DNA of 64,000 bases from a virus, in the IMG/VR virus record IMGVR_UViG_3300025000_000083, positions 1 through 64,000 of that record; one strand, 5' to 3'. This document shows, piece after piece, positions 1-64,000 of this stretch. Within the stretch, counting starts at the first letter, position 1, and each line of letters begins with the position of its first letter. The position numbers were made by a program, and so were the translations under genes. The notes under the pieces were generated by a model, which was not told the origin of the DNA, ran no database searches, and saw only the letters and a program-made list of their open reading frames with translations.

Positions 1-55
1 ACCTGTTTTTGGATTTGGATTTCTTTTTAAAAAGAGAAAAAATTGCTTCTTAATT

Positions 56-140
56 CTTTACTCTACTTTACTTTAGTTTACTATACTCTACTTTACTCTA
101 CTTTACTCTACTTTACTCTACTTTACTCTACTTTACTTTG
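56..140. repeat. Short tandem repeat, 10-base unit
   Basis: About six near-perfect copies of the unit CTCTACTTTA lie in tandem, with a few diverged units at the left edge. The array is just downstream of the leftward DUF4373-like gene and encodes no credible protein, although it leaves a low-complexity reading frame open on the plus strand. Such an array could be a slippage-prone repeat, a non-coding spacer or part of a genome end; the sequence alone does not decide. Confidence 0.75.
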
Positions 141-157
141 TGTACTTTGGACGCAGA

Positions 158-619
158 TTATGATGTTTCTGGCGCAGAAATATCGCTTTCTGCATCAAAT
201 ATACCGTTTTGATTGTATTTCTGGCGCAGATTAATTTTCAATTCTTCACAAATAGCAGTAAAACTCAGACACATCCTGTTCCTTTTTCGGTACACTTCCT
301 TTATTCCTTTTATAAAATTCAGCGACCAAATAATCCGGTTTTCCCAGAGTTCAAAATGAATTGCTCCAAGATCAGCAAGAGTATCATAAATTTCCTGTAA
401 TTCCTGTTCAGAAAGATTCATATAGGCAGATAAATATTGCCAATCTTCTTTCTTCCGACAATCAATAAAATGATTGTTGTTTTTACCAAGCAGTTCAAGA
501 GTTTTGAACCACACCGTATATCCCTTAAATGGATGTTTGCTATCCAATATAAACAGGGTCTTGCCATGTTCACATTGGTGTGGAAAATAATCCACAACAT
601 TTTTATCCTGTCTTGCCAT
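158..619 (-). CDS. DUF4373 (Lin1244/Lin1753-like) domain protein
   Basis: The 153-residue product starts MARQDKNVVDYFPHQC and continues with a region rich in aromatic residues followed by helices (about residues 10-115). This matches the N-terminal domain of DUF4373 proteins, which are common in Bacteroidetes phages and mobile elements and resemble replication-initiation or DnaD-type proteins. Family members are usually longer (250-300 residues), so this is a short version with a polar tail. Translation starts at the ATG at 619, three bases after a copy of a repeat (623-635) that can pair with the folded RNA upstream, so expression may be controlled by that leader. The molecular role is unknown. 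Confidence 0.7.
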   Translation of the reverse strand: MARQDKNVVDYFPHQCEHGKTLFILDSKHPFKGYTVWFKTLELLGKNNNHFIDCRKKEDWQYLSAYMNLSEQELQEIYDTLADLGAIHFELWENRIIWSLNFIKGIKEVYRKRNRMCLSFTAICEELKINLRQKYNQNGIFDAESDISAPETS

Positions 620-622
620 TTT

Positions 623-765
623 GCCACGCTTTAGTTAAAAAGGATGCCTCCGAGACAAAAGAAAACCACATTAGGAAGCGTGACCGACCCGTTGTGGTAT
701 CTGATGCCCGGAGGCAATATCTTAATGAAATGTTTTTATTGGTTTTCATACGTCACGCTTTTAGT
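623..765 (-). ncRNA. Candidate pseudoknotted leader RNA with flanking direct repeats (N1)
   Basis: On the minus strand this non-coding stretch can form three mutually supporting helices. An 8-bp stem (645-652 with 709-716) encloses a 6-bp stem (665-670 with 693-698). The loop of the inner stem contains GTCACGCTT (676-684), which pairs perfectly over 9 bp with AAGCGTGAC upstream (752-760). A second copy, AAGCGTGGC, lies at 623-631 next to the start codon of the DUF4373-like gene and can also pair with the loop over 9 positions using one G-U. A T-run follows the outer stem (637-641). A TATATTTG box (772-779) lies just upstream. The order of strands matches that of the element at 21032-21164. 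Fold and function are inferred. Confidence 0.55.
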
Positions 766-771
766 ACACCA

Positions 772-800
772 CAAATATAAACTTTATTTTCTAATTACAA
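772..800 (-). promoter_or_regulatory. Putative Bacteroidetes promoter before the N1 leader
   Basis: The minus strand reads TTG, 18 bases, TATATTTG. The Bacteroidetes primary-sigma consensus is TTG-N19-21-TAnnTTTG, so the -7 box is perfect and the spacing one base short. Transcription would start near 765 and run through the folded leader into the gene at 619. The -33 end lies just outside the stop codon of the neighbouring glycosyltransferase. Confidence 0.45.
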
Positions 801-801
801 T

Positions 802-1668
802 TCAAATCTCATTTTCCCTGCAAAACTTATCAACACGGTTGTACATTGCATAATCTTCATCATGCAGTCGCATACGCACACGTGCCATATTGCCACGATC
901 CGTCTTTGTTGTACCCCAATAATGGGTGTACTTGCGCCCACGGTCTTCCCCTGCTTTTTTGGCATCTTTGTTAATAACTTTTACCTCCGGCCTTAGTCCA
1001 TGTGCCTTGATAAGTGATGCGGCAAAATACTGTTCATGGAATAAGTTCTGGTGGATTATCACGTCACCATAGGTCTTAAAGAATAGCTTCTGGTTCTCCG
1101 GTGCAAAGATGTACTCCTGAGAGCATTTCAGCCACTCCTTGAAGAAATCCATGTCATGTCCACCGCATATCCCGCAGTTATACGCAAAGTCCGTCACGGG
1201 GTTATCCACGATGATCTGAGGTTTGACCTTGGCTTTGTTAAAACACGGACGCAAGAGATTGTAGTAATGGTAGCCGACAAGATGCATAGGCTCATGGCTC
1301 TGAAAGCACAGACGGGCATTGAGAATCTTTGGTGCCAGCGGATCCCATAGGAACACGTCATTGTCGATATGTACAAACGGTGTAGTCTGCTCATTATATG
1401 CAAGTAGCTTGCCGTATGCCCAGAAGAACCGGGACACCTCTTTCATCTCATTGAGCTTATTGGAATAGCTTGTGATGGGTAGCCCGAGTGCCTTGATTAC
1501 ATCCACGCCCCAGTCAGAAGAAATAAACTGCACCTCCTTAAAGTGTCGGGAGGCGCAGAGTATTGATAGTGACTGAGTGAATAGAAAATCACTGAACTTA
1601 TTGAATCCTGCCCTGTTGCCGAAGGTTTCATCAGGATTGAAATAAGAAAATACTGCCTTCTTTATCAT
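802..1668 (-). CDS. Putative glycosyltransferase (DUF6734-like)
   Basis: The 288-residue protein begins MIKKAVFSYFNP and has a nucleotide-diphospho-sugar transferase look: an alpha/beta N-terminal half, a DxD-type motif in HIDNDVFLW near residue 100, and a later YNCGICGGHDMDFF segment typical of sugar-transferase pockets in the DUF6734 group. It would add a sugar to an unknown acceptor in the cytoplasm. It is leftward and follows a small tail-like gene after 16 bases. Together with the two glycosyltransferases at the right end of the window it suggests modification of virion or host-surface glycans. Family assignment is from motif recognition; donor and acceptor are unknown. Confidence 0.6.
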   Translation of the reverse strand: MIKKAVFSYFNPDETFGNRAGFNKFSDFLFTQSLSILCASRHFKEVQFISSDWGVDVIKALGLPITSYSNKLNEMKEVSRFFWAYGKLLAYNEQTTPFVHIDNDVFLWDPLAPKILNARLCFQSHEPMHLVGYHYYNLLRPCFNKAKVKPQIIVDNPVTDFAYNCGICGGHDMDFFKEWLKCSQEYIFAPENQKLFFKTYGDVIIHQNLFHEQYFAASLIKAHGLRPEVKVINKDAKKAGEDRGRKYTHYWGTTKTDRGNMARVRMRLHDEDYAMYNRVDKFCRENEI

Positions 1669-1684
1669 AGTTCTGATGGATTAA

Positions 1685-1927
1685 TTAAACCCACCCACTG
1701 CCAATGGCATCGCCATAGCTTGTGTAGTCAGTTGTGCCACTGCAGAGAATACTCTTAGCGGCTGCCAGCCTCCACTGCCATTCACTCAGGGAACATGTGG
1801 TGACACACTTGTGCATGTCGTGCCACTGTGCTCCTTCTTTGGGACCATGTGTCGTATGAGCCACAACTGTGTTCTCGACATTCACCCGGCAATTGAGGTA
1901 AACCCTCGCTTTAATGTTTGTTGCCAT
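1685..1927 (-). CDS. Small tail-associated-like protein, 80 aa
   Basis: This 80-residue protein starts MATNIKARVYLNCRV and ends TTDYTSYGDAIGSGWV. I do not recognise a named family. Its N-terminus resembles that of the 36-residue protein encoded at 2567-2677 (both begin MA...KARV). Its C-terminal YGDAIG motif resembles two segments of the 881-residue virion protein at 38413-41058 (SYGEAIGSDYV and QYGDTIGGDWL). A structural or fibre-accessory role is therefore likely but unproven. It sits between a fibronectin-like gene and the glycosyltransferase, same strand. Confidence 0.5.
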   Translation of the reverse strand: MATNIKARVYLNCRVNVENTVVAHTTHGPKEGAQWHDMHKCVTTCSLSEWQWRLAAAKSILCSGTTDYTSYGDAIGSGWV

Positions 1928-2152
1928 GATTAAAAAAGAATTACGTTTAGAAACTATGTTTAGAAAAATAAATTACATTATATGAGTTCTCCAAAATCGG
2001 CATCAACTCTTCCGCACCCTCATTTATCCTCATCGGGTTTCAGGCTGACCAATAACACAGATTTATGGTCACTTACCGGATAACGGTTGACATCCGTCTT
2101 TAATTTCCTTGTCGAAGGGAATATTTTTATCCGACTTCAAAGAACTTTTTTA
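1928..2152. other. Intergenic stretch without a convincing gene
   Basis: Reading leftward from the end of the fibronectin-like gene, an ATGA-overlapping start gives only nine codons before a stop. Two further open stretches in other frames (about 20 and 35 codons, near 2040-2140) lack good starts. This could be a decayed or frameshifted small gene. I see no strong hairpin or promoter here. Confidence 0.4.
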
Positions 2153-2554
2153 TCATACAAGAGGTGTTACAAAACTCCTCACGTTGCCATATCTCGTAAA
2201 GAGACCTGCAGTATTAGCCCATGCCCTGTAATAATACTTTGTTCCGGGGGTCAGTCCTGCTATTGCAGCGGTTATCGGTTCGTCATCGTGGAGTGCTGCC
2301 ACGGGACTTTCTGCTGCATCCTGAGTGCTGGTGTTGACATCCCTGGTTGTGCCATACACAAATCCACAACTTGCTTGTCCGTCTGTGGACACCCTGCCAT
2401 TAAGTGTTACGCTATTCTTTGTCAGAAGGGTGACATCCTCGGATACGGCTTTCGGAGGACCGTCATTATCGAGTTCCCATCCTTCGTGCAGGACAAGTGT
2501 GGCATCGGCAAGCCTACGGTCCCACTCATCTTTATCAATGGTTATCTCCGGCAT
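2153..2554 (-). CDS. Fibronectin type III-like domain protein
   Basis: The 133-residue product begins with a helical MPEITIDKDEWDRRLADA segment. From about residue 45 it shows the fibronectin type III pattern ending in LTPGTKYYYRAWANTAG and a final FVT strand. In Bacteroidetes phages such single domains sit in tail or fibre proteins, exposed on the virion, where they may bind host polysaccharide or protein. It follows the 36-residue gene at 2567-2677 after 12 bases and is co-directional with other tail-like small genes. No signal peptide is visible. The assignment of an accessory fibre role is an inference from domain and context. Confidence 0.6.
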   Translation of the reverse strand: MPEITIDKDEWDRRLADATLVLHEGWELDNDGPPKAVSEDVTLLTKNSVTLNGRVSTDGQASCGFVYGTTRDVNTSTQDAAESPVAALHDDEPITAAIAGLTPGTKYYYRAWANTAGLFTRYGNVRSFVTPLV

Positions 2555-2566
2555 GGAGGCATGGTA

Positions 2567-2677
2567 CTAAAGTTGCCTTCCCGATTCTCTTCCGGCCTTG
2601 GATGATCCTCTCTCAGTCACCTCTACAAGAATGTAGCTGACCCGTGCTTTTACTTTAAATTCTCTTACTACTGCCAT
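2567..2677 (-). CDS. Very small conserved-looking protein, 36 aa
   Basis: An ATG at 2677 opens a 36-codon frame, MAVVREFKVKARVSY at the start, rich in Lys and Arg. Its beginning resembles that of the 80-residue protein at 1685-1927, which supports it as a real gene or a truncated paralogue. It is between two leftward genes in a tight run. No function is recognisable. Confidence 0.4.
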   Translation of the reverse strand: MAVVREFKVKARVSYILVEVTERGSSKAGRESGRQL

Positions 2678-2718
2678 GATACTTACGTTTTAGTTTAACA
2701 TACATTTACAGTGTAAAA

Positions 2719-3135
2719 TTAGTCTTTTTTACGAAGCAACGCAAACACATCTTTATTTTTATCATCATCCAAGGGTAATCTCGCAATACGAAACACCACC
2801 GATGAGGGTTTATCCACACCCACACCATGACACGTTCTCTCCCATGTTGCATCAATGACATGTCTTGCCAGTCCCACGTTGTTAAACACCGCACCACCGG
2901 ATGACTCTTTTCTTAACTGCCATCCCTCTGTATCAACGAACACACCAAAATCAGACTTATTCTTGGTATCTCTACACATATTCACCGTAGCATAGCCACT
3001 TTTCTTATCCAGTAGTCCCAGATGCTTCACCGCAGCTTTATTGAAGTGCACAAGACCCATATTGGTAAACCTCACCGTAGGCTCACCCCTCATGGTGTCA
3101 ATAAACTCCTCCTTGCTCAGTCTTTCTATTTCCAT
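2719..3135 (-). CDS. Hypothetical protein, 138 aa
   Basis: Starts MEIERLSKEEFIDTM. The protein is soluble, with a mixed alpha/beta pattern. It contains the phrases VRFTNMGLVHFNKAA and GLLDKKSGYATVNMC, which resemble small DNA- or peptide-binding folds but no family I can name. It lies six bases downstream of the HNH homing endonuclease, which suggests that the endonuclease cassette was inserted directly before it. Function unknown. Confidence 0.55.
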   Translation of the reverse strand: MEIERLSKEEFIDTMRGEPTVRFTNMGLVHFNKAAVKHLGLLDKKSGYATVNMCRDTKNKSDFGVFVDTEGWQLRKESSGGAVFNNVGLARHVIDATWERTCHGVGVDKPSSVVFRIARLPLDDDKNKDVFALLRKKD

Positions 3136-3140
3136 AGTAA

Positions 3141-3641
3141 TTATTTGAAATTTAAGTTTGCAAATTCACCTTTAAGTTCTTTTGCTTTAGCATCGTATCT
3201 TTTTGCCGCAATTACAGGATCCCGGCTACAGCCAAGATCGTAAATTATCCCATTATGGGTTATTGTTGCAGAATAAGAAATTTCAAAAGTATTAGTCTTT
3301 TTTTTAAACCACCTATGTTCACTGACTCCGAGATAAGGGATTTTACCTCGGGGTTTAATCCAGCTCCTATTTTGATTTACAGTGCAATTTCTTAAATTAT
3401 ATTTCTGATTATTTAATCCATTCCAGTCCTTGTGGTCTGTCTGCATATTGTCGGGGGTTTTCATTATTTCCCTGTGCATTAATAGCATAATCCGCTTACC
3501 TTTTTTATTCGTTGTGTTTCTTTGCGCATAATAAGTATCTCTGCTTTTACGAGCAAACCATTTCCATTGGTTTAACCATTCGTAATCCGAATCATCGACC
3601 ATTGTAACTAATCCTCTTGTAAGTGGTATTGTTTTCATCAT
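3141..3641 (-). CDS. HNH homing endonuclease with AP2-like DNA-binding domain
   Basis: The 166-residue protein begins MMKTIPLTRGLVTMVDD, a typical start for phage HNH-AP2 endonucleases. The HNH core is seen as LMHREIM (residues about 54-60), then TDHKDWNGLNN and NLRNCT. An AP2/ERF-like domain follows (about 103-160): YLGVSEH, a central beta sheet, RDPVIAAKRYDAKA and GEFANLNF. It would nick or cut a specific DNA site and spread its own gene; it is free-standing, not in an intron that I can define. Two adjacent ATG codons (3641 and 3638) could be used. The leader contains a copy (E3) of the recurrent folded element. Confidence 0.85.
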   Translation of the reverse strand: MMKTIPLTRGLVTMVDDSDYEWLNQWKWFARKSRDTYYAQRNTTNKKGKRIMLLMHREIMKTPDNMQTDHKDWNGLNNQKYNLRNCTVNQNRSWIKPRGKIPYLGVSEHRWFKKKTNTFEISYSATITHNGIIYDLGCSRDPVIAAKRYDAKAKELKGEFANLNFK

Positions 3642-3741
3642 TCCCAGTTTTAATAAATCCAGAACATAAAAGGAATTGGAAAGGAGTTCTGGTTTCCCTT
3701 ATCAGTCGGACATGACCCCGACCTATCCAACTCCAAAGATA
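3642..3741 (-). ncRNA. Recurrent HEG-leader RNA element, copy E3
   Basis: On the minus strand a TATCTTTG box (3734-3741) is followed by a 9-bp closing stem (3726-3734 with 3672-3680) with one G-U. Inside are GATAG, a 5-bp hairpin (3705-3709 with 3718-3722), TGATAAGG, and a loop carrying CCAGAAC (3686-3692). This 7-mer is exactly complementary to GTTCTGG at 3659-3665, immediately after a short T-run. A degenerate copy sharing CTGG lies one base before the start codon. The same plan recurs at 18820-18921 and 28100-28200 with different stems and 7-mers. No -33 TTG is visible here. The fold is my inference. Confidence 0.55.
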
Positions 3742-3752
3742 TGCAATATTTT

Positions 3753-3971
3753 TTACTTCCCATCTTCCCTGTTGTCTAAATTTACGTCAGGAATGGGAAT
3801 TTCATCTATCCCCGATGCATCGCCACGTTCTGAAGAAGCAGGCACGTTATCCACATTAACAACTACAGGCTGCATCACTGTCATTTTCGGTCCCCGATAC
3901 CGATAATCCTCATCAGATTTGTAATTCTTCTTTTTCATAATAACATCAGTTTTTATAGGTTTAATAATCAT
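3753..3971 (-). CDS. Hypothetical acidic protein, 72 aa
   Basis: A short, highly charged product (MIIKPIKTDVIMKKKN at the start, an Asp/Glu-rich tail). The first methionine overlaps the upstream gene by 11 bases; a second possible start is the Met at residue 12. It looks intrinsically disordered and has no recognisable domain. It belongs to the short leftward operon that starts at the promoter at 4295-4324. Confidence 0.45.
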   Translation of the reverse strand: MIIKPIKTDVIMKKKNYKSDEDYRYRGPKMTVMQPVVVNVDNVPASSERGDASGIDEIPIPDVNLDNREDGK

Positions 3972-4248
3972 TCCCTCGTAACATCAACTTCTGATTCTGT
4001 AATCCCCCCGGCTGACTCCCCTTGTAATATGTCTCACTCTTTAGTATCATCTTGCCATTCTCAATAAGATAACTCCTCTTCTGCCTCTTAAACACGTAAA
4101 CAAGCCTATAATACCTTATCCCTGTGGCCGTACTTAATGCCTTCTTATTACTGCAGGTTATTTTCAAACAATCCTCTAAATCTTCACCAATAGACTTGCC
4201 TTCCAAATCTACCACCATGTACATTTCCCTACCCCTTTCCTTCTTCAT
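3961..4248 (-). CDS. Hypothetical basic protein, 95 aa
   Basis: First gene of a leftward operon. It starts MKKERGREMYMVVDLEG, which may make MYMVVDLEG the true start, and has an alpha/beta pattern with CLKITCSNKKALSTATG in the middle. That region resembles short DNA-binding or NUMOD-like modules but is too weak to name. A near-perfect Bacteroidetes promoter lies about 45 bases upstream. Function unknown. Confidence 0.5.
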   Translation of the reverse strand: MKKERGREMYMVVDLEGKSIGEDLEDCLKITCSNKKALSTATGIRYYRLVYVFKRQKRSYLIENGKMILKSETYYKGSQPGGLQNQKLMLRGNDY

Positions 4249-4294
4249 ATTACTAATTACTTAAAACGGTGTCGCATTTACCGCCTTATTTTGA

Positions 4295-4324
4295 CAAAGA
4301 TAATAACCTTGTTTCATTTACCAA
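4295..4324 (-). promoter_or_regulatory. Bacteroidetes-type promoter, leftward
   Basis: The minus strand reads TTG (4322-4324), 19 bases, TATCTTTG (4295-4302), an exact match to the TTG-N19-21-TAnnTTTG consensus. It faces the gene starting at 4248, giving a leader of about 40 bases. Confidence 0.7.
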
Positions 4325-4655
4325 CATCTTTTGGCACTTTTTTATCAACAATCTACCAAAAATACCAATTTAACCATAGTGAGTATGCGCTGGTAGTCAA
4401 TGTATGTGTTTGCGGGTGCGCACTCGATCCGAAAATCAAATCTCCGACCCCGCCCCCTGGCAAACGGTTTGCGCCTCTTTTTATATGGACCTGCAAAGCG
4501 TTTCTATCCTGATCGTGCCAAACAAAGCGCATTGTAATATAATCTAATAGGGTAGGGGCAGAGCTCAACCAGATGCAATACTGTGCCCTCATCCATGCCC
4601 AGGGAAATGTTCTATTTGACATAATATTAATTATAGGCTGATTGGGGCTGACATA
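4325..4655. other. Divergent intergenic region, no convincing gene
   Basis: The stretch between the leftward promoter and the dyad array carries a 107-codon minus frame (4353-4676) that overlaps the dyads and has no family resemblance; I do not accept it. Near 4450-4485 the sequence is unusually GC-rich and contains the palindrome GCAAACGGTTTGC beside a T-run. No promoter consensus was found for the rightward gene in this part. Confidence 0.4.
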
Positions 4656-4743
4656 ATGAGTAGTTTTATTACTCATTTATTCACCTCACTCATTGCCTTA
4701 TGCAATGGGCGTTTGAAGCGGATTGAGTAAGTTTATTACTCAA
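4656..4743 (+). promoter_or_regulatory. Array of three evenly spaced dyads, probable operators
   Basis: Three inverted repeats, each with its arms around a 5-base centre, lie at 4656-4676 (ATGAGTAG/TTACTCAT, one mismatch), 4691-4707 (CATTGC/GCAATG, perfect) and 4723-4743 (TTGAGTAA/TTACTCAA, perfect). Their centres are 33 and 34 bases apart, about three helical turns, so bound proteins would lie on one face of the DNA. The outer two are near-identical, the middle differs. The array is about 110 bases upstream of a winged-helix gene, its likely ligand, and follows the usual layout of an autoregulated phage repressor. Confidence 0.6.
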
Positions 4744-4851
4744 TTTAATGCTATAATATTATGTAAAATAGCAAGCTAACTAACTTAAAAAGTGTTTAAT
4801 ATTGTGGTTTTAAGTGTCTGACGTTTGAATAATTGGTTTAATCATGTACGT

Positions 4852-5439
4852 ATGACCGGAGAAATACCGCCAAAACAACTGAAACGGGTCAAATCAGCCC
4901 TTTCTCCCTCTTCTCCTCCTCTTCTATCTAAATCCTTGAATAGTCTTTATAATAGCTTGGATGACTTTAATAAGGGTGTTTTTATGAGGGTGTTTAGTTT
5001 TATCTGGTCGTCATTGTACACACATAAAGAGTTATTTAAACGGGGTGTTCTTAATTACTGGTGTTTTGATCTTGCCCGTATTCATTCCGGCCTTACTTCT
5101 TCTGAGCTCCTTACATTGACATATTTATATCAGGTGACTAAACAGGGCGTTAACATGGTGCGTTCTGATGTTATCTATAATGGTCCAATACTGCGGGATC
5201 TTATCTATAAGTCAAAACAATGCGTTTTAAATGATCTTAAACATAAGGGATATATAACCAGGCACACGTATAACCCTGGTATTTTATATTTGTCGTGTGC
5301 TCACTCTAAGCAACCCGTATTTATTAAGATGACTAATAAAGCTACTAAGGTCCTCAATGATATTGAGAAGGATATGAGCCGGATAATGTTAAATACATCA
5401 TTCAATGATCTGACAGGGCACAACAAAAAACCCGGCTGA
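4852..5439 (+). CDS. Probable winged-helix transcriptional regulator
   Basis: About 195 residues from the ATG at 4852 (MTGEIPPKQLK); a TTG nine codons upstream (4825) is an alternative start. Residues about 80-165 have the pattern of a MarR-like winged helix: LTSSELLTLTYLYQV, then KQCVLNDLKHKGYITRH as recognition helix plus wing, and a final helix LNDIEKDMSRIM. It should bind DNA as a dimer and probably regulates the rightward and leftward early promoters. It stands alone after the dyad array, and its 3' end carries a terminator that serves the opposing transcripts. Regulator role is inferred. Confidence 0.6.
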   Translation: MTGEIPPKQLKRVKSALSPSSPPLLSKSLNSLYNSLDDFNKGVFMRVFSFIWSSLYTHKELFKRGVLNYWCFDLARIHSGLTSSELLTLTYLYQVTKQGVNMVRSDVIYNGPILRDLIYKSKQCVLNDLKHKGYITRHTYNPGILYLSCAHSKQPVFIKMTNKATKVLNDIEKDMSRIMLNTSFNDLTGHNKKPG

Positions 5440-5451
5440 TTAGTGCCGGGC
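5425..5451 (-). terminator. Intrinsic terminator for leftward genes 6237-5475
   Basis: Read on the minus strand, GCCCGGC, an 8-base loop and GCCGGG are followed by six T residues. The hairpin overlaps the last codons of the rightward regulator gene. On the plus strand the stem lacks a T-run, so termination is directional. Confidence 0.85.
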
Positions 5452-5474
5452 TACTGTTCTTTGCTTCTCTCCTG

Positions 5475-5705
5475 TTATATGATGAATTGTTGTATATCTG
5501 AGCGGTTTAATGCACTCCTGCACCAATCTATTATTTTATCCTTTGTTGTGTCATCTTTAAAGGTGGTGCCAATTAATGGCGTTTTCTCCCCTGCCTTAAA
5601 CATTGACACAAATAAATTATAATTACTCTGTGAATCTGTCTGATAGACTTTTATTTTATACTCTCTGAGATTGTGAGTAATCTTATAAATAGTTTTTGTT
5701 TTCAT
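5475..5705 (-). CDS. Hypothetical protein, 76 aa
   Basis: Starts MKTKTIYKITHNLREY and has alternating strands in the first half and a helix ending at CRSALNRSDIQQFII. It is the last gene of a four-gene leftward cluster ended by the terminator at 5425-5451. No family recognised; a small cytoplasmic early protein is the most that can be said. Confidence 0.55.
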   Translation of the reverse strand: MKTKTIYKITHNLREYKIKVYQTDSQSNYNLFVSMFKAGEKTPLIGTTFKDDTTKDKIIDWCRSALNRSDIQQFII

Positions 5706-5724
5706 TGTCTTGGTGTTTAGTGGT

Positions 5725-5919
5725 TTAATTGTCTAATCCTTTTATATATGCGTTCGGTCCTCTCTCTGCCCTGATGCCTCTGATCTTCTTTTTATATTGC
5801 TCGTCAAGATCATCAAAGTATATGCAAAGAAACGGGGCATTAACTGGTCTTATTTCTTCAAGTCGGAAGTCAACAAAGAAATTAACCCCTGATATGCTTA
5901 TTTGTGGTAGTGCTGCCAT
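5725..5919 (-). CDS. Hypothetical protein, 64 aa
   Basis: Begins MAALPQISISGVNFFVDFRLEEIRP. The segment NFFVDFRLEEIR is a common start in small Bacteroidetes phage proteins of unknown role. The product is soluble, half strand and half helix. It is the third gene of the leftward cluster, 19 bases before its neighbour. Confidence 0.55.
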   Translation of the reverse strand: MAALPQISISGVNFFVDFRLEEIRPVNAPFLCIYFDDLDEQYKKKIRGIRAERGPNAYIKGLDN

Positions 5920-5930
5920 TGTCCTTAGTT

Positions 5931-6113
5931 TTATAGTCCGTTATCTGCGTCACTGTATTGTTCATAGCTGTAATCATACGCATCATTTAATATGTCTGCG
6001 CACTCATCGCAAAGGTTAATATCTACCGGAGATATATAACCCTCTTCAATTAGGTCCCTCTGTTCCCTGCTGATCGGGAACCATTCACCGCATTTACTGC
6101 ATTTTGCTTTCAT
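5931..6113 (-). CDS. Small zinc-ribbon protein, 60 aa
   Basis: MKAKCSKCGEWF carries a CxxC pair at residues 5 and 8, and LCDECADIL a second pair near residues 34-37, a plausible zinc ribbon. The C-terminus is acidic and tyrosine-rich. Such small ribbons bind nucleic acid or partner proteins; the target is unknown. Same leftward cluster. Confidence 0.6.
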   Translation of the reverse strand: MKAKCSKCGEWFPISREQRDLIEEGYISPVDINLCDECADILNDAYDYSYEQYSDADNGL

Positions 6114-6123
6114 ATACCTTATA

Positions 6124-6237
6124 TTATATAGGTAAATAGCTAAATGCCATCATCAACAGCGCAATGGCTGCCATAATGAGCATAAACAACCCTTTACGGG
6201 TACTGTCTTCTCTTGTTTCTAACTGTGTGTGTTTCAT
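6124..6237 (-). CDS. Tiny membrane protein, 37 aa
   Basis: An ATG at 6237 opens a 37-codon frame beginning MKHTQLETREDSTRKG, followed by one hydrophobic helix (LFMLIMAAIALLMMAF) and a short tail. It is first in the leftward cluster, with a good promoter about 45 bases upstream. It resembles the many single-pass peptides of phage early regions; N-terminus probably cytoplasmic by the positive-inside rule. Confidence 0.55.
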   Translation of the reverse strand: MKHTQLETREDSTRKGLFMLIMAAIALLMMAFSYLPI

Positions 6238-6281
6238 GTTTTTGCGTTTTTAGTGTGTGTTATTATGTTTATTGTCAGAAG

Positions 6282-6312
6282 CAAAGATATAAAGTATTTA
6301 TCATATAAGCAA
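6282..6312 (-). promoter_or_regulatory. Bacteroidetes-type promoter, leftward
   Basis: Minus strand: TTG (6310-6312), 20 bases, TATCTTTG (6282-6289), an exact consensus match. It would drive the small leftward cluster 6237-5475 from a start near 6276. Confidence 0.7.
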
Positions 6313-6364
6313 ATGTTTTTATATATTTATTTTGCATTATTATATTATTATTATTGCTTTTTAC

Positions 6365-6395
6365 TTGTTTATATGATATTTATAGTTTTACTTTG
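6365..6395 (+). promoter_or_regulatory. Likely promoter, rightward
   Basis: Plus strand: TTG (6365-6367), 20 bases, TTACTTTG (6388-6395), one mismatch to TAnnTTTG. It points at the gene starting at 6433 and is back-to-back with the leftward promoter at 6282-6312, in a very AT-rich spacer. Confidence 0.5.
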
Positions 6396-6432
6396 TGGGG
6401 TATTAATCAATTATTTATTAAAAATCAACGCT

Positions 6433-6711
6433 ATGAAAACAGTAAATGTAAAAGTTGAACAGTTTAACGGGAACAATGGACCTGTTAAAAATCAAATGAT
6501 TATCAGAACTCCAAAGGGGGTATTTTTTCAGTCTTATTCCTCAATTATTGTGTTCATCCCGAACAAAGGAAAAACACAGTTAGACCGCAAATACTGGGAT
6601 TATTCCAAAACAACGGGCAAATATCGGAACCAGTTTTTAATGGAGGACAAAAAAGAAACACAGGCAAAAATTGACAACGGAACCTATTTATTAACTGATC
6701 TTAATAAATAA
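6433..6711 (+). CDS. Hypothetical phage protein (DUF8033-like), 92 aa
   Basis: I take the ATG at 6433 (MKTVNVKVEQFNG) as start. The same frame stays open for another 68 codons upstream, but that part is hydrophobic AT-rich leader. The core has the features of a small phage family: FFQSYSSIIVFI, then LDRKYWDYSKTTGKYRNQFL, and a helical end. It is the first gene of the rightward early-type block, with a promoter-like sequence 38 bases upstream. Function unknown. Confidence 0.65.
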   Translation: MKTVNVKVEQFNGNNGPVKNQMIIRTPKGVFFQSYSSIIVFIPNKGKTQLDRKYWDYSKTTGKYRNQFLMEDKKETQAKIDNGTYLLTDLNK

Positions 6712-6715
6712 GAGT

Positions 6716-6940
6716 ATGACAATCTATGAAATTAAGGAAAGAACACAGACTACAAGTCCGTACTTTTTCACCCGTGACACGCTCAGATTTTTTTACCAGA
6801 CAATGAGCATGTTTAAAACTAAAAAACAGGCAGACGGCAGGATTTTTATTTCTGCCCCTATGCGGGACCATACAGGCCGGATTGTCGGGCATACCGAAAG
6901 ATATTTTAATCCGGTAAATAATCAGCTTGAATTTGAATAG
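6716..6940 (+). CDS. Small conserved phage/plasmid protein, 74 aa
   Basis: Starts MTIYEIKERTQTTSPYFF, then TLRFFYQTMSMFKTKK and GRIFISAPMRDHTGR, a pattern I know from short proteins in Bacteroides phages and plasmids. Five bases separate it from the upstream gene, so they are co-transcribed. A hairpin with a T-run follows, which may limit read-through to the membrane-peptide genes. No biochemical role is known to me. Confidence 0.6.
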   Translation: MTIYEIKERTQTTSPYFFTRDTLRFFYQTMSMFKTKKQADGRIFISAPMRDHTGRIVGHTERYFNPVNNQLEFE

Positions 6941-6947
6941 TGTTTAA

Positions 6948-7013
6948 TTGGTTTTCTTGGTCTGCCTCCGGTCATTGATCGGGGGCATGTACCAGGATTA
7001 ACCACAGTTTTTT
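6948..7013 (+). terminator. Long stepped hairpin with T-run, probable attenuator
   Basis: Three stacked stems: TGGTT (6949-6953) with AACCA (7000-7004), CTTGGT (6956-6961) with ACCAGG (6991-6996), and GCCTCCG (6964-6970) with CGGGGGC (6980-6986), each with at most one G-U. Six T residues follow at 7008-7013. It lies in a short gap between co-directional genes, so partial termination is likely. Confidence 0.6.
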
Positions 7014-7032
7014 AACCTTAAATTTTAATGAC

Positions 7033-7140
7033 ATGAACACACAATTAATCTTAGTTCTGCCCTTAGTCCTCTTTGTTGGGGTGTGCCTGGTGATGATCGT
7101 TTTACCATCTGTTAAACCCTTTAACCCGGTGAAAAAATGA
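7033..7140 (+). CDS. Tiny membrane protein, 35 aa
   Basis: ATG at 7033; MNTQLILVLP starts an almost wholly hydrophobic helix (about residues 5-25) followed by a short basic tail ending in NPVKK. Its stop overlaps the start of the next gene by 4 bases (ATGA), so the two are translationally coupled. Function unknown. Confidence 0.55.
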   Translation: MNTQLILVLPLVLFVGVCLVMIVLPSVKPFNPVKK

Positions 7141-7247
7141 TCAGGAAGCTAATTAAAGGGGCTTATGCTCCGTTTATCCTTATTCCGGCTTCTGCCCTCT
7201 ATTGGGTGCTTTTATGGCTCCTGATGACCTGGATAGGGGTGAAATGA
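7137..7247 (+). CDS. Tiny membrane protein, 36 aa
   Basis: Starts MIRKLIKGAYAPF and continues in a hydrophobic, tryptophan-rich helix (YWVLLWLLMTWIG). Start overlaps the previous stop by ATGA. With its neighbour it could form a two-peptide membrane unit, for instance an antiholin-like or superinfection-exclusion pair, but that is only a guess from size and topology. Confidence 0.55.
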   Translation: MIRKLIKGAYAPFILIPASALYWVLLWLLMTWIGVK

Positions 7248-7318
7248 GGTGTTTTATTATTGGATAGTATTGCAAAAATGAAAGTAGGTAAAATTTGAAA
7301 ACTTAAAAATACACAGAA

Positions 7319-7480
7319 ATGAAAAACTTTGAAATTAAAATCAGTGGATCCGGCACACTTGGACAAATTACAAGTGCGTTACATGAATTAATAAAAGAAC
7401 TGGATAACTTACCTTATCCCGAAGAACCCCGCAATATTTATGAAGATGAAACCATTTGCACAGAGATAACAGAATTATGA
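7319..7480 (+). CDS. Hypothetical small protein, 53 aa
   Basis: ATG at 7319 opens MKNFEIKISGSGTLGQITSA. A beta hairpin is followed by an amphipathic helix (ITSALHELIKELDNL) and an acidic tail. Its stop overlaps the next start by ATGA at 7477-7480. No family recognised. About 70 AT-rich bases upstream hold nothing else I can support. Confidence 0.5.
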   Translation: MKNFEIKISGSGTLGQITSALHELIKELDNLPYPEEPRNIYEDETICTEITEL

Positions 7481-7719
7481 ATAAACCATCTTACACAGCC
7501 AGCGAGATGCAGAACCGCTTTATTGCGTGTTCTTTACTTCTCGATCCCCCTGCCCTGGGTGCAGTCATCCATGCAAGCGGGAAAAATGCCGGAATGCCAG
7601 TATTGTATGATTCAATAGAAGCGGCAAGAGATGAGATGTTCTTTGATGATCAGGTGGATAAGATCATACCAGCCTGTGAATATTATGAACGGATAAAAGC
7701 AGGAAATTTTAAGTTCTAA
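7477..7719 (+). CDS. Hypothetical protein, 80 aa
   Basis: The coupled ATG at 7477 (MNKPSYTASEMQNRF) is preferred over an upstream in-frame ATG at 7456, because it gives the ATGA overlap typical of this block. The protein is mixed alpha/beta, with a hydrophobic patch (FIACSLLLDPPALGAVIHAS) and an acidic helix. Function unknown. Confidence 0.55.
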   Translation: MNKPSYTASEMQNRFIACSLLLDPPALGAVIHASGKNAGMPVLYDSIEAARDEMFFDDQVDKIIPACEYYERIKAGNFKF

Positions 7720-7740
7720 CCATCAGATAAAGCGCAAATA

Positions 7741-8040
7741 ATGGTACAACGTAACTTATTTGGAGAGATAGAAATGGAGATGATTCCTGAACCGGAACCA
7801 ATTCCAGAACTGCCTGAAATGCCTGTTATCATGCGTAAATCAAAGAGAAGAAAGGATTTTGAAATAGGGGTGTGCAAACAATGTGGTCAGCTATTGCTGG
7901 ATGACCCTGATAATACCCGAATTAAGCTGAATGAGGAATTATGTGAAAATTGCGATGATAAGCTCAGAGCAAAATACGCTCAGTATAAAAACATTGCACT
8001 GATCAGAGCATTGAGAATACATAAAATGATCAATCGTTAA
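7741..8040 (+). CDS. Zinc-ribbon-like protein, 99 aa
   Basis: An acidic proline/glutamate-rich N-terminus (residues 10-30) precedes a basic patch and two CxxC pairs (VCKQCGQ and LCENCDD, about 25 residues apart), a likely zinc ribbon. The helical C-terminus ends RALRIHKMINR. It may bind nucleic acid or a host polymerase, as small zinc ribbons of phages often do; this is an inference. Confidence 0.55.
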   Translation: MVQRNLFGEIEMEMIPEPEPIPELPEMPVIMRKSKRRKDFEIGVCKQCGQLLLDDPDNTRIKLNEELCENCDDKLRAKYAQYKNIALIRALRIHKMINR

Positions 8041-8056
8041 ATTAAAAACATACAGA

Positions 8057-8407
8057 ATGACAAAAAGCATTAAGATTCAAACACAGCCTGTTATGGTTGG
8101 TCGCATATCCGATACAAAAGAGATCGGGTGGTGCGCTATCTACGTGGATGGGGTTAAACTCATATTCGATGCCTACAATGGCTCTGGACCTTCCGCTACA
8201 CCCCGCATTGACTCCCTGGTTGAAATAGTCACAGACAGAGATATATTTCACCTCACACCTGAATATCTGGTGGCTGCAGTTGCATTCTTTCAGAAGTATA
8301 ATGAGATGGGCAGTGATGTTGTACGCTTCAAAAATATGTTCCAGGTAACAATCCCGGACAGATTCAGGGATGCTCAGATGAACGCTAAAATCGGTCTTAA
8401 AATTTGA
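8057..8407 (+). CDS. Hypothetical protein, 116 aa
   Basis: Starts MTKSIKIQTQPVMVGRI. A compact alpha/beta pattern, with WCAIYVDGVKLIFDAY and a conserved-looking LTPEYLVAAVAFFQKYNEM helix, suggests a single small domain. It is in the rightward block of early-type genes between a zinc ribbon and the gene at 8435. I do not recognise the family. Confidence 0.55.
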   Translation: MTKSIKIQTQPVMVGRISDTKEIGWCAIYVDGVKLIFDAYNGSGPSATPRIDSLVEIVTDRDIFHLTPEYLVAAVAFFQKYNEMGSDVVRFKNMFQVTIPDRFRDAQMNAKIGLKI

Positions 8408-8422
8408 ATTTCAAATAATGCT

Positions 8423-8430
8423 TATCTTTG
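8423..8430 (+). promoter_or_regulatory. -7 promoter box close to a start codon
   Basis: TATCTTTG matches the Bacteroidetes -7 box exactly and ends five bases before the ATG at 8435. A TTG occurs 16 bases upstream, closer than the usual 19-21. If active, transcription would begin at or next to the ATG, giving a leaderless or nearly leaderless mRNA. Confidence 0.4.
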
Positions 8431-8434
8431 CATA

Positions 8435-8857
8435 ATGAACGTACAGCGAGACACCGAAATAAAGCCATTAAACCGGATGAAGATCATCTTTAATAATGAT
8501 GAGGCTATTCTGGACTTCCTGGCAGAACTTAAATGCCGTGATGTGGTCAGGGTATTGGATGCGCTCATACGTGACGCCAGTAACTCCGGTATGCTTCTGT
8601 ATAATGCCCATGAGGATAGTCTAATTGTCCTCATCCTCTACCGTGACCCCTTTGGCTTCAATGAACCGGGCAATACTCTGGTCATGTACGCAAACAGATC
8701 ACTTCAGGAGATGGCTAGGTATTTCAGGAACATGCTGGATCGTACATCCCCTGAGATTGGAGATATTTATAATGCTATTGATGACATCACCCGCCTTCTT
8801 TATTGGAGATGGTGTGAGTCTCAGGATAATGAGGCTCAGGTAAACTATCTGGGCTGA
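8435..8857 (+). CDS. Hypothetical protein, 140 aa
   Basis: MNVQRDTEIKPLNRMKI opens a largely helical protein with repeated LxxLxxR patterns (AILDFLAELKCRDVVRVLDALI). The sequence resembles no family I can name; it has no signal peptide or membrane segment. A possible separate promoter overlaps the short gap before it, and a strong intrinsic terminator follows, so it ends the first rightward operon. Confidence 0.55.
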   Translation: MNVQRDTEIKPLNRMKIIFNNDEAILDFLAELKCRDVVRVLDALIRDASNSGMLLYNAHEDSLIVLILYRDPFGFNEPGNTLVMYANRSLQEMARYFRNMLDRTSPEIGDIYNAIDDITRLLYWRWCESQDNEAQVNYLG

Positions 8858-8864
8858 TAGGGTT

Positions 8865-8902
8865 GAGCTCCGGTTTGTGTGTTCCGGGGCTCTCCTTTTT
8901 TT
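8865..8902 (+). terminator. Intrinsic terminator, rightward
   Basis: GAGCTCCGG, a 10-base loop and CCGGGGCTC (one T-G pair) form a 9-bp stem, followed by TCC and seven T residues. It separates the small-protein block from the secreted lytic transglycosylase gene. Confidence 0.85.
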
Positions 8903-8932
8903 GAACTAAACACTGTAACCAAATTAAGAACA

Positions 8933-9355
8933 ATGAGATTTATGACAATAACTTTAATAATCAGCTTGTTTTGTGCCCTTCTGACGGCTCCTCCATCTCC
9001 GGCTATGGTGATGTTCGCACCACCGGAGATAAAGCCTTATGAGGCACTATGGAACGCTACATGTGCTGTGGAAAGCAACTTTAATCCCTATGCAATTGGG
9101 GATAAGCACATGAAAAGATGGTCATACGGCATTGTGCAAATCCGCAAGTCCCGATTGGATGACTATTACAGGCAGACAGGGATCAGGTACACTGTTACTG
9201 ATATGTTTGACACTGATAAATCAAAAGAGGTGTTTATGTACTACTGCACCGGAACTGATTTAGAGCGCATCAGCAGGGAATGGAACGGTGGCAATAGAGG
9301 CATGCAGAAGAAATCAACTAAAAATTACTGGAAACAAATACAAAAACGCTTATGA
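8933..9355 (+). CDS. Secreted lytic transglycosylase-like protein, 140 aa
   Basis: The ATG at 8933 is chosen because MRFMTITLIISLFCALLTAPPS is a classic signal peptide. The mature part has the lysozyme-like SLT pattern: catalytic-type Glu in CAVESNFNP, then WSYGIVQI (the conserved Ser/Gly/Gln strand), and WNGG near the C-terminus. It would cut peptidoglycan in the periplasm. Its location in a rightward early-type block, far from the M15 endolysin, suggests a role other than final lysis, for instance remodelling of the wall early in infection. It overlaps the next gene by ATGA. Confidence 0.7.
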   Translation: MRFMTITLIISLFCALLTAPPSPAMVMFAPPEIKPYEALWNATCAVESNFNPYAIGDKHMKRWSYGIVQIRKSRLDDYYRQTGIRYTVTDMFDTDKSKEVFMYYCTGTDLERISREWNGGNRGMQKKSTKNYWKQIQKRL

Positions 9356-9492
9356 AAAAACACACTGAACCTATTCAAGACCCTGATCCAGCCGATGGCT
9401 TAAAAGCCGTGGGATGTCTATTTGCAGGAGTAATCATCCTGTTGATACTATTTGGTATTTTAAGTTTCTTAATCAATCACTTCAGACCATGA
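9352..9492 (+). CDS. Tiny membrane protein, 46 aa
   Basis: Starts MKKHTEPIQDPDPADG, then one hydrophobic helix (CLFAGVIILLILFGILSFL). Its start overlaps the transglycosylase stop and its stop overlaps the next start, both by 4 bases, so it is translated as part of a coupled chain with the secreted enzyme. A helper role in the envelope is possible. Confidence 0.6.
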   Translation: MKKHTEPIQDPDPADGLKAVGCLFAGVIILLILFGILSFLINHFRP

Positions 9493-9656
9493 GAAGAATC
9501 CTTCTGATCATTCTATTCAGCATCTTTACTGTAATTAACATCTACCTCACTGCAACATCAGAAATAGTTGCGATGGCCTTTGTATATGTCATGGCTACCC
9601 TCGCCAGTGGCTTCCTCTGTACATACTTTGCACTTAATAAAAACGAATGGCAATGA
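9489..9656 (+). CDS. Small membrane protein, 55 aa
   Basis: The coupled ATG at 9489 gives MRRILLIILFSIFTVIN, with two hydrophobic helices (about residues 3-20 and 28-48). The frame is open further upstream but that part overlaps the previous gene. Two-helix topology and size fit a small holin-like or envelope protein; no family is recognisable. Confidence 0.6.
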   Translation: MRRILLIILFSIFTVINIYLTATSEIVAMAFVYVMATLASGFLCTYFALNKNEWQ

Positions 9657-9904
9657 GTCACTACACACCACGTCAAAAAAGGATTATTCCCTCATCAAAG
9701 GCTACTAAGCTGGTAAGGATTGACTTCAGAACTCAGGTAGAGGTGTCTGTGAACATCCCGGATGAACAGGCAAGGGAAAGGTACTATGCACGTCATAACA
9801 TCATCCCTGTGCCGGAGAACCTTGATCTGTACCCACTGACTATTGCTGACTGCTTCAAAGAGATACCATCCGGGAGTCTGGAACTCTTCCTGAGTGTAGA
9901 ATGA
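9653..9904 (+). CDS. Hypothetical protein, 83 aa
   Basis: The ATG at 9653 overlaps the previous stop (ATGA); an ATG two codons earlier (9647) is the alternative. The product begins MSHYTPRQKRIIPSSK, with a strand-rich middle and a helical EQARERYYARHN segment. It is the last rightward gene. Its whole length is antisense to the C-terminal part of the leftward fibre-like gene, an unusual convergent overlap. Confidence 0.55.
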   Translation: MSHYTPRQKRIIPSSKATKLVRIDFRTQVEVSVNIPDEQARERYYARHNIIPVPENLDLYPLTIADCFKEIPSGSLELFLSVE

Positions 9905-10174
9905 TGGGTGATCTTCAATATCTGAATATAGATGTGTATGTGCCTCCGGAGGAAATTCACCAGGAATGCCCGTTAGCTTTGAATAATCAACGGTATTGAT
10001 AAGATTGATATTTCCGACTTGTCCTGTGAGTATAGTGCCTGAAACGCTTCCTATGATGCCAAATTCGCTAAGTTTTGCTACAATGAATGAGTCGGTGGTT
10101 CCCGGGTAGAGTCTGACCAACTCCCCGTCTGTGACTTTTCTTCCGGTGCGATTCTGCAGTCTTACTTGTGGCAT
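9695..10174 (-). CDS. Tail-fibre-like fragment, 159 aa
   Basis: Residues 1-90 have the look of a Bacteroidetes phage fibre or baseplate attachment segment: MPQVRLQNRTGRKVTDGELV, then VDYSKLTGIPGEFPPEAHTH and a YSDIEDHPSFY motif. The frame then runs on for about 70 codons that lie antisense to the rightward gene 9653-9904, where similarity to fibre sequence fades. It may be a truncated fibre whose tail was replaced, or a true overlapping gene. A TATATTTG box lies 18 bases upstream. No partner fibre gene is adjacent. Confidence 0.5.
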   Translation of the reverse strand: MPQVRLQNRTGRKVTDGELVRLYPGTTDSFIVAKLSEFGIIGSVSGTILTGQVGNINLINTVDYSKLTGIPGEFPPEAHTHLYSDIEDHPSFYTQEEFQTPGWYLFEAVSNSQWVQIKVLRHRDDVMTCIVPFPCLFIRDVHRHLYLSSEVNPYQLSSL

Positions 10175-10191
10175 GGAAGTAATTTATTATG

Positions 10192-10199
10192 CAAATATA
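10192..10199 (-). promoter_or_regulatory. -7 promoter box, leftward
   Basis: Minus strand TATATTTG matches the Bacteroidetes -7 box and lies 17 bases before the ATG at 10174, just after a terminator for the upstream operon. No TTG is present at 19-21 bases, so the promoter may be weak. Confidence 0.35.
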
Positions 10200-10215
10200 A
10201 ACTAATTTCTGAAAT

Positions 10216-10250
10216 AAAAAGAGAGCCTGCCATTTCTGACAAACTCTCTG
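10216..10250 (-). terminator. Intrinsic terminator of the replication operon
   Basis: Minus strand: AGAGAG (10244-10249), an 18-base loop, CTCTCT (10220-10225), then TTTTATT. It follows the last gene of the long leftward operon (10273-10746). Confidence 0.7.
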
Positions 10251-10272
10251 GACTTATGAAAACACTTCAACT

Positions 10273-10746
10273 CTACTTGAAGCCATCCCAAAATTCACGA
10301 TTCAACTTGCCAACTATTCTTTCCTGATCCTCCAAAGTGTATGTATAGTTCAAGGACATCCCACGTGTGCTCGGAAAATGTTTCTTGTAAAGCACCTTCA
10401 ATTCCTCTTCCAATTCCTTAACCGCATCCCATCTGGCTGTCTCTTTACCTCTGCTCTTTTCTTCTATCTCCAAGGAATAGTGGATTAAACTTTCAGGTGT
10501 GCATTGATCATAAAGTGCTCTCTCTGCAGGTGTCACGAGAATGATATTTGCATATAGGAATCGAAAGTACGGAGACTGCTTAACCGGAAGCACATGGAGA
10601 AAACAATTATTCCATAGCGGGGTGTTGACATAGCTACGCAACCACAAGCCTGTCACAAAGGATTTCTTCGGCATCCCATCCCAAAGAATCTTGAATATCA
10701 TCTGCATCGCCACTTCAGAGGCTCTTGGTGAAGCTATGTAGTTCAT
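10273..10746 (-). CDS. Hypothetical protein, 157 aa
   Basis: Starts MNYIASPRASEVAMQMIF. Mostly helical, with an aromatic N-terminal half (WLRSYVNTPLWNNCFLH) and a charged coiled-coil-like segment (LEIEEKSRGKETARWDAVKELEEELK). Last gene of the replication operon; its start overlaps the upstream stop by 4 bases. No family recognised. Confidence 0.55.
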   Translation of the reverse strand: MNYIASPRASEVAMQMIFKILWDGMPKKSFVTGLWLRSYVNTPLWNNCFLHVLPVKQSPYFRFLYANIILVTPAERALYDQCTPESLIHYSLEIEEKSRGKETARWDAVKELEEELKVLYKKHFPSTRGMSLNYTYTLEDQERIVGKLNREFWDGFK

Positions 10747-10967
10747 TTGTCTTTGATTTCAGTTAACCCCTTCTGTCTGTCCCTTGCCCACTTAGCACCT
10801 TGTCTTCTGCAAGTTTGATCATGGGTCTCATGATGAAAATTAATTGGATATTGTTTCTCTATCTCCTCATCTGTCAGCTCTGATCTCTGGCTGGCATCCG
10901 ATTCAAGGATATATTTGCCTTTTACATCAATCTCCATTCCGTGTCTCGTCCAATTATACTTTTTCAT
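10743..10967 (-). CDS. Hypothetical protein, 74 aa
   Basis: MKKYNWTRHGMEIDVKGKY opens a charged small protein with a HETHDQTCRRQGAKWARDRQKG segment. It overlaps both neighbours by 4 bases (ATGA), including the HNH endonuclease before it, so all three are translationally coupled. Function unknown. Confidence 0.5.
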   Translation of the reverse strand: MKKYNWTRHGMEIDVKGKYILESDASQRSELTDEEIEKQYPINFHHETHDQTCRRQGAKWARDRQKGLTEIKDK

Positions 10968-11401
10968 TTATTTAATTTTTCTTGTTTTAAAAAATTATCT
11001 CTTATCTCAACAGCATCTTCATACGTTTTTGCAGGAAAACTATATGTATTAGGTCTTCTGGTTATTGAAACACGATATGTAGAACAATTATTTCTTTTCT
11101 GGATACAAACACTATCACGATGTCTTCTATTTATCTGATTTTCGCTACGTGTAACGAATCTGCAATTATTAGGTTCATAATTTCCGTCATTATTTATCCT
11201 GTCTATTTGCAATGTCTCATTAAATCCATTATGATCAGCCCAGTCTTTAAATATCATAAAATCATTCCACTTATTACAAACTGAAATACCCCTACCTCCA
11301 TAATTTTTATACGATTTACAGATTGGTTTTTTACATCTATCCAGCATTCCTCTCCAAACATAATAAAGTTTGGTTTTTGATAATCCGTGTTTTCTTTTCA
11401 T
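10964..11401 (-). CDS. HNH homing endonuclease, 145 aa
   Basis: The core matches phage HNH homing enzymes: LYYVWRGMLDRCKKP, then KNYGGRGISVCNKW, LQIDRINNDGNYEPNNCRFVT with the Asp/Asn catalytic region. The C-terminal 40 residues (TYRVSITRRPNTYSF and TYEDAVEIRDNF) look like a degenerate AP2-type DNA-binding domain. It lacks the zinc-ribbon N-terminus of the paralogues at 14776 and 21715. It has no own promoter or folded leader and is coupled to the next gene by a 4-base overlap, a well integrated copy. Confidence 0.85.
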   Translation of the reverse strand: MKRKHGLSKTKLYYVWRGMLDRCKKPICKSYKNYGGRGISVCNKWNDFMIFKDWADHNGFNETLQIDRINNDGNYEPNNCRFVTRSENQINRRHRDSVCIQKRNNCSTYRVSITRRPNTYSFPAKTYEDAVEIRDNFLKQEKLNK

Positions 11402-11418
11402 AGTTGTAGGTTTAGTTG

Positions 11419-11592
11419 TTATTCAGTTTCATCATCAAAATCATCATCCACATCAGGATTAAGGAGATTAACTTTTTCTGTAAGTTCATTAATCTTATCA
11501 ATAAGTTGATTGATTACTCCGGCCAATTCATGAGCATCAGTATAATTTGCTGCATCATGTAATCTAAAATCTAATTTTTCAATCTTTTTCAT
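11419..11592 (-). CDS. Small acidic helical protein, 57 aa
   Basis: ATG at 11592: MKKIEKLDFRLHDAANYTD, then a predicted helix (VINQLIDKINELTEKVNLL) with a leucine/isoleucine heptad pattern and an Asp-rich tail (DVDDDFDDE). It may dimerise as a short coiled coil. No family is recognised; it belongs to the replication operon. Confidence 0.55.
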   Translation of the reverse strand: MKKIEKLDFRLHDAANYTDAHELAGVINQLIDKINELTEKVNLLNPDVDDDFDDETE

Positions 11593-11600
11593 ATCTCTGT

Positions 11601-11780
11601 TTATTGGTTACTCTTATCCTCAAAATAGTCATCCTTTACGTACTTTCGTGGAATAGTAATTTTTTCATCTTCATCTATCCATCCGGTTCCATTACAGTAT
11701 TTACATGGTACAGGCACGGCGTAATATCCATTCCAATCAACATACAATCCACTTGATGAACAATGTTTGCAGTTTTTCAT
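11601..11780 (-). CDS. Small zinc-finger protein (DnaJ-type CxxC pairs), 59 aa
   Basis: ATG at 11780: MKNCKHCSSSGLYVDW and VPCKYCNGTGW carry two CxxC(x)xxG-like knuckles, the pattern of DnaJ-type zinc fingers. The start overlaps the stop of the 321-residue gene by ATGA. It probably binds zinc and a protein or nucleic-acid partner; role unknown. Confidence 0.6.
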   Translation of the reverse strand: MKNCKHCSSSGLYVDWNGYYAVPVPCKYCNGTGWIDEDEKITIPRKYVKDDYFEDKSNQ

Positions 11781-12742
11781 AGCTTACTCTTATCCTTCAA
11801 CTTTAATAGCTCTGATTCAAAATAAATCCAATTAAACCTTTCAAGTTTATTTCTTATTTCCATAATATTACAGTTATCTTGTTCTCCTCCAAAACCCCAA
11901 ACAATAAACAATCCTTTTCTTTTTGGGATTTTAAATACATTATGAACTTCTAATCTATGTCCTGCATTCAATCTTAACCAACATCCTTCTTTATTTGGAA
12001 AATTTGTGAACTTTTCAGTCTTTTTTTGCTTCTCTATAATGGCTTTGTCGGTCGGGCAGGTAGCATAGTGTAACATCATTTTATGACATTTCCTATACCA
12101 ATTAATTATTTCACCTTTTGACATTTTATCATATTCGGCATCAGAAAAATCAAATATAGGAATAGAATTTGCAAGTTTTTCCTCTGCGCTTGTCTGAGGC
12201 TCTTGGCTTATCGGAATTTTAACACCACTATTGCCGAAAAAGGGAGTATTGATATTAGGCTCTTGACTCGGTGGTTTACTTTTACCATTGACAATATCCA
12301 TTAACTGTTCGTGTGTAATTCTGCCTTGATATTCCATACAAACGGGATTATCACAATTACATCCCTCTCCATGACATCTATGTTCGAATGGTTTTCTAAC
12401 ATTACAACCATCGCAAATTACTATTTTCTCTCTCTGTCCGGTATCAGAGTAAAGTTCAGAGGCGATATCTTCTATTCTTGTATTATCAATATAACCATCC
12501 AAATAATCATGCAGAACTTCAATAACCTTTTCCCTGCTGAGTTCTGGCTGAGAAATAGGAAGTAAGTACCAGTCAACAGCATCCCTCCAGATTCTATAAC
12601 CTATTTTATCATCTTTTTCAAATGACCTGTCTCCTATGTATTTTCTATCTTTATCCATACAAAAATACATTCCATTTCCTTTCGGCAAATCCGCTTCACT
12701 GCGAATGTAAACCCGTTTGTAATATATTTCTTCGTCTTTCAT
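11777..12742 (-). CDS. Hypothetical protein with Cys-rich cluster, 321 aa
   Basis: Starts MKDEEIYYKRVYIRSEADLPKG, a strand-rich segment with DRKYIGDRSFEKDDKIGYRIW found in Bacteroidetes phage proteins of unknown role. A Cys/His cluster follows (CDGCNVRKPFEHRCHGEGCN, about residues 110-130), and the C-terminal third (WLRLNAGHRLEVHNVFKIPK) looks like a separate small domain. The protein is soluble. It is coupled to the zinc finger gene downstream. No enzymatic motif is evident. Confidence 0.55.
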   Translation of the reverse strand: MKDEEIYYKRVYIRSEADLPKGNGMYFCMDKDRKYIGDRSFEKDDKIGYRIWRDAVDWYLLPISQPELSREKVIEVLHDYLDGYIDNTRIEDIASELYSDTGQREKIVICDGCNVRKPFEHRCHGEGCNCDNPVCMEYQGRITHEQLMDIVNGKSKPPSQEPNINTPFFGNSGVKIPISQEPQTSAEEKLANSIPIFDFSDAEYDKMSKGEIINWYRKCHKMMLHYATCPTDKAIIEKQKKTEKFTNFPNKEGCWLRLNAGHRLEVHNVFKIPKRKGLFIVWGFGGEQDNCNIMEIRNKLERFNWIYFESELLKLKDKSKL

Positions 12743-12746
12743 AGTC

Positions 12747-13151
12747 CTATTTGTTAGTGATTTTCATAAGTACCTCAAAATTTATAATGTCTAATATGCC
12801 TGTATTGTCAGGATGCGGATCATGTACGATTCCATTTTTCCAGACAACAGCATGATTAAATCTTTCTTCATTGCTTCTTGGACTTTTACCCACTGCAATA
12901 ACATAACCATCAATACTATAATCTAATAAATTATACTCTTTTGTTTCTGCAATGTTTATTGATCCCCACTCATAACCATATCCTTTAAGTACATTAAACA
13001 CTTTTGGGTAATATTGATCAAATGGCTCATTAACGTCCCATTCTGGAAAAACATCAATTTCTAATTCAAGTATTGAAGCCATACAAGCACGCCAACAATC
13101 TCCATTTTGTTTACCTTCAATATAAATGTACTTTTGATTTACTGCTTTCAT
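12747..13151 (-). CDS. Papain-fold (C39-like) cysteine peptidase-like protein
   Basis: 134 residues. GDCWRACMASILEL (around residues 17-30) holds the Cys in the usual position for C39-like and related papain-fold enzymes, and NHAVVWKNGIVHDPHPD (about 103-119) supplies the catalytic-type His and Asp. The family is widespread in phages as short uncharacterised proteins; no signal peptide is seen, so it acts in the cytoplasm. Whether it is a peptidase, a transglutaminase-like enzyme or a catalytically dead binder is not known. It lies between two unknown genes in the replication operon. Confidence 0.65.
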   Translation of the reverse strand: MKAVNQKYIYIEGKQNGDCWRACMASILELEIDVFPEWDVNEPFDQYYPKVFNVLKGYGYEWGSINIAETKEYNLLDYSIDGYVIAVGKSPRSNEERFNHAVVWKNGIVHDPHPDNTGILDIINFEVLMKITNK

Positions 13152-13179
13152 CTTATTTTATTTTATTGTCTCTGAGTGC

Positions 13180-13641
13180 CTATAAATTTCGTATCTGTGA
13201 ATAACTCATCTTTTTTACAAGCTTTGACTTCCAATTCCAATGATCAAAAAGCTCATCAATAGTAAATGCCCTAACACCTCCATCCTGATCAATATAAAAT
13301 TCAGTATATGAGTTATTATGATCATATCCTTTTTCAATCATCCATTCTTTAAAACCTTTGATATGAAGTTTTGATTCTATCATATCATTGATTGCTTTCT
13401 CAATTTCATCCGTCACAACCTTACTTCTCTTAACTAAGTCAAGATACCATTTTGCAATAGTTTCTTTATCATGTGTCATTAATGATTCTAAGTCTTCATC
13501 TTTACTGTCGGGAAGGGATTTCAATAGCTCATTACAAACCATCAAAGCACCCTGAGCTTCAATATAATGCTCATTTGGATAGTCCCATTCTGCAAGTTGC
13601 TTTTCTGCTCTTGCTTTAATTTCAAGGATTTTGGCTTTCAT
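13180..13641 (-). CDS. Hypothetical helical protein, 153 aa
   Basis: Begins MKAKILEIKARAEKQLAEW. Nearly all helix, with two charged coiled-coil-like stretches (residues 1-60 and 75-105). I do not recognise a family. It lies in the replication operon, four bases after a tiny membrane protein gene. Confidence 0.5.
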   Translation of the reverse strand: MKAKILEIKARAEKQLAEWDYPNEHYIEAQGALMVCNELLKSLPDSKDEDLESLMTHDKETIAKWYLDLVKRSKVVTDEIEKAINDMIESKLHIKGFKEWMIEKGYDHNNSYTEFYIDQDGGVRAFTIDELFDHWNWKSKLVKKMSYSQIRNL

Positions 13642-13645
13642 TTGG

Positions 13646-13783
13646 TTAAAAATTAAGGTTATCGTAATAAATATCCAACATTATATCATCGTGATACTTG
13701 AATGCCCTCCATGTCTGATAAATGATATATGGCATTATCAAAATACATCCGATGATTTTTAAGATAGTCAGTAGCTTTTCCAT
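13646..13783 (-). CDS. Tiny membrane protein, 45 aa
   Basis: ATG at 13783: MEKLLTILKIIGCILIMPYIIYQTW, one hydrophobic helix followed by a charged tail ending YYDNLNF. It is between a NinG-like gene and a helical gene on the same strand. Single-pass peptides of this size are usual in phage operons; function unknown. Confidence 0.5.
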   Translation of the reverse strand: MEKLLTILKIIGCILIMPYIIYQTWRAFKYHDDIMLDIYYDNLNF

Positions 13784-13801
13784 TGTTATGTTTTAATTGG
13801 T

Positions 13802-14329
13802 TCATGCAAGGTGATTCTCAATCTTAAACTTCCGGTATTGCTCCTTCATGTCAATGACAAGTGCGTCCCATGCGTCAAACTTCCATCCTGGATGCCTTTT
13901 TCTATCATCTGTGCTACCCTGATCCACAATTCTATGAAATGTAGGATGAACAATCATAATATTTACAGGATTAAGCCGGAAATACGTGTAGTTCTTTTTG
14001 TTCAAGATATGTGAAAATACATTCCAGAAATACGGTGTCCCCTTAAATCTGTCAAGTTTCTCTCCCGTAAACGGGCAAATGATACCCTTGCCTGACACAT
14101 AACGGTCATGCCACAAGTCCAGAAACATCTCCATCTGGTTTGTGTAGCCAAAACTCTTCTCTATCGGTATTTTCTCTGCTTCCATCTTCTTCTGTGGTGT
14201 GAATCGCTTCTCCTTGGACTCTTTTTGTTTTCTGAGATACTTTTCATCAGTCCTTTGTCTTTGGTGTGATTGACAAAAACCATGGCTGAACACCGGACGA
14301 AAACATCCTGATGCTCTACAAACCTTCAT
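13802..14329 (-). CDS. NinG-like recombination protein, 175 aa
   Basis: An N-terminal Cys-rich knuckle (CRASGCFRPVFSHGFCQSH, residues 4-22) and a highly basic linker precede a domain with ICPFTGEKLDRF and WNVFSHILNKKNY and FRLNPVNIMIVHPTFH. The Cys/His arrangement and the basic linker recall NinG (Rap)-type proteins, which act in phage recombination at Holliday or flap structures. It is co-directional with RecT, RusA and YqaJ genes, which fits. Assignment is by resemblance and I keep it tentative. It overlaps the membrane-protein gene upstream by 14 bases. Confidence 0.6.
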   Translation of the reverse strand: MKVCRASGCFRPVFSHGFCQSHQRQRTDEKYLRKQKESKEKRFTPQKKMEAEKIPIEKSFGYTNQMEMFLDLWHDRYVSGKGIICPFTGEKLDRFKGTPYFWNVFSHILNKKNYTYFRLNPVNIMIVHPTFHRIVDQGSTDDRKRHPGWKFDAWDALVIDMKEQYRKFKIENHLA

Positions 14330-14660
14330 TTCTCAGGGTGTGTATTATTTCTGAGATAAAATTTCCTGCACCTATTCCAGTAAACGCCCCTATAACTGCA
14401 ATCATCCACGGTGGAGTGAAGTACATGATGTACCATACTTCAAGCAAAAATACAATCCATATTGATAAACAAAAGGAACATCTTAATAAGAATATCCACA
14501 CGGAGTCGGTTGTGTACTCAATGAGATGCTTATTATTCTGTATCTCCATCCATTTGCCCAACTTGCGAAATATCATGTTCTTGCGGGTAATTCTTGTCCA
14601 CAGTCCGGCAATGAAGCCACCTGCTATCCCCAAGAGTATCATAAACTGTAAATCTTTCAT
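14316..14660 (-). CDS. Membrane protein, 114 aa
   Basis: Starts MKDLQFMILLGIAGGFIAGL. Three hydrophobic segments (about residues 5-22, 48-72 and 80-100) suggest a polytopic inner-membrane protein. It follows the terminator at 14690-14726 and so may be transcribed separately from the HNH gene before it. A role in envelope stress or exclusion is conceivable; nothing specific can be read. Confidence 0.5.
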   Translation of the reverse strand: MKDLQFMILLGIAGGFIAGLWTRITRKNMIFRKLGKWMEIQNNKHLIEYTTDSVWIFLLRCSFCLSIWIVFLLEVWYIMYFTPPWMIAVIGAFTGIGAGNFISEIIHTLRNEGL

Positions 14661-14689
14661 GTTTTTGTTTTTAAGGTTAAATTTATATT

Positions 14690-14772
14690 AAAAAAGAGGC
14701 ACTTTCCGTCTCGGCAGTAATCCTCTTTCTATCTTTTGTCCAGTAATGACAAGAAGTGTTACTGCAAATGTA
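14690..14772 (-). terminator. Terminator with pairing arms after an HNH gene (N3)
   Basis: On the minus strand AGAGG (14722-14726) and CCTCT (14695-14699) form a stem followed by six T residues, a reasonable terminator for the HNH gene that ends at 14776. Upstream is a TACATTTG box (14765-14772) and then CAGTAA (14759-14764), which can pair with either of two TTACTG copies (14741-14746, or 14715-14720 inside the terminator loop). CACTT and AAGTG can also pair. This recalls the pseudoknotted leaders N1 and N2 in miniature but the helices are short, so I call it a terminator and note the resemblance. Confidence 0.5.
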
Positions 14773-14775
14773 TGA

Positions 14776-15543
14776 TTATTTAATGTCATTGAGTTTGTAT
14801 TCTGTAAGATTATTTGCGATAATGTAATTATTCCGGGCAATTGCGGCTTCCTTAGGGGTCCTATGACACCCAAGATATATCTCTTTTTTATTCACACAAA
14901 TACCCGCTTGCCAATGATTTAGGGTATTAGGGGAGAAGCAAATTCCTGTATATCCTGACGTATTTGTTCTTCTCATCTTGGTATTAGTCCCCTGTATATG
15001 CCTTGTAGCATATCGTAAATTTCCCGGTTCATAATTACCTTCAGAGTCTATTCGGTCAATTGTGTAGCCTTCTTCACGATGATGAGGTAACTTATAGATA
15101 TATGATATAAACGCTTCCACGTCATTAAACCATTCATCACATAAGCGAATCCCCTTTCCTCCATAAAATTTATACTTTGGATTTTTTGGATTACATGTTC
15201 TTTCTTTTATATTCTGCCACACCTTAAAGTCTTTAAATTCACGCAATTCATGTATCCGATGAGAATCTCCTGCTCTTTTTCTCTGGTAGCAACCACAAGA
15301 CATTGTATTGCCTCTTTTTACATTTATTATACTTGCTTTAAAATGAGACTTGCAAAAAGGGCATTCAAAAATTGCGTTGTGTTGCGGTTGTTTACTTGTA
15401 GGTGTTGCATACTGATGTCCTAAATCTTCAATCATTTTCATGGCAGTAAATATAAGGGCTCCGCAAGCAGAAGGACTATCAACAACACCCGAAGGAGTAA
15501 TTGCATCTGCTATTGGAGCCGTTAGTATTTCTTTTGATTGCAT
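14776..15543 (-). CDS. HNH homing endonuclease with zinc ribbon and AP2 domain
   Basis: 255 residues from the ATG at 15543 (MQSKEILTAPIADA); an upstream TTG is not needed. Order of parts: a variable N-terminus; MKMIEDLGHQY and a zinc ribbon (FECPFCKSHFK ... MSCGCYQRK, about 58-95); the HNH core (FKVWQNIKERTCNPKN, KFYGGKGIRLCDEWF, YTIDRIDSEGNYEPGN, about 115-180); an AP2 domain (SGYTGICFSPN ... IYLGCHRTPKEAAIARNNYI, about 195-245). It is a close structural paralogue of the gene at 21715-22509. It has its own promoter inside the end of recT and a terminator after it, that is a self-contained mobile cassette. Confidence 0.85.
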   Translation of the reverse strand: MQSKEILTAPIADAITPSGVVDSPSACGALIFTAMKMIEDLGHQYATPTSKQPQHNAIFECPFCKSHFKASIINVKRGNTMSCGCYQRKRAGDSHRIHELREFKDFKVWQNIKERTCNPKNPKYKFYGGKGIRLCDEWFNDVEAFISYIYKLPHHREEGYTIDRIDSEGNYEPGNLRYATRHIQGTNTKMRRTNTSGYTGICFSPNTLNHWQAGICVNKKEIYLGCHRTPKEAAIARNNYIIANNLTEYKLNDIK

Positions 15544-15563
15544 GATGTTGTTAATAGTCAATA

Positions 15564-15593
15564 CAAAGATATAAATTAATTTGTATTTAGCAA
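15564..15593 (-). promoter_or_regulatory. Bacteroidetes-type promoter for the HNH gene
   Basis: Minus strand TTG (15591-15593), 19 bases, TATCTTTG (15564-15571), exact consensus. It overlaps the last codons of recT and places the transcription start about 14 bases before the ATG at 15543. Confidence 0.7.
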
Positions 15594-17204
15594 ACTATTA
15601 ATTTCCGAAACCGTTGCATACTTACAAAACGTCTCTTTGTCTTTGTACTTTTCAAGCAACCCTAACTTCTCAGCTAAGATTAAATACCTTGGAGAAGTTA
15701 TCTGCGGGTCGATCCCGACCATTTTATTATATAACGTCTTTGTAAGAGCAAAGTCTCGTTCAGAATCTTTGTCATAATTAGGAACATCAAGTCTGTATTT
15801 ATTCCCCTCTTCTGTTTTCTTTTCTTTCATTGGTGCATTGAGAAAATCATCAGCCTCCTTGTCCACATCTTTTGGCTTCTGGTCAAAAGACTTGTTTATG
15901 GGTATTTCTCCCTGCGCTGGTGTCGTTCCTTCTTTATTTTCCTCCTTTGGCATGTTAGCAGCCACATATTCTGCAAGTTTATTCTCCTGGTGTGCAAAGA
16001 ATATCCCACGTAATTTCTTATTGGTGTTCTTGCCCCCGATGATTTCACAAGCCTCCATTGAATCCATATCATCCATGACCATCTTCTTCAATACCTCCGT
16101 ATCCATATCCTCCAATTGCTTCATAGTGTACTTGCCCTCTCTTTCTTCCGGTGCATCATTCTCAGGATGAACATCCCTGATCACTGGTTCTCCATCCTTT
16201 GCCACAACCACACCATCCATGTAAGCTACTGAACCTTTCTCTGCTTTGAAAGGGGATTCTTCTTTCGTCTCAGGTGAAACAATCACAGCATCCGTTACCT
16301 GTTGTCCTACAAACTTATCAGGATTGATTTTATTCACTGCACGTGCCGTTCTGTCTTCTGATTTGGCAGCATCCGTTTTATTGATAACAATTTGTTTCCC
16401 ATCTCCGGTGTTGATAACGTCCTTTTCTTCTGGCTTATGAGAATCCTCATTGTCCACGTAATCATAATCCTTTGCATCGACATCCCTTATCTCTGCCTGA
16501 TCATAGACAATGGCATTCATCATGTTGATGTCCACGGACAGGGGGGCATAGGTAGAGAGATTCAGCTTTAACACGGTCTTTTCACACATCTGCTCATAAC
16601 CTCCTTCTTCCTTGTCTGCCCATTTTCCCTTGCCTCTCTGGAAGGACTTACTGTACCTCTTGGCGTGGGTGTCAAGTTTCTCAATGGGCATGTAGTAATA
16701 CTTCTCAAAACCATTAATGAGCCTGAAATACGACACGTAACCAATGATGTTATCAGACTTCTTGCCTGTCTCGTCAAAGATATACTCTCCGGTGAATTTG
16801 TTATGGCTTTTCATTTCTCCCTCATACACCTCAGATACATTGATGATCTTAAACAGACCCGTTCTCTGAGCCAACTGAATGAAGCCTTTCTTCATCACTT
16901 GGAACTGTGCTTTCATTGACTGTGATGGTCCGTCAAAATAAGGCACGATGCCTGCAAATCCAAGTCCGGGGGTAAGGGGTAAATCCATACTTGCAGCCAT
17001 GAGTGCTGATGATATGACACTCATGTGGTCGCACTTCTGTAACTCTGCGCTTCCACTCATTATTGTTGTGATATTACTCACAAACATAGGGGCTTTCTTC
17101 CCCAATGCCTCCTCAAACTTCTTCTTGATAACATCTTGACTTAATAGGTTTCTGAACTTCTGTAATGAGGATCCTTCTGTTTTTGCTAATTCATTGTTTT
17201 CCAT
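15576..17204 (-). CDS. recT: RecT-family single-strand annealing protein with long tail
   Basis: The first 250 residues follow the RecT pattern (RNLLSQDVIKKKFEEALGKK, then SALMAASMDLPLTPGLGFAGIVPY and FQVMKKGFIQLAQRTG), with the usual LPL-PGLG and KK-FIQLA elements. RecT coats single-stranded DNA and anneals it to complementary strands during phage recombination, working with the YqaJ exonuclease encoded at 22553. The protein is 542 residues against about 250-330 for the family; the extra C-terminal 290 residues are acidic and low in hydrophobics (runs of Glu/Lys/Asp) and look disordered except for a helical end. This tail may recruit SSB or host proteins. Confidence 0.8.
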   Translation of the reverse strand: MENNELAKTEGSSLQKFRNLLSQDVIKKKFEEALGKKAPMFVSNITTIMSGSAELQKCDHMSVISSALMAASMDLPLTPGLGFAGIVPYFDGPSQSMKAQFQVMKKGFIQLAQRTGLFKIINVSEVYEGEMKSHNKFTGEYIFDETGKKSDNIIGYVSYFRLINGFEKYYYMPIEKLDTHAKRYSKSFQRGKGKWADKEEGGYEQMCEKTVLKLNLSTYAPLSVDINMMNAIVYDQAEIRDVDAKDYDYVDNEDSHKPEEKDVINTGDGKQIVINKTDAAKSEDRTARAVNKINPDKFVGQQVTDAVIVSPETKEESPFKAEKGSVAYMDGVVVAKDGEPVIRDVHPENDAPEEREGKYTMKQLEDMDTEVLKKMVMDDMDSMEACEIIGGKNTNKKLRGIFFAHQENKLAEYVAANMPKEENKEGTTPAQGEIPINKSFDQKPKDVDKEADDFLNAPMKEKKTEEGNKYRLDVPNYDKDSERDFALTKTLYNKMVGIDPQITSPRYLILAEKLGLLEKYKDKETFCKYATVSEINSLLNTN

Positions 17205-17220
17205 GTCTGTAATTTTAAAT

Positions 17221-17496
17221 TTATGATTTACAATTTTTACTTTTCATCTCATCTGCTATTTGTTTTTGGGCTAATGACATCAGAAAGTCCTCACATGCCC
17301 TACTAAATTCTTTATACATTTTTGGACTCATATAAAGCTGAAACATCTTCGGAGGTTCTGGCTTATGACAAGCAAGATCAATAATGAAATCGGGAATTTC
17401 TTCATCATCATTATATAAACTTAATAAAAGAGAATGAGTAATATAGCCCTCTTCCATTTTCTCCTGCATATACTTGATAACCTCTGCCTTTTTCAT
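17221..17496 (-). CDS. Hypothetical helical protein, 91 aa
   Basis: MKKAEVIKYMQEKMEEGYI opens a helical protein with an acidic centre (DDEEIPDFIIDL) and a final helix. It starts four bases inside the end of the nucleotidyltransferase gene (ATGA) and precedes recT. No family recognised. Confidence 0.5.
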   Translation of the reverse strand: MKKAEVIKYMQEKMEEGYITHSLLLSLYNDDEEIPDFIIDLACHKPEPPKMFQLYMSPKMYKEFSRACEDFLMSLAQKQIADEMKSKNCKS

Positions 17497-18056
17497 AACG
17501 AATAATTGTACTCTGCTTTACTACTTACCCATGACCTCTTTTGTGGCTCAATCCATTCAATGCCAATGAAGGCAAAGAAGTCCTCTTCCGTAATAAATGG
17601 AGGTGGCAATGTCGGGCAATTCTTATACTCAGGCTTGATGCGCCACGTGCTCCCCTTATGATCACACTCTCTTTTATACCTTAATCCGTCCATTGTGCCA
17701 CATAGACCCCTGCGATTCCATTGTACTGCCAACCCATGAGAAAAAACTGAGGATCCTGTCGAAATTGCAAGTATTCGTCCATAATCAGCAAGTGTAGTGA
17801 CGTGCAACTCTATCTGAATGCCCGATTCGGGGTATTTGAAGCGTTTTAAGCGAGTGCCGTTCGTCACAAGTCCTTTGAATCCTTCCGGGAACGCAATTCC
17901 CATGGAGAACTCGTCCTTGGGTACAATGACAAATTCTAAATCACCGACCATCTCACATTCCCGCCTAACTGAGCCAGCAATTGATATTTTTACACAAAAG
18001 GGAGAAATATATTTCTCAAACCTTTCTGCTATTTTTCTTGCTCGATCAAGAGACAT
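17493..18056 (-). CDS. DNA polymerase beta/PolX-type nucleotidyltransferase
   Basis: 187 residues from the ATG at 18056 (MSLDRARKIAERF). IAGSVRRECEMVGDLEFVIV (about 26-45) is the GS-x9-D-x-E motif of Pol-beta-type nucleotidyltransferases, with the two metal-binding carboxylates. A third acidic strand, IQIELHVT, follows. Unlike full PolX it has no thumb or helix-hairpin-helix domain, so it probably transfers nucleotides to a small or protein substrate, or fills short gaps. The HNH gene 18046-18819 ends 11 bases inside it. An in-frame ATG at 18074 is an alternative start. Confidence 0.75.
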   Translation of the reverse strand: MSLDRARKIAERFEKYISPFCVKISIAGSVRRECEMVGDLEFVIVPKDEFSMGIAFPEGFKGLVTNGTRLKRFKYPESGIQIELHVTTLADYGRILAISTGSSVFSHGLAVQWNRRGLCGTMDGLRYKRECDHKGSTWRIKPEYKNCPTLPPPFITEEDFFAFIGIEWIEPQKRSWVSSKAEYNYSL

Positions 18057-18819
18057 TTTTAAATTTTTGCTCATATATTTTAATTGCCTCAATTTCAGTT
18101 TTAAAATATCCGAAAAAATATCGTTTCCCATTAATTCGTTTAGCCGCAGCCCATCTTCCATTAGAACAATATACCCCATTGTATTGAGAACTTTTTTTCT
18201 TTCTAAATTGAGTAAAGTCGATACTAGTGTGCTTCCATGATTTATTATAAATAATTCGAGATAATTGTTCTGTTTTAATTTTAAAAGCAGAAGCAATTTT
18301 GGATCGTGGGGTTTTTTCTAATAGCATATCATGTATTCTTTTTAAATCGGATTCTTTAATTTTAGAAAAAAAATTTTGTTCTCCTAACATTCCTGTTTTT
18401 AAACCTATAGTATAAGCATGTTTATTATTTTCACTTGTTGTACACCATTTAAGGTTACTCACATGATTACAGCTTTGTATTCCATTGATGTGATTTACTA
18501 TTTTTTTGTCACTTTTTTCTAAAAAAGTTATTGCAACTAATCTATGTACGTAGAATACCTTTTCTTTATTCTCTTTCCATAAAATAACATGAAAGTAATT
18601 TAACTGCTTATTCCTTTTCCAATGGGATATAACTCTTGTTTTTGTATCAATATGCCCACATACGACACATTTTTTTTGAGACAAAGAAATTACCCTTCCA
18701 TAATTACTTATATAATATAGATTTTCATATTCAGGAATAGGCTTAAATATTTCATTAGGATACCTATATCTAAAATCTTTAAAATTAGAATCTTCGTAAA
18801 TGTTTAAATAATCTTTCAT
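18046..18819 (-). CDS. HNH homing endonuclease with NUMOD4, HTH and AP2-like modules
   Basis: 257 residues from the ATG at 18819 (MKDYLNIYEDSNF). In order: a NUMOD4 module (IFKPIPEYENLYYISNYGRV, about 22-41), the HNH core (VHRLVAITFLEKS ... VNHINGIQSCNHVSNLKWCT, about 85-125), a helix-turn-helix (TPRSKIASAFKIKTEQLSRII), and an AP2-like end (YNGVYCSNGRWAAAKRINGK ... FGYFKTEIEAIKIYEQ). It cuts a specific DNA site and drives its own spread. Its 3' end overlaps the start of the PolX-like gene by 11 bases, and its leader contains copy E2 of the folded element and a clear promoter. Confidence 0.85.
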   Translation of the reverse strand: MKDYLNIYEDSNFKDFRYRYPNEIFKPIPEYENLYYISNYGRVISLSQKKCVVCGHIDTKTRVISHWKRNKQLNYFHVILWKENKEKVFYVHRLVAITFLEKSDKKIVNHINGIQSCNHVSNLKWCTTSENNKHAYTIGLKTGMLGEQNFFSKIKESDLKRIHDMLLEKTPRSKIASAFKIKTEQLSRIIYNKSWKHTSIDFTQFRKKKSSQYNGVYCSNGRWAAAKRINGKRYFFGYFKTEIEAIKIYEQKFKNVS

Positions 18820-18921
18820 TGTCAAGCTATTTAAGATTGTCAAGCAAAAAAGCAGAGAGAAGGAGGCTTGACTTCTCCGTATCACAGGGGGATCAATCCC
18901 TGCTATCTCTCCACAAATATA
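18820..18921 (-). ncRNA. Recurrent HEG-leader RNA element, copy E2
   Basis: Minus strand: TATATTTG (18914-18921), then a closing stem (GAGAGA 18906-18911 with TCTCTC 18855-18860), GATAG, and a 5-bp hairpin (CAGGG/CCCTG, 18898-18902 with 18885-18889). Then TGATA and a stem GGAG/CTCC whose loop holds GTCAAGC (18866-18872), and a six-T run. GTCAAGC is exactly complementary to GCTTGAC, present twice: directly after the T-run (18839-18845) and one base before the start codon (18821-18827). The hairpin loop ATTGATCC is identical to that in copy E1 while the stem differs by compensatory changes. Function inferred. Confidence 0.6.
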
Positions 18922-18944
18922 TGAACTGTTGTTCATCTGTGCAA
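18914..18944 (-). promoter_or_regulatory. Bacteroidetes-type promoter before E2
   Basis: Minus strand TTG (18942-18944), 20 bases, TATATTTG (18914-18921), exact consensus; it would start transcription just at or before the closing stem of the folded leader. Confidence 0.65.
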
Positions 18945-18946
18945 GT

Positions 18947-19477
18947 TTATTTTTTATTTAAAGGATTAACAAAGTCATTCCGATACCGCCATGTTCTATT
19001 CTCCTTACCAAACTTACCCATCTCCCTCTCATCCCATGAGCATTTGATGAGCCTGTTTGCCTTTGTCAGATTGGTGATGCTCCTGCGCACCGAGTTAAGC
19101 AATATCTTCTCTCCCTCTGCTTCAAGTATCTCATGCACCTTTGCCGGGGTGAACTTGTATGCAAACCTCTTTCTGAAGAAGTCCAATACAATGCCGTTCT
19201 GCTTTGCTGCCGTATCACGTGCCTGTGATAGTTGTTCTTCTGGCAACGGTACGGTGTCATGAAATACATTTTCTGGTTCCTTCATAAAAAATCTTTCTGC
19301 ACCGACAGGAAATCTATAATTTTCCATCTCCTTGGAAACTTCAATGTCTCTACATTCTTCCAAAATGCTCAAATGTTTATCCCTGTCTTTATCCTCCTCA
19401 TGGAACGTCAACTCAGGTTCTCTTGCAGACGGTAATGCCTCTGCTTTTCTTGGTCTGTGCTTATCAAATATTCCCAT
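18947..19477 (-). CDS. Probable winged-helix protein, 176 aa
   Basis: The first 80 residues are charged and probably disordered. Residues about 95-165 read as a winged helix: NGIVLDFFRKRFAYKFTPAK, then SVRRSITNLTKANRLI as recognition helix and KENRTWRY as wing. The pattern is common in Bacteroidetes phage replication operons, where such proteins may act in replication initiation or regulation. It lies 11 bases after the SSB-like gene. DNA binding is inferred from the fold pattern. Confidence 0.6.
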   Translation of the reverse strand: MGIFDKHRPRKAEALPSAREPELTFHEEDKDRDKHLSILEECRDIEVSKEMENYRFPVGAERFFMKEPENVFHDTVPLPEEQLSQARDTAAKQNGIVLDFFRKRFAYKFTPAKVHEILEAEGEKILLNSVRRSITNLTKANRLIKCSWDEREMGKFGKENRTWRYRNDFVNPLNKK

Positions 19478-19488
19478 GTCTTATCCTC

Positions 19489-19800
19489 CTATCCCTTGAT
19501 GCAAGTCAATCCTGAAAGTCTGTTATACCACTTACCCTTGCCATCTTTGATGACCTTATTGCCATCCAGACAGAAGGTAATCGTACACCAACACCCATCG
19601 GTAAGCTGATTAAGCTGAGTCATGTTCGTCTCATTGAACTCAAACATTACTTCCCTGGGATATTGCCCGATAAAAGTTTCCATGATTAAAATACGGAACT
19701 GTTTTGTTACCCCTGCTTTTGTCGTGAATGTCTCTGGCATCCCTACGTGGATGACCTTGCCGGAATAATCAAATTGATTTACGCTCTTGTTTTGTGACAT
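19489..19800 (-). CDS. SSB-like OB-fold protein (DUF3127-like)
   Basis: 103 residues from the ATG at 19800 (MSQNKSVNQFDYSGKVIHVG); an upstream start is possible but overlaps the rusA-like gene. The pattern is an OB-fold of DUF3127 type: FDYSGKVIHVGMPETFT, KQFRILIMET, then YPREVMFEFNE and CWCTITFCLDG. Such proteins are proposed single-strand DNA binding proteins of Bacteroidetes and their phages. Position beside RusA, RecT and YqaJ genes supports a replication or recombination role. Confidence 0.7.
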   Translation of the reverse strand: MSQNKSVNQFDYSGKVIHVGMPETFTTKAGVTKQFRILIMETFIGQYPREVMFEFNETNMTQLNQLTDGCWCTITFCLDGNKVIKDGKGKWYNRLSGLTCIKG

Positions 19801-19808
19801 AGTTTTAG

Positions 19809-20225
19809 TTATAAAGTTTGAATTAAAATATACGTTCTTGGTGACTCTGAATATAGCTTCTCTGAGAATAACCTGCATATCTGTGAGTCGTCTTTGTAAA
19901 ATATGTGATTCATAGAATCGGTTGCGAATTTTACACAGTTATCCAAATCTTTCTTGCAGGTGTGAAACTCCGGTGCGTTATCTCTGAGCATGGAACTCTT
20001 TGCGCCACTACCATAATGACTCTTTGGTCTGCCGAAATAGAATATTATGGTTATGCCTATGGGTCCTTCTAACGGCTCCTTTGGTGCTTTCTGCTGTATC
20101 ACCGATAAAAAGTCATTTTTCTTATCACTTGATGGGTCATAGGTGCCTGAGAACTTACCTCTCTTGAAACTCCTGTGCCGCATCTGAGCATTGGGCTCAC
20201 CAAGCATCATTAATTCTATTGTCAT
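19809..20225 (-). CDS. rusA: RusA-like Holliday junction resolvase
   Basis: 138 residues, MTIELMMLGEPNAQMRHRSF start. The RusA pattern is visible: GPIGITIIFYFGRPKSHYG, a central KKDLDNCVKFATDSMNHIFY with the acidic catalytic-type Asp residues, then DDSQICRLFSEKLYSE. RusA is a dimeric endonuclease that resolves four-way DNA junctions made during replication and recombination. Its ATG overlaps the stop of the preceding GIY-YIG endonuclease gene by 4 bases, so they are coupled. Confidence 0.8.
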   Translation of the reverse strand: MTIELMMLGEPNAQMRHRSFKRGKFSGTYDPSSDKKNDFLSVIQQKAPKEPLEGPIGITIIFYFGRPKSHYGSGAKSSMLRDNAPEFHTCKKDLDNCVKFATDSMNHIFYKDDSQICRLFSEKLYSESPRTYILIQTL

Positions 20226-21031
20226 TCTTTTATCTGTTTACCTATTATCCTCAACTTTTTTTCTGCATGACGTTTTATTTGAGACAAATGCATTTTTAAT
20301 TTTGTCTCGGATGTATGCAATTTCCCTAACCTATCCTTATTCCCTGTTTTGCATAGGCGCATTGCTTCTCTTTTTTCTTCTGACCACTTCCTCCCTACTG
20401 AATTTTTATTTCCTATCTTAGCCAAAGACATCTTTTTCCTTACTTCAAGAGACATGACTTTTCCTTTTTTAGCAAGACTCATTTTTAACTTTGCTTCATT
20501 TGAATGTGTCTTCCCTAAAAAGCTTTGCTGTCCCATTTTTGCCTTGCTGATATTCTCACATCTTTGTTTTTTATTATTATTCCAAGATTCACTAATTTTC
20601 TTTTTAAATTCTGGGGTTAATGGCTTCCCTTTTCCCCAAGGTATATGCCCCTTTTTAAATTCGGTATGCGGAGATATATGCAAGCCCTTATTTCGTAAAC
20701 TCTGCTTTCTACGTGATTCTACTGAATGCTTACAGCCAAGAGGGCTTCCCGCAATCTTAGAGATATTAAAATAAGGATTATATAAATCTATAAAAAATTG
20801 TTCGTTCCTAAGTAAATCAATCCTATCACAACCAATTAGCGTAGAAAAACACAAGTCATCTTCTCCATATTTATTGTAATGATCTTGCAATAAAAAAGAA
20901 TGATGTTTTTGTAATCTAAGGTCTTTGATATGTATGTTTTTTCTTTGCTCTATATGGACTGAACTTCCAATATAGCATCTTTGAAGATTACTTATAGATT
21001 GAATCATGTAAATGCCAGTGGTTGCTTTCAT
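20222..21031 (-). CDS. GIY-YIG homing endonuclease with NUMOD3 repeats
   Basis: 269 residues from the ATG at 21031 (MKATTGIYMIQSISN). The GIY-YIG domain covers about residues 1-95 (TGIYMIQS ... RCYIGSSVHIEQRKNIH, then a Glu in RNEQFFIDLYNPYFN). Three or more NUMOD3-like DNA-binding repeats follow (for example HSNEAKLKMSLAKKGKVMS and SEEKREAMRLCKTGNKDR). It cuts DNA at a target site to spread its gene. It is coupled to rusA downstream and preceded by the pseudoknot-capable leader N2, whose pairing strands include the start codon. Confidence 0.85.
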   Translation of the reverse strand: MKATTGIYMIQSISNLQRCYIGSSVHIEQRKNIHIKDLRLQKHHSFLLQDHYNKYGEDDLCFSTLIGCDRIDLLRNEQFFIDLYNPYFNISKIAGSPLGCKHSVESRRKQSLRNKGLHISPHTEFKKGHIPWGKGKPLTPEFKKKISESWNNNKKQRCENISKAKMGQQSFLGKTHSNEAKLKMSLAKKGKVMSLEVRKKMSLAKIGNKNSVGRKWSEEKREAMRLCKTGNKDRLGKLHTSETKLKMHLSQIKRHAEKKLRIIGKQIKE

Positions 21032-21164
21032 GTTAAGTATAAAAACCCCGATTGAAAGCGGCTTACTACTCGATCCATGTGATTGGAGGGAATACACTTT
21101 CGCACGGGGTGTTAATATTTCAGTTTCTTTTAACATGAATGAGTAGTAAAGCACTACAAATATA
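21032..21164 (-). ncRNA. Candidate pseudoknotted HEG-leader RNA (N2)
   Basis: Minus strand order: TATATTTG box (21157-21164); TTACTACTC (21141-21149); CATGTTAA (21130-21137); ACCCCG (21105-21110); GAAAG (21097-21101); GAGTAGTAA (21063-21071); CTTTC (21054-21058); CGGGGT (21045-21050) and a T-run; TTAACATG (21029-21036). The first pairs with the sixth over 9 bp, across the two nested stems, giving the same strand order as N1. CATGTTAA can pair over 8 bp with TTAACATG, which contains the start codon of the GIY-YIG gene. No sequence is shared with N1 beyond the box and TRGTG. Fold is inferred. Confidence 0.5.
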
Positions 21165-21175
21165 AGAAATTATGA

Positions 21176-21421
21176 TTACTTTGCTATACTTCGACCTATA
21201 ATTTTTATCTGACCCGGCAAAAAGGTCTCAATTTGCCCTGTCTTAACGTGCTCACATACTGCTATGGTGTAGTTCACTGCTGCTATCCTTTCTGCATCCA
21301 CATCAAACACCTTGTAGTCCAATCCCCAATAATGAAGCCAGTATTCACCCTTCTCATACATCGGTTCTCCGTCCTTTAACTCTCCGTCCTTCTCCCATGT
21401 TGCTTCTACAAGTATCTTCAT
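21176..21421 (-). CDS. Hypothetical protein, 81 aa
   Basis: Starts MKILVEATWEKDGELKDG and is a mainly beta protein with a tryptophan-rich centre (YWLHYWGLDYKVFDVD). The first third overlaps the end of the NUMOD1-containing gene in another frame. No family recognised; it may be a small phage-specific protein disturbed by neighbouring insertions. Confidence 0.5.
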   Translation of the reverse strand: MKILVEATWEKDGELKDGEPMYEKGEYWLHYWGLDYKVFDVDAERIAAVNYTIAVCEHVKTGQIETFLPGQIKIIGRSIAK

Positions 21422-21737
21422 CTTCTTTGTATTTCCAAATGTGTCCTGCCCTTGTTTTCTTTCCTGATTTCAATGATCTCAGTATCGCTCTTGATGTGTA
21501 TCCTACTGCCTTTGCAGCCACAAGTTGATTCTCAAATTCCGCTATCTCGATCCCTCCAAGATCACACTGTATGATCTTCTTTCCCGTTGCGTGCCCATAG
21601 TGCTTTGTCCCTTCACAGAACGATATTGACACTAACTCCCTGATGTACTCCTCTGCCCTGTCCTGTCTCCATGGAGTAATCAACCCCTCCTTCTTCATCC
21701 AATACAATGCCCTCTTAACGGCTCGTTCCTGATCCAT
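21354..21737 (-). CDS. Protein with NUMOD1-like module, 127 aa
   Basis: MDQERAVKRALYWMKKEGLI opens the protein. The module VAAKAVGYTSRAILRSLKSG followed by HIWKYK (about 73-103) matches NUMOD1, a helix-turn-helix-like DNA-binding unit normally attached to homing endonucleases. No nuclease domain is present, so this may be a regulator, a leftover of an endonuclease gene, or a recruited DNA-binding module. Its start overlaps the end of the HNH gene by 23 bases and its end overlaps the next gene by 68, so the borders are crowded. Confidence 0.55.
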   Translation of the reverse strand: MDQERAVKRALYWMKKEGLITPWRQDRAEEYIRELVSISFCEGTKHYGHATGKKIIQCDLGGIEIAEFENQLVAAKAVGYTSRAILRSLKSGKKTRAGHIWKYKEDEDTCRSNMGEGRRVKGRRTDV

Positions 21738-22509
21738 CTCTTATAATATTCAATGGATGTTCCGTTCCATGTGCGATAACAAAATCATTGTAGGCTCGGG
21801 CTGCCTGTTCGGGGGTTAAGTGATATCCTAAACGGTATTTTTCCCCATTATAATGAATCTCAGCAACCCATCGTTTTATTCTTTCTCCTGTTTTAATATA
21901 AGAAATACCCCTATATCCTGTTGTATTTGTCTTTCTTAGTAGCCGGGTGTTCTCATTACTGATGTTTGATGTAATCCACCTGCAATTACTTGGGTAATAA
22001 CCCTTGTCATTATTTTCTCTGTCAAGCAATAATCCTTTTTTATACCCATTTACTATTGCCCAATTATAAAATGAAACAAAATTATTTTTCCATTCATCAC
22101 AAATAGTTATTCCCCTGCCCCCCCATTCTGGATATGCTTTATCTTTAGGATTCAAACACCGTTGTTGCATAGCCTTAAACACACCATAAAGAGGATGTTT
22201 GACTAACCCATGCTTTATACTTCGTTCTAAAAATAATCTTGCGTTTTCACAATGGCATGATTTTATATACCCCCGGCTTATTGCACTTACACATGCTCTG
22301 AAAGGTTGCTTACAAATAGGGCATTCATAAATGGCAAGGTGCTTTTTTTGCTTACTATTCTCTGTTGTAAATTGTCTTCCTAAATCGTGAATCATTTTCA
22401 TGGGTGGAAATAATGGAGCATCCCCGGCTGCTTTAATCATCGGCATCTGTGTCGAAACGACAGAATTAGACGAAACCAGGGATGCAGTATTTTTACTTAA
22501 AATTTCCAT
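21715..22509 (-). CDS. HNH homing endonuclease with zinc ribbon and AP2 domain
   Basis: 264 residues. Same plan as the gene at 14776-15543: variable N-terminus, MKMIHDLGRQF, zinc ribbon (YECPICKQPFR ... IKSCHC, about 60-90), HNH core (YGVFKAMQQRCLNPKD, YPEWGGRGITICDEW, LLLDRENNDKGYYPSNCRWI, about 105-180), AP2 domain (GYRGISYIKTG ... YRLGYHLTPEQAARAYNDFV, about 195-245). The N-termini of the two paralogues align from the MKMI motif. It has its own promoter across the end of the exonuclease gene. The Gly-Ser-rich C-terminus overlaps the next gene. Confidence 0.85.
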   Translation of the reverse strand: MEILSKNTASLVSSNSVVSTQMPMIKAAGDAPLFPPMKMIHDLGRQFTTENSKQKKHLAIYECPICKQPFRACVSAISRGYIKSCHCENARLFLERSIKHGLVKHPLYGVFKAMQQRCLNPKDKAYPEWGGRGITICDEWKNNFVSFYNWAIVNGYKKGLLLDRENNDKGYYPSNCRWITSNISNENTRLLRKTNTTGYRGISYIKTGERIKRWVAEIHYNGEKYRLGYHLTPEQAARAYNDFVIAHGTEHPLNIIRDGSGTSR

Positions 22510-22536
22510 TATTCAGATACCGTGATTAAAGCGTAG

Positions 22537-22567
22537 TAAAGATATGCTAATTTTATTCCCAATCCAA
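22537..22567 (-). promoter_or_regulatory. Promoter-like sequence for the HNH gene
   Basis: Minus strand TTG (22565-22567), 20 bases, TATCTTTA (22537-22544), one mismatch to the consensus; it lies across the stop of the YqaJ gene and ends 27 bases before the ATG at 22509. Confidence 0.5.
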
Positions 22568-23659
22568 ATTTATTTTATCAAACTCTTCCAGAACTCTTTC
22601 TTCAGAGGGCGATTCCTTGATCTTATTTGAAGCAACTCTGTTCTTTGATCCTTTCCTTTCGCTCCACGAATAGCTTCCGAGACGACCAAAGTCTATGGCT
22701 TCTGCTCCGCTTAAAGTAAGTTGTTTGATTAAAGTATTGGCAATGCCTGTGCGCTCCTCCTCAATAACATTCTTCACCTTTAGAAGCATTTTGTCCTGCT
22801 TACATAATCCATACGCTTCCATCGTTCCCTCAATTGTCTCCCTTTCCTGTAGATACCTCTTATTAAGAAACTCCTGATAGGATTTCGTCTTATCGGGATC
22901 CGGTTCATGCTTCTGAATGATAGCATCCTGTTTTTCCACTTCAGATAGATTACCCGCTCTCTCAGCTTCCTGTCTTTTGGCAAATGCCTCTTTAGCGGGT
23001 AACACCCGGTTGTACCAAAATCCCTTGGTTATTTCAATGATTTTCTCACAGAGTCCATCATCACGCTGTATTTTCTCTACTCTTAGCCTATTGCCATTTT
23101 CCAGAATACAAATTTCGGCATAGTCAGATTCAATGATCGCCATGTACTGATGTATCTGCATGAGGTAATAAATGGGCATTCCGTCCTCCCATTTTTGGGC
23201 AACCCATTGGTTCATTGCCTTGCATTCCAATACGGCTTCTGTGGTCAGAGGATCGCCTGTAAGTAAGTTTCTTCCCCCTGTGATATTCATTACCCTGTCA
23301 AGAGATGCAAATAGCCATGGATATTTTGGATTTACCACATACCCATTAACACTCCTGCATTCCCTTATGATCTTTTTATCCTTATAGTTCTGAATATAAC
23401 CCTCTTGCGTTCCGTCCCAATAACGCCATTTATCTGCAATCTGATCTTCGAGTTCTCTTCCCCAAAACATAGACTCGTTATCGTTCTTGCGGGTATCAAT
23501 AGTCCCTACTTTTTCATGGAATATCCATATTGCAGAATCATAGTCAGGATTAGGTAAAAGCAGATTCCCTACTTCAGAGCCGCCAATTCCATTTTTACGA
23601 AACCGATACCATTCTTCGGAATGTTCTGGTATCCTGGTAATAATCAAATCACTTCTCAT
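22553..23659 (-). CDS. YqaJ-family viral recombinase exonuclease
   Basis: 368 residues from the ATG at 23659 (MRSDLIITRIPEHSEEWY). The YqaJ/lambda-exonuclease fold is clear: EEWYRFRKNGIGGSEV (about 14-29), FWGRELEDQIADKW (catalytic Glu), VVNPKYPWLFASLDRV with the conserved Asp, AVLECKAMNQW (E-x-K), and YLMQIHQYMAI (Gln-rich helix). It degrades double-stranded DNA ends 5' to 3' and hands single strands to RecT. A C-terminal extension of about 110 residues is lysine- and glutamate-rich. The first 11 bases overlap the small gene 23649-23762. Confidence 0.85.
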   Translation of the reverse strand: MRSDLIITRIPEHSEEWYRFRKNGIGGSEVGNLLLPNPDYDSAIWIFHEKVGTIDTRKNDNESMFWGRELEDQIADKWRYWDGTQEGYIQNYKDKKIIRECRSVNGYVVNPKYPWLFASLDRVMNITGGRNLLTGDPLTTEAVLECKAMNQWVAQKWEDGMPIYYLMQIHQYMAIIESDYAEICILENGNRLRVEKIQRDDGLCEKIIEITKGFWYNRVLPAKEAFAKRQEAERAGNLSEVEKQDAIIQKHEPDPDKTKSYQEFLNKRYLQERETIEGTMEAYGLCKQDKMLLKVKNVIEEERTGIANTLIKQLTLSGAEAIDFGRLGSYSWSERKGSKNRVASNKIKESPSEERVLEEFDKINLDWE

Positions 23660-23762
23660 TTTTTCTGATGTATTTTTCAAGTTTCTTTTTAGCCCTTTTG
23701 AGTTTTCCCTTCTCAATTAATAAGGCTACATGAATATATTGTTCTAAACTAATGCCACTCAT
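23649..23762 (-). CDS. Tiny basic helical protein, 37 aa
   Basis: ATG at 23762: MSGISLEQYIHVALLIEK, then a Lys-rich helix (KGKLKRAKKKLEKYIRKNEK). It overlaps the exonuclease start by 11 bases and may be a small DNA- or protein-binding helper. Not in a known family. Confidence 0.5.
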   Translation of the reverse strand: MSGISLEQYIHVALLIEKGKLKRAKKKLEKYIRKNEK

Positions 23763-23775
23763 CGTTATATTTCTT

Positions 23776-24171
23776 TTATTGTCCCCAGAGTTCTTTCCTT
23801 CTTTTCTCTGCTGCCTTTAAGTTATCCTCTCCCAACTCAGTTTTTCTTCCGTGATCGTCAATACATTTGTCAGGCAGTAGTAAAAACATTCCCTTCGCAT
23901 CAGGAATCCAGACAACATCATTATCTTTCCAATGAAAGTCTCCCCTCTCTCCTTTAAACGGAGGAATAAGGTCTGGCATTTCTTCTTCATCTTTTAGCAT
24001 GTGTTTCAAATCGGGAGGGAGTTGATCAAGATGATAAACTTCAACAATACATCCCTCTACTTTTTTGTACCAGAAAGGTAAGCACATATACTCATTTCCC
24101 CCTTCTGCAATAAGGCTCCCTGACGATTCAATAAAATCAATTACTTCCTGTTTTACTTCTACTCTATCCAT
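23776..24171 (-). CDS. Hypothetical protein, 131 aa
   Basis: I choose the ATG at 24171 (MDRVEVKQEVIDFIESS), two bases after the upstream stop. An earlier in-frame ATG (24264) would overlap the neighbour by 90 bases. Alpha/beta with NEYMCLPFWYKKVEGCIVEV and a HLDQLPPDLKHMLKDEEEMP segment; the C-terminus is helical and basic-acidic mixed. No family recognised. Confidence 0.5.
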   Translation of the reverse strand: MDRVEVKQEVIDFIESSGSLIAEGGNEYMCLPFWYKKVEGCIVEVYHLDQLPPDLKHMLKDEEEMPDLIPPFKGERGDFHWKDNDVVWIPDAKGMFLLLPDKCIDDHGRKTELGEDNLKAAEKRRKELWGQ

Positions 24172-24173
24172 GG

Positions 24174-24602
24174 CTATTTCATGTTTAATGGTTGCGGAGG
24201 TTTGATGTCCAGCTTCAATGGCTGTAACTCTTTGTATATCTCTGTGAAGATTTCGTTGATCCAATCGGCTTGGATGCTCATCAACTCAACTTCCTGGCGA
24301 CCTTCATTGCTGATGTCGCTGTACCATTTCGCATATAGTTTCGCTAAATTATTGACAAGCCTCTCGTGCTGTGCACATAGTTTCATTCCCTCATCATAGT
24401 GCGTTTGGTACACCGCCAGCCATGCCTTGTAAGCATCGTACTGTGCCTGTCCTGCTTTCTTTTTGTCTTCGCTTTCCCATTTATAGGTGTCATCGTGCAT
24501 GATGGCTTCGGCCTTGGCTACTTTCTCCTTCTGAGGGTCGAGTATCTTCTGCTTAAACACTTGCAATTTATTCGCAAACGCATAATCATTAACATTGCTC
24601 AT
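24174..24602 (-). CDS. Hypothetical helical protein, 142 aa
   Basis: Almost entirely helical, with long amphipathic stretches (KLQVFKQKILDPQKEKVAKA and IQADWINEIFTEIYKELQPL). Could be a coiled-coil or a helical bundle. Its start overlaps the GroES-like gene end by 4 bases. No family recognised. Confidence 0.5.
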   Translation of the reverse strand: MSNVNDYAFANKLQVFKQKILDPQKEKVAKAEAIMHDDTYKWESEDKKKAGQAQYDAYKAWLAVYQTHYDEGMKLCAQHERLVNNLAKLYAKWYSDISNEGRQEVELMSIQADWINEIFTEIYKELQPLKLDIKPPQPLNMK

Positions 24603-24880
24603 ATCTTCTTGTTTTTAGTTTTGTCCCTTCCAAAGAATAACCTGTGCTCATTGACCAGAAAATGATCAGTGCCATCAATCACCATCAGCGATGCACTCTT
24701 GCGTGGAAAGTAAACGTGCTCCCCCTTCTTGAATACCCTGCACTCACTACCCAAATCTGTTATTGTACCCCACTCAGGCAACATTTCCACAGAGTTTTTT
24801 GGGATGATGAGTTGTCCTGATGGTGTTCTCTCCGGCAATTTGTCCGGCTTAATAAGCACTACTGTTCCTAAAATTATCAT
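24599..24880 (-). CDS. GroES-like co-chaperonin
   Basis: 93 residues with the GroES (Cpn10) beta-barrel pattern: VVLIKPDKLPERTPSGQLII at the start, then WGTITDLGSECRVFKKGEHV and PRKSASLMVIDGTDHFLVNE at the end. The part after TPSGQLII corresponds to the mobile loop that contacts GroEL. Phages that need GroEL for capsid or tail proteins often carry such subunits, for example T4 gp31. It would form a heptameric lid on host GroEL during virion protein folding. It sits in the replication operon, not the late operon, so it is made early. Confidence 0.75.
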   Translation of the reverse strand: MIILGTVVLIKPDKLPERTPSGQLIIPKNSVEMLPEWGTITDLGSECRVFKKGEHVYFPRKSASLMVIDGTDHFLVNEHRLFFGRDKTKNKKI

Positions 24881-24902
24881 ATCAAATTGTTTTTAAGTTA
24901 CA

Positions 24903-26873
24903 TCAAAAGGGCAGGTCCGACTCATTCTTTCCGTTATCTCCGAACACATCATCGTCCTTTTGGTTCTTTGGAGGATTAAGTGCTCCCCTTATTGGCTCCG
25001 GTGCTTTCTTTTCCTTGTCATCCACAAGTTCAAAACGTCCTCCCTTCTTATAGTCCATCTTCAACTTTACCCTGTCATGTATCCCTTCTTCTTCAAATCT
25101 TATCTTCTCTGTTCTGAGAATAGTAGGTGTTTCGGAATCTACAAAATACTTATCATCCTCATCTGCCTCCTCGGGAATATCCTCTTTCTTCTTCTTACGG
25201 TTCATATTCCGGTGAACAATGATACCTATGTCACTCTTCTCTTTCCATGCTGAACTCCCTTTGATGTCATACAAGCACGGCATCCGGTAGTTAATCCCTA
25301 TTTTCTCTATTTTGGTGGGGTGTGCAACGATTATGCCATGCAGGTCATAGTAGTCATTAAAATCAATGAGATGATCAAGCTGTGAACTTATATATGCCGT
25401 TTCAGTGATGTTCTTCGGCTGCTCATGTTCAATCTTGTTCCACGCATCAATGATATAACCAAAGATGTTCTCCGTCTTTTTGAGATACACAAGGTACTCG
25501 CATATTGATGCCATGGTGTTCACCTTATCTGATTTTATCTTGCCATTAAAGGTGTCAAAGTTCCTCCTGTCTGGTGATACGACAAAGAAATGCTTTTGTA
25601 TGTACCACATGGTCTTGTCACGCAATGGTTTTCCCATGGAGTTACCCCAACCATCCCTGAAATACTTGCCTGTGATAACCTCTGCTATCTTTACATATTC
25701 CCTACTTACTGGTCTGTTCTCAGGGGTGAATAACCCAAACTTCAAATCTGCTTTATCATTATGACTGATAAGTTCCGTGGTGTGCCATCTGACATACGTG
25801 CTCTTGCCTGATCCGGGCAAGCCAGTAACCACCTGCAGTCTCTTTGGCTTCTCGGTATAGAGTCTGTCAATCTCTGGGGTTCCCATCATCAAACCTTTTG
25901 TAAACCCTTCCTTTGCATATACTTCAAGTTCATCCTTGACATCCATTGGCCTAATGATCCCTGCAAGCGGGAATGATGATAGATTCTGATAGCACTCATC
26001 AACACCCGCTTTCCCAAGTGCCGGAAGTTTCTTATCGTCTTTATTAACCCCTATATAAACTTCGTTTGAATCCTTGTACCCAATAGGATAATTAACATAC
26101 TTGCACTTCTCTTTGCCAAGAAGCAACGCTAAGTGATTTCTTAACTTAATCCCTGCAGCATCTCCATCTGTGGCAATGATATGTAATTCAACGTCCGCAA
26201 TGACACTTTGAACATACTTATCGTGAATATAATCAAACTCGTTTTCAAAATTCTTCGCTAAAAGACTTGGTGCCCCTGATGGTACGCTTATAATGTTTTT
26301 ATAATCACACTGAATCCACGTAAGAGTATCTACATGCCCTTCTGTCCACGTAAGTATCTTCTTCTCTTCGGGAGGAAAATTGACGTATTCGAGTCCCCAC
26401 GGAAGCGTTCTGGTGCCATATTCCTTATTGAGATTCCACCATTTTGTAAAATCATCTCCCTTCTTCCACCGGATATTAAGATACTTCACATCTACAAGAG
26501 TCTGGCTGATGTAGGTAGGGAAGCCAAGTATAGGCTTCTGCCCCATGGAAAATTCAAAAACCTTTCTTCCTAATGGAATCTTTAAGTCAATTCCTCTGCT
26601 CTCCCAATATGCTCTTATCTCCTTCGAGTAGGTTTCAGCAAACTGCTTTGGCATTTTAGACCTCTCTTGTACCTTAGCATAAATCTCCATTGCCCCCAAA
26701 TTAGCACTCCATGAGCAATGATGACATTTTATCCAAACATTTCCGGGCTCATTATTAACGGTAAGGCACGGTGCGTTCTTATGATGCTGACGAGTATCAT
26801 TGCACTTTGGGCACTGCGTTGACCAACGTACTTTTCCGGGAATTGTTTTTATGCCGAGGTCTTCGAGAATCAT
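24903..26873 (-). CDS. Bifunctional primase-helicase (T7 gp4-like)
   Basis: 656 residues. An N-terminal zinc finger uses Cys21/24/50/53. TOPRIM-like strands follow (ILTWTEGHVDTLTW about 171-184 and IIATDGDAAG about 230). A RecA/DnaB-like helicase domain starts near residue 330, with Walker A GLPGSGKST and a Walker B-type strand (IFGYIIDAWNKIE) and later TPTILRTEKIRFEE. It unwinds DNA at the fork and makes primers for the host polymerase, since no phage replicative polymerase is seen. The C-terminus is an acidic tail (DDVFGDNGKNESDLPF) as in SSB-interacting proteins. The start overlaps the upstream gene by 4 bases. Confidence 0.85.
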   Translation of the reverse strand: MILEDLGIKTIPGKVRWSTQCPKCNDTRQHHKNAPCLTVNNEPGNVWIKCHHCSWSANLGAMEIYAKVQERSKMPKQFAETYSKEIRAYWESRGIDLKIPLGRKVFEFSMGQKPILGFPTYISQTLVDVKYLNIRWKKGDDFTKWWNLNKEYGTRTLPWGLEYVNFPPEEKKILTWTEGHVDTLTWIQCDYKNIISVPSGAPSLLAKNFENEFDYIHDKYVQSVIADVELHIIATDGDAAGIKLRNHLALLLGKEKCKYVNYPIGYKDSNEVYIGVNKDDKKLPALGKAGVDECYQNLSSFPLAGIIRPMDVKDELEVYAKEGFTKGLMMGTPEIDRLYTEKPKRLQVVTGLPGSGKSTYVRWHTTELISHNDKADLKFGLFTPENRPVSREYVKIAEVITGKYFRDGWGNSMGKPLRDKTMWYIQKHFFVVSPDRRNFDTFNGKIKSDKVNTMASICEYLVYLKKTENIFGYIIDAWNKIEHEQPKNITETAYISSQLDHLIDFNDYYDLHGIIVAHPTKIEKIGINYRMPCLYDIKGSSAWKEKSDIGIIVHRNMNRKKKKEDIPEEADEDDKYFVDSETPTILRTEKIRFEEEGIHDRVKLKMDYKKGGRFELVDDKEKKAPEPIRGALNPPKNQKDDDVFGDNGKNESDLPF

Positions 26874-27199
26874 ACCTTAATATACTTTTCTGACTTTTCA
26901 TTACGTACGATGAACTTCGGGCCATCATTACCTTCTTTGTCTGGATACAAGTAACAGTAGTCCAGTTCGGTGTCATACTTGCCATCTATTATCAGTGGCC
27001 TTGTTTTATTGGTAATTGTTGATACTGCCAAATTCGTTATGAGGGCAAACTGGCTTATCGTAAAGACATTGTAAAGCATTATTGTCTTTATCCTATCTTC
27101 ATCCATCCCTGTTTTTAAGGATATTGCTTTAATGAGCTCGGTGTCCGTCTTATGCAATTGACACTTTACTCCCCTTATAAGTCCAAATTTTTCTTCCAT
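26870..27199 (-). CDS. Putative HTH protein heading the replication operon
   Basis: 109 residues. After a short start (MEEKFGLIRGVKCQLHKTD), residues about 30-70 resemble a winged helix-turn-helix (ISLKTGMDEDRIKTIMLYNV, FTISQFALITNLAVSTITNK). It would bind DNA and could regulate the operon or load the helicase encoded next to it. A promoter lies about 21 bases upstream and the mRNA leader is only about 15 bases long. Similar small proteins precede primase-helicase genes in Bacteroidetes phages. Role inferred. Confidence 0.6.
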   Translation of the reverse strand: MEEKFGLIRGVKCQLHKTDTELIKAISLKTGMDEDRIKTIMLYNVFTISQFALITNLAVSTITNKTRPLIIDGKYDTELDYCYLYPDKEGNDGPKFIVRNEKSEKYIKV

Positions 27200-27219
27200 G
27201 GTGAAATAATTGATTCATG

Positions 27220-27250
27220 CAAAGCTAATGCTTGTTATTTTATTTTGCAA
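27220..27250 (-). promoter_or_regulatory. Bacteroidetes-type promoter of the replication operon
   Basis: Minus strand TTG (27248-27250), 20 bases, TAGCTTTG (27220-27227), exact consensus. A second, overlapping -7 box TATATTTG (27248-27255) lies just upstream with a weaker -33 region. Confidence 0.7.
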
Positions 27251-27293
27251 ATATATTTTATAATTTGTTTTTGTAAAGTTATTAACAGCCACC

Positions 27294-27322
27294 AAATAAA
27301 AAGGGAAACATTACTGTCTCCC
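27294..27322 (-). terminator. Intrinsic terminator of the late operon
   Basis: Minus strand GGGAGAC (27316-27322), six-base loop, GTTTCCC (27303-27309) with one G-U pair, then TTTTTATTT. It separates the late operon from the promoter of the replication operon. Confidence 0.75.
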
Positions 27323-27352
27323 TGATTCGATGCGTCTGAGATGCACAATAAG

Positions 27353-28099
27353 TTAATTTTTATCTTTCTGACGCACTCGTCTTATTTTCCATGCTAATAC
27401 TAATTTTGTTTTTTGTTCTTGGGACATAGGGATTCCTTTATTATGAGCAGGGGTACCCTTACGTGCTTCACTTATCTTCTTTTTTATTTCATCTAACATA
27501 GGTCCTCGCTTTGGCATCTTATGAGATTTTCCTATTCTACAAAGACTTCTATTTATTAATGCCTGCCCAACTATTTTTCTTCCTTTATTTGCCTTAATTA
27601 TTGCTTGCCTGGTTTTTTCTGGCATTTTCCTTCCAAAATTAGGATGCTTATCTCCCTTAATAGATAATCCTCTTCTCTTTTTCCATTCCTCAGACTGTAT
27701 GCGTCCTTTGTTAGCTATACTCATTTTCCTTCTAACTTCTTCTGGTATTATCTTACCTCTATTAGCCTTTATTATTTTTTGCTTAGTTTCTTCAGTCATT
27801 TTGCGACCCAATGTACTTCCTGCTATTTTACATACATTAAAGTATGGCTGCAGAGTGTTAATATAGTATTGTTCTCTCTCAATAAGAAATTGAGGCAAAC
27901 AGGGTTCTATGATTGAAAAAATCAAATCATCAATCCCATATTTATCTGCATGATGTTGAAGTTTGGGATTATGATGAGTTTTTAGCCTAAGTTGTCTTTT
28001 GTGATCCGCCCATCTATTTTTATAATAAATAGCACTCCCAATGTAAATCCTTTCGGGCTTAACCTTGGATTGAATCTTATATATGACAGGAACGATCAT
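27353..28099 (-). CDS. GIY-YIG homing endonuclease with NUMOD3 repeats
   Basis: 248 residues from the ATG at 28099 (MIVPVIYKIQSKVKPERIY). The GIY-YIG domain (about 1-90) shows IYKIQSKVKPERIYIGSAIY and the Glu in REQYYINTLQPYFN. Several NUMOD3-like repeats follow (MTEETKQKIIKANRGKI, EEVRRKMSIANKGRI, SEEWKKRRGLSIKGD). It is the last gene of the late operon and is preceded by folded element E1, with a copy of the paired 7-mer one base before the ATG. The paralogues at 45472 and 51141 share the N-terminal sequence closely. Confidence 0.85.
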   Translation of the reverse strand: MIVPVIYKIQSKVKPERIYIGSAIYYKNRWADHKRQLRLKTHHNPKLQHHADKYGIDDLIFSIIEPCLPQFLIEREQYYINTLQPYFNVCKIAGSTLGRKMTEETKQKIIKANRGKIIPEEVRRKMSIANKGRIQSEEWKKRRGLSIKGDKHPNFGRKMPEKTRQAIIKANKGRKIVGQALINRSLCRIGKSHKMPKRGPMLDEIKKKISEARKGTPAHNKGIPMSQEQKTKLVLAWKIRRVRQKDKN

Positions 28100-28200
28100 A
28101 ACTGAACTTATTAATGACACTGAACTTAAAAAAGATGGAAGAGCGTTCAGTAAACCCTTGTCATCGGGGGATCAATCCCGACTATCCATCTTCAAAGATA
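28100..28200 (-). ncRNA. Recurrent HEG-leader RNA element, copy E1
   Basis: Minus strand: TATCTTTG (28193-28200), an 8-bp closing stem AAGATGGA (28185-28192) with TCCATCTT (28132-28139), GATAG, a hairpin TCGGG (28177-28181)/CCCGA (28164-28168) with loop ATTGATCC, and TGACAAGG. A loop carrying ACTGAAC (28145-28151) follows, then a six-T run. ACTGAAC is complementary to GTTCAGT, present in AAGTTCAGT directly after the T-run (28119-28127) and again one base before the ATG (28101-28109). Same plan as E2 and E3, with compensatory changes in both the hairpin and the 7-mer. No -33 TTG at normal spacing. Confidence 0.6.
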
Positions 28201-28203
28201 TAA

Positions 28204-28833
28204 CTATTTTTGGAATAATTTTATCCCTACTTTGACGGAATGAAAGTTCTCTGTGCCATACCTTTGATATAGGTAGCCTATATCGGTGTTCTTTTTGGTG
28301 ATGAAATCGAGTCCTCCTCCCCAGAGAAACGACTGTCCGTTACCCCCTGCGATACCATACCCGTATAGGCCACGTTGAGACACTTTAGAGATCACCTGTA
28401 CTTCAACGGGTACTGGATACGGAATTGAATCTGTTCGGTGTATAGTGGTCACGATTGGCTTGTATTCCCATTCTTTTGCCAGTAGCTTACCCTCGGTGAT
28501 GAAATGATACCTGACATCAATATCCTTCTGTACAAGGCTGTCTGAGTAGTTATAGATTGAATCAACAGGGTCATTATCGGTGATGTCTGATACTGGTATT
28601 CCCGGGATAAGGACTGGATCTCCTTTAAGATAAATGGTATCTATGTGAATTATTGGTGGTTTATTAGCTGCATCAATCATTGACTGCCAATCCGCTTTCT
28701 TCACTATTTTCTCGTCCTCTGCCGGACATGGTGGTTGTTTCTTGCATTCTCTTAAAAACAAAATATAGAGCACTGCTACTATCAGGAGTACGATTGCTCC
28801 ATTACCGATTAATTTCTGCCAAAATTCTTTCAT
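28204..28833 (-). CDS. Spanin-like or lysis-associated membrane protein, 209 aa
   Basis: One N-terminal transmembrane helix (NGAIVLLIVAVLYILFL, about 10-27) is followed by a long, mainly beta periplasmic part with a Cys at residue 30 and proline-rich PVEVQ and YGIAGG segments. It follows the M15 endolysin gene by 5 bases, the usual place for a spanin or accessory lysis protein in a phage lysis cassette. It could link inner membrane and cell wall. No named family is recognised, and a virion anchoring role is possible. Confidence 0.5.
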   Translation of the reverse strand: MKEFWQKLIGNGAIVLLIVAVLYILFLRECKKQPPCPAEDEKIVKKADWQSMIDAANKPPIIHIDTIYLKGDPVLIPGIPVSDITDNDPVDSIYNYSDSLVQKDIDVRYHFITEGKLLAKEWEYKPIVTTIHRTDSIPYPVPVEVQVISKVSQRGLYGYGIAGGNGQSFLWGGGLDFITKKNTDIGYLYQRYGTENFHSVKVGIKLFQK

Positions 28834-28838
28834 AGTTT

Positions 28839-29276
28839 TTATGGTTTAAATACATATACTTGCTGCCCTGTGTCTTGCACATCACAATGTACCCACGACA
28901 CCCCATCTTCAAGTCTTATCGGATACGGGATGATGTTCTTGTTCTTTATGAGCCACTGCCTGATCTCCTCTGCCACCATACCTTGCACGTCCAGATCAGC
29001 CCCTTGCCCTAACATGTGAGGTGACACATATAAACGCTTCTGAGTGATAGCTTTCTGCACCAATGAACACTGGATGCACCGATACCCCCTCTCATCAAAC
29101 TTGCCTCCGCTATCCCAACTGTTTATAAAGACAGGCTTGTTTAAGCGGTTTCTTATCCAATCAAGGGTGATGATCAGGCGTGGATCGAAGAACTGCCATG
29201 CAGTCTGCCCGAATCTGTCGAACACATCCTTGCATACAAGCTCCTCTATAATGAAGTTCTCTGCTATCAGTGCCAT
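28839..29276 (-). CDS. M15-type peptidase endolysin
   Basis: 145 residues. HMLGQGADLDV (about residue 92) and SWVHCDV (about 128) give the HxxxxxxD ... HxD metal site of VanY/M15A-like D-Ala-D-Ala carboxypeptidases and phage endopeptidases. It would hydrolyse peptide stems of peptidoglycan and release virions. It lies between the giant internal virion protein gene and the spanin-like gene in the late operon, and has no signal peptide, so it needs a holin; the small membrane genes near 48451-48792 could provide one. Confidence 0.75.
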   Translation of the reverse strand: MALIAENFIIEELVCKDVFDRFGQTAWQFFDPRLIITLDWIRNRLNKPVFINSWDSGGKFDERGYRCIQCSLVQKAITQKRLYVSPHMLGQGADLDVQGMVAEEIRQWLIKNKNIIPYPIRLEDGVSWVHCDVQDTGQQVYVFKP

Positions 29277-29278
29277 GG

Positions 29279-32200
29279 TTATTCTTCATAAAGTTTCTTC
29301 ACATAAAATTCTCTTGTGGTGTTCATCCTTGCTCTTTCCCATGCAAGGTTAAATGTTTCTTCAAGGAGAGTTCCTTCTTTATTCATGTCATAAGGTTTTT
29401 TAGATTGCTGGCTTTGATATTTGTCCTTAGTCTCACCAAGTAATCTCTTTACCTCTTTGCCATAGTTCTCAATAAATTTCTCATTGTAGAGCCTTGACTT
29501 CTCCATGCTCAGATCAATGGGCTTGAATCCGTCTGCGGTAATTCTTACTTTCTGATCAACATCCTTAAATCCTCCAAATTCCCTGATGTTATCAAAGATG
29601 ACTTTATTATCCTTCCTTAACATCTGCCAATATGGACTGTATAAGTTCTGCTGCTGCTTAAGGTCTCCCCTGACATCCTTCTTTTCATCCCTCATCTTCT
29701 CGATGATCTCATCCATGCCCTTCCCATAATCAAAGAACTCCTCTTTTTCATAAGCCTCCTTAAATTTGATGGCTGTCTCTTGAACAATATCATTCATGCG
29801 CTTTATCTCCAATTGTTTTTCTTTCATTGATAGCAGATCATCTTTCATTACTGCATATCCCGCATCTCTTATCCATGTCAATGATGCTCTGAAATTATTA
29901 ATTGCCGTGGAGTTGCCTTCATAGAATGAATACATCCTCTGATTGTCGGGGTCTGCCATTAGCTTATCCAACTTCTCATAATTCTCTGTCTTAACCAGAT
30001 TATTGAATGTGGAGTTAAGTTGCTCTACCTTATCAAGGGTTTCATAAAAATCAGATACATATCCACTCTGTAAGCCTACGGGTCTTTCTGTCAATAAGGC
30101 TTTGAATACAGGCATCCTACTGAGCATGGTGAATGAATCCTCTGGCTTCTTGTCAACCAATCCTGCTGCCTGTAATGTCTCATCAAGGATATTTACAGCA
30201 CCCATCCCTGCTCCTCCTGTATAACTCTTGACATAATGGTTTATCTTAACAGGAGACCAATTCAATGCCTCACCTATTTTTTTATATATCTCAGGAGTCG
30301 AATTGTAATATTGCTCAGAGGGTTTTAGCTTTTTCATGGACTCGGAAATAATAGGCTTCCCTGTATACCCTTGTTTATTTGCCCACATCTCAACTTCTGG
30401 TCTTATTATAAATGGGACAAGTTCTGTAATGTTGCCCACCGGAGAAAACTGTTTGAATAACTCATTTGGTAATTCCTCTACAACCCTATCATCATCAGCA
30501 ACCATGCTATCCATGAATGCTTCAATTGAGGATCCAAACACAACTCCAAAGAATCCTTTGGGCATTGGAAGGAAATGATCTGTTCCAGGTATCCTTATGT
30601 TGAACATCCCTACCCTTCTCCATGCTGGAAGCGATTGGTATAGTTTTCTTGATTCTTCGTCCTGATTATTCCACAGCCAGTTTACAAGTGCAGGAGCGGT
30701 TATAGCCATACCCTTCATAAATAGACTGCCGGGATTTTTCATGGCTTCCACGGTCATCCTTGCATGCTGTGCCCTTGCATTTAAGAAAGGGTACATCCCC
30801 AATACGGCTTTTACCCTTGCTCCATGTATCCCATAATCTGCAGACACATCACGAGACTCAATCGCTGCCTTCCATACATCGTTTGTTTTCTTATATGCGT
30901 TCTTGAAAGCACCTAACCTTGTGCCTATCTCCGATGCTCTGGATAAGTCCTGAAATGCTGCAAGCGGATTACGTTTGTATGTCTCCCATTTTCTATTGAG
31001 GGTTCTCCCGATCTTCTTTTTGGCATAATCTTTTTCCATCATCTGATCTGCAGACACAAGGAACGACTGATCTCCTCCACTTGCAAGCCATTTCTGATAT
31101 GCCTCATCCTTACCCATGAAAGATGCAATCCCTTTAATGAAATCAGTAGGCAGATAGTTATACTTTGAATAGAACCATGATGACTGCTGATCTCTGAATA
31201 TGTTCCTTATTGGGAATGTAGGATCATACACAACGGCACCTGCCTGTAACCATCTTGAAGGCAGACTTAATTTTCTAAATATCTCAGATACCTTTGCTTC
31301 CTGCTGAAATATCGGGTCGTAATATTCCGGTGCAACATCATAGTAATGCGCTTCACCTTTCTCCCATACACTTAGTATCCTTCCCTGCTTTGGCTTCTCC
31401 TTGGTGATAGTATAACGCATCTCTCCCGTCTCTACATCAAAGTATGCCTTGACCTGATTTGGAGGAATTTCTTCAATAATAGAGGTGTCTATTTTCTTGG
31501 AACGATTATATTTTTGGATGTCCATGAACGCATCCCTGACATTCGTTAAGAGAACATTTCTCTCTCCGGCAGCAAGTATCTGATAGGTGTTCTCAATCAT
31601 GCTCTGATAAATATCCTTGACCGCTTTCATAGACCCATGCCTTGCCCAAACTGCTTTTTCTGAAGTTGCAAGAACATCTTTCACCCCTATGTTCCGACCT
31701 CCACCTACTTCATATTCATCAAAAACTCTCTTTAATGGAACATAATATTCGTGCTGTGACTTAATAAGTTTCACGGTTTCCTGAGACATCTTTCCGGTTT
31801 CAACATAAAAGTCCAATAATGCCTCGTTATATCTTTGAATCTTTTCCTGAAAGTCTAATAAGTCCTTTCTCCCGTATTGCTTCTCCCATAACTCAATAGC
31901 CTTATTTGCCAATTCGGATGACATTACTGCTTTTTCAGGATGGCCTTGCTTATAAGCCTCCATACTATCCATAGCAAGAAGATAACCTCTGTAATCCATA
32001 TCTTTTGCCGTTCCTATTATCGGTTTAAGTACAGACACTAATCCTTCAATATCCTTTCTTATCTTAATGTCATTCCCATTTCTTAAATAGGGGTGGTGCA
32101 GTAGCCATTGTTGAGCCCTCCCGTCAATACCCATCATTGTCTTGGCAGATATTAACGGGTCTTTGCTCGTACTGTAACCCGAACCAACAATTTTTTTCCA

Positions 32201-35200
32201 TGGAGCAGCTAATTTCTGATCCATGTGTTGCAGATGATTCACCCATGAATAAAGAATCTCATCCTTATCAAGTTTTATTATGCCATCAAGAAATGAAGGT
32301 TTCTCCTCTTTCTCTGCAAACAATGATAAAACTTTTGTTCTTGGATCCTGTGCATCATACCTATTCCAATCCGTTCTTGCCTGAGTAAGTGCATTTTTAA
32401 TCTCCGGTGCGTTCTCAATTAATTTTTCAAACCAAGCATAGAACTTTGGAGTAACCTGCTTAACCTGATCAGGATTGATCACATAGTCCTTCACAAACTC
32501 AGCGATAGCCTCAGTCCTTTTCTCTGATGGATAACCTACATATTTAAGGTAGTCTGTTAATTCTTTCTTAAACTCAGCCCTCTGCATCACTCCATCAACT
32601 ATCTCGTCTCCATGTTTCTCCCTGAGTGTAACGAGTCTTGAATCTCTTGCTTTTAATTGGATGGTGAGTTTTCCAATAAGATCATTTGCCTTTGGTGATT
32701 TTATCCTCCCTTTCGTCACGTCTGCATTTATAGCATCCTCGGTCTTGTATGTCCTTCCTTTATACTTAACTCCGGGGATTTTTACTGCGGCAGTAACATC
32801 AGCAAATCTATCTCCCTCAACCTTTGATCTATGGCCAATAACTCCACGAATGTCAAAAGCAAACTGATCTATGTAGTGACCTATCTCATGGGCTAATACC
32901 CTGACATCACTGATATTCTTAACCCTGATGACTCCACTCTGAGAATTGAATATCCCTGCTGCCTTCCGCATAAACCTCTTGATCATTCCGGTTCTGACCT
33001 GTTCTCCCTCAGTCTTGCCTATGTTCTTTACAAGTCCTCTGCCCATATTACGAAGTGACATGGCATTATTCAAATCACTTGACTTATAATTCGGGTCTTC
33101 TGTTGTCGATACGGGCAATGGCTGATCCCATGCAAGTTCTTCTGGATTGTCTGTTTTGGGTTCTGTCTTTAGTTTCTTCTGTCCTTTTGCCCTTGGTGCT
33201 GATGGGAATCCTTCTACCTTCCCCCCTTTGCCTCCCTTTTTAGGTGGTGGAGGATTAAGATTATTCACATCCTCCCTGATCTGCTTTGACTCATCAAAGG
33301 TTATCTCTCCCCTGTCAATAGCCTCCAATACTTCATCTACGGATTGGTAGGTTTTGTCTTTAAAGGTGACTCCGTTCTTTTCTACTTTTGCGGCAATAGG
33401 TTTTGCCTCACCTTCTGTTTCAACTGGTTTAACATCTGTCTCTGTGCCTCCTGAAACGATATTCCCTTCTTCTTTGCCAGTAGTAATGTCTCCTTGGTTT
33501 GGTTTTTCATTGGTGTCTGATTTTATTCCTTCGGTTCCTTTTTCTTTGCCGCCTTCAACATCGCCAGTAGCGTTAGCAAGGTAGTCTTCTTCGGCTGTTC
33601 TGGACTCTTGTTCTGCTTTTCTGATGTACTCTGTGATTTCATCATATTCGATTTTAGTTATTAATCCTTTTTCAAGTGCCTTATCTGCATCGGTGTATGA
33701 GTAATTATCAAGTTCTGCACGGTTTCTCTTTATCAAATCCTCCCTCTCTGCACGTATATCATCACGGGATATTGATACCTTGGACTTTCCTTCTGCATTC
33801 CAGATGTCAATACCTCCATGCTCTTTATACATGCGTTCAAGTTCATTCAATGCCTGTGCTGATGCGGTGGATTTCTTTCCTTCTTTGATGTCACGGAATG
33901 CCTGAGCCCTCTGTTCATTACTCAGACCGCCTATCATCACACCATAGAGATCGGGGTTCGTATCGAATACATCCGCAACATACTTCTGAAACTCAGCATC
34001 TCTCTCTGAGAGTGGCTTCTGTGATTCAATCTTAACCTTATCAACCTTTGTCGGGTCTTTTCTGAGAGCAAGAAATTTGCCATCTTTGATAACACCTACC
34101 TTCCACTCATCGCCCTCTTTTACTTCATATCCAAGTCTCTTTGCATTTACCCTTATGGTGTTTGCCTGTAAAGCATTTTTCTTCTTCTGTGATGCGGATA
34201 AGATGCTATAACTACGTGCTGCGTCAATAAGTTCATTCTTTTCAAGTTCTTTCTGGGGTGTCTTAACAAGTCCTGTCTCAACGGGTTCCTCTTTGCCTTT
34301 CTGCTTAGACTTTATCTCGGCTTTTTTGTTCTCCGTCCATTCATTGATTGCCTTAACAGTCTCGGGTGACGGCCATGAATTGACCTCTCTGTCAAACCAC
34401 CTCTCATCAACTTCACCGCTCTTTTTATCAATGGCAACATCTTCCAGATAGGTAGCAAGTTCCTTCTTGTCAGCAAATGACTTGTCACCTAATGCCAATT
34501 TCTCATCAGTTACTTCTTCCGGTGCTTTCTCTGACTTCTTCTCCTTCTTGGGTGCATAATCCTCCAATGGCTTGCTTAAAGTAGTTTCAAGTGCCTTATT
34601 CTGTTCCTCGATCTGAGTTGTGATAGACTGTACCTTTGCATCTTTTATCTTCTGATCGGTGCTGGTATCTTCCTGCCAATACTGCAACTCGGATTCCTTT
34701 TTCCTGATGTCATCCACAATCGGCTCTGCTTCTGTAATACGTGGGTCGGCTTCCTTTACTGTGGTGTTGATCTTGTCAGTCCATATCTTTTTTTCCTTTG
34801 CAGATAGCTTCGGGTCATTCTGTATGTTATCAATGAATGCCTTGGGATTCTTTACTATTTCCTGAGTCATGGCATTTACGCTGATGATGTTGTCAATGGA
34901 TGTCTTTTCATCAAGTAACTTCTTTTTCAGTTCTGGATCAGTTTCCTTTTCATACTCATTCCACAACTCATCAGACTGCTTCCGTAACTTCATCGGGTCA
35001 ACCTGCATCTTGGATATTGTCTTGATGGCATTATCCGTGGTGGTCAGGTATGAAATGTACGACCTGTGAGCAATAGACCTGTTCATAGCCTCCATGCCAA
35101 TATCATATCCTGAGAATAAGCCTCCCATTATAGCTCCTTCCATGAATGTACCTCCCTTTAACTTTGAATCGGCACCGAACATTATGCTATTTGCAAGTCC

Positions 35201-36316
35201 TTTTGATGTTGACGATAATGTTTGTCCTCCTCCAAGTTCCTTTACGAGTTGACCTACACGTCCTGCTACAATTCCCATACCTTCATAGGTTAGCCCATTG
35301 GCAATACCTTCGGCTGTAGATAATGCTACCTTGCCCGGAGATTTCCCTGTTCTTGCAGCCTCTCCTCCTTCCATTACACCTAAATATGCAGGGAATAATG
35401 GAGTTCTTTCCATTCCATATTTTGCTAATGATGCAAGTTTGGGGGTCGGAGGCGTTTTTATAGCCATAAGATCAAACAAAATACTCCCTGTAGATGCAAG
35501 GGTTTTTCCAATAAGATCATTCGGTATTGCTTCGGGATTCCCCGCTTTTTCAAGGGCATTTGCAAGTAATTCATAATCATCCTTAGCAAAAGCACCTAAT
35601 AGTGGCACATTAGAAAACGCACTTCGTAAATATTGTTCTGAAATGCCCTCTTTCTTTCCTGATGCCTTTTCAACTAAATATGCTGCGGATTCAATAGGAC
35701 TTGTAACTGCATTACCGATTATTCTTATGGCTTGTGCGGCTCTCTGATTAAAGCCTTGTGGCAATGCGGTAAGATATGCTTGTATTGTAGGTTTCTCCTC
35801 TTTTACTTCGGGTGACTTCAATAGTCCTTTTGCCAGAACATCCTCTATGGTAGTCTGAGGATAGCCTGATGAATCGGGTGTTTTTAATGATGTGTCGGGT
35901 TTGATGAACTTGCTGAAGTCTGTTTCTTCGGGTGCAGGCATCGTGTCTAATGCGTGACCTACTACATCACGTGGCTCATTAAACTTAAAGTTTGCCAGTT
36001 CAGACGGTGATGGCTTCTTGCTTACTTCGGGTTTCTCTTTTGGGGAAGAATCCTCGCCAAAAACTTCGAGAACCAAGTCTTTGCCAAAGCCAAGAGTCTT
36101 GTATAAGTCTTTTTTTTTTAATCCTAATGTCTCGGAAAAACTCTCATAGGTATCAGGAGCATCAAACTTATTAGCCTTCAGATAGTCATAATACTGTTTT
36201 GCATTTGCCTCATCAGCCAATGTTGAAGAGAATGATTCGTAGGTACTCGGCACATCTGCTTTTGCAGTTACCAAATAGTCGTAATACTTTCGTAAGTTGT
36301 CATCTTTTACTTCCAT
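29279..36316 (-). CDS. Giant internal virion protein, 2345 aa, with metallopeptidase motif
   Basis: A large virion protein of the kind ejected into the host. The N-terminus has two imperfect copies of a 32-residue repeat (YYDYLVTAKADVPSTYESFS and YYDYLKANKFDAPDTYESFS). Long helical, Lys/Glu-rich stretches follow (about 450-1000). A zincin-type motif AHEIGHYIDQ stands near residue 1140 in a region that looks like a metallopeptidase domain. The last third contains IFRDQQSSWFYSKYNYLPTD and FPIRNIF, which resemble domains of large polyvalent phage proteins (LPD38-like). It is encoded next to two probable internal virion proteins. Peptidase activity is inferred; it could process virion proteins or act on the host envelope. 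Confidence 0.7.
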   Translation of the reverse strand: MEVKDDNLRKYYDYLVTAKADVPSTYESFSSTLADEANAKQYYDYLKANKFDAPDTYESFSETLGLKKKDLYKTLGFGKDLVLEVFGEDSSPKEKPEVSKKPSPSELANFKFNEPRDVVGHALDTMPAPEETDFSKFIKPDTSLKTPDSSGYPQTTIEDVLAKGLLKSPEVKEEKPTIQAYLTALPQGFNQRAAQAIRIIGNAVTSPIESAAYLVEKASGKKEGISEQYLRSAFSNVPLLGAFAKDDYELLANALEKAGNPEAIPNDLIGKTLASTGSILFDLMAIKTPPTPKLASLAKYGMERTPLFPAYLGVMEGGEAARTGKSPGKVALSTAEGIANGLTYEGMGIVAGRVGQLVKELGGGQTLSSTSKGLANSIMFGADSKLKGGTFMEGAIMGGLFSGYDIGMEAMNRSIAHRSYISYLTTTDNAIKTISKMQVDPMKLRKQSDELWNEYEKETDPELKKKLLDEKTSIDNIISVNAMTQEIVKNPKAFIDNIQNDPKLSAKEKKIWTDKINTTVKEADPRITEAEPIVDDIRKKESELQYWQEDTSTDQKIKDAKVQSITTQIEEQNKALETTLSKPLEDYAPKKEKKSEKAPEEVTDEKLALGDKSFADKKELATYLEDVAIDKKSGEVDERWFDREVNSWPSPETVKAINEWTENKKAEIKSKQKGKEEPVETGLVKTPQKELEKNELIDAARSYSILSASQKKKNALQANTIRVNAKRLGYEVKEGDEWKVGVIKDGKFLALRKDPTKVDKVKIESQKPLSERDAEFQKYVADVFDTNPDLYGVMIGGLSNEQRAQAFRDIKEGKKSTASAQALNELERMYKEHGGIDIWNAEGKSKVSISRDDIRAEREDLIKRNRAELDNYSYTDADKALEKGLITKIEYDEITEYIRKAEQESRTAEEDYLANATGDVEGGKEKGTEGIKSDTNEKPNQGDITTGKEEGNIVSGGTETDVKPVETEGEAKPIAAKVEKNGVTFKDKTYQSVDEVLEAIDRGEITFDESKQIREDVNNLNPPPPKKGGKGGKVEGFPSAPRAKGQKKLKTEPKTDNPEELAWDQPLPVSTTEDPNYKSSDLNNAMSLRNMGRGLVKNIGKTEGEQVRTGMIKRFMRKAAGIFNSQSGVIRVKNISDVRVLAHEIGHYIDQFAFDIRGVIGHRSKVEGDRFADVTAAVKIPGVKYKGRTYKTEDAINADVTKGRIKSPKANDLIGKLTIQLKARDSRLVTLREKHGDEIVDGVMQRAEFKKELTDYLKYVGYPSEKRTEAIAEFVKDYVINPDQVKQVTPKFYAWFEKLIENAPEIKNALTQARTDWNRYDAQDPRTKVLSLFAEKEEKPSFLDGIIKLDKDEILYSWVNHLQHMDQKLAAPWKKIVGSGYSTSKDPLISAKTMMGIDGRAQQWLLHHPYLRNGNDIKIRKDIEGLVSVLKPIIGTAKDMDYRGYLLAMDSMEAYKQGHPEKAVMSSELANKAIELWEKQYGRKDLLDFQEKIQRYNEALLDFYVETGKMSQETVKLIKSQHEYYVPLKRVFDEYEVGGGRNIGVKDVLATSEKAVWARHGSMKAVKDIYQSMIENTYQILAAGERNVLLTNVRDAFMDIQKYNRSKKIDTSIIEEIPPNQVKAYFDVETGEMRYTITKEKPKQGRILSVWEKGEAHYYDVAPEYYDPIFQQEAKVSEIFRKLSLPSRWLQAGAVVYDPTFPIRNIFRDQQSSWFYSKYNYLPTDFIKGIASFMGKDEAYQKWLASGGDQSFLVSADQMMEKDYAKKKIGRTLNRKWETYKRNPLAAFQDLSRASEIGTRLGAFKNAYKKTNDVWKAAIESRDVSADYGIHGARVKAVLGMYPFLNARAQHARMTVEAMKNPGSLFMKGMAITAPALVNWLWNNQDEESRKLYQSLPAWRRVGMFNIRIPGTDHFLPMPKGFFGVVFGSSIEAFMDSMVADDDRVVEELPNELFKQFSPVGNITELVPFIIRPEVEMWANKQGYTGKPIISESMKKLKPSEQYYNSTPEIYKKIGEALNWSPVKINHYVKSYTGGAGMGAVNILDETLQAAGLVDKKPEDSFTMLSRMPVFKALLTERPVGLQSGYVSDFYETLDKVEQLNSTFNNLVKTENYEKLDKLMADPDNQRMYSFYEGNSTAINNFRASLTWIRDAGYAVMKDDLLSMKEKQLEIKRMNDIVQETAIKFKEAYEKEEFFDYGKGMDEIIEKMRDEKKDVRGDLKQQQNLYSPYWQMLRKDNKVIFDNIREFGGFKDVDQKVRITADGFKPIDLSMEKSRLYNEKFIENYGKEVKRLLGETKDKYQSQQSKKPYDMNKEGTLLEETFNLAWERARMNTTREFYVKKLYEE

Positions 36317-37611
36317 GTTATTCCGCTATTTTTAAGTACAGTGCCTCTTCCTATTGTCTTAGGGTCTTGCTTTCCATAGATGTCTTTCAACTTGCCTGCC
36401 TTGCCATCATCCTTTATTATTGGCAGATCACCAGCCTGATCACCTAATCGTTCACGTGGAACGGAGAATATTTGCTTTCTATACACTCCTGCTTCCTGTG
36501 AATCTGATGTTGATGTGAAAATAAATGAATCAGTCTTCGGGTCATAGAAGTTCAACTGAGCACTAACCAAGCCTCCTGCGTCTGTCACTTTCTCCCATTT
36601 ACCCCCCTGTAATACATCAGCACCAAGATCGCTCATGGGTATCCCAATAAAAGGTGTTCTTATGTTAAAATCATAATGCTCATCATAATCCCTGTCTCCA
36701 AGACGTACTTTCTGATCATTCCTCGCTGTGGGCTGCGCCTTCGCCTTCTGACTTCCAAATAAAGTGATATTAAGACCACCACCTTCATCCTTCTCCTGTA
36801 ATGCACGTGTCAGTTTTCCACTTGCTGCCCTGTTGTATCTGGCTACAAAGTAATCTTTAAGAGGTACTACCTTATACTTGGTATTTTTCGCTTTCTCTGC
36901 TTCCAATGCACGTAACTCCGGCTCTGGCATCCTTTCAAATAGTTTCACTAAATCTTCTTCTTGCGCCCTCTCCATATTTGCATTTGGCACTCCTGATTCG
37001 GGGTCAACCATTACCTGAGTGACATAATCTTTGTTGTCATCAACAAACTTATCCACATTACCAATGGTGGGTTTCATTACCAATGCGGTGTTTAAGATAG
37101 CATCTCTTCCTTCAAGGGTGTTGTTGTTAAGCCCTGCTGTTAAATTCTTCTGAGTAGCATCCCAATCAACAAATCGCTGATTCTCCGGCTTCTTAAACTC
37201 TTCTGCTCTCAGTTTTTCAATAACATCAATTTTTACCTTCTGTGCGTTTCGCAGATCAGCCATCTCCTTTGTCTTTGCCTGATAGTCGGTGAGTGCCTTA
37301 TATGCCATGACCTCTCCCTCTGTGGTAGGATTGACAAAGTTCACTCCCTTGGTGGCAAGTTCCATGTACATATCCTTGGCTTTCTGCTGACGTGACATGA
37401 CCTCCCTGAATCCCTCTTTGTCATTCCATCCGTCAAGGTCAATCATTAACTTATCGAGTCCCTTTGCGGTGTTTCTTTCAATCTCATCCTGACGTTCACG
37501 CTTGCGCTGATACTTAATTGCATTCTGCCTGCGAGCGAACTCAATAGGATCATGGGATGAATCACCAAGATAAGGTGCTGCCTGAAATGAGGGATCTACT
37601 GTCTTAGCCAT
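36307..37611 (-). CDS. Probable internal virion protein, 434 aa
   Basis: Highly helical, charged protein (MAKTVDPSFQAAPYLGD start, then repeated KYQRKRERQDEIERN-type helices), with a beta-rich C-terminal part (FIGIPMSDLGADVLQGGKW, TSTSDSQEAGVYRKQI). Its end overlaps the start of the giant protein gene by 10 bases. The order of a glycine-rich protein, this one and the giant one resembles the three internal core proteins of podoviruses. Function inferred from context. Confidence 0.55.
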   Translation of the reverse strand: MAKTVDPSFQAAPYLGDSSHDPIEFARRQNAIKYQRKRERQDEIERNTAKGLDKLMIDLDGWNDKEGFREVMSRQQKAKDMYMELATKGVNFVNPTTEGEVMAYKALTDYQAKTKEMADLRNAQKVKIDVIEKLRAEEFKKPENQRFVDWDATQKNLTAGLNNNTLEGRDAILNTALVMKPTIGNVDKFVDDNKDYVTQVMVDPESGVPNANMERAQEEDLVKLFERMPEPELRALEAEKAKNTKYKVVPLKDYFVARYNRAASGKLTRALQEKDEGGGLNITLFGSQKAKAQPTARNDQKVRLGDRDYDEHYDFNIRTPFIGIPMSDLGADVLQGGKWEKVTDAGGLVSAQLNFYDPKTDSFIFTSTSDSQEAGVYRKQIFSVPRERLGDQAGDLPIIKDDGKAGKLKDIYGKQDPKTIGRGTVLKNSGITWK

Positions 37612-37616
37612 GGTGT

Positions 37617-38408
37617 CTATTGTTTTTCAAGTCCCTTAATCGCTTCCAAAATACTATTCAGGTCAATGCTGCCTGTCGCATTATTTTTTCCCTTACCCCA
37701 CATCAGGGATGAGTTGAAGTCCTGATTTGTTGAACTGAGGTATTCTGCACCCGAACCAAGTACGTTCTTAACACCTGAGTTGATGTTTTTCATTCCTGAG
37801 TCCCTTAACATCTGTGCTATCTGTGCAGCCTGCAAGTACGGATCGGCCTTGTTCCATTCCCATACACGGTTTTCTTCTCCTGCTTTTGTTCCAAGTGCAC
37901 TCATGTAGTCTCCCTGATAACCGGCTATCTGTTGTGCGGTGTCTCTTGCCATCTCTCCAAACTGATTCTGCTGCCTACCTACAAGTTCACCCATCATGCC
38001 ATAAGCCTCTGCACCACTTCCAAGTTCTGATGCTGCTCTTAATCCTGCTGACGTGGCTCCCTTTATCTCATTACGGTACATCTCTCCACCAGGGATGTCA
38101 TTTGCAAGCGTCCTTCCATACGAGTAATTAACAAGTTTATCAACACTCGGTGCAATAACGGCTTCGGGACGTGGGTTATTTGCCTCCATCTCCTTTGCCT
38201 GCTTTAACTGCCTCCCCCCGACTATTCCCTGAAATATTGACGGCAGGATGTTAAGCACCTGTGCAACAATCTCACTTGTGCCTCCGGTGGCTACTCCTAA
38301 TCCGGCTCTTGCTGCATTGCCTGCCAATGATGCGGCATATTTCTGACCTCTCTCATACTGCCCTTGATTGGCTGCAGCATACTTAGTTGGTGTGGGTGCC
38401 CATGTCAT
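37617..38408 (-). CDS. Probable internal virion protein, Gly/Ala-rich, 263 aa
   Basis: Begins MTWAPTPTKYAAANQGQYERGQ; the centre is rich in Gly, Ala and small residues (LAGNAARAGLGVATGGTSEI, VGRQQNQFGEMARDTAQQIAG), with long hydrophobic or amphipathic helices such as IVAQVLNILPSIFQGIVGG. Proteins of this type line the core and are ejected through the tail, often making membrane pores. It sits before the 434-residue protein. No enzymatic motif seen. Confidence 0.55.
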   Translation of the reverse strand: MTWAPTPTKYAAANQGQYERGQKYAASLAGNAARAGLGVATGGTSEIVAQVLNILPSIFQGIVGGRQLKQAKEMEANNPRPEAVIAPSVDKLVNYSYGRTLANDIPGGEMYRNEIKGATSAGLRAASELGSGAEAYGMMGELVGRQQNQFGEMARDTAQQIAGYQGDYMSALGTKAGEENRVWEWNKADPYLQAAQIAQMLRDSGMKNINSGVKNVLGSGAEYLSSTNQDFNSSLMWGKGKNNATGSIDLNSILEAIKGLEKQ

Positions 38409-38412
38409 ATCT

Positions 38413-41058
38413 TTAAATATTACGTTCTGATGGTGTTGAAAATACTGTTATCGAATCAATCCTGACCTTCTCATCATGTTCTGATGTCCTGAGTTTGACA
38501 AAGCAGAATCTCCCTCTCATCTCCCTTCCATTAAGTTTACGGCTAAGTGATGTCAGGAAATTCCCCTTGGAGTTCTCATCCTTCATTATCTTGCCAAAAT
38601 AAACTCCCTCTCTGCGTTCAAATACCGGAACATTACTTTCCATAAGTTCTCCGGCTGCTGATGCTTCTGCGGGGATGGACACATACCTTGCAAGTGACTC
38701 GAGCAGATGATCAGCAATAACTCCAATGGCTGTGAACACCTTGTTTTTAACAGGTTCCATATTAGAAACGACCTCTATCTCTGCATAGGTGGATGTTCCT
38801 GACCACGAAAGATAATCCTGTCCCTCATCCATATTCATAATCCACAGTCTTTGATGATACAAATGTGCGAAAAAATTACCTAAGTGAAGGTAGCTTTCGG
38901 TTATTTGATCTATCTCCGTGACAAACCTCCCTCTCTTTTCACTGAATACGATGCCCTTGATCTCATCTCCCTGACGGAATGTTGCCCATACTTCTTCAAA
39001 CTCATTGTTTGCTCCGATGTTCACCACAAGTGCATCTCCACCCCCTGTTGTTCTTATCCATGCCACAAGGTCTTTAAACCATCTTGACATCTTATATTCG
39101 GGTCCTGATAATGCAAGTTGTCCATTGGGTGCTGATCTTATAAGAGCTCCCTGACTGTTATCCCAATAATACAGATTCCTTCCATTTACCATTATGCTGT
39201 CGGGATGCTGACACCCATAGTCAGTCTCCATAGGACGTGTCTCTGCAAGGAACTGGTCAGTAAGTACGAACTGCTCTGTACCATCAGGATTAAAGGTCTG
39301 TATCCTGTTTACATAGATAGATGTCTCCTTATATAGTTGGATGATCTTTAAGGTGAACCCTACCTCTCTCAGTCCTGTTATGTCACCATTCTTCTTAGGC
39401 AGGTCAACAAAATCATCATAGACAAAATGAGCAATGTTATTTGTGCGTGTCCCTGTTATCAGAAATCCTCCGTTTCTTATCCTCTCATGCAATACTGTCT
39501 GCCTCTGGCTCAGATCATCCAAGAACGGGAATCCCTGAGATGTGAGTTTGTTCGCAATAAGCTGATCACTCCACCAATCACTCGGAAAGATGCTCTCTGC
39601 CCAAAATGGATATATGAGATTCGATGCGTGTTTATAGTTTAACCGGATATATTTGAAACAGTCATGTGCGGTGCTGTTAACCTCCGCTTCTTGCACCAAC
39701 ACCCCGTTTGCGCCAAATATCTGATCAACATCTCCTTTGTGATATTTCTTCCCATATTCATTTGTTGCAATGTCAAACACCATTCCTGCACCATAAGCAA
39801 CGGTTTGTCCTAATCCCTTACGTGGACGATATAGTTCGACTACGATGTTCTCTGCACCTTCAAATGGAGTAGGGTGTTCTACTGCCTGAAAGATAAGCCA
39901 ATCGCCTCCGATGGTATCTCCGTATTGCGTCCCTGTGGATTCTATCTCGTAATCATAAACGTAATCACTACCTATTGCCTCTCCATAACTTGTGGTTTCA
40001 TCAATAGTCCCTACAAGCCTTATCCTATCTCCTTCTTCCCATACATAAGTAGGAACCTTCCACCTGTTATTCTTGCCCTGTGTCCATTCAAATGTATCGG
40101 TGACATTAAGAGCATATCGGTTATTCCCTATCCCTGTTATATTATCAGCACGAATCTGTACAAAATAATCCATAGAGATATTCCCGTAATACACAATCTC
40201 GTATGTCTCTGCCCAATCAGGGGGGGTGTGTTTAATCTTGAATAATAAAGAGACTATTTCATTAAGTGCCGGACCTCCTTCTTTAGAGTAGAAAGGAATA
40301 TAGATGTCGAGAAGTTTGGTTTTTACTACTGAACATTGCCTTCCACTCCTATCTTTATAAACAATCCCGAATCCGTGGGTTGCGCCACATTTTAAGTCCG
40401 TGAACTTTGATGTAAATCCGTATGATGATATATATGCAGTCAATGTAAGATAATCAAACATCACTGTCAAATCCTTTATTTCATAAGGATCAAAACAGAA
40501 TGTCCTCCCTGTCTCGTCCATGTATATCTGATTATAAGGAGATCCTGCTACAACTGACATCCCAGCCAAAGTCATTGCTGCAGACAGTCCTGCTTTTACA
40601 TCTGCCAATGTGTCTCCGGGATTTGCTACATACGAAGCACTTAAATCAGTGCCATCCATGACGTTTACTGCATTCACAAAATAAGTGCCACCTTCTACTA
40701 TGCTCTCAGGGATTGTAATTGCCATTACTGCTGTCACAATCTCCCATTCTTTACAGTGACCTGCGGGGTCAACTCCAATAGATGATCCTGTTTGTACCGG
40801 AGATGCATCAAGTATAGTAGATGGTACTACACTCCCTGCGTCTGTGTAGATAATCTCATAGTTAATGTCCGGCTGAATCACATCAGACCCCTCGGTTATC
40901 ATTCCAAAGACAAGAGCATTACCCCCTACCAGTTCCATGTGTCCTGCAAGTGGAGGGACATAGGTAAATGGTTCGGCAATGACCCCTGCATCAATGATCT
41001 CCTTCACCCTATCATTATAGAATGCAAGATTATAATCCGAGTTGTGTGCTGCTATCAT
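38413..41058 (-). CDS. C-terminal part of a split stabilization-type virion protein, 881 aa
   Basis: The protein starts inside a known pattern: AAHNSDYNLAFYNDRVKEII, then YVPPLAGHMELVGGNALVFG, normally in the middle of the long crAss-type tail stabilization protein. The rest is beta-rich, with tandem SYGEAIGSDYV and QYGDTIGGDWL motifs and an Asp-rich region. The N-terminal parts of that protein appear to be encoded as separate genes at 43964 and 41507. It probably forms the connector or tail stem, holding the head-to-tail joint and fibres. A natural ATG start lies at the border, so it can be made independently. Confidence 0.6.
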   Translation of the reverse strand: MIAAHNSDYNLAFYNDRVKEIIDAGVIAEPFTYVPPLAGHMELVGGNALVFGMITEGSDVIQPDINYEIIYTDAGSVVPSTILDASPVQTGSSIGVDPAGHCKEWEIVTAVMAITIPESIVEGGTYFVNAVNVMDGTDLSASYVANPGDTLADVKAGLSAAMTLAGMSVVAGSPYNQIYMDETGRTFCFDPYEIKDLTVMFDYLTLTAYISSYGFTSKFTDLKCGATHGFGIVYKDRSGRQCSVVKTKLLDIYIPFYSKEGGPALNEIVSLLFKIKHTPPDWAETYEIVYYGNISMDYFVQIRADNITGIGNNRYALNVTDTFEWTQGKNNRWKVPTYVWEEGDRIRLVGTIDETTSYGEAIGSDYVYDYEIESTGTQYGDTIGGDWLIFQAVEHPTPFEGAENIVVELYRPRKGLGQTVAYGAGMVFDIATNEYGKKYHKGDVDQIFGANGVLVQEAEVNSTAHDCFKYIRLNYKHASNLIYPFWAESIFPSDWWSDQLIANKLTSQGFPFLDDLSQRQTVLHERIRNGGFLITGTRTNNIAHFVYDDFVDLPKKNGDITGLREVGFTLKIIQLYKETSIYVNRIQTFNPDGTEQFVLTDQFLAETRPMETDYGCQHPDSIMVNGRNLYYWDNSQGALIRSAPNGQLALSGPEYKMSRWFKDLVAWIRTTGGGDALVVNIGANNEFEEVWATFRQGDEIKGIVFSEKRGRFVTEIDQITESYLHLGNFFAHLYHQRLWIMNMDEGQDYLSWSGTSTYAEIEVVSNMEPVKNKVFTAIGVIADHLLESLARYVSIPAEASAAGELMESNVPVFERREGVYFGKIMKDENSKGNFLTSLSRKLNGREMRGRFCFVKLRTSEHDEKVRIDSITVFSTPSERNI

Positions 41059-41065
41059 CAGTGTG

Positions 41066-41494
41066 TTAGCTTACATAGATTATGCCAAGAGCGTTCCATG
41101 TGATGGTGCTTGTGCCATTACTCACAATCTGGTCTGTCTCGAGATCAATGATTGCCCTAATTTTTGATGTTGCGGGGTTTCCGGTATCGGCATATACTAC
41201 CAAATAACGGTAATTGAGACTTGCTCCCGGCCCTATCACCTGATCTGTTGCGTCAAGAAAATAGTTATTACCATGTGCTGTTGATGCGTTTCCGGCAATA
41301 GCCACTCCTCCTGCTGCATATCCGGTTGTCGCTGCAATCTCATACGTTGCAGTATCAAGGTTAGATACATACTGATGCGTAGCGGCATTTGGAGTAAAGG
41401 TATTTTTCAGCAACATGAGTTTCAGAGATTCATTCTTCCATGCGGTAGTGATCTCATCTTTTACAAATTTTGGAATACAACTAAGACTTGCCAT
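41066..41494 (-). CDS. Small structural protein, 142 aa
   Basis: A beta-rich protein (SCIPKFVKDEITTAW, then TGYAAGGVAIAGN, ending TITWNALGIIYVS) of the type found in phage tails and fibres. It lies between two pieces of the stabilization-type protein, so it seems to be a domain insertion or an added tail gene. No named family recognised. Confidence 0.55.
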   Translation of the reverse strand: MASLSCIPKFVKDEITTAWKNESLKLMLLKNTFTPNAATHQYVSNLDTATYEIAATTGYAAGGVAIAGNASTAHGNNYFLDATDQVIGPGASLNYRYLVVYADTGNPATSKIRAIIDLETDQIVSNGTSTITWNALGIIYVS

Positions 41495-41506
41495 GATATT
41501 TTGAAT

Positions 41507-43954
41507 TTAAGTTATTTCGACTGTTGATAAATATACTCTTACTGTGTCTCCTGTGTACATCGCTACATCTGCTGCAAAGTACCTGTCAAATGCTCCATTA
41601 TAAACATCCTGCGAGGTGGCATTGTGTCCACGTGTCACACCATTGACGGTTATCTTCCACCATAATATGAATGGGTCACTGTTGCCAAAATCATAAGATA
41701 TTGTGCCCGTGACCCTGATTACCGTGCCTCCACTTGCCACAACCCCTGCGCCTGAGGTTATCCTCAGATCAGTAGGCTCATCCATGTCAATGCTTACATA
41801 ACAGGTGACATCTGACGGAGGTATGACCACTGCTGCTGACTGCTCTACCCATACTGATATTGTATCTCCGGCATCCGTCATAAAGGTTATCGGTGCTGAT
41901 GGCTTTGCTCCTCCGATGTTCTCCTCTGTCGGATATACTTCAAGGGTGTCACCATCATTGAAATACATGCCTTCTGACATAGGGTAGTCACCATTTCTGT
42001 TTACAGTGAGCCAATCCGGTTTTGCACTCATATAAGCATTATACGGTAATGCCTCCATAATCAAATCCTCTTTGTTTGCCACACCAAATTCTGCTGCTGT
42101 CCATATAAGATGATTTGCGGATGCAGCAACACTTGAATTTACAATGCTTGGCTTAATTGGTGTCAGTCCCAATGGTATCTGTGTATTCGCTGCCTTCTGA
42201 ATATCTACTGCTGAGAGATACACATCTACCGTTTCTCCTGCCACCAAGTTCCTGTTTAATGCTATCGGTACTGGGTAATTTATAGTGCCATTGGTCACTG
42301 AGAAACTACCACCACCATACGGCAATACCCCTATATCTGCCCTCCAATACATCGTAAATGTATCACCAGGATTATAGTCTGAGTTGTCAGTTCTGAATAC
42401 CAACGTCACAAGCCTGCTCTGGCTCATTGCCGAAGCGGAGTTATTAGTTATAGTCTGAGGACTTGCATCATCGGGGTCTTTCTGTACTGTACAGACTATT
42501 GCTACCGGAGGGGGAGGGCTTGCTGCTGCCTGAGAAACGAGTATTGATGAACTGTCACCATAAGAGTTTGTCAAAACAATGTATCCCGACCTTGCCACGT
42601 ATGCGGTGTTCTCTGTTGCGGGAAATACTGCGATTACTTCACCATTAACCATGGTCATCCCTGCTGACATGTCAAAACCACCACCATTGCGAAGTGTAAG
42701 CCATGATGGAAATGAAGTCAGAAACAAAGATACGGGGGAACAATCTATGATTATCTCCTCCCTGTCATCATATCCCTCCTCTGCTGCTCCAAAAGCTATT
42801 GCAGGGATGGTTGACACATAGGACATAAACACATCTGGGGTGAGGGGGGTTAATCCTAATCCAACCTCCTCGGGCAATGATTCAATTGAGTTTTCTACTG
42901 ATGGCAACGGCACGGATAATGCCAATTCAACATACCCTGCCTCAGTAGTTCGGGAAATCTCATTGCCTCTCTCCTGCTCCTCAAACTTATTTATTGTCTC
43001 TATAAGGAACCATTTTGATGTGTCCTGACTGCTTCTGCCTATAACCTCTATGGCTCGTACTTCTTCTCCTCCTGTGTCGAAAGTTATTTGTAGCTTGTTG
43101 TTCAATGACACCATCTCATTTGCAAGGCCTGTGGCTGTTTCTTCTTCTGCCTGTGGCACGGGAATAATACTTGCCGGAGAAAAGGTACTCTTTCTCCAAT
43201 CCATGTACACATACCTGTATGCCACCTGAAATAATGTCTGCCTGAGATTATTTATTTTGCGTGTGTCGTCTGACTCATAGGTGACTACCGGAGGATGTTT
43301 TGGTGGTGCTGCCTCAAAATAGAAGTTCTTCACATCCATAGAGTAATACGCATCCTCAATGAGACATTTCAGATTAAGCCATGCTGTCCCTGCATCTGAC
43401 TTTGGTTCATTGCCTACATTTGCGTTAAGAAGACTCTTGTAATAACCATTGCCATTGCTGACTATCTGATCTATGTCATAACTTTCTATCGCACTCCACT
43501 CTAATGTCTGAGGGTACTGACCATAACCGATGCCAAGCAAAAATGACTTCTTTGCTCTTGCTATGTCCATCTGATAGATTGGATTCAGATTATCCGTCCA
43601 TACGAGTCTTCCATGCACCACACGTGGATTATTAAACTTATACTTAGCATTGAAGCCTATGTCATTATACTGGTCATAATAAACTACTGTCTGTACACGG
43701 GTGTCGATGTTTATCTCTATTATCCATGCTGAATATCTCTCTGTGTCAATATAAAAGACATACAAACACCTTGTCTCTGGATCAATGCATTTACCATTCA
43801 GCAGGATATTTGTGATATAAGAAGGGTCAATAGAAGTCGTTGCGCCATCTTCCTTTATGAGCCTCACAGACCTCCAATAAGTCTTCAGTGCTGATGCTTT
43901 TGTTGCAACGGCACTGTCATATGAAAGGGATAATATTTTAGCGTATGAACTCAT
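41507..43954 (-). CDS. Middle part of a stabilization-type virion protein with BACON-like domains, 815 aa
   Basis: Residues about 1-350 read like the early part of the stabilization protein (LIKEDGATTSIDPSYITNIL, ARVVHG-like strands around RVVHGRLVWTDN, then RQTLFQVAYRYVYMDW). Later there are two BACON-like modules: around SFPSWLTLRNGGG with GDSSSILVSQAAA, and around KPDWLTVNRNGDYPMS with GDTISVWVEQSAA. BACON domains may bind mucin or glycans. The C-terminal region is another beta domain. BACON-bearing virion proteins are known from crAssphage. It would be exposed at the tail. Confidence 0.65.
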   Translation of the reverse strand: MSSYAKILSLSYDSAVATKASALKTYWRSVRLIKEDGATTSIDPSYITNILLNGKCIDPETRCLYVFYIDTERYSAWIIEINIDTRVQTVVYYDQYNDIGFNAKYKFNNPRVVHGRLVWTDNLNPIYQMDIARAKKSFLLGIGYGQYPQTLEWSAIESYDIDQIVSNGNGYYKSLLNANVGNEPKSDAGTAWLNLKCLIEDAYYSMDVKNFYFEAAPPKHPPVVTYESDDTRKINNLRQTLFQVAYRYVYMDWRKSTFSPASIIPVPQAEEETATGLANEMVSLNNKLQITFDTGGEEVRAIEVIGRSSQDTSKWFLIETINKFEEQERGNEISRTTEAGYVELALSVPLPSVENSIESLPEEVGLGLTPLTPDVFMSYVSTIPAIAFGAAEEGYDDREEIIIDCSPVSLFLTSFPSWLTLRNGGGFDMSAGMTMVNGEVIAVFPATENTAYVARSGYIVLTNSYGDSSSILVSQAAASPPPPVAIVCTVQKDPDDASPQTITNNSASAMSQSRLVTLVFRTDNSDYNPGDTFTMYWRADIGVLPYGGGSFSVTNGTINYPVPIALNRNLVAGETVDVYLSAVDIQKAANTQIPLGLTPIKPSIVNSSVAASANHLIWTAAEFGVANKEDLIMEALPYNAYMSAKPDWLTVNRNGDYPMSEGMYFNDGDTLEVYPTEENIGGAKPSAPITFMTDAGDTISVWVEQSAAVVIPPSDVTCYVSIDMDEPTDLRITSGAGVVASGGTVIRVTGTISYDFGNSDPFILWWKITVNGVTRGHNATSQDVYNGAFDRYFAADVAMYTGDTVRVYLSTVEIT

Positions 43955-43963
43955 TCTTAATTA

Positions 43964-45481
43964 TTAAGGCGTATCCCGCATGCAACGAACCGAACATCCA
44001 GCTGACTTATTAATATCGCTTCTAAATGCTTGAATATTATTCCATAAAATATAGCGAGACCATGCATTCGCTCCCCCTGCCACAGTAGAACTCCATTTAT
44101 TACCATAGTTAGTTTTTTGATAAAACACACCATCATTGCCACGATAACCACCAGGCATATATTTGAGTCCATATTCATCTGTAGCCCCTGTATTTGGTGT
44201 TGTCCAATGATCTAATCCCATTTCTTTTAGTTTCCCCCCAGCAACAAAATCGCCCCCTGCGAATGCCATTAAAGCAGACCAATCTGCATCACTTGGGACT
44301 CTCCATCCCGTAGGTGCAAGATAGGCTCCTGCAACAACATTGTGATGATCTACTGCGTACCAATTATAAAGTAATCCATAATCAGGTATATTTAAAGGAT
44401 CATTATTGTAAGCACAATATCCTTCTGTTATCAATGCTGCCCATGCGGCATTACCAACTACTTCTGTTATTGGAGACCCATCTCGGAATTTAGTTGTCTT
44501 TAGATTCTCTACCATCCACTGCTGAGCACCAATAGTAACATAAGTATAAACATTACCATCTGCATCAATAATTCCATCTTGGGTTGTTATAGTCGAGGTA
44601 TTTGAATTTGGACTTGTACCAACATCATTATATGCACGTACACGGTAATAATATGGTGTCAGAGGTGATAATCCACTGACTGTATCAAATAATACATTGC
44701 CTACATCCTTATTGTTAAACCCTGCCACAAATGCAGTAAAATTCACATCCGTTGCTACATCGAGATAATATCCCGTCACCCCTTCTACTGCCAACCAGTT
44801 TGCTATAAAGGTCGTAGGTGTCTTCACACTCCCATTTATCGCTACCGGAGCCACGGGTTCACCCTCATCAGCAAGCCACAAAAGACAATTATCTCCAAGT
44901 AGGTCAAACAATAAATCAAACTTACCTCCGGGCACTGCACGGAATCCTGAAAGATCACTTGCCCCTGTATTCGGGTCTGTCCAATGCTGTTCCCCTGTCT
45001 CCTTTAATTTTCCGCCTGCTATCGCTGCACCACCAAGATATGTTAATAACGTGTCAATATCTGCCTCCGTAGGTACTCTCCACCCATCAGGGCAAAAGCC
45101 TGCTGTCATTACCTGACCATGCGTATAAAGCCTCCCATAGATGTCTGCATTATCCTCAGTGTCATCATATACCTTACTGCCCGGATACTCACCATCATAG
45201 TTCTTCTTCATCCACGTTTGAGTGCCTATAACTATCTCATTATAGCCACTATAAACAAATTGTCCACCAATACTCGATCCATAATATGTGATGAGATTAT
45301 TGGGATTGATTAAAATGCAAACTTCAGACTGCAATGATTCAGCATTTCCGCTTTCGTTCTGAGATGCAGAGGATAAAGCACGGATATTTAAAGCCTCGAT
45401 ATATTCTCCGGGCTGCAAATCGGCAGGCGCATCGTCTTTGTTCAAGCCAATCTTAAATGATTTCTTATCCTTCAATTGCAT
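43964..45481 (-). CDS. N-terminal part of stabilization-type protein with FISUMP and fn3 domains, 505 aa
   Basis: The first 55 residues (MQLKDKKSFKIGLNKDDAPA, LQPGEYIEALNIRALSS) are the normal N-terminus of the long stabilization protein. From about residue 80 there are two FISUMP domains (IGTQTWMKKNYDGEYPG ... CPDGWRVPTEADIDTLL; then IGAQQWMVENLKTTKFRDGS ... PTGWRVPSDADWSALM) with a fibronectin III domain between them (about 210-295). FISUMP domains are Bacteroidetes/Fibrobacter surface modules. It likely decorates the tail and contacts the host. A GIY-YIG gene overlaps its start. Confidence 0.65.
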   Translation of the reverse strand: MQLKDKKSFKIGLNKDDAPADLQPGEYIEALNIRALSSASQNESGNAESLQSEVCILINPNNLITYYGSSIGGQFVYSGYNEIVIGTQTWMKKNYDGEYPGSKVYDDTEDNADIYGRLYTHGQVMTAGFCPDGWRVPTEADIDTLLTYLGGAAIAGGKLKETGEQHWTDPNTGASDLSGFRAVPGGKFDLLFDLLGDNCLLWLADEGEPVAPVAINGSVKTPTTFIANWLAVEGVTGYYLDVATDVNFTAFVAGFNNKDVGNVLFDTVSGLSPLTPYYYRVRAYNDVGTSPNSNTSTITTQDGIIDADGNVYTYVTIGAQQWMVENLKTTKFRDGSPITEVVGNAAWAALITEGYCAYNNDPLNIPDYGLLYNWYAVDHHNVVAGAYLAPTGWRVPSDADWSALMAFAGGDFVAGGKLKEMGLDHWTTPNTGATDEYGLKYMPGGYRGNDGVFYQKTNYGNKWSSTVAGGANAWSRYILWNNIQAFRSDINKSAGCSVRCMRDTP

Positions 45482-46284
45482 AATGATGCTTCTTGTTGCT
45501 CTATTTTATTTTTTAATTTTCTTAATTCCCATGTTTTTAATGCAGATAAACGACATCTTTCCTTTACCTCGGAGGATCTCGGCTTCCGCATTTTCTGTTT
45601 ACTCTCCTCTGTATGTTTAAATCCTTTATGCGACTGACTCATCTTCTCTCGCAGTTCTTCCGGCATCTTTTTACCCTTCCATGGACCAGGTCTCCCTTTG
45701 CTTGCTATTGACATCTTCGCTAAAGTCTCTTTTGAAAAGCGTCCATGAGTCCCTTTATACTTATTTGGTCTGCCTGTACTTGCAATGCGAGTTCTCTCTC
45801 GATGCATATCAGACATTTTTCTCCCTAAGTTATTTTTATTCCCCTTATGAGCCCTCGACATCTTCTCTCTTGTTTCTTTTGAATATATCCTGTTTTTAGC
45901 AAATTCCCTCATCTTTTGTCTTGTTTTTTCCGATGGGTTACTATTTGCTTTTCCAATCTTCTTTCTTGTTTCTCCTGATAATTTACGTCCTAAAGAACTT
46001 CCTGCTATCTTACAGATATTAAAATATGGTTTCAATTTACTTATATAAAACTGTTCTCTGTTTATCATCCAATCAGAAAAACAAGGTTCAATAATTGAGA
46101 ATTGTAAATCGTCAATCCCGTATTTATTAACATGATATTGAAGTTTTTTAGAATGATGTTTATTGTCGATTAAATGTTTAAAGTGTTCTCTCCACCGATG
46201 AGTTATATCTAAAGAACTTCCAATATAAATCCTTTCGGGTTTAATCTTAGACTGAATCTTATATATGCCAGATTGGTTTTTCAT
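45472..46284 (-). CDS. GIY-YIG homing endonuclease with NUMOD3 repeats
   Basis: 270 residues, MKNQSGIYKIQSKIKPERIY start and Glu in NREQFYISKLKPYFN (GIY-YIG, about 1-90), then several NUMOD3-like repeats (SKETREKMSRAHKGNKNN, GRPGPWKGKKMP, HTEESKQKMRKP). It overlaps the stop of the upstream gene by 4 bases (ATGA) and the start of the FISUMP gene by 10, so it is tightly fitted into the late operon. There is no folded leader of the E or N type. Confidence 0.85.
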   Translation of the reverse strand: MKNQSGIYKIQSKIKPERIYIGSSLDITHRWREHFKHLIDNKHHSKKLQYHVNKYGIDDLQFSIIEPCFSDWMINREQFYISKLKPYFNICKIAGSSLGRKLSGETRKKIGKANSNPSEKTRQKMREFAKNRIYSKETREKMSRAHKGNKNNLGRKMSDMHRERTRIASTGRPNKYKGTHGRFSKETLAKMSIASKGRPGPWKGKKMPEELREKMSQSHKGFKHTEESKQKMRKPRSSEVKERCRLSALKTWELRKLKNKIEQQEASLCN

Positions 46285-47066
46285 CTGCGGGGGGCTTGAT
46301 AGGTAGTACTATAAACCATCCTGAGATATTCGTCTTTTGTGAATGCGTTCTCATGTGACCTCAATGCTTCAATCGCTTCTTCATGTTCTGTTTTAAGCCT
46401 TTCCTTTGCGTTGTAAGCTATCCTTTGGTCATTTTCGTCCTTCTGCCAGAGAACATAAGTTCTGAGTGCAGGAACGCATATACGTGGTATCAGAGATGAA
46501 CCATCGGGTTTTAATCCGGTACTGACATATTCCAAAACAATTTCTGACCTTGGGGTGCTGCCTGAGAACACAAACTGCCTGTTCTCTCTGTCCTCACGAA
46601 AATATGCATCATCAATGGCTCCGGGTAGTCCATATAAACCTCCAACAAAAACACCATTTTTCCAGTGATCTTGGAAGTAGATTATATTTGCTACATCAGC
46701 AGCTCCAATGGCTGCACCGTAATAATTGCCTATTTCCTCTCCTGTATCATCGAATACCCTTGGGAGTAATATGCTATCTTTCTTTGTGATGACCACCAAT
46801 TTGCCCTCACTCGGGTAGCCAATTTTGATGTAATCTATGTAGTCTGCCGGAAATGCAACTGTTTTGGCTGCACTCATGTGAAGATAAACTACTTCTGAAC
46901 CCGAGTCCAGATGATACATAGAAAGTTCTTCCGAGAATCCCTCAATGGCAATCTGCATATATCTGAGGTACGATTTTAAACTATAGTCCTGCAGTCTGTT
47001 AAGCATCGACATGACCACATATCTCAGTGTCACAAGTCCGGCGGTCTTTGGTATGGCAGTTGACAT
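46281..47066 (-). CDS. Probable tail-tube or ring protein, 261 aa
   Basis: MSTAIPKTAGLVTLRYVVMS begins the protein; alpha/beta with FPADYIDYIKIGYPSEGKL and a C-terminal helical region (NAKERLKTEHEEAIEALRSH). Two similar-sized proteins follow upstream in the operon (47070, 47734). Three consecutive genes of this kind after the capsid module suit head-completion or tail-ring proteins of short-tailed phages. I do not recognise a specific family, so the function is contextual. Confidence 0.55.
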   Translation of the reverse strand: MSTAIPKTAGLVTLRYVVMSMLNRLQDYSLKSYLRYMQIAIEGFSEELSMYHLDSGSEVVYLHMSAAKTVAFPADYIDYIKIGYPSEGKLVVITKKDSILLPRVFDDTGEEIGNYYGAAIGAADVANIIYFQDHWKNGVFVGGLYGLPGAIDDAYFREDRENRQFVFSGSTPRSEIVLEYVSTGLKPDGSSLIPRICVPALRTYVLWQKDENDQRIAYNAKERLKTEHEEAIEALRSHENAFTKDEYLRMVYSTTYQAPRR

Positions 47067-47069
47067 TGC

Positions 47070-47732
47070 TTATTGGTTTTTAGTTATGACCATATCATTC
47101 GACACGTCAGCAGTAGGTTTGCCTCGCATCACTTCAATAACCATCTTCATCAGATCATCCTCCCCATTCTCGGGCAGGGCAAGGTCATCAAAATCGTCAA
47201 TCTGATCCAGATTTTGGACTAATAAGGCATCGACACTTGTTATTAATGTAGCAGGAGCCACAGGTAGTTTATCGAGCCTAAGTAGGTGACTTGCTTCTCC
47301 TGCGCCTGTGCTCAGATAGTTTTGTTCAAGCGAGTAGGTGGGTGTCGAATCCATGGTATTCACTTCAAGTTCTGCAAACACTACTGCTGCCGTTGCCTCC
47401 ATTGGCGCAAACACATTTGATGGATCATCGGTGTCTGAAATTTGTCTTATCCCTGCATTTTCCGGCAACTGAACAGGAGCAAATGGCAATAATACATGAG
47501 CCTTTGTGCCTACCTGACTTGCTACTGCACATGGATACATCTTACTCCATGCGTCAATCTGACTGAACTCATTGTACTTCTTTCCGTTTCTCCATGCATT
47601 GATGATGATCTTATTGAATGCAGATGACATCCATACCTTAATCTCTTCTGGGTGGTACTGTCCTTTCAAATCACCCGCATTATCAGATGCAAGCCACGAT
47701 TGAATATTGTCAACCAAGTTTATTTTCTTCAT
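47070..47732 (-). CDS. Probable head-tail connector or tail protein, 220 aa
   Basis: Starts MKKINLVDNIQSWLASD, with a hydrophobic strand-rich middle (MYPCAVASQVGTKAHVLLPF) and an acidic helical C-terminus. It is co-directional with and 3 bases from its neighbours. Context indicates a structural role; no domain is certain. Confidence 0.5.
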   Translation of the reverse strand: MKKINLVDNIQSWLASDNAGDLKGQYHPEEIKVWMSSAFNKIIINAWRNGKKYNEFSQIDAWSKMYPCAVASQVGTKAHVLLPFAPVQLPENAGIRQISDTDDPSNVFAPMEATAAVVFAELEVNTMDSTPTYSLEQNYLSTGAGEASHLLRLDKLPVAPATLITSVDALLVQNLDQIDDFDDLALPENGEDDLMKMVIEVMRGKPTADVSNDMVITKNQ

Positions 47733-47733
47733 G

Positions 47734-48432
47734 TTATCCTTCTTTTATCTTGGCATTTGCATAATTCACAATATCCGACTCACGCAAATTTACTCCAATA
47801 TATTCCAAGCACCGCCTCATTATAGGTATTTTTTCATCCTCTGGCCATTCCAGTTCGGTTGATGTGGCAGCATCATACACAATATACCCATCATGTTCAG
47901 TGTATTGGAATGACGGTGTTGCCGGAAATTTGTAGTAATTTAAATCCGAATTTACTATTGTCAAAGGTCTTATGTGTATTCCATCGCTGCGAATAATTCC
48001 GCAAGGACTTGCAGTTGTTGGTCTCTTGGTATAGTTGCCCTCTCTTGCTGCGAACTCTGCCTCTCTGAGTATCTCTACTGGCTTTGGAAGGGTGGTGGCA
48101 ACACCGTTGATGGTCTTTGAGAAATTATAAACTACTGTCATTAAATGAACGTAGTTGGAAGGAAAGTCCATCACTCCGTTTGTCACAGTTCGGTTTGGCA
48201 GACGCACCTTAAAGGCTTTCATATCGTCAATATTCTTCAGGGTTATCTCCGAACCTTCACTTGCTATCGGTCTTCCTGGTGCGTATTCTTCTGGCAGCCC
48301 ATATTTATCTCTAAAGTGATCTATGTTAGCAGTGGCAATAAGCAAATTGAATCTTTCGGGTGTAACAACCAGCCCGTCAAAGTCCTTGTTTACTATCAGT
48401 TCAATTAACGAATAAATTTGCCCCAATGTCAT
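47734..48432 (-). CDS. Probable head-completion or tail-ring protein, 232 aa
   Basis: Begins MTLGQIYSLIELIVNKDFDG, followed by EYAPGRPIASEGSEITLKNI, then LPSNYVHLMTVVYNF-like strands and an acidic C-terminal helix (EDEKIPIMRRCLEYIGV). The profile resembles the first ring protein of crAss-like phages. It is first of three similar-sized genes. Assignment by pattern and place. Confidence 0.55.
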   Translation of the reverse strand: MTLGQIYSLIELIVNKDFDGLVVTPERFNLLIATANIDHFRDKYGLPEEYAPGRPIASEGSEITLKNIDDMKAFKVRLPNRTVTNGVMDFPSNYVHLMTVVYNFSKTINGVATTLPKPVEILREAEFAAREGNYTKRPTTASPCGIIRSDGIHIRPLTIVNSDLNYYKFPATPSFQYTEHDGYIVYDAATSTELEWPEDEKIPIMRRCLEYIGVNLRESDIVNYANAKIKEG

Positions 48433-48450
48433 CTCACGTCCCTCCCTATT

Positions 48451-48705
48451 TTATACTTGTTTTGCTGATTCTATTGGATTCTGTTTAATTTGTGCCTGTA
48501 CTGCTACTGGCATGTGTTCAGAGATAAAGTTAGATAATAACTTGACAAATATACTAACCTTCAATGCCCAATCTACATCAGTCCATAATGAACTAATGAC
48601 AAGACTTGCGAATAACAGAAAATCACAAGTAAACTTTATCAACTGAGGCGTTCTGTTTTTCCAGTTTGTAGTACCTATACTGTACTTTGAATTTCCTATC
48701 TGCAT
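48451..48705 (-). CDS. Small membrane protein, 84 aa
   Basis: Two hydrophobic segments (CDFLLFASLVISSLW, VSIFVKLLSNFI) and a hydrophilic end make it a holin-like candidate. It is in the late operon between structural genes, away from the endolysin. Topology suggests both ends inside or two helices in a hairpin. Not recognised as a named holin. Confidence 0.5.
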   Translation of the reverse strand: MQIGNSKYSIGTTNWKNRTPQLIKFTCDFLLFASLVISSLWTDVDWALKVSIFVKLLSNFISEHMPVAVQAQIKQNPIESAKQV

Positions 48706-48720
48706 AATTTCAAGAATTAG

Positions 48721-48792
48721 TTATTTCTTTCTAAACATTAAGTACCACAAAAAAGTTACAATCAAAGACAGTATTAAGAATTTAAGTATCAC
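48721..48792 (-). CDS. Possible 23-aa hydrophobic peptide, GTG start
   Basis: A GTG overlapping the stop of the next upstream gene (GTGA at 48789-48792) opens 23 codons of hydrophobic sequence (ILKFLILSLIVTFLWYLMF) and a RKK end. The coupling and composition hint at a small membrane peptide, maybe a holin accessory. Short length makes it uncertain. Confidence 0.35.
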   Translation of the reverse strand: MILKFLILSLIVTFLWYLMFRKK

Positions 48793-49298
48793 TTCTTACT
48801 CCTCACTTTTGTAATCACAAACATATAAGCCGAATCAGTAGGCCAGTAATAAATCTTAGTTGTATCATTGAATAACACCGGATCACCTCTTTTGTTAGTT
48901 ATAAACGGAGTGCCAAGATTCTGAGTCTCCTTTTTGATTATTGCCACATCATTGGGCACGGTTTTATTTCTGAGTATATTAAACACTCCAAGCACAATAG
49001 AAACGACAATCCCAAATATCACTATCCATCGTCCGGCACTTGCCTTGCGATCTTCCTTGTCATCTTTTGCCCTTCTATCAAGTGCTTTTTTGCCAGTCAG
49101 CTCATCCCTTAACTCCTCAATAGTATCTTTTTGAACGCAATGAACAACAGAATGCGGAAGGTTCTCGGTAATTTTCAACTCATGTTTAGCCACAGATCCG
49201 TTCAGTCTGGCCAGATGATCGTTTATAGATGTCAACTTATCACTAAGCCCTTCGAATTGAGCCTCTAAATATAGCCGGTAGTCTGAATTGTCTGTCAT
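48789..49298 (-). CDS. Coiled-coil protein with one membrane helix, 169 aa
   Basis: I use the ATG at 49298 (MTDNSDYRLYLEAQFEGL); an earlier ATG at 49316 overlaps the upstream gene. Residues about 1-75 are helical with a coiled-coil pattern (LEAQFEGLSDKLTSINDHLA), then DDKEDRKASAGR and a transmembrane helix (WIVIFGIVVSIVLGVFNIL, about 90-108), and a beta-rich tail. It resembles XhlA-type or phage membrane tether proteins. It is translationally coupled to the small hydrophobic frame after it. Lysis or anchor role inferred. Confidence 0.5.
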   Translation of the reverse strand: MTDNSDYRLYLEAQFEGLSDKLTSINDHLARLNGSVAKHELKITENLPHSVVHCVQKDTIEELRDELTGKKALDRRAKDDKEDRKASAGRWIVIFGIVVSIVLGVFNILRNKTVPNDVAIIKKETQNLGTPFITNKRGDPVLFNDTTKIYYWPTDSAYMFVITKVRSKK

Positions 49299-49306
49299 GG
49301 TTTTAT

Positions 49307-51136
49307 TTATAACCATCCCACTGGTATATCCCCGTAATTACTTATGCTCGTTAAGCTATTACCCGCCCCATTGAAGCAGTCAGTTGATATTAATGGAGAT
49401 GTTTCAACAGGATATGCTGCACCCTGATTAGCTAATTTTGTTGGTACTCCTGTAACGCCTATTATTTCGTCAAGAGCATAATTTCCAGTTACATCTTTTA
49501 GTAGTATTTTCCATGATCCATACCATGCACAGAAAGTACCTGTAACACCGCTTGTTTGCCCTGTAATTATATCACCCGCTACCCATGCAACAGATGGACG
49601 AACGTTAACTTCCCACACTTCAGGGAATACAGCACTCCATAAAGCAGGGGCAGTTCCTTGTGTCCCTGAAAACGAAGACCTATTAATAAATTCCGTAAAA
49701 TCACTCACTCCCGCATACAAAAATCTTGTAGTTAAGTCTGGCCCGAAAATATCTGAACGTAATTGTAATTTTACACAATCTTTAAATGTACCCTCAAATC
49801 CATCCGTTGTGACAAGTAGATTATACCGAAACAAGTCAGGGCATAATGTTTGAAGATTTGAACACCCCTGAAATGTTACAAAAAAGTTATCGTTAAGAGT
49901 ATTATATCTAAACAAGTCTGTTGGTAGAGTTGTAAGCGAGGTGCATGTAATAAATGTTCCTTCAAACGAATGAGTAGATACATTAATATTATACCTGAAT
50001 ATATCTTGTGGTATTGCTGAAAGTGACGAACATCCCTGAAAAGTATCTCTGAAAGCATAAGTGGTACATGTAGTATTATACCTGAATAAATCATCAGGTA
50101 GTGTAACTATTGACGAACATTCCCTAAATGTCTGATTAAATCCCCATATAGTTACGGCTGTATTATATCTGAATAGATCAGCCGGAACGGTTGTTATGGA
50201 GTAACACTGGAAGAAACACATATTAAATGCGTATGTCGTAGCCAGTGTATTATACTTAAACAAGTCTGCCGGAATACTTGCAAGTACGATACAGTGATTA
50301 AATGCACTCTGAAAGGCTGTTGTAGTTATAGCAGTATGATTGTCAAACAATCCGGCAGGAATAGCCGTTAATGTATTACAATTAAAACAGAATTGAGCAA
50401 AACCCTGAGTCAATACCCCTGTTCCGCTTGCAAGTATCTTTCCGGTTCCGAGTGATGTAAGATTAATGCAACCATAAAAAGCACTGTATAGATATTTAAA
50501 CCCATTAAACACCCCGGCAGTACCCCAGTTAATAACCTTTGTGATTTTCAATTTATCACCACCATTATTAAAGCTCCACCCCTCCATTGTACCAGTTATA
50601 TTAACCTGATACGTTCCGTTTGCGGCGTATGTATGCGCCCTTGCTGCATCGTTATAAGCGGTAACTGTCGAATGAGCAGAACCATCACCCCAATCAACAT
50701 CACAGTTATATGCCAAAGCTCCTTCAGTTCTTGTATTCACTAATGGGAGGGTAATAGTTCTTGCAGCGGAATCGCCTGACACAACCCATTCTGTTTTAAA
50801 GCCAATGCCTACAATATTATTTGTAACATTAGCCGTTTCGCCTGTCTTAACAAAAGTAACTACCGGAGTATCACCGTAAACAAAAGCAACTGATACTGTT
50901 AAAGTTAAGACAGAACCAACCCATACGGCTCCTGATATAGTTTTCCCTGCAATAGTAAAATCACTTGCAACTAAAGAAGTTTTTGCAGTCGGGAATGTCA
51001 AAACAACATCAGCTGGTGCAGCATCTTCAACTGTTGCTGAAATCAGTGTCGCCCAGTACGCACTCCATGAAGCACCGGAGCGAGCAATACCTCCTATTCC
51101 GGCATTGATTCCAATGTTAGTATTAATCCGTGGCAT
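49307..51136 (-). CDS. BspA-like repeat virion/surface protein, 609 aa
   Basis: The N-terminus has SwmB-like and PKD-like domains (DFTIAGKTISGAVWVG, FVYGDTPVVTF, then CDVDWGDGSAHSTV and YAANGTYQVNITG). From about residue 225 there are around eight 30-residue BspA-type repeats, for example PADLFRYNTAVTIWGFNQTF then RECSSIVTLPDDLFRYNTTC, and a variable beta C-terminus. BspA-like repeats occur in Bacteroidetes and gut-bacterial surface proteins and bind host or other bacterial proteins. In a phage they probably serve receptor binding. It lies before the small 169-residue gene and after a GIY-YIG insertion. Confidence 0.7.
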   Translation of the reverse strand: MPRINTNIGINAGIGGIARSGASWSAYWATLISATVEDAAPADVVLTFPTAKTSLVASDFTIAGKTISGAVWVGSVLTLTVSVAFVYGDTPVVTFVKTGETANVTNNIVGIGFKTEWVVSGDSAARTITLPLVNTRTEGALAYNCDVDWGDGSAHSTVTAYNDAARAHTYAANGTYQVNITGTMEGWSFNNGGDKLKITKVINWGTAGVFNGFKYLYSAFYGCINLTSLGTGKILASGTGVLTQGFAQFCFNCNTLTAIPAGLFDNHTAITTTAFQSAFNHCIVLASIPADLFKYNTLATTYAFNMCFFQCYSITTVPADLFRYNTAVTIWGFNQTFRECSSIVTLPDDLFRYNTTCTTYAFRDTFQGCSSLSAIPQDIFRYNINVSTHSFEGTFITCTSLTTLPTDLFRYNTLNDNFFVTFQGCSNLQTLCPDLFRYNLLVTTDGFEGTFKDCVKLQLRSDIFGPDLTTRFLYAGVSDFTEFINRSSFSGTQGTAPALWSAVFPEVWEVNVRPSVAWVAGDIITGQTSGVTGTFCAWYGSWKILLKDVTGNYALDEIIGVTGVPTKLANQGAAYPVETSPLISTDCFNGAGNSLTSISNYGDIPVGWL

Positions 51137-51140
51137 TGGA

Positions 51141-51845
51141 TTATGGTTTTAAATTTATTAATTCCTTTTCTCTCATAGCTCTTATCTTTCGAGAATTGCT
51201 CATTTTTTGTTTGGTGATTTCTGATACTAGTTTATTTATATGAGCTATCTTATTTTTTAAATTAGATTCCGGCTTATGATGTTTCCCGAAGAAGGGATGA
51301 TTTGCATCTGCATATTTCCCTTTTCTTGCATCACTCATCCGCTTCCGAGTATCTTCTGATATTACGTTCTTCATCCCTTTATTCCATGAAGGTTTTCCTG
51401 TTTTTTTACCTTTGTTCCATGCGATCACAACACCTTTAGTACCTTTATTAGAAGGAGACTGTCCTTTATGCGAATTACTCATCTGCTGTATGGTTTCATC
51501 TGAAAAACAATCTTTCTTCCCCTTGTTCCATGGAATCTGCCCCTTAACACCAAACCTGCTCCCTGCAATTTTACATAAATTAAAATAGGGTTTTAATGTA
51601 TCGAGATAATATTGTTCTCTTGCAAGTAAAAACGCAGAAAAGCAGGGTTCTATAATCGTAAATATCAAATCGGATTCTCCGTACTTATTAAAATGGTTTT
51701 TAAACTTAACAGAATGATGTCCTCTCTGTTTAAAATCTCGCAAATGGACTTTCCATCTATCTTTTATATTCATTGCACTCCCGATATAAATCCTTTCGGG
51801 TTTAATCTTAGACTGAATTTGATATATTCCGCTAACCGGGGCCAT
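51141..51845 (-). CDS. GIY-YIG homing endonuclease with NUMOD3-like repeats
   Basis: 234 residues: MAPVSGIYQIQSKIKPERIY start and a Glu in LAREQYYLDTLKPYFN (about 1-90); then repeats such as SDETIQQMSNSHKGQSPSN and SEDTRKRMSDARKGKYAD with NKGKK links. It ends 4 bases before the BspA-like gene and starts 6 bases after the 94-residue gene. There is no folded leader; it is transcribed within the late operon. Same lineage as the copies at 27353 and 45472. Confidence 0.85.
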   Translation of the reverse strand: MAPVSGIYQIQSKIKPERIYIGSAMNIKDRWKVHLRDFKQRGHHSVKFKNHFNKYGESDLIFTIIEPCFSAFLLAREQYYLDTLKPYFNLCKIAGSRFGVKGQIPWNKGKKDCFSDETIQQMSNSHKGQSPSNKGTKGVVIAWNKGKKTGKPSWNKGMKNVISEDTRKRMSDARKGKYADANHPFFGKHHKPESNLKNKIAHINKLVSEITKQKMSNSRKIRAMREKELINLKP

Positions 51846-51851
51846 TATATT

Positions 51852-52136
51852 TTATTTTAATGGTTGTAGCCATAAGGCCACAGAATCATTTAACCCATTG
51901 AGCGTTATTGATGTTATTGGAGGATTAAACGGGATGTACTCATTCACTATGAGTGCAATATTCTCATTGGAGTCATCTACCACTGCTACTCCTGATTGAG
52001 TAATAGACTTGATTTGGGTGGCATCGACTCTCACAGAACATCCGTATGCCTTATATCCGGTCTTTACTGCGTGTGGCCCGACACCAACAACTGTCTGACG
52101 ACCTTCACTGCCGATAATTTTATTTTCTATCTCCAT
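51852..52136 (-). CDS. Small beta protein, possible decoration or tail protein, 94 aa
   Basis: MEIENKIIGSEGRQTVVGVG opens a compact beta-rich protein (YKAYGCSVRVDATQIKSITQ, then SITLNGLNDSVALWLQ). It is the first gene after the terminator at 52201-52232 and has a possible promoter. Small beta proteins downstream of capsid genes are often head decoration proteins; this one may also support tail assembly. Unproven. Confidence 0.5.
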   Translation of the reverse strand: MEIENKIIGSEGRQTVVGVGPHAVKTGYKAYGCSVRVDATQIKSITQSGVAVVDDSNENIALIVNEYIPFNPPITSITLNGLNDSVALWLQPLK

Positions 52137-52168
52137 GGCTATACGTTTTACGTGTTACTACTTACTTA

Positions 52169-52198
52169 CAAAACTCGCATAAAGTTAAATCATTTCAA
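52169..52198 (-). promoter_or_regulatory. Possible internal late promoter
   Basis: Minus strand TTG (52196-52198), 19 bases, GAGTTTTG (52169-52176), one mismatch to TAnnTTTG, directly after a strong terminator and about 30 bases upstream of the 94-residue gene. It would let the tail genes be transcribed independently of the head genes. Confidence 0.35.
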
Positions 52199-52200
52199 TG

Positions 52201-52232
52201 AAAAAAGCCGGATTCTCGTTAAAAAATCCGGC
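52201..52232 (-). terminator. Intrinsic terminator within the late region
   Basis: Minus strand GCCGGAT (52226-52232), 12-base loop, ATCCGGC (52207-52213), then six T residues. It lies between the 317-residue gene and the 94-residue gene and splits the late operon into head and tail parts unless antiterminated. Confidence 0.85.
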
Positions 52233-52262
52233 CTGACATGAAAGCACTCAGAAAAAAGAATA

Positions 52263-53216
52263 TTATTCGTCCCCCTCGCCCTCTTTATCTTTGGGTTTAT
52301 CCTTGCCAGCCTTGGGGTTTTTTGTCAGCAATACAGCCTGTACGTCCTGACGGAATCCCTCGTTTCCAAGGTAATGTTCATACAAGGCTTCATTTGGACT
52401 CTTATCTGGTGGCACTTTGCATATCTGCTCAACACCTTCTTTGGTTTTCCACACCCATCTTTTCATCTTTCCGGTGTTCTCGTAAACCAATATCTGCATG
52501 TCAACAGCTTTCGTTATCGACACCCGTGTCTTGATCTCCTCATCTGCACCTACCATGCGGAAAAACTCATCGGGGCCGTTCTTGGTCTCATTAACCTTAT
52601 TCTCGAGTTGCCACTTGACCTGTGCCAGAGTGTAATCATCAACACCAGGAATGAAGTATGCCTTGGCAACCTCACGTAACTTGACTTCTGATAATCCAAA
52701 GTCCTCGCCATAGAGTAGTCCGTCAATCTTGGTGGCAATACGTTTCTTCTCAGCCCTCTTTTCTGCCTCGGTGACAAGATCCTCAAAGACAAACTTTGGT
52801 GATGTTGACTGCACCAGTTTTGGGTCTGCTTTAAGTTCTTCCTCGCTTATAAGGCGATACTCAGATTTTCTCAGAAGGAAATAGATGAGCTCGATGTCAT
52901 TGCGCTTCAGCCATTTTGAGCCAAAAAACAGGAATTTCTTCGGGGTGTACCTCTTGACTCCTTTTTCATTCACCGTGACATTCTCTGCATATCTCCATAC
53001 CTCCGTACCGTCAGGAGTCTTAACGATGGCTTTTAAATCAAATGAGATGGAGTTGGGTTTGTCAGGTTTGCGGTTGTGCTTCAGTTTGCTTGGAACAATC
53101 CTGTTTGGAGGATACACTACCTTGACCGGGAATTTGCCGTGAAAATACTTTTCAATCTTCTTAATCTCTTCTGGTCTGGTTCTTAAATCATAGATTTCAT
53201 CATTTTTGTATAACAT
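52263..53216 (-). CDS. Hypothetical head-module protein, 317 aa
   Basis: Follows the major capsid gene. Strand-rich N-terminus (MLYKNDEIYDLRTRPEEIKK, then VVYPPNRIVPSKLKHNRKPD), a lysine-rich centre and a very charged C-terminus ending KDKPKDKEGEGDE. The distribution resembles head vertex, ejection or capsid-associated proteins but no family is clear. A hairpin (53239-53260) sits before it and a strong terminator after it, giving it a defined transcription unit edge. Confidence 0.5.
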   Translation of the reverse strand: MLYKNDEIYDLRTRPEEIKKIEKYFHGKFPVKVVYPPNRIVPSKLKHNRKPDKPNSISFDLKAIVKTPDGTEVWRYAENVTVNEKGVKRYTPKKFLFFGSKWLKRNDIELIYFLLRKSEYRLISEEELKADPKLVQSTSPKFVFEDLVTEAEKRAEKKRIATKIDGLLYGEDFGLSEVKLREVAKAYFIPGVDDYTLAQVKWQLENKVNETKNGPDEFFRMVGADEEIKTRVSITKAVDMQILVYENTGKMKRWVWKTKEGVEQICKVPPDKSPNEALYEHYLGNEGFRQDVQAVLLTKNPKAGKDKPKDKEGEGDE

Positions 53217-53238
53217 AGCTATTAATATTAAAGAAGAT

Positions 53239-53260
53239 GGGATGAAGTTCCCCTCATCCC
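53239..53260 (-). other. Hairpin between capsid gene and next gene
   Basis: Minus strand GGGATGA (53254-53260), 8-base loop, TCATCCC (53239-53245), followed by a weak ATCTTCTTT tract. It may be a partial terminator that lowers expression downstream of the abundant capsid protein, or a processing site. Confidence 0.5.
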
Positions 53261-53280
53261 TCTCCTGTGGTTACAAAACC

Positions 53281-54654
53281 TTAAACTGCTTCCAGAATGA
53301 CCATCTGGTTTCCACCTCTCTGGTGTGCACCAATATGGCATCTCTGGTATGTGTTGCGTTCATCAATGTCAGTCACTTTCAGACCTTCACCTGCACCGCC
53401 TACCTGCCAAACTTCCATTCTCCGGCTGTACTTGCCAAGAGCACGGTAACGAGTACCAATGCTGTCAACCATATTACCGGATTTGGGGTCTTTTTTCTTG
53501 TTCAGGGGAAGGAATACTCCCATCTTACGTGCAGAATAACCGTCTGCTCCTGCGAGCTTCTTGTTATTGAATCCGCCCATTCTCTTGAACATAAATGTCC
53601 TTTCTGATTTTGTCAGATAGGTGAAGTTCACCGATGCACTCAGAGCCTCGTTTGACTTGAACAGAACCTCGTTGGTTGCCTGCTTTGCAAACTGGATGTT
53701 GGTGTTCTGGAAATAAGCCACAAGAGCATTCTCGATGTCCTGATGCAGTGATATGCCAAGCAGTCCGAGAATATGGTTTCCTGCAAACTCCCTGTCAAGG
53801 GTGTTGCTCATCTCGTCAAACTCATCCACGGTAAATGCACCATCAACACTTGTCTGCTCATTTCCTACTCGTCTGATGTAAGGAATAAGACCTTCTGTGG
53901 TCTTGATTGGACGACCTGTATCAGGGTCAGTGATAACGTTAGTTGACCTCTTCTGCCAAAGCAAAGCACCATCAATTTTCAGTGCCAAGCGGTAGTCAAG
54001 ATCAATCTGTCCTTTGAAATAGAATGCCGGAAGTGCCTGTCCTTCGCTGGTCACAGTTACCCATGACTGATTCACCATCTCCGAACCTGTAACCCCCATG
54101 GATTCCTTTATGATCTGAGCATCGTTATCATATTCCCATGTGCCGGATACTGCGCCTGCTGGCTGTCCTGATCCTTCTGAGAAACCACTGGATGTGATTA
54201 TCAGTTCTTCTCCCGCTGTGAGTGCAGGGAACTGGTCGGTTATCTCATTAAGCCTTACGGTGATTATGGGTGCTGCCGGAACGGTCACGTCAAGGTCAAT
54301 CACTGACCCTGTAACTTCATTCGGAAACATCATAATGTCCCAAAGCCTAACATAAAAATTATTATTTGCATCAAGGTCAACCGGATCGAGTGTGAACGAT
54401 ATATTCGCTCCGACTGCGGGTTGTCCCACGTTTGCCAAAACATGAACTACCTCGTGAACATGATTGTCCTCAAAGTGTCCGTATGTGTCGTTCGCTACAG
54501 GGGATTCAAATCCCATGGATCTGATCAACTGAAAATAGCTTGCGCCCTGATCACCAAACCTGCTAAACAGGGTATTCAGAATCTCTGGCTTGTGAAGGTC
54601 AAAGTTTGAAATGATGTCCGAGGCGTATATTTGAGCAATAGCTTCTGGTCCCAT
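53281..54654 (-). CDS. Major capsid protein
   Basis: 457 residues. Conserved-looking segments include the N-terminal helix LHKPEILNTLFSRFGDQGAS, a central strand-rich region, FAGNHILGLLGISLHQDIEN, and the C-terminal HIGAHQRGGNQMVILEA, which is typical for capsid proteins of Bacteroidetes podoviruses. It would build the icosahedral head by the HK97 fold. It follows a scaffold-like gene and the portal, the classic order TerL, portal, scaffold, MCP. Identity rests on context plus this C-terminal signature. Confidence 0.75.
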   Translation of the reverse strand: MGPEAIAQIYASDIISNFDLHKPEILNTLFSRFGDQGASYFQLIRSMGFESPVANDTYGHFEDNHVHEVVHVLANVGQPAVGANISFTLDPVDLDANNNFYVRLWDIMMFPNEVTGSVIDLDVTVPAAPIITVRLNEITDQFPALTAGEELIITSSGFSEGSGQPAGAVSGTWEYDNDAQIIKESMGVTGSEMVNQSWVTVTSEGQALPAFYFKGQIDLDYRLALKIDGALLWQKRSTNVITDPDTGRPIKTTEGLIPYIRRVGNEQTSVDGAFTVDEFDEMSNTLDREFAGNHILGLLGISLHQDIENALVAYFQNTNIQFAKQATNEVLFKSNEALSASVNFTYLTKSERTFMFKRMGGFNNKKLAGADGYSARKMGVFLPLNKKKDPKSGNMVDSIGTRYRALGKYSRRMEVWQVGGAGEGLKVTDIDERNTYQRCHIGAHQRGGNQMVILEAV

Positions 54655-54721
54655 TGTATTAAAATTTTTTAATGAATACTATTTAACAATACATTGCCTC
54701 TTGTGATTACTGTCTTAAAAA

Positions 54722-55903
54722 TTACTTGCCCATCTCAATGTTGTAGGCCGCCTGCCTCTGTTCCTCCAACTTATCCTTTCCTCCTGTGGGCGGTGGAGCA
54801 TCGGTGTTCTTTTTTGAAGGATTATGGTAAACTTTCAATATCTCCTCCTCAGTAAGACTTCTTGCACGCTCAAATATGGCATGGTAGATGTCCTCCCTGT
54901 GAGTAAATAGTATATCGGAGTACATTGCGCCTGCTACACTCTTTACATTATCCTCATTAACTTCCAACTGGTTGCTAACTACATAATCAAGGGCGTTTTG
55001 CAGTATTGACTTCCTCGTCTCCTCTGGTAATACAAAGTTGACAATTGGTTCCTTGGCTCCTTTAAGGACTATTGGAATCTTTGCAAACTCCTCACCCATC
55101 TTTTCGTTTACCGATGACCATACGGACTTCTGTTTGGTCTCAATTTCAGGCGTCCACTTTTTTGATGCCATGGCTTCTTCTGCCACGGGTTCAGGCATCT
55201 TGATCTTGCCTTTCAGTTCAAGAAGTTTCCCTTTGGCTTTCTCAGCTTCAATCTGCAAATCCATCTGGTTGTACTTCAATTCCTGCTCGGTAAGTTCTCC
55301 TGCCTCTACTTTTGCTTTGTCCACATTGTATTTCCTCTCGAAATACCCTCGTATCTCCTGTGGACTTTCGCTTGCAAGACGTGGATTCTCAATAACATGA
55401 TACAGCGATAACGCATCTATGTCAGACATATTTGCTAAGTCGGCTGCATTTAGTTTGTTGAAAACCGTAACGTCTTTGATGCCCGTCTCCCTTACAAACT
55501 CATTCATCTTGGCAATGTCATCATTTGCAAACTGATGCTTTGGTTTTGCCTTAACGAGTGCGTCAAGTTCCTGGTTCTTCTGTCTCAGAGTCACCAGTTC
55601 TTGAAGTGATGCGGGTATATTTGCTTTTTTAAAATCCTCAACCGTCTTAAACTGATCTCCCCACATCTCGTGGAGCATGTCAGTGCGGATAGTCTCTGGA
55701 TCGGATACGTTCTTTGACTTATCTTCCGGCTTGATCTCCTCGGGTTTTTTCTCCTCTGGCTTTTTTTCTTCCGGGTTTTTCTCTATTACAGGTGTTTCTA
55801 CTCCCTTAATTTTGTTCAACTGTGCCGTTATTGATGCCTGATCCACTCCCTGTACTTCTAAGAGTGCGTTCATCTCTGCGTCTCTGCCGTCATTCTTTGC
55901 CAT
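54722..55903 (-). CDS. Probable scaffolding protein, 393 aa
   Basis: Highly helical and charged. An N-terminal Glu/Lys/Pro-rich stretch with EKKPEEKKPEEIKPED repeats is followed by long coiled-coil-like helices (LRQKNQELDALVKAK, MDLQIEAEKAKGKLLELKGK) and a helical C-terminus. Size, charge and position between portal and capsid genes fit a scaffold that shapes the procapsid. No protease motif is visible. The sequence has no recognisable named domain. Confidence 0.6.
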   Translation of the reverse strand: MAKNDGRDAEMNALLEVQGVDQASITAQLNKIKGVETPVIEKNPEEKKPEEKKPEEIKPEDKSKNVSDPETIRTDMLHEMWGDQFKTVEDFKKANIPASLQELVTLRQKNQELDALVKAKPKHQFANDDIAKMNEFVRETGIKDVTVFNKLNAADLANMSDIDALSLYHVIENPRLASESPQEIRGYFERKYNVDKAKVEAGELTEQELKYNQMDLQIEAEKAKGKLLELKGKIKMPEPVAEEAMASKKWTPEIETKQKSVWSSVNEKMGEEFAKIPIVLKGAKEPIVNFVLPEETRKSILQNALDYVVSNQLEVNEDNVKSVAGAMYSDILFTHREDIYHAIFERARSLTEEEILKVYHNPSKKNTDAPPPTGGKDKLEEQRQAAYNIEMGK

Positions 55904-55941
55904 AGTGTCTATTTATTTTAGGTTCTACAAATTTATAAAAC

Positions 55942-58236
55942 TTATGATACGGGTACTGCCGATTCTACCTCTGATGTCTTTTCGATGATATTAAGAGAGC
56001 TCTGTAATCCAAGTTTTTCCATGTCTCTTTCGTGTTGCAACTTGGCATATTTCTCATCAATCTGCTTTTTAGCATCATAAACTCTTATTTCCTCATCTGA
56101 CTTAACTTTTTCCTCAGCTTTTAAAAGTTCATCTTTCAGCTTAATTGCTTCTTGTTCCCGTTGTTTATCCAAGTTCATGTTAGCTTCTTGTAACTTCTGC
56201 TGTCTTTCCTTATTCTTTTTGGTTTTGTGGTTCAAGAATGCCTCTGCGTATTTCAAACTACCTCCTTCAAGAAGTCTTTCGATCATCAAAAAGTCGGCCA
56301 ACTCAATCCCGATTATACCATCCCGGTCAGGATTCATTGCCTGTACTGCTGCCTGACGGATGATCTCTTTCCTCTCTTTCGTGGGTTTTGCCTCATATTT
56401 GATGTAATAATCAGCATCCACGGTGTCTGCGCCTACGCTTATAACCTGCACCCCTATTGTGCCTATCACGGGCATATAACCCTTATAAGCCTCTTTATCA
56501 TGGGCAATAAGCAATTGTAATCTCAGAGAGATGTTCCTTGCCGTTTGCTCCTTAATGTCAATATAGCCACTGTAAATAGGTCTGAGTGCGTTATTAGTTG
56601 CTGCAAGTGCCATTTCCGACCCTCCTACCGACATCTCGGGATTAGGTGCGGATGCGTCTGCAATCTGATTTATGCCTGTAAGTTCACGTATAGCATTGGT
56701 GTTGAACTCGAATAATGTCAGGAACTCATTTAGCTGTGCGCCTATGCCTCCCTGTAACTCCTGTATCGGGTTTCTGCCTGCAGGGAGATTGGGATTACCC
56801 TTATGTGTGGTGGCTTTCCAGATCAAGTCTCCGGTTTGCCTCTTGATCTTTAATATCTCCAATGGCTGCATCTTGTTTGTGCCAAGGGTCATATTTTGAA
56901 GTGACGTGAACTCAATGGCAATACCCGGAGGTGATGCCATGGCTATTGCGTTCTGCAGCTTATAAAATCCGAGTGCCATCTGGTCAAGATGTGCTTCTGA
57001 CAAACTTACCAGTGACCTGTATGGTAGTTTGTAAAGGTGATATGACAACTCCACTTCTTTCTTGCCCGGACGTGGCACATCATACTGCAAGCCAAAATCA
57101 TAAACATAACCGGAACCGATAATCCACTTGCACTTATAAACAACTTTTATGTCAAACTTCTCAGTTTTCTTCTTATCGGTGTTATAGACTTTTCCAAACT
57201 CCTCATCATACATGTTCTCTGTACCATCAGGTGCTTTTCTCTTGGTCTTATACTTGCTGTTTACCGAGAACCATTCTGCATCCATGACATCAACAAGAAA
57301 TCCGTCATAGTTGCCTGTGTGCATATCGTCATCGTAACTGTAACTGTCAAGGGATGGGTTACCTCCTACTCCTCCATACTGCTTTGCCAATGCCTGTAAT
57401 TCGCTTTCGGGAATATCGGGGTTAAGTTTACGAAGGTCTGATATTGTTACTTGGATGATCTCGCCACCATATTCCATGTTGCGGTGGTCATTGTGCTTTG
57501 AGTATTGACCTACAAAGACTCCGGGGTCAACATATCGCACATTTACTTTCTTGGTGTACTGATCGGTATAGTCCTTTGTTGCTGCACAGTTGATTACGCA
57601 AAAGTCACGTATGATCTGTTTCTTAATCTCTTTCCACTGTGATATGTAGAATGTATAGTCAAGTCCCTGCTCGATCTCTGTCTCCTTGGCAAGTTTAAAT
57701 CCCCCTGCTCCTTCATACAGATTCAGCTCTTCCATTGACTCAGGCACGTATTCACCTGACCGGTCAATTCCCATGGATTTGTCAATATAGTCAAGTGTCT
57801 CTTTGAACTTCATCCGGTACTGCATATCCAGTTTTGCAGATTCTTTTTCTTCGGTGCTGGATGGGTCAACGGCTGTGGCTACCACCTGATGATCGGTCTG
57901 CTCCATCATGCCCTCAACCACTCTCAGGAACTTAGGCATCACAGAATATACCTCCCAACTGATGTTCATATATCCGGTGACTGCGCCATTGGCTTCACTT
58001 ACGTCAACTAATATTTTCTGGTATTTAAGGGGACTCTGACGACCATCTGCAAGTAACCTCAGATGCTTTATTTCATCAATGGCACTGTAAGGGATGGCTG
58101 TTTTGCCCTGTCGCCAGCGAGCATACATGGCTTCACACCACTGTTTGCCCCATTTTTCATTCTTATCATCTGGATTGATGTCGTCTTTTGGAAAGGCATA
58201 TCCACCTTTTATGTATTGCTCAAATGCGACTGCCAT
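55942..58236 (-). CDS. Portal protein
   Basis: 764 residues, large for a portal and typical of crAss-like and other Bacteroidetes podoviruses. Long helical stem-like stretches follow a beta-rich wing (LVSLSEAHLDQMALGFYKLQ, then NAIRELTGINQIADASAPNP). The NAIRELTGINQ motif lies in the helix before the tunnel loop of such portals. The C-terminus ends in a very charged coiled coil (KEDELLKAEEKVKSDEEIRV-type). It forms the dodecameric DNA channel and binds the terminase, whose gene is just upstream. Confidence 0.75.
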   Translation of the reverse strand: MAVAFEQYIKGGYAFPKDDINPDDKNEKWGKQWCEAMYARWRQGKTAIPYSAIDEIKHLRLLADGRQSPLKYQKILVDVSEANGAVTGYMNISWEVYSVMPKFLRVVEGMMEQTDHQVVATAVDPSSTEEKESAKLDMQYRMKFKETLDYIDKSMGIDRSGEYVPESMEELNLYEGAGGFKLAKETEIEQGLDYTFYISQWKEIKKQIIRDFCVINCAATKDYTDQYTKKVNVRYVDPGVFVGQYSKHNDHRNMEYGGEIIQVTISDLRKLNPDIPESELQALAKQYGGVGGNPSLDSYSYDDDMHTGNYDGFLVDVMDAEWFSVNSKYKTKRKAPDGTENMYDEEFGKVYNTDKKKTEKFDIKVVYKCKWIIGSGYVYDFGLQYDVPRPGKKEVELSYHLYKLPYRSLVSLSEAHLDQMALGFYKLQNAIAMASPPGIAIEFTSLQNMTLGTNKMQPLEILKIKRQTGDLIWKATTHKGNPNLPAGRNPIQELQGGIGAQLNEFLTLFEFNTNAIRELTGINQIADASAPNPEMSVGGSEMALAATNNALRPIYSGYIDIKEQTARNISLRLQLLIAHDKEAYKGYMPVIGTIGVQVISVGADTVDADYYIKYEAKPTKERKEIIRQAAVQAMNPDRDGIIGIELADFLMIERLLEGGSLKYAEAFLNHKTKKNKERQQKLQEANMNLDKQREQEAIKLKDELLKAEEKVKSDEEIRVYDAKKQIDEKYAKLQHERDMEKLGLQSSLNIIEKTSEVESAVPVS

Positions 58237-58257
58237 GTGTTAGAAATTTGAGTAAAG

Positions 58258-60504
58258 TTAATAACTTCTCAGCGAACTGTAAGTGATCTTCTTTAAATAA
58301 TTGTCCATGGTGTACCCCTTTTCATCTATCTGTGCTATCTCATCAAATAATCCACGTGTGCCAAGTAATGCGTACCCCCCTGCTGTGAATAGGTCATAAT
58401 TAGTCATATCCTCCGGGCCATCAATATCCCTGCACTCCTCCAATATCTCAGTGTGATTCTCTATATCTGCTTCATTCTCAATCCATGTCATGTACTCTGT
58501 AAAGATGTCCTGTTTAGTGCGGTTTGCGGTGTCACCGGGGGTGTTGCTTATCTTGAATGAGTTCGGGTCCATCTTATAAAGCAAGTATCCCTGATAACCC
58601 CTGTCTCTGAAATAGTCCCACAGGAACGGCACGTCAATCTCAGGGAACATAGGCACTCCGAAATAGATGCACATCATCAACATATCCTCTCCATAGATGT
58701 TCTTGTCGTATGTCCTCTGAGCATAGGTGCAGGCAAACTTACGCTTCATCGCGAAGTCACCATCCTTTATCATCCCTTTCTTGACTACTGCACCACCTCC
58801 TTTGGACTTGCGATTTCCCTTGGTGATGTTGAACTTGAACGGGTCTCCTCCGGCTACTCCCCAATGGGCATTGGCAGGCTTCCACCCTTCCTCCTCGTCA
58901 CTCCAAAACTTCTTATTCGATTCATTGTCATTTAGCTGGTGGCTTATCCTGAATTTGCCCTGTGAATTAGCGACAAACTCCACCCTACTGTCCCTGATAT
59001 TTCCCTTCCATACAAGGTTGCCTACTGCTATATTTTGTCTGCTGAAGGATAGTTCATCAATATATGATTCGAGTTTGTTCATGTTGAACCCTGATGACTT
59101 GGCTGATGTGCGAAAACACTCTGCAAACCGTATCGGGAACTTGCGTATCTCCTCAGACAATGCCTCCTGATCACCCTTTGCGGAATAACTCTTTCTCTGG
59201 TTTAAGATGTACTCTTTTGCTCCAATGTCACTTCCGATGTACTCTCTCTGCTGTTTATTTGGTGTGTGGATGACACTCATTCCGTACTCATCAATGAACC
59301 CATCCAATCCATCATAGGCGGGTATAAACAATGTGGCAAGTCCTGACTCCGGCTGACCATTGGGGTTTCTCCGGTAATAATTACTCATCTCACACTGATG
59401 CTTAAACACACGACCTCCCCCTTTTTCCATCTCTCCAACAGTAGATGTCTTTATGGTGAACCCCTTGATGTTCACACCCTCTCCCAATGTCTCTTTTACT
59501 ACAAGGTGACGTGTCCAGCATGATAGTCCCTCGGTAAGTTTTCCCACCTCATCATCGTGGTGAAAATAGAGTTTCCATCCGTCATAAGCCCTTGGGTCTG
59601 CCACGGCATAGTTGATACTCGACTCCAATCCTAACTGAGACATGGACAATGAGCCACGTGATGAAAGTCTTGTGGACGGAGGTGCAAATGACAGTTCTGT
59701 TTTTGGTGATGTGGATCCTTCGTAAAGAGGTTTGAAGAAGAACGGCAGCTTCTTCCATGGCTGTACGAGATGAACCAGAAAACACGCTCTGGCAGCCTTG
59801 TCGTTCATCGACTGAATACCCCCTCTTGCATTGAGCATACGGCTTATGATCTCATAACCTATGCACTCAGCCTTGTATGTTGCTCCTTCACGTCTGTGCT
59901 TGGGATAGTTGAACCCATAGAATAACCTCCTCTTAAACTCTGTCCATTCATAGTTGCCTCTCTTATCTGTAATGGCAATACCATTGGCGTCACACTTGGG
60001 TGCTTTTGTCTCAGTATAAATCTTCCGTGCAAATAAAAAGAATCTCCTGTCCCTATCCCTATATTTTGGCAGTCCGACATCAATACTCCACCATCCACAA
60101 TAGAAATGATGCCATCCGTCAATATATGTAGGTACTCCGTTATTGTAAAACCAATAGCCATTAAGCCTCCTGTCCCATTGTAGTTTTATAAACGCAATTT
60201 CTTCCTCGTATATATCCTGATGTGCTTCCAGTTCTGCCCATATATCGTCAAGGGTTTCAAGTTTCGACTGCAGTTCTTTCAGTCTCTTTGGCATTTTGGG
60301 AGGATGCCACATCTGCTCTCTTGCAGGAAGTCCCCAGTTATCTATCAGGTGTGGCTCCGGTGGCTGTGGAAGGACTATCTCTATTGGGATAAGGTCTTTG
60401 TCATCGGTGTTCACAAATACGCTCTTTTCCGCATCCTGATACCCTGCCAATATCTGAGCATCAACCTCCTTGTAATATCGTTTTAAGAGTGCGAGTGAGT
60501 TCAT
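58258..60504 (-). CDS. terL: Terminase large subunit
   Basis: 748 residues. ATPase signature: a deviant Walker A in KHRREGATYK (about 202-211), then PWKKLPFFFKPLYEGSTSPK and a Walker B-type FHHDDEVGK (about 310). The nuclease half carries GVAGGDPFKFN, with the acidic residue, and PMFPEIDVPFLWDY. The N-terminal 200 residues include YWFYNNGVPTYIDGWHHFYC, a hallmark of TerL in Bacteroidetes phages. It packages DNA into the head through the portal and cuts concatemers. Its start overlaps the methyltransferase-glycosyltransferase gene by 4 bases. Confidence 0.85.
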   Translation of the reverse strand: MNSLALLKRYYKEVDAQILAGYQDAEKSVFVNTDDKDLIPIEIVLPQPPEPHLIDNWGLPAREQMWHPPKMPKRLKELQSKLETLDDIWAELEAHQDIYEEEIAFIKLQWDRRLNGYWFYNNGVPTYIDGWHHFYCGWWSIDVGLPKYRDRDRRFFLFARKIYTETKAPKCDANGIAITDKRGNYEWTEFKRRLFYGFNYPKHRREGATYKAECIGYEIISRMLNARGGIQSMNDKAARACFLVHLVQPWKKLPFFFKPLYEGSTSPKTELSFAPPSTRLSSRGSLSMSQLGLESSINYAVADPRAYDGWKLYFHHDDEVGKLTEGLSCWTRHLVVKETLGEGVNIKGFTIKTSTVGEMEKGGGRVFKHQCEMSNYYRRNPNGQPESGLATLFIPAYDGLDGFIDEYGMSVIHTPNKQQREYIGSDIGAKEYILNQRKSYSAKGDQEALSEEIRKFPIRFAECFRTSAKSSGFNMNKLESYIDELSFSRQNIAVGNLVWKGNIRDSRVEFVANSQGKFRISHQLNDNESNKKFWSDEEEGWKPANAHWGVAGGDPFKFNITKGNRKSKGGGAVVKKGMIKDGDFAMKRKFACTYAQRTYDKNIYGEDMLMMCIYFGVPMFPEIDVPFLWDYFRDRGYQGYLLYKMDPNSFKISNTPGDTANRTKQDIFTEYMTWIENEADIENHTEILEECRDIDGPEDMTNYDLFTAGGYALLGTRGLFDEIAQIDEKGYTMDNYLKKITYSSLRSY

Positions 60505-61832
60505 TGTGGTGTCGATTTGCCATGCAAGGTATAACCTTCTTCGTCATGGTGACATGTGAGTGTCGTTATAAGATACCCTTTTTTGCCTGTTGCCTTCATC
60601 TCTGCTGCAAGCCTCTCCCATAGATCAGCATCGGCAGGATTGGCTTTCCCTGTTGCTTCAAACACATCCCTTGCCCTTAATTGGGTGTCGGAATACTTTA
60701 TACATGAACTCGAGCAGATCATTCCTCCGGGTACGGGAAGAAACTCAATCACCTGATCTGTTTTCGGAAGATATGGCAGGTGAATGTTTGAGTATGATGC
60801 CATGGTGCAGACAAACAGTGGATTCTTTTCTTCGATGACCTTATTGATCAACTCCAAGTGATTTGGTTCCCACCAATCATCATGGTCATGGTGACAGATA
60901 TAGTTTATCCCGTCCTTTAATGCCTCTGCAATGCCTGTTAATACTGCGGTGTTGCCACCTATGCTCCATAGTTCCATGCTCCCTGCCTGATACTTCTCAC
61001 GTTCTACTGCATGCGGAAGATTAATACATTTCACATTCAGATAAGGTGACACAACCGACTTCAACTCCTGATCATTTTCATAATGGTCTCCCATAACATA
61101 TACCTGATAGTTTCTGAATGTCTGCAGGCTGATCTTTGATAATGCACGGTTAAGGTATCCGGGTGTCTTACCATCCCTGCGCATATACGTGGAGATGACA
61201 ATGCCAATCTTCGGATTATTCTTTTTCAGGATGAAGCAATTACTATTGGTTATCTCTTTCGGAAATGCGCCTATCTCATTCTTTAATGAGCCAATGATCT
61301 CATATCCTCCCTGTAATGTTGTTAGCACCTTATCAACTGCAGGTCTTACTTCTGGACTGAATTGACTGTCAAGGTAGTCATCAAAAACTATGTATCCTCC
61401 TGCCTTGACTAATCCCGAATACATATTGAAGTCCTGAATGACATCATCAAATGAGTGTCCTCCGTCAATAAAGAGTATGTCAATACCATTTCCCCTGAGT
61501 GCTGTTCGTAACCTGTTGAAAACTGCATTATCATGTGAACTGCCCTGTATGTACTCAAATCGGTTTCCGAGAACATTGTGCCTTAAAACATTTGCTGTGG
61601 CGGTTCCTGGTGCTATGGGCATGCCTGTGTCAATTGAGAACACATTTGTATTGGGTCTCTGAGTCATAAGACACGCACTCGCTCCGGCATAGCATCCTAT
61701 CTCCACATAGTTTATTGTGCCGTGAAACAACCTTCCGATGTCATACAACACATGGAAATGATGGTGGAATGTCTTTATGGTTTTACTGATGTGCTCAGTC
61801 AGGATGACGGATTCTCTTGAATGGACTATCAT
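60501..61832 (-). CDS. Methyltransferase-glycosyltransferase fusion, 443 aa
   Basis: Two domains. Residues about 40-200 are a class I SAM methyltransferase (Methyltransf_24 type): YVEIGCYAGASACL as the SAM site, FSIDTGMPI, DILFIDGGHSFDD and GGYIVFDDY. Residues about 207-430 are a GT2-type glycosyltransferase: KIGIVISTYMRRDGKT start, then CHHDHDDWWEPNHLEL as DxD motif. One protein could both methylate and transfer a sugar on a common acceptor. It is joined to terL and to the glycosyltransferase upstream by 4-base overlaps. Substrate unknown. Confidence 0.75.
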   Translation of the reverse strand: MIVHSRESVILTEHISKTIKTFHHHFHVLYDIGRLFHGTINYVEIGCYAGASACLMTQRPNTNVFSIDTGMPIAPGTATANVLRHNVLGNRFEYIQGSSHDNAVFNRLRTALRGNGIDILFIDGGHSFDDVIQDFNMYSGLVKAGGYIVFDDYLDSQFSPEVRPAVDKVLTTLQGGYEIIGSLKNEIGAFPKEITNSNCFILKKNNPKIGIVISTYMRRDGKTPGYLNRALSKISLQTFRNYQVYVMGDHYENDQELKSVVSPYLNVKCINLPHAVEREKYQAGSMELWSIGGNTAVLTGIAEALKDGINYICHHDHDDWWEPNHLELINKVIEEKNPLFVCTMASYSNIHLPYLPKTDQVIEFLPVPGGMICSSSCIKYSDTQLRARDVFEATGKANPADADLWERLAAEMKATGKKGYLITTLTCHHDEEGYTLHGKSTPQ

Positions 61833-62530
61833 ACTATTTTGCGGTAGTTACATGTTTTTGTCTGATTGAAAATATTAGGATTGTTCTTTCTGAACTCATA
61901 GTACGGGTGTCCCTTCACATAATAGTCCCACGTCAGGTGATAGGCTTTACTGATCTTTGTCTTTACCCATTTAAGCCTCTTTGATGCACATGCCATGCGA
62001 AAATCATTGTCTAATGCTTTCGGGGCATTGAGCATTATGTCAAGATTCCTGTTCTTTAGAGTCATTAGATGCGCTCCTGTCAGACATTCCACATAATTAT
62101 TCCCAATAAAAGTCGGCTTTGGTAGCCAATCGGAAGGCTTTGCCAAATGATGCGGAAAATTAGTCATCTTTAAATCGACTGTGCACACTCCTATCTCCGG
62201 TCTCTCCAATATACCTCCCATCTCTGCAAAGGTGAATGTGATGTCGTCTATAAGTAAATCTCCATCGGTGAATGTGATGTATGAATACTGCCGGAGTAAC
62301 ATCTGATAGTCTTTCAGAAATCGCTTTACCGCATTATCCCCTATGTTTTCCTCAAACTGGACGTATCCTGCGAGTCTCTTATCCTTGAAATATGCCTCTA
62401 TCTGAGGACTGTTTGGACTTGGATTCTCAATGATGAAATAATCCACTGCATCCATATAAATGCTCTCAAAGCACTTAACGATATGTTCATAGTTATTAAA
62501 ACACCACAATATGCAGATGTGTTCTTTCAT
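61829..62530 (-). CDS. Glycosyltransferase, GT2-like, 233 aa
   Basis: Starts MKEHICILWCFNNYEHIVKC. The GT-A like pattern has FIIENPSPNS, then ITFTDGDLLIDDITFTF with a DxD motif (about 85-101), and a later NRNLDIMLNAPKALDNDFRM containing an Asp-rich base position. A small compact enzyme. It is coupled by 4-base overlaps to both neighbours. It probably adds a sugar to the glycan made with help of the NeuD-like and PLP proteins; acceptor unknown. Confidence 0.65.
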   Translation of the reverse strand: MKEHICILWCFNNYEHIVKCFESIYMDAVDYFIIENPSPNSPQIEAYFKDKRLAGYVQFEENIGDNAVKRFLKDYQMLLRQYSYITFTDGDLLIDDITFTFAEMGGILERPEIGVCTVDLKMTNFPHHLAKPSDWLPKPTFIGNNYVECLTGAHLMTLKNRNLDIMLNAPKALDNDFRMACASKRLKWVKTKISKAYHLTWDYYVKGHPYYEFRKNNPNIFNQTKTCNYRKIV

Positions 62531-63156
62531 TTACTATGGTAATTTGACACGACCACCTTGGTTATCGGCTCGTATGTGAGTAGCGTATTGTTCTCAATAT
62601 CCTTATCCACAGTCATCCCCGCATGTATGCCATTATCCCTGCCAATTCGGATATGAGGTGCAACTGCTGTCCTTATGCCAAAGAAGTTATTGCAGTTTAC
62701 CGACACGTGGCCACAGAGTATTGTGGCTGACAGGACGTTGTTATTCCCCACCTTGCAGTCATGCCCGATTATTGACTGAGGACAAAAGTGATTGAAGTCC
62801 CCAATCTCAGTGTTTGCACCTATCATCACGTATGGATGTACAATATTGCCCTCTCCCATAACCGATGGCTCCTGAATTATTGCCAAGGGGTGTAATAGGT
62901 TGATGAACTTGCCTCCACGTGCCTTCATTTTCTCAATCATCTTCCACCGGAACTCAATGTTTGTCATCCCAATCACAAAGCGGTCATCCTCCTGTATCTC
63001 ATAACTGTCAATGTCTCCGAGTATGGGTTCCTTTAACTGGTATCGCTTCCAATATTTTTCGATGTTGTAATCAAATTCGAGATAACCTTTGATGTCCATG
63101 TCAAACCACTGCAGTTCTGATGCTACTGCACCTGTGCCTATGATGATTATGTTCAT
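62527..63156 (-). CDS. NeuD/PglD-like sugar O- or N-acyltransferase
   Basis: 209 residues. A Rossmann-like N-terminal half (NIIIIGTGAVASELQWFDM, 2-20) is followed by left-handed parallel beta-helix hexapeptide repeats (about 85-195), including the PglD/NeuD catalytic-type His in SIIGHDCKVGN and later IRIGRDNGIHAGMTVDKDI. Such enzymes acetylate or acylate an amino sugar, usually a nucleotide-linked one, using acyl-CoA or an acyl carrier protein. Its ATG overlaps the PLP protein stop by 4 bases. Combined with ACP and the aminotransferase it suggests synthesis of an N-acyl amino sugar. Confidence 0.75.
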   Translation of the reverse strand: MNIIIIGTGAVASELQWFDMDIKGYLEFDYNIEKYWKRYQLKEPILGDIDSYEIQEDDRFVIGMTNIEFRWKMIEKMKARGGKFINLLHPLAIIQEPSVMGEGNIVHPYVMIGANTEIGDFNHFCPQSIIGHDCKVGNNNVLSATILCGHVSVNCNNFFGIRTAVAPHIRIGRDNGIHAGMTVDKDIENNTLLTYEPITKVVVSNYHSK

Positions 63157-63782
63157 GGTTTCGTGTATATGGGGAATTTACTGAGGTCTGGATATGGTAA
63201 TGTAATATTTGGCATAACCTTTTTGCTCCCATCGAGATTATAAAATTTTGCCATATTAAGCAATCCAAGACTTGCTATCATTGGATTCATATAGAAATTC
63301 CATCCCAAATCCGTAAAATTATCTTCATGGTAAGAAATTTCATTTCTCCCAGAGAAACGTGCTTTTTTAAACCACTCATAAGCATCCATGTCGTCTGTCA
63401 AAATACAACCACCCTTACCTAAATTCAAGTGTTTGAAAGCTCCGGTGAATGAACAACACATGAAATATCCCGGAACGTACATATCTGCGGTAAAGCATAA
63501 AGCAGAGTCTATTACGTTGACATCATGTAATTGATACCACCCTGTTAGGGTTTTTTCCCCTGTGTTATAAAATTTCACCGTTCCCCCTGCGTGAATTATT
63601 TCGCATGGAACGCTCATGTATGTGCGACAAGGGATGGATATCGTTAACCCTGTAATGTTTGCACATTTTAATGCAAGAAACAAAGCATTACTCTCATTAT
63701 CCGTGGTGACACAATACGGTGCTCCGGTGTATTTGGCAATCTCCAATTCAAATAGTTTAGTGACATTATGTGGATTCTCCAT
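63153..63782 (-). CDS. DegT/DnrJ/EryC1-type PLP aminotransferase, short form
   Basis: 209 residues from the ATG at 63782 (MENPHNVTKLFELEIAKYTG); an upstream ATG at 63806 overlaps the ACP gene more. The PLP fold is seen in PYCVTTDNESNALFLALKC, the SIPCRTYMSVPCEIIHAGGT strand, and FTGAFKHLNLGKGGCILTDD, where the Lys in FKHLN should bind PLP. Family members have about 370 residues; here the C-terminal domain is nearly absent. It could be a compact enzyme or a partner of a separate subunit. It would make an amino sugar. Confidence 0.7.
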   Translation of the reverse strand: MENPHNVTKLFELEIAKYTGAPYCVTTDNESNALFLALKCANITGLTISIPCRTYMSVPCEIIHAGGTVKFYNTGEKTLTGWYQLHDVNVIDSALCFTADMYVPGYFMCCSFTGAFKHLNLGKGGCILTDDMDAYEWFKKARFSGRNEISYHEDNFTDLGWNFYMNPMIASLGLLNMAKFYNLDGSKKVMPNITLPYPDLSKFPIYTKP

Positions 63783-64000
63783 GGCATTTTTGTATTGTGG
63801 CTTCAATCAACTTAAAACTGATCAAGTTCCCGACTATCTCATCCGGTATGGTGATGTCAAACTCCCTTTCAAGGAATACTATGAGATGCATGTGGCGCAA
63901 TGAATCCCAATTCTCAATGGTGTCCTGATTCGACTTATCGGTAATCTGCTCCACGGGAACACCGAATGCCTTTGCCATAATCGCCTTTATTCTTTCATTC
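63766..64000 (-). CDS. Acyl carrier protein, 5' end outside the window
   Basis: The frame reads NERIKAIMAKAFGVPVEQI before the Met at 63978, the usual ACP start region, so the gene begins beyond base 64000 and the Met at 63978 is internal. The ENWDSLRHMHLIVFLEREFD segment holds the DSL serine that carries phosphopantetheine, followed by the helix pattern of ACPs. It would carry an acyl group to the NeuD-like acyltransferase or another enzyme. It overlaps the aminotransferase gene by 17 bases. Confidence 0.8.
   Translation of the reverse strand, partial: NERIKAIMAKAFGVPVEQITDKSNQDTIENWDSLRHMHLIVFLEREFDITIPDEIVGNLISFKLIEATIQKCHGEST

Follow-up and report, generated by a model that had tools for sequence, protein, structure and literature searches.

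Several described RNAs provide points of comparison for the element reported here. The class 1 xrRNA of flaviviruses is built of three helices (P1, P2 and P3), with a pseudoknot between the P3 loop and the strand after P1, while mutually exclusive pairings are typical of the expression platforms of riboswitches. For phage homing endonuclease genes (HEGs), T4 is the precedent for translational control by masking of the ribosome-binding site (RBS), which it achieves through simple hairpins and promoter choice (PMC2988022); such RBS-sequestering hairpins are known for I-TevI, I-TevII, I-TevIII, segB and Aeh1 mobE (PMC2988022). Lastly, in OLE RNA, the switching of a palindromic loop tetramer between GGCC, GAUC and AGCU backed homodimer contacts that were solved by cryo-EM (PMC12286853).

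The window, i.e. the whole stretch of 64,000 nucleotides analysed from virus record IMGVR_UViG_3300025000_000083, harbors a leader, E2, that combines likenesses to all of these. From 5' to 3', it consists of the TATATTTG box, P1, GATAG, P2, UGAUA, P3, P1', a T-run, site 1, site 2 and AUG:

18817-18921, minus strand: E2, whole structured leader before the HNH_3-NUMOD4 gene
18914-18921, minus: promoter-like box TATATTTG, matching the Bacteroidetes -7 element TAnnTTTG
18854-18912, minus: structured core (covariance-model match, MFE fold, covariation among homologues)
18907-18912/18854-18859, minus: closing stem P1, GGAGAG/CTCTCT
18903-18907, minus: junction GATAG
18898-18902/18885-18889, minus: stem P2, CAGGG/CCCTG
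18890-18897, minus: apical loop of P2, ATTGATCC in DNA and AUUGAUCC in RNA, inferred self-kissing site
18891-18894, minus: palindromic tetramer GAUC inside the P2 loop
18880-18884, minus: junction TGATA
18875-18878/18862-18865, minus: stem P3, GGAG/CTCC, presenting the 7-mer
18866-18874, minus: loop L3, AAGUCAAGC, with the pairing 7-mer GUCAAGC at 18866-18872
18846-18851, minus: run of six T after P1, not conserved as a feature
18839-18845, minus: site 1, GCUUGAC, pseudoknot partner of L3
18821-18827, minus: site 2, GCUUGAC, 1 nt before AUG, inferred to serve in masking of the start region
18046-18819, minus: homing endonuclease gene, 257 aa, ATG at 18817-18819, Pfam matches to HNH_3 (2.2e-8) and NUMOD4 (8.4e-8)

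Sites 1 and 2 are 11 nt apart. The covariance model matches E2 with 60.0 bits (3.9e-15), with E2 itself among the training sequences, and the MFE fold of E2 contains the same three helices. An in-frame ATG at 18936 opens a 296-aa reading frame (18046-18936, minus) that swallows the leader, as similarly in a homologous leader (L001); automatic gene calling would thus conceal the RNA within coding sequence.

Across the whole window, the covariance model finds exactly three elements, namely E2 (18850-18916), E1 (28129-28195) and E3 (3670-3736), and the combined motif with at most three mismatches occurs twice, compared to zero occurrences in 100 shuffles. The two further elements comprise:

28132-28200, minus: E1 leader (69.3 bits, 7.4e-18); whole element with start codon 28097-28200
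28193-28200, minus: E1 box
28186-28192/28132-28138, minus: E1 P1
28177-28181/28164-28168, minus: E1 P2, with loop ATTGATCC at 28169-28176 and GAUC at 28170-28173
28155-28159/28139-28143, minus: E1 P3, with L3 at 28144-28154
28101-28125, minus: E1 sites, site 1 GTTCAGT (28119-28125) and site 2 GTTCAGT (28101-28107); start codon 28097-28099
27353-28099, minus: E1 gene, GIY-YIG and NUMOD3 homing endonuclease (domain scan on 27353-28120)
3672-3741, minus: E3 leader (72.8 bits, 7.1e-19); whole element with start codon 3639-3741
3734-3741, minus: E3 box
3727-3734/3672-3679, minus: E3 P1
3718-3722/3705-3709, minus: E3 P2, with CAUG in the loop at 3711-3714
3696-3700/3681-3685, minus: E3 P3, with L3 at 3686-3695
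3644-3665, minus: E3 sites, site 1 GTTCTGG (3659-3665) and site 2 CTGG (3644-3647); start codon 3639-3641
3141-3641, minus: E3 gene, 166 aa, endonuclease-like

We moved the start of the E1 gene from 28120 to the ATG after site 2. The E3 product (166 aa) yielded no Pfam match, but by eye resembles the AP2-HNH endonucleases behind two homologous leaders (L003, L010). In each of the three elements, L3 is complementary to its own sites only, which makes the control private to each gene. Three DNA-level paralogues of 27353-28120, likewise coding for GIY-YIG/NUMOD3 proteins (20222-21154, 45472-46284 and 51141-51845, all minus), lack a leader, so it is not obligatory for that gene family. Elsewhere, at 46-149, the window carries an array of 10-nt, CTTTACTCTA-like repeats.

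The initial annotation had placed a box, a closing stem, GATAG, a hairpin, TGATA, GTCAAGC and a T-run upstream of an HNH-NUMOD4 gene, and all of these could be located on the minus strand. The two copies of GCTTGAC it described, one after the T-run and one a single base before the ATG, are our sites 1 and 2, and the loop it considered common to E1 and E2 is indeed ATTGATCC in both, above stems that differ by an exchange of U-A for C-G and another of C-G for A-U (TCGGG/CCCGA in E1, CAGGG/CCCTG in E2). At the position of the E2 TGATA, E1 has TGACA. While the described features stand, the picture was incomplete: P3, the whole of E3, the GATC palindrome in P2 and the match of the box to the Bacteroidetes -7 promoter element had been missed.

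For a broader view, we scanned IMG/VR with patterns that fixed only the letters of the junction and of P3/P1 and left P2, L3 and the downstream part free; the promoter box was additionally fixed in the first of these scans. Together with two covariance models (R1 and R2), the patterns yielded 41 distinct leaders and later 36 more, of which the second set was scored against predictions on the L3 complements and the P2 palindrome that had been recorded in advance. Both sets include relatives, so the counts are not independent events; the E-values of the covariance models, which had only a short calibration, are rough, and some start codons, as well as the downstream window of one leader (L030), were picked by hand. 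Chance pattern matches were dropped (L031-L039, L051, L125, L126 and G019:C95, also L094). One retained sequence (L130) has neither the complements nor the palindrome; it may be a degenerate copy or a false match.

Homologous leaders occur in dozens of phage contigs, and in several phage records two or three different genes are each preceded by a copy. One record with two copies is that of Bacteroides phage C3_41T2LP (OR296439.1), a phage in culture; both were found by the covariance model in a scan of records reached via endonuclease genes:

35116-35183, minus: copy 1, before the HNH endonuclease gene C341T2LP_00037
51603-51675, plus: copy 2, before the helix-turn-helix gene C341T2LP_00071

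Sixteen further phage records, mostly with endonuclease genes, gave no covariance-model match and one more gave only a doubtful one (E 0.3), which speaks for the selectivity of the model. A blastn search with the leader against cultured phages returned only short chance matches, and the E2 endonuclease as a protein query only two near-identical loci. In one contig (L159), two copies (160-226 and 2403-2468, minus) lie apparently directly after tRNA-like 3' ends (...GGTTCGAATCC...); judged from these ends, the endonuclease genes appear to be inserted in a phage tRNA cluster.

No known Rfam family was found to match the leader: Rfam 15 gave no match in the window at the gathering cut-off, only two chance eukaryotic hits in the E2 region at E-values up to 10, and none at 11 homologous loci at E-values up to 3. 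As the literature, within the open PMC papers, yielded no description either, the RNA family is apparently undescribed so far.

The consensus of the family reads P1, GGATAG, P2 hairpin, UGAYAAG, P3 hairpin, P1', site 1, about 10 nt, site 2 and start codon, with a core of about 60 nt and two sites of 4-8 nt. Since the MFE z-scores of single leaders are just -1.5 to -1.75, single-sequence folding cannot prove this structure; covariation does. In an alignment of 44 distinct homologues, all three helices covary with two-sided pair changes in each; 91.1% of the cells are paired, compared to 69% in shuffles, two-sided changes number 158 versus 46, and the covariation score of 0.579 (0.168 +/- 0.014 in shuffles) was reached in none of 500 shuffles. 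When the partner is slid by one column, the signal is lost (0.05 to 0.15). The comparison of homologues thus predicts a fold that is a three-way junction of P1, P2 and P3 with a conserved core, whose letters GGAUAG and UGAUAAG are invariant or nearly so (variants UGACAAG, CGAUAAG and CGAAAAG). It also supports the earlier proposal, originally based on two stems, that selection acts on RNA structure. Compensatory changes that preserve pairs rather than sequence bear directly on the idea that the element acts as DNA, its palindromes and inverted repeats being bound by proteins or used in recombination and travelling with HEGs. The strong link to several families of mobile endonuclease genes would suit such an element, yet with these changes, with an L3 that tracks the Shine-Dalgarno sequence (SD) and with leaders that also precede terminase, helicase, replication and tail genes, we regard it as scarcely credible.

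The T-run allows another reading, in which P1 and the U-run form an intrinsic terminator and the pseudoknot chooses between termination and read-through. A U-run follows P1 in E1, E2 and E3, and runs of at least four T are found in 30 of the 41 leaders of the first set, runs of at least five in 21. An intrinsic terminator should, however, show a GC-rich stem directly followed by a U-run in all members, whereas four T are missing in 11 of 41 and five in 20. Moreover, P1 starts with an A-rich stretch, whose pairing partner has to be U-rich, and the reading does not say why site 2 lies at the start codon or the SD, so that we give an attenuator little credence.

Upstream of P1, the TAnnTTTG box, which corresponds to the -7 promoter consensus of Bacteroidetes as quoted in PMC7366714, ends a few bases before the helix in 27 of 41 leaders, where shuffles predict 1.05. 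Six more leaders have -10-like boxes; those without a box may lie inside operons. The homing endonucleases behind the leaders belong to HNH/NUMOD4, GIY-YIG with NUMOD3 or NUMOD1, AP2-HNH and treble-clef/DUF types. Other genes served code for a DnaB/primase-helicase (L042), a terminase large subunit (L088), a replication initiation protein (L087), a tail assembly chaperone (L021) and glycosyltransferase-like proteins (L044, L047). Both early and late gene types are thus represented, and no common signal is evident.

Nor do these genes share a metabolic theme or pathway, which weighs against a ligand-binding riboswitch, in which the invariant junction (GGAUAG, GAYAAG) would bind a small molecule, L3 and its sites would form the expression platform and the P2 palindrome would be merely structural. 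The strong conservation of unpaired junction bases and the presence of mutually exclusive pairings would fit this well. However, a merely structural loop leaves the changing palindromes unexplained, and the leader is almost confined to phages: it was found in 1 of 393 Bacteroidales genomes (a Prevotella MAG, the entry point of the search), in 3 of 391 genomes of a Clostridia class, with one match convincing by eye, and in none of 396 genomes from a sample of another phylum. The leader is a phage element, practically absent from host chromosomes, and a riboswitch appears improbable to us.

We compared L3 with the region between P1' and the start codon, scored the two longest Watson-Crick matches and used L3 loops swapped among leaders as a control. 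In the first set, these matches average 7.07 and 5.78 nt, compared to 3.80 +/- 0.18 and 2.97 +/- 0.20 after swapping, and in the new set 6.94 and 5.75 nt, compared to 3.84 and 2.95. Both complements occur in 40 of 41 leaders of the first set and in 34 of 36 of the new one; the condition that would have refuted the initial annotation, absence of the 7-mer pairing from most copies, is therefore not fulfilled. Site 1 lies a median of 4 nt past the modelled core and site 2 a median of 4 nt before the start codon, with a median gap of 10.5 nt, and L3 forms the stronger duplex with site 1 in 35 of 40 cases. In all 15 SD-bearing leaders, site 2 overlaps the SD-like motif, so L3 follows the RBS in phages that use SDs; in Bacteroidetes-type phages, whose hosts do without SD use (PMC7366714), it floats freely. 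That site 2 is the RBS, and that genes other than endonucleases are served, had escaped the earlier reading. A GC-rich (76%) relative (L139; 13896-13963, minus) has L3 complements of 10 and 8 nt, SD included, without a P2 palindrome, and the two loops are therefore separately losable.

The L3:site 1 pairing also raises the possibility of a nuclease-resistant, stabilizing leader, in which the junction and this knot near the 5' end would block decay from that end and site 2 would be incidental. While it shares the topology of class 1 xrRNA and is helped by the promoter box just before P1 in 27 of 41 leaders, this proposal does not explain the near-universal second complement, its overlap with the SD or the palindromes in P2, and we rate it as quite unlikely.

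These palindromes are tetramers in the P2 loop, present in 40 of 41 leaders of the first set in nine kinds (AAUU, CAUG, AGCU, CGCG, GAUC, GGCC, UGCA, GUAC and UUAA), often extended to U-NNNN-A, whereas shuffled loops give 23.7 +/- 3.0 when any central position is counted. In the second set, which has CUAG among its tetramers, for about ten types overall, the numbers are 31 of 36 versus 12.2 +/- 2.8 under stricter loop shuffles (maximum 23 in 2000 shuffles); the five leaders without a palindrome are mostly short-P2 or GC-rich relatives. The excess is clear, yet not all-or-none. Thus, what is expected of a self-kissing RNA, an apical loop that stays self-complementary while its sequence changes, holds in both sets. 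Neighbouring bases of one chain are unable to pair with each other, and a changing palindrome therefore points to pairing between two molecules, a line of argument also applied to OLE RNA (PMC12286853). From this pattern, and without physical data on dimers, we infer that two copies of the same mRNA may kiss through their P2 loops.

Taken together, comparative sequence evidence establishes the three helices, both complements of L3, the location of site 2 in the ribosome-binding region and the changing palindromes, while alternative ON and OFF states are inferred from the two L3 pairings. In the absence of expression data, we consider it probable, though far from certain, that the element is a cis-acting leader for translational control, in which L3 pairs with site 1 or site 2, with homodimerization of the RNA as a further layer that is only inferred. 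Starting near its own promoter in most copies, it would control translation of the following gene: the usually stronger pseudoknot of L3 with site 1, which follows P1 at a distance of a few nucleotides, would leave the start region open, while pairing with site 2 would mask the SD or the bases that immediately precede the start codon and block initiation. What selects the state can only be guessed; dimerization, and with it the concentration of the mRNA, might do so, as might an unidentified ligand or protein bound at the conserved junction. Since site 1 is nearly always both stronger and nearer, the OFF state would be rare on energy alone, and the element could be constitutively ON. In a more specific version, possible but doubtful at present, kissing makes L3 change partners between site 1, the decoy, and site 2, the RBS, and couples translation to the concentration of the leader's own transcript. 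The terminator, DNA-site and xrRNA readings rank below a translational switch, and none of the terminator, xrRNA and ligand-riboswitch explanations accounts for site 2 and the palindrome together.

If concentration is indeed sensed, each gene would have a private, sequence-coded dosage sensor, and if the P2 loop truly dimerizes, this would be an mRNA leader with an intermolecular RNA contact under strong selection, which is testable in the cultured phage C3_41T2LP. The family, apparently new and with a compact architecture not in Rfam, occurs widely in phages of Bacteroidetes, Firmicutes and probably further groups, where one shared RNA device would time or dose selfish endonuclease genes of very different kinds as well as some core genes of the phages. 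As L3 and its sites are freely recodable, it may also offer a scaffold for orthogonal translational switches.

With respect to known systems, the leader shares a palindromic apical loop with GOLLD, ROOL and OLE RNAs, which have symmetric kissing loops (PMC12286853), and with the DIS loop of retroviruses (PMC5874298), and resembles the latter also in its flanking purines (PMC5874298). It has no Rfam match to any of these, which are large noncoding RNAs or, in the case of DIS, retroviral genomes, whereas the phage element is an mRNA leader of about 60 nt. With class 1 flavivirus xrRNA it has in common the three-way junction and the L3 pseudoknot to the 3' strand, in our case a pairing deduced from covariation; no sequence similarity was noted, and xrRNA lacks the second site, the start-codon coupling and the palindromic P2 loop. 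As in translational riboswitches, a strand of the leader can pair with only one of two partners at a time, and one of the two pairings masks the SD, but the leader has no known ligand or metabolic theme and uses hairpin-loop pseudoknots instead of rearranged stems. Finally, it resembles T4-type HEG leaders in having an upstream RNA structure able to mask the RBS of phage homing endonuclease genes, and RNA complementary to that site is present, as L3 complements the SD in 15 of 15 SD-bearing leaders. T4-type hairpins, however, are simple and gene-specific, are relieved by promoter choice and do not form part of the RNA that starts at the gene's own late promoter, whereas the leader, with a transcription start inferred from the promoter-like box just before it, is one conserved three-way junction across gene families and, unlike them, features a decoy site and a palindromic loop.
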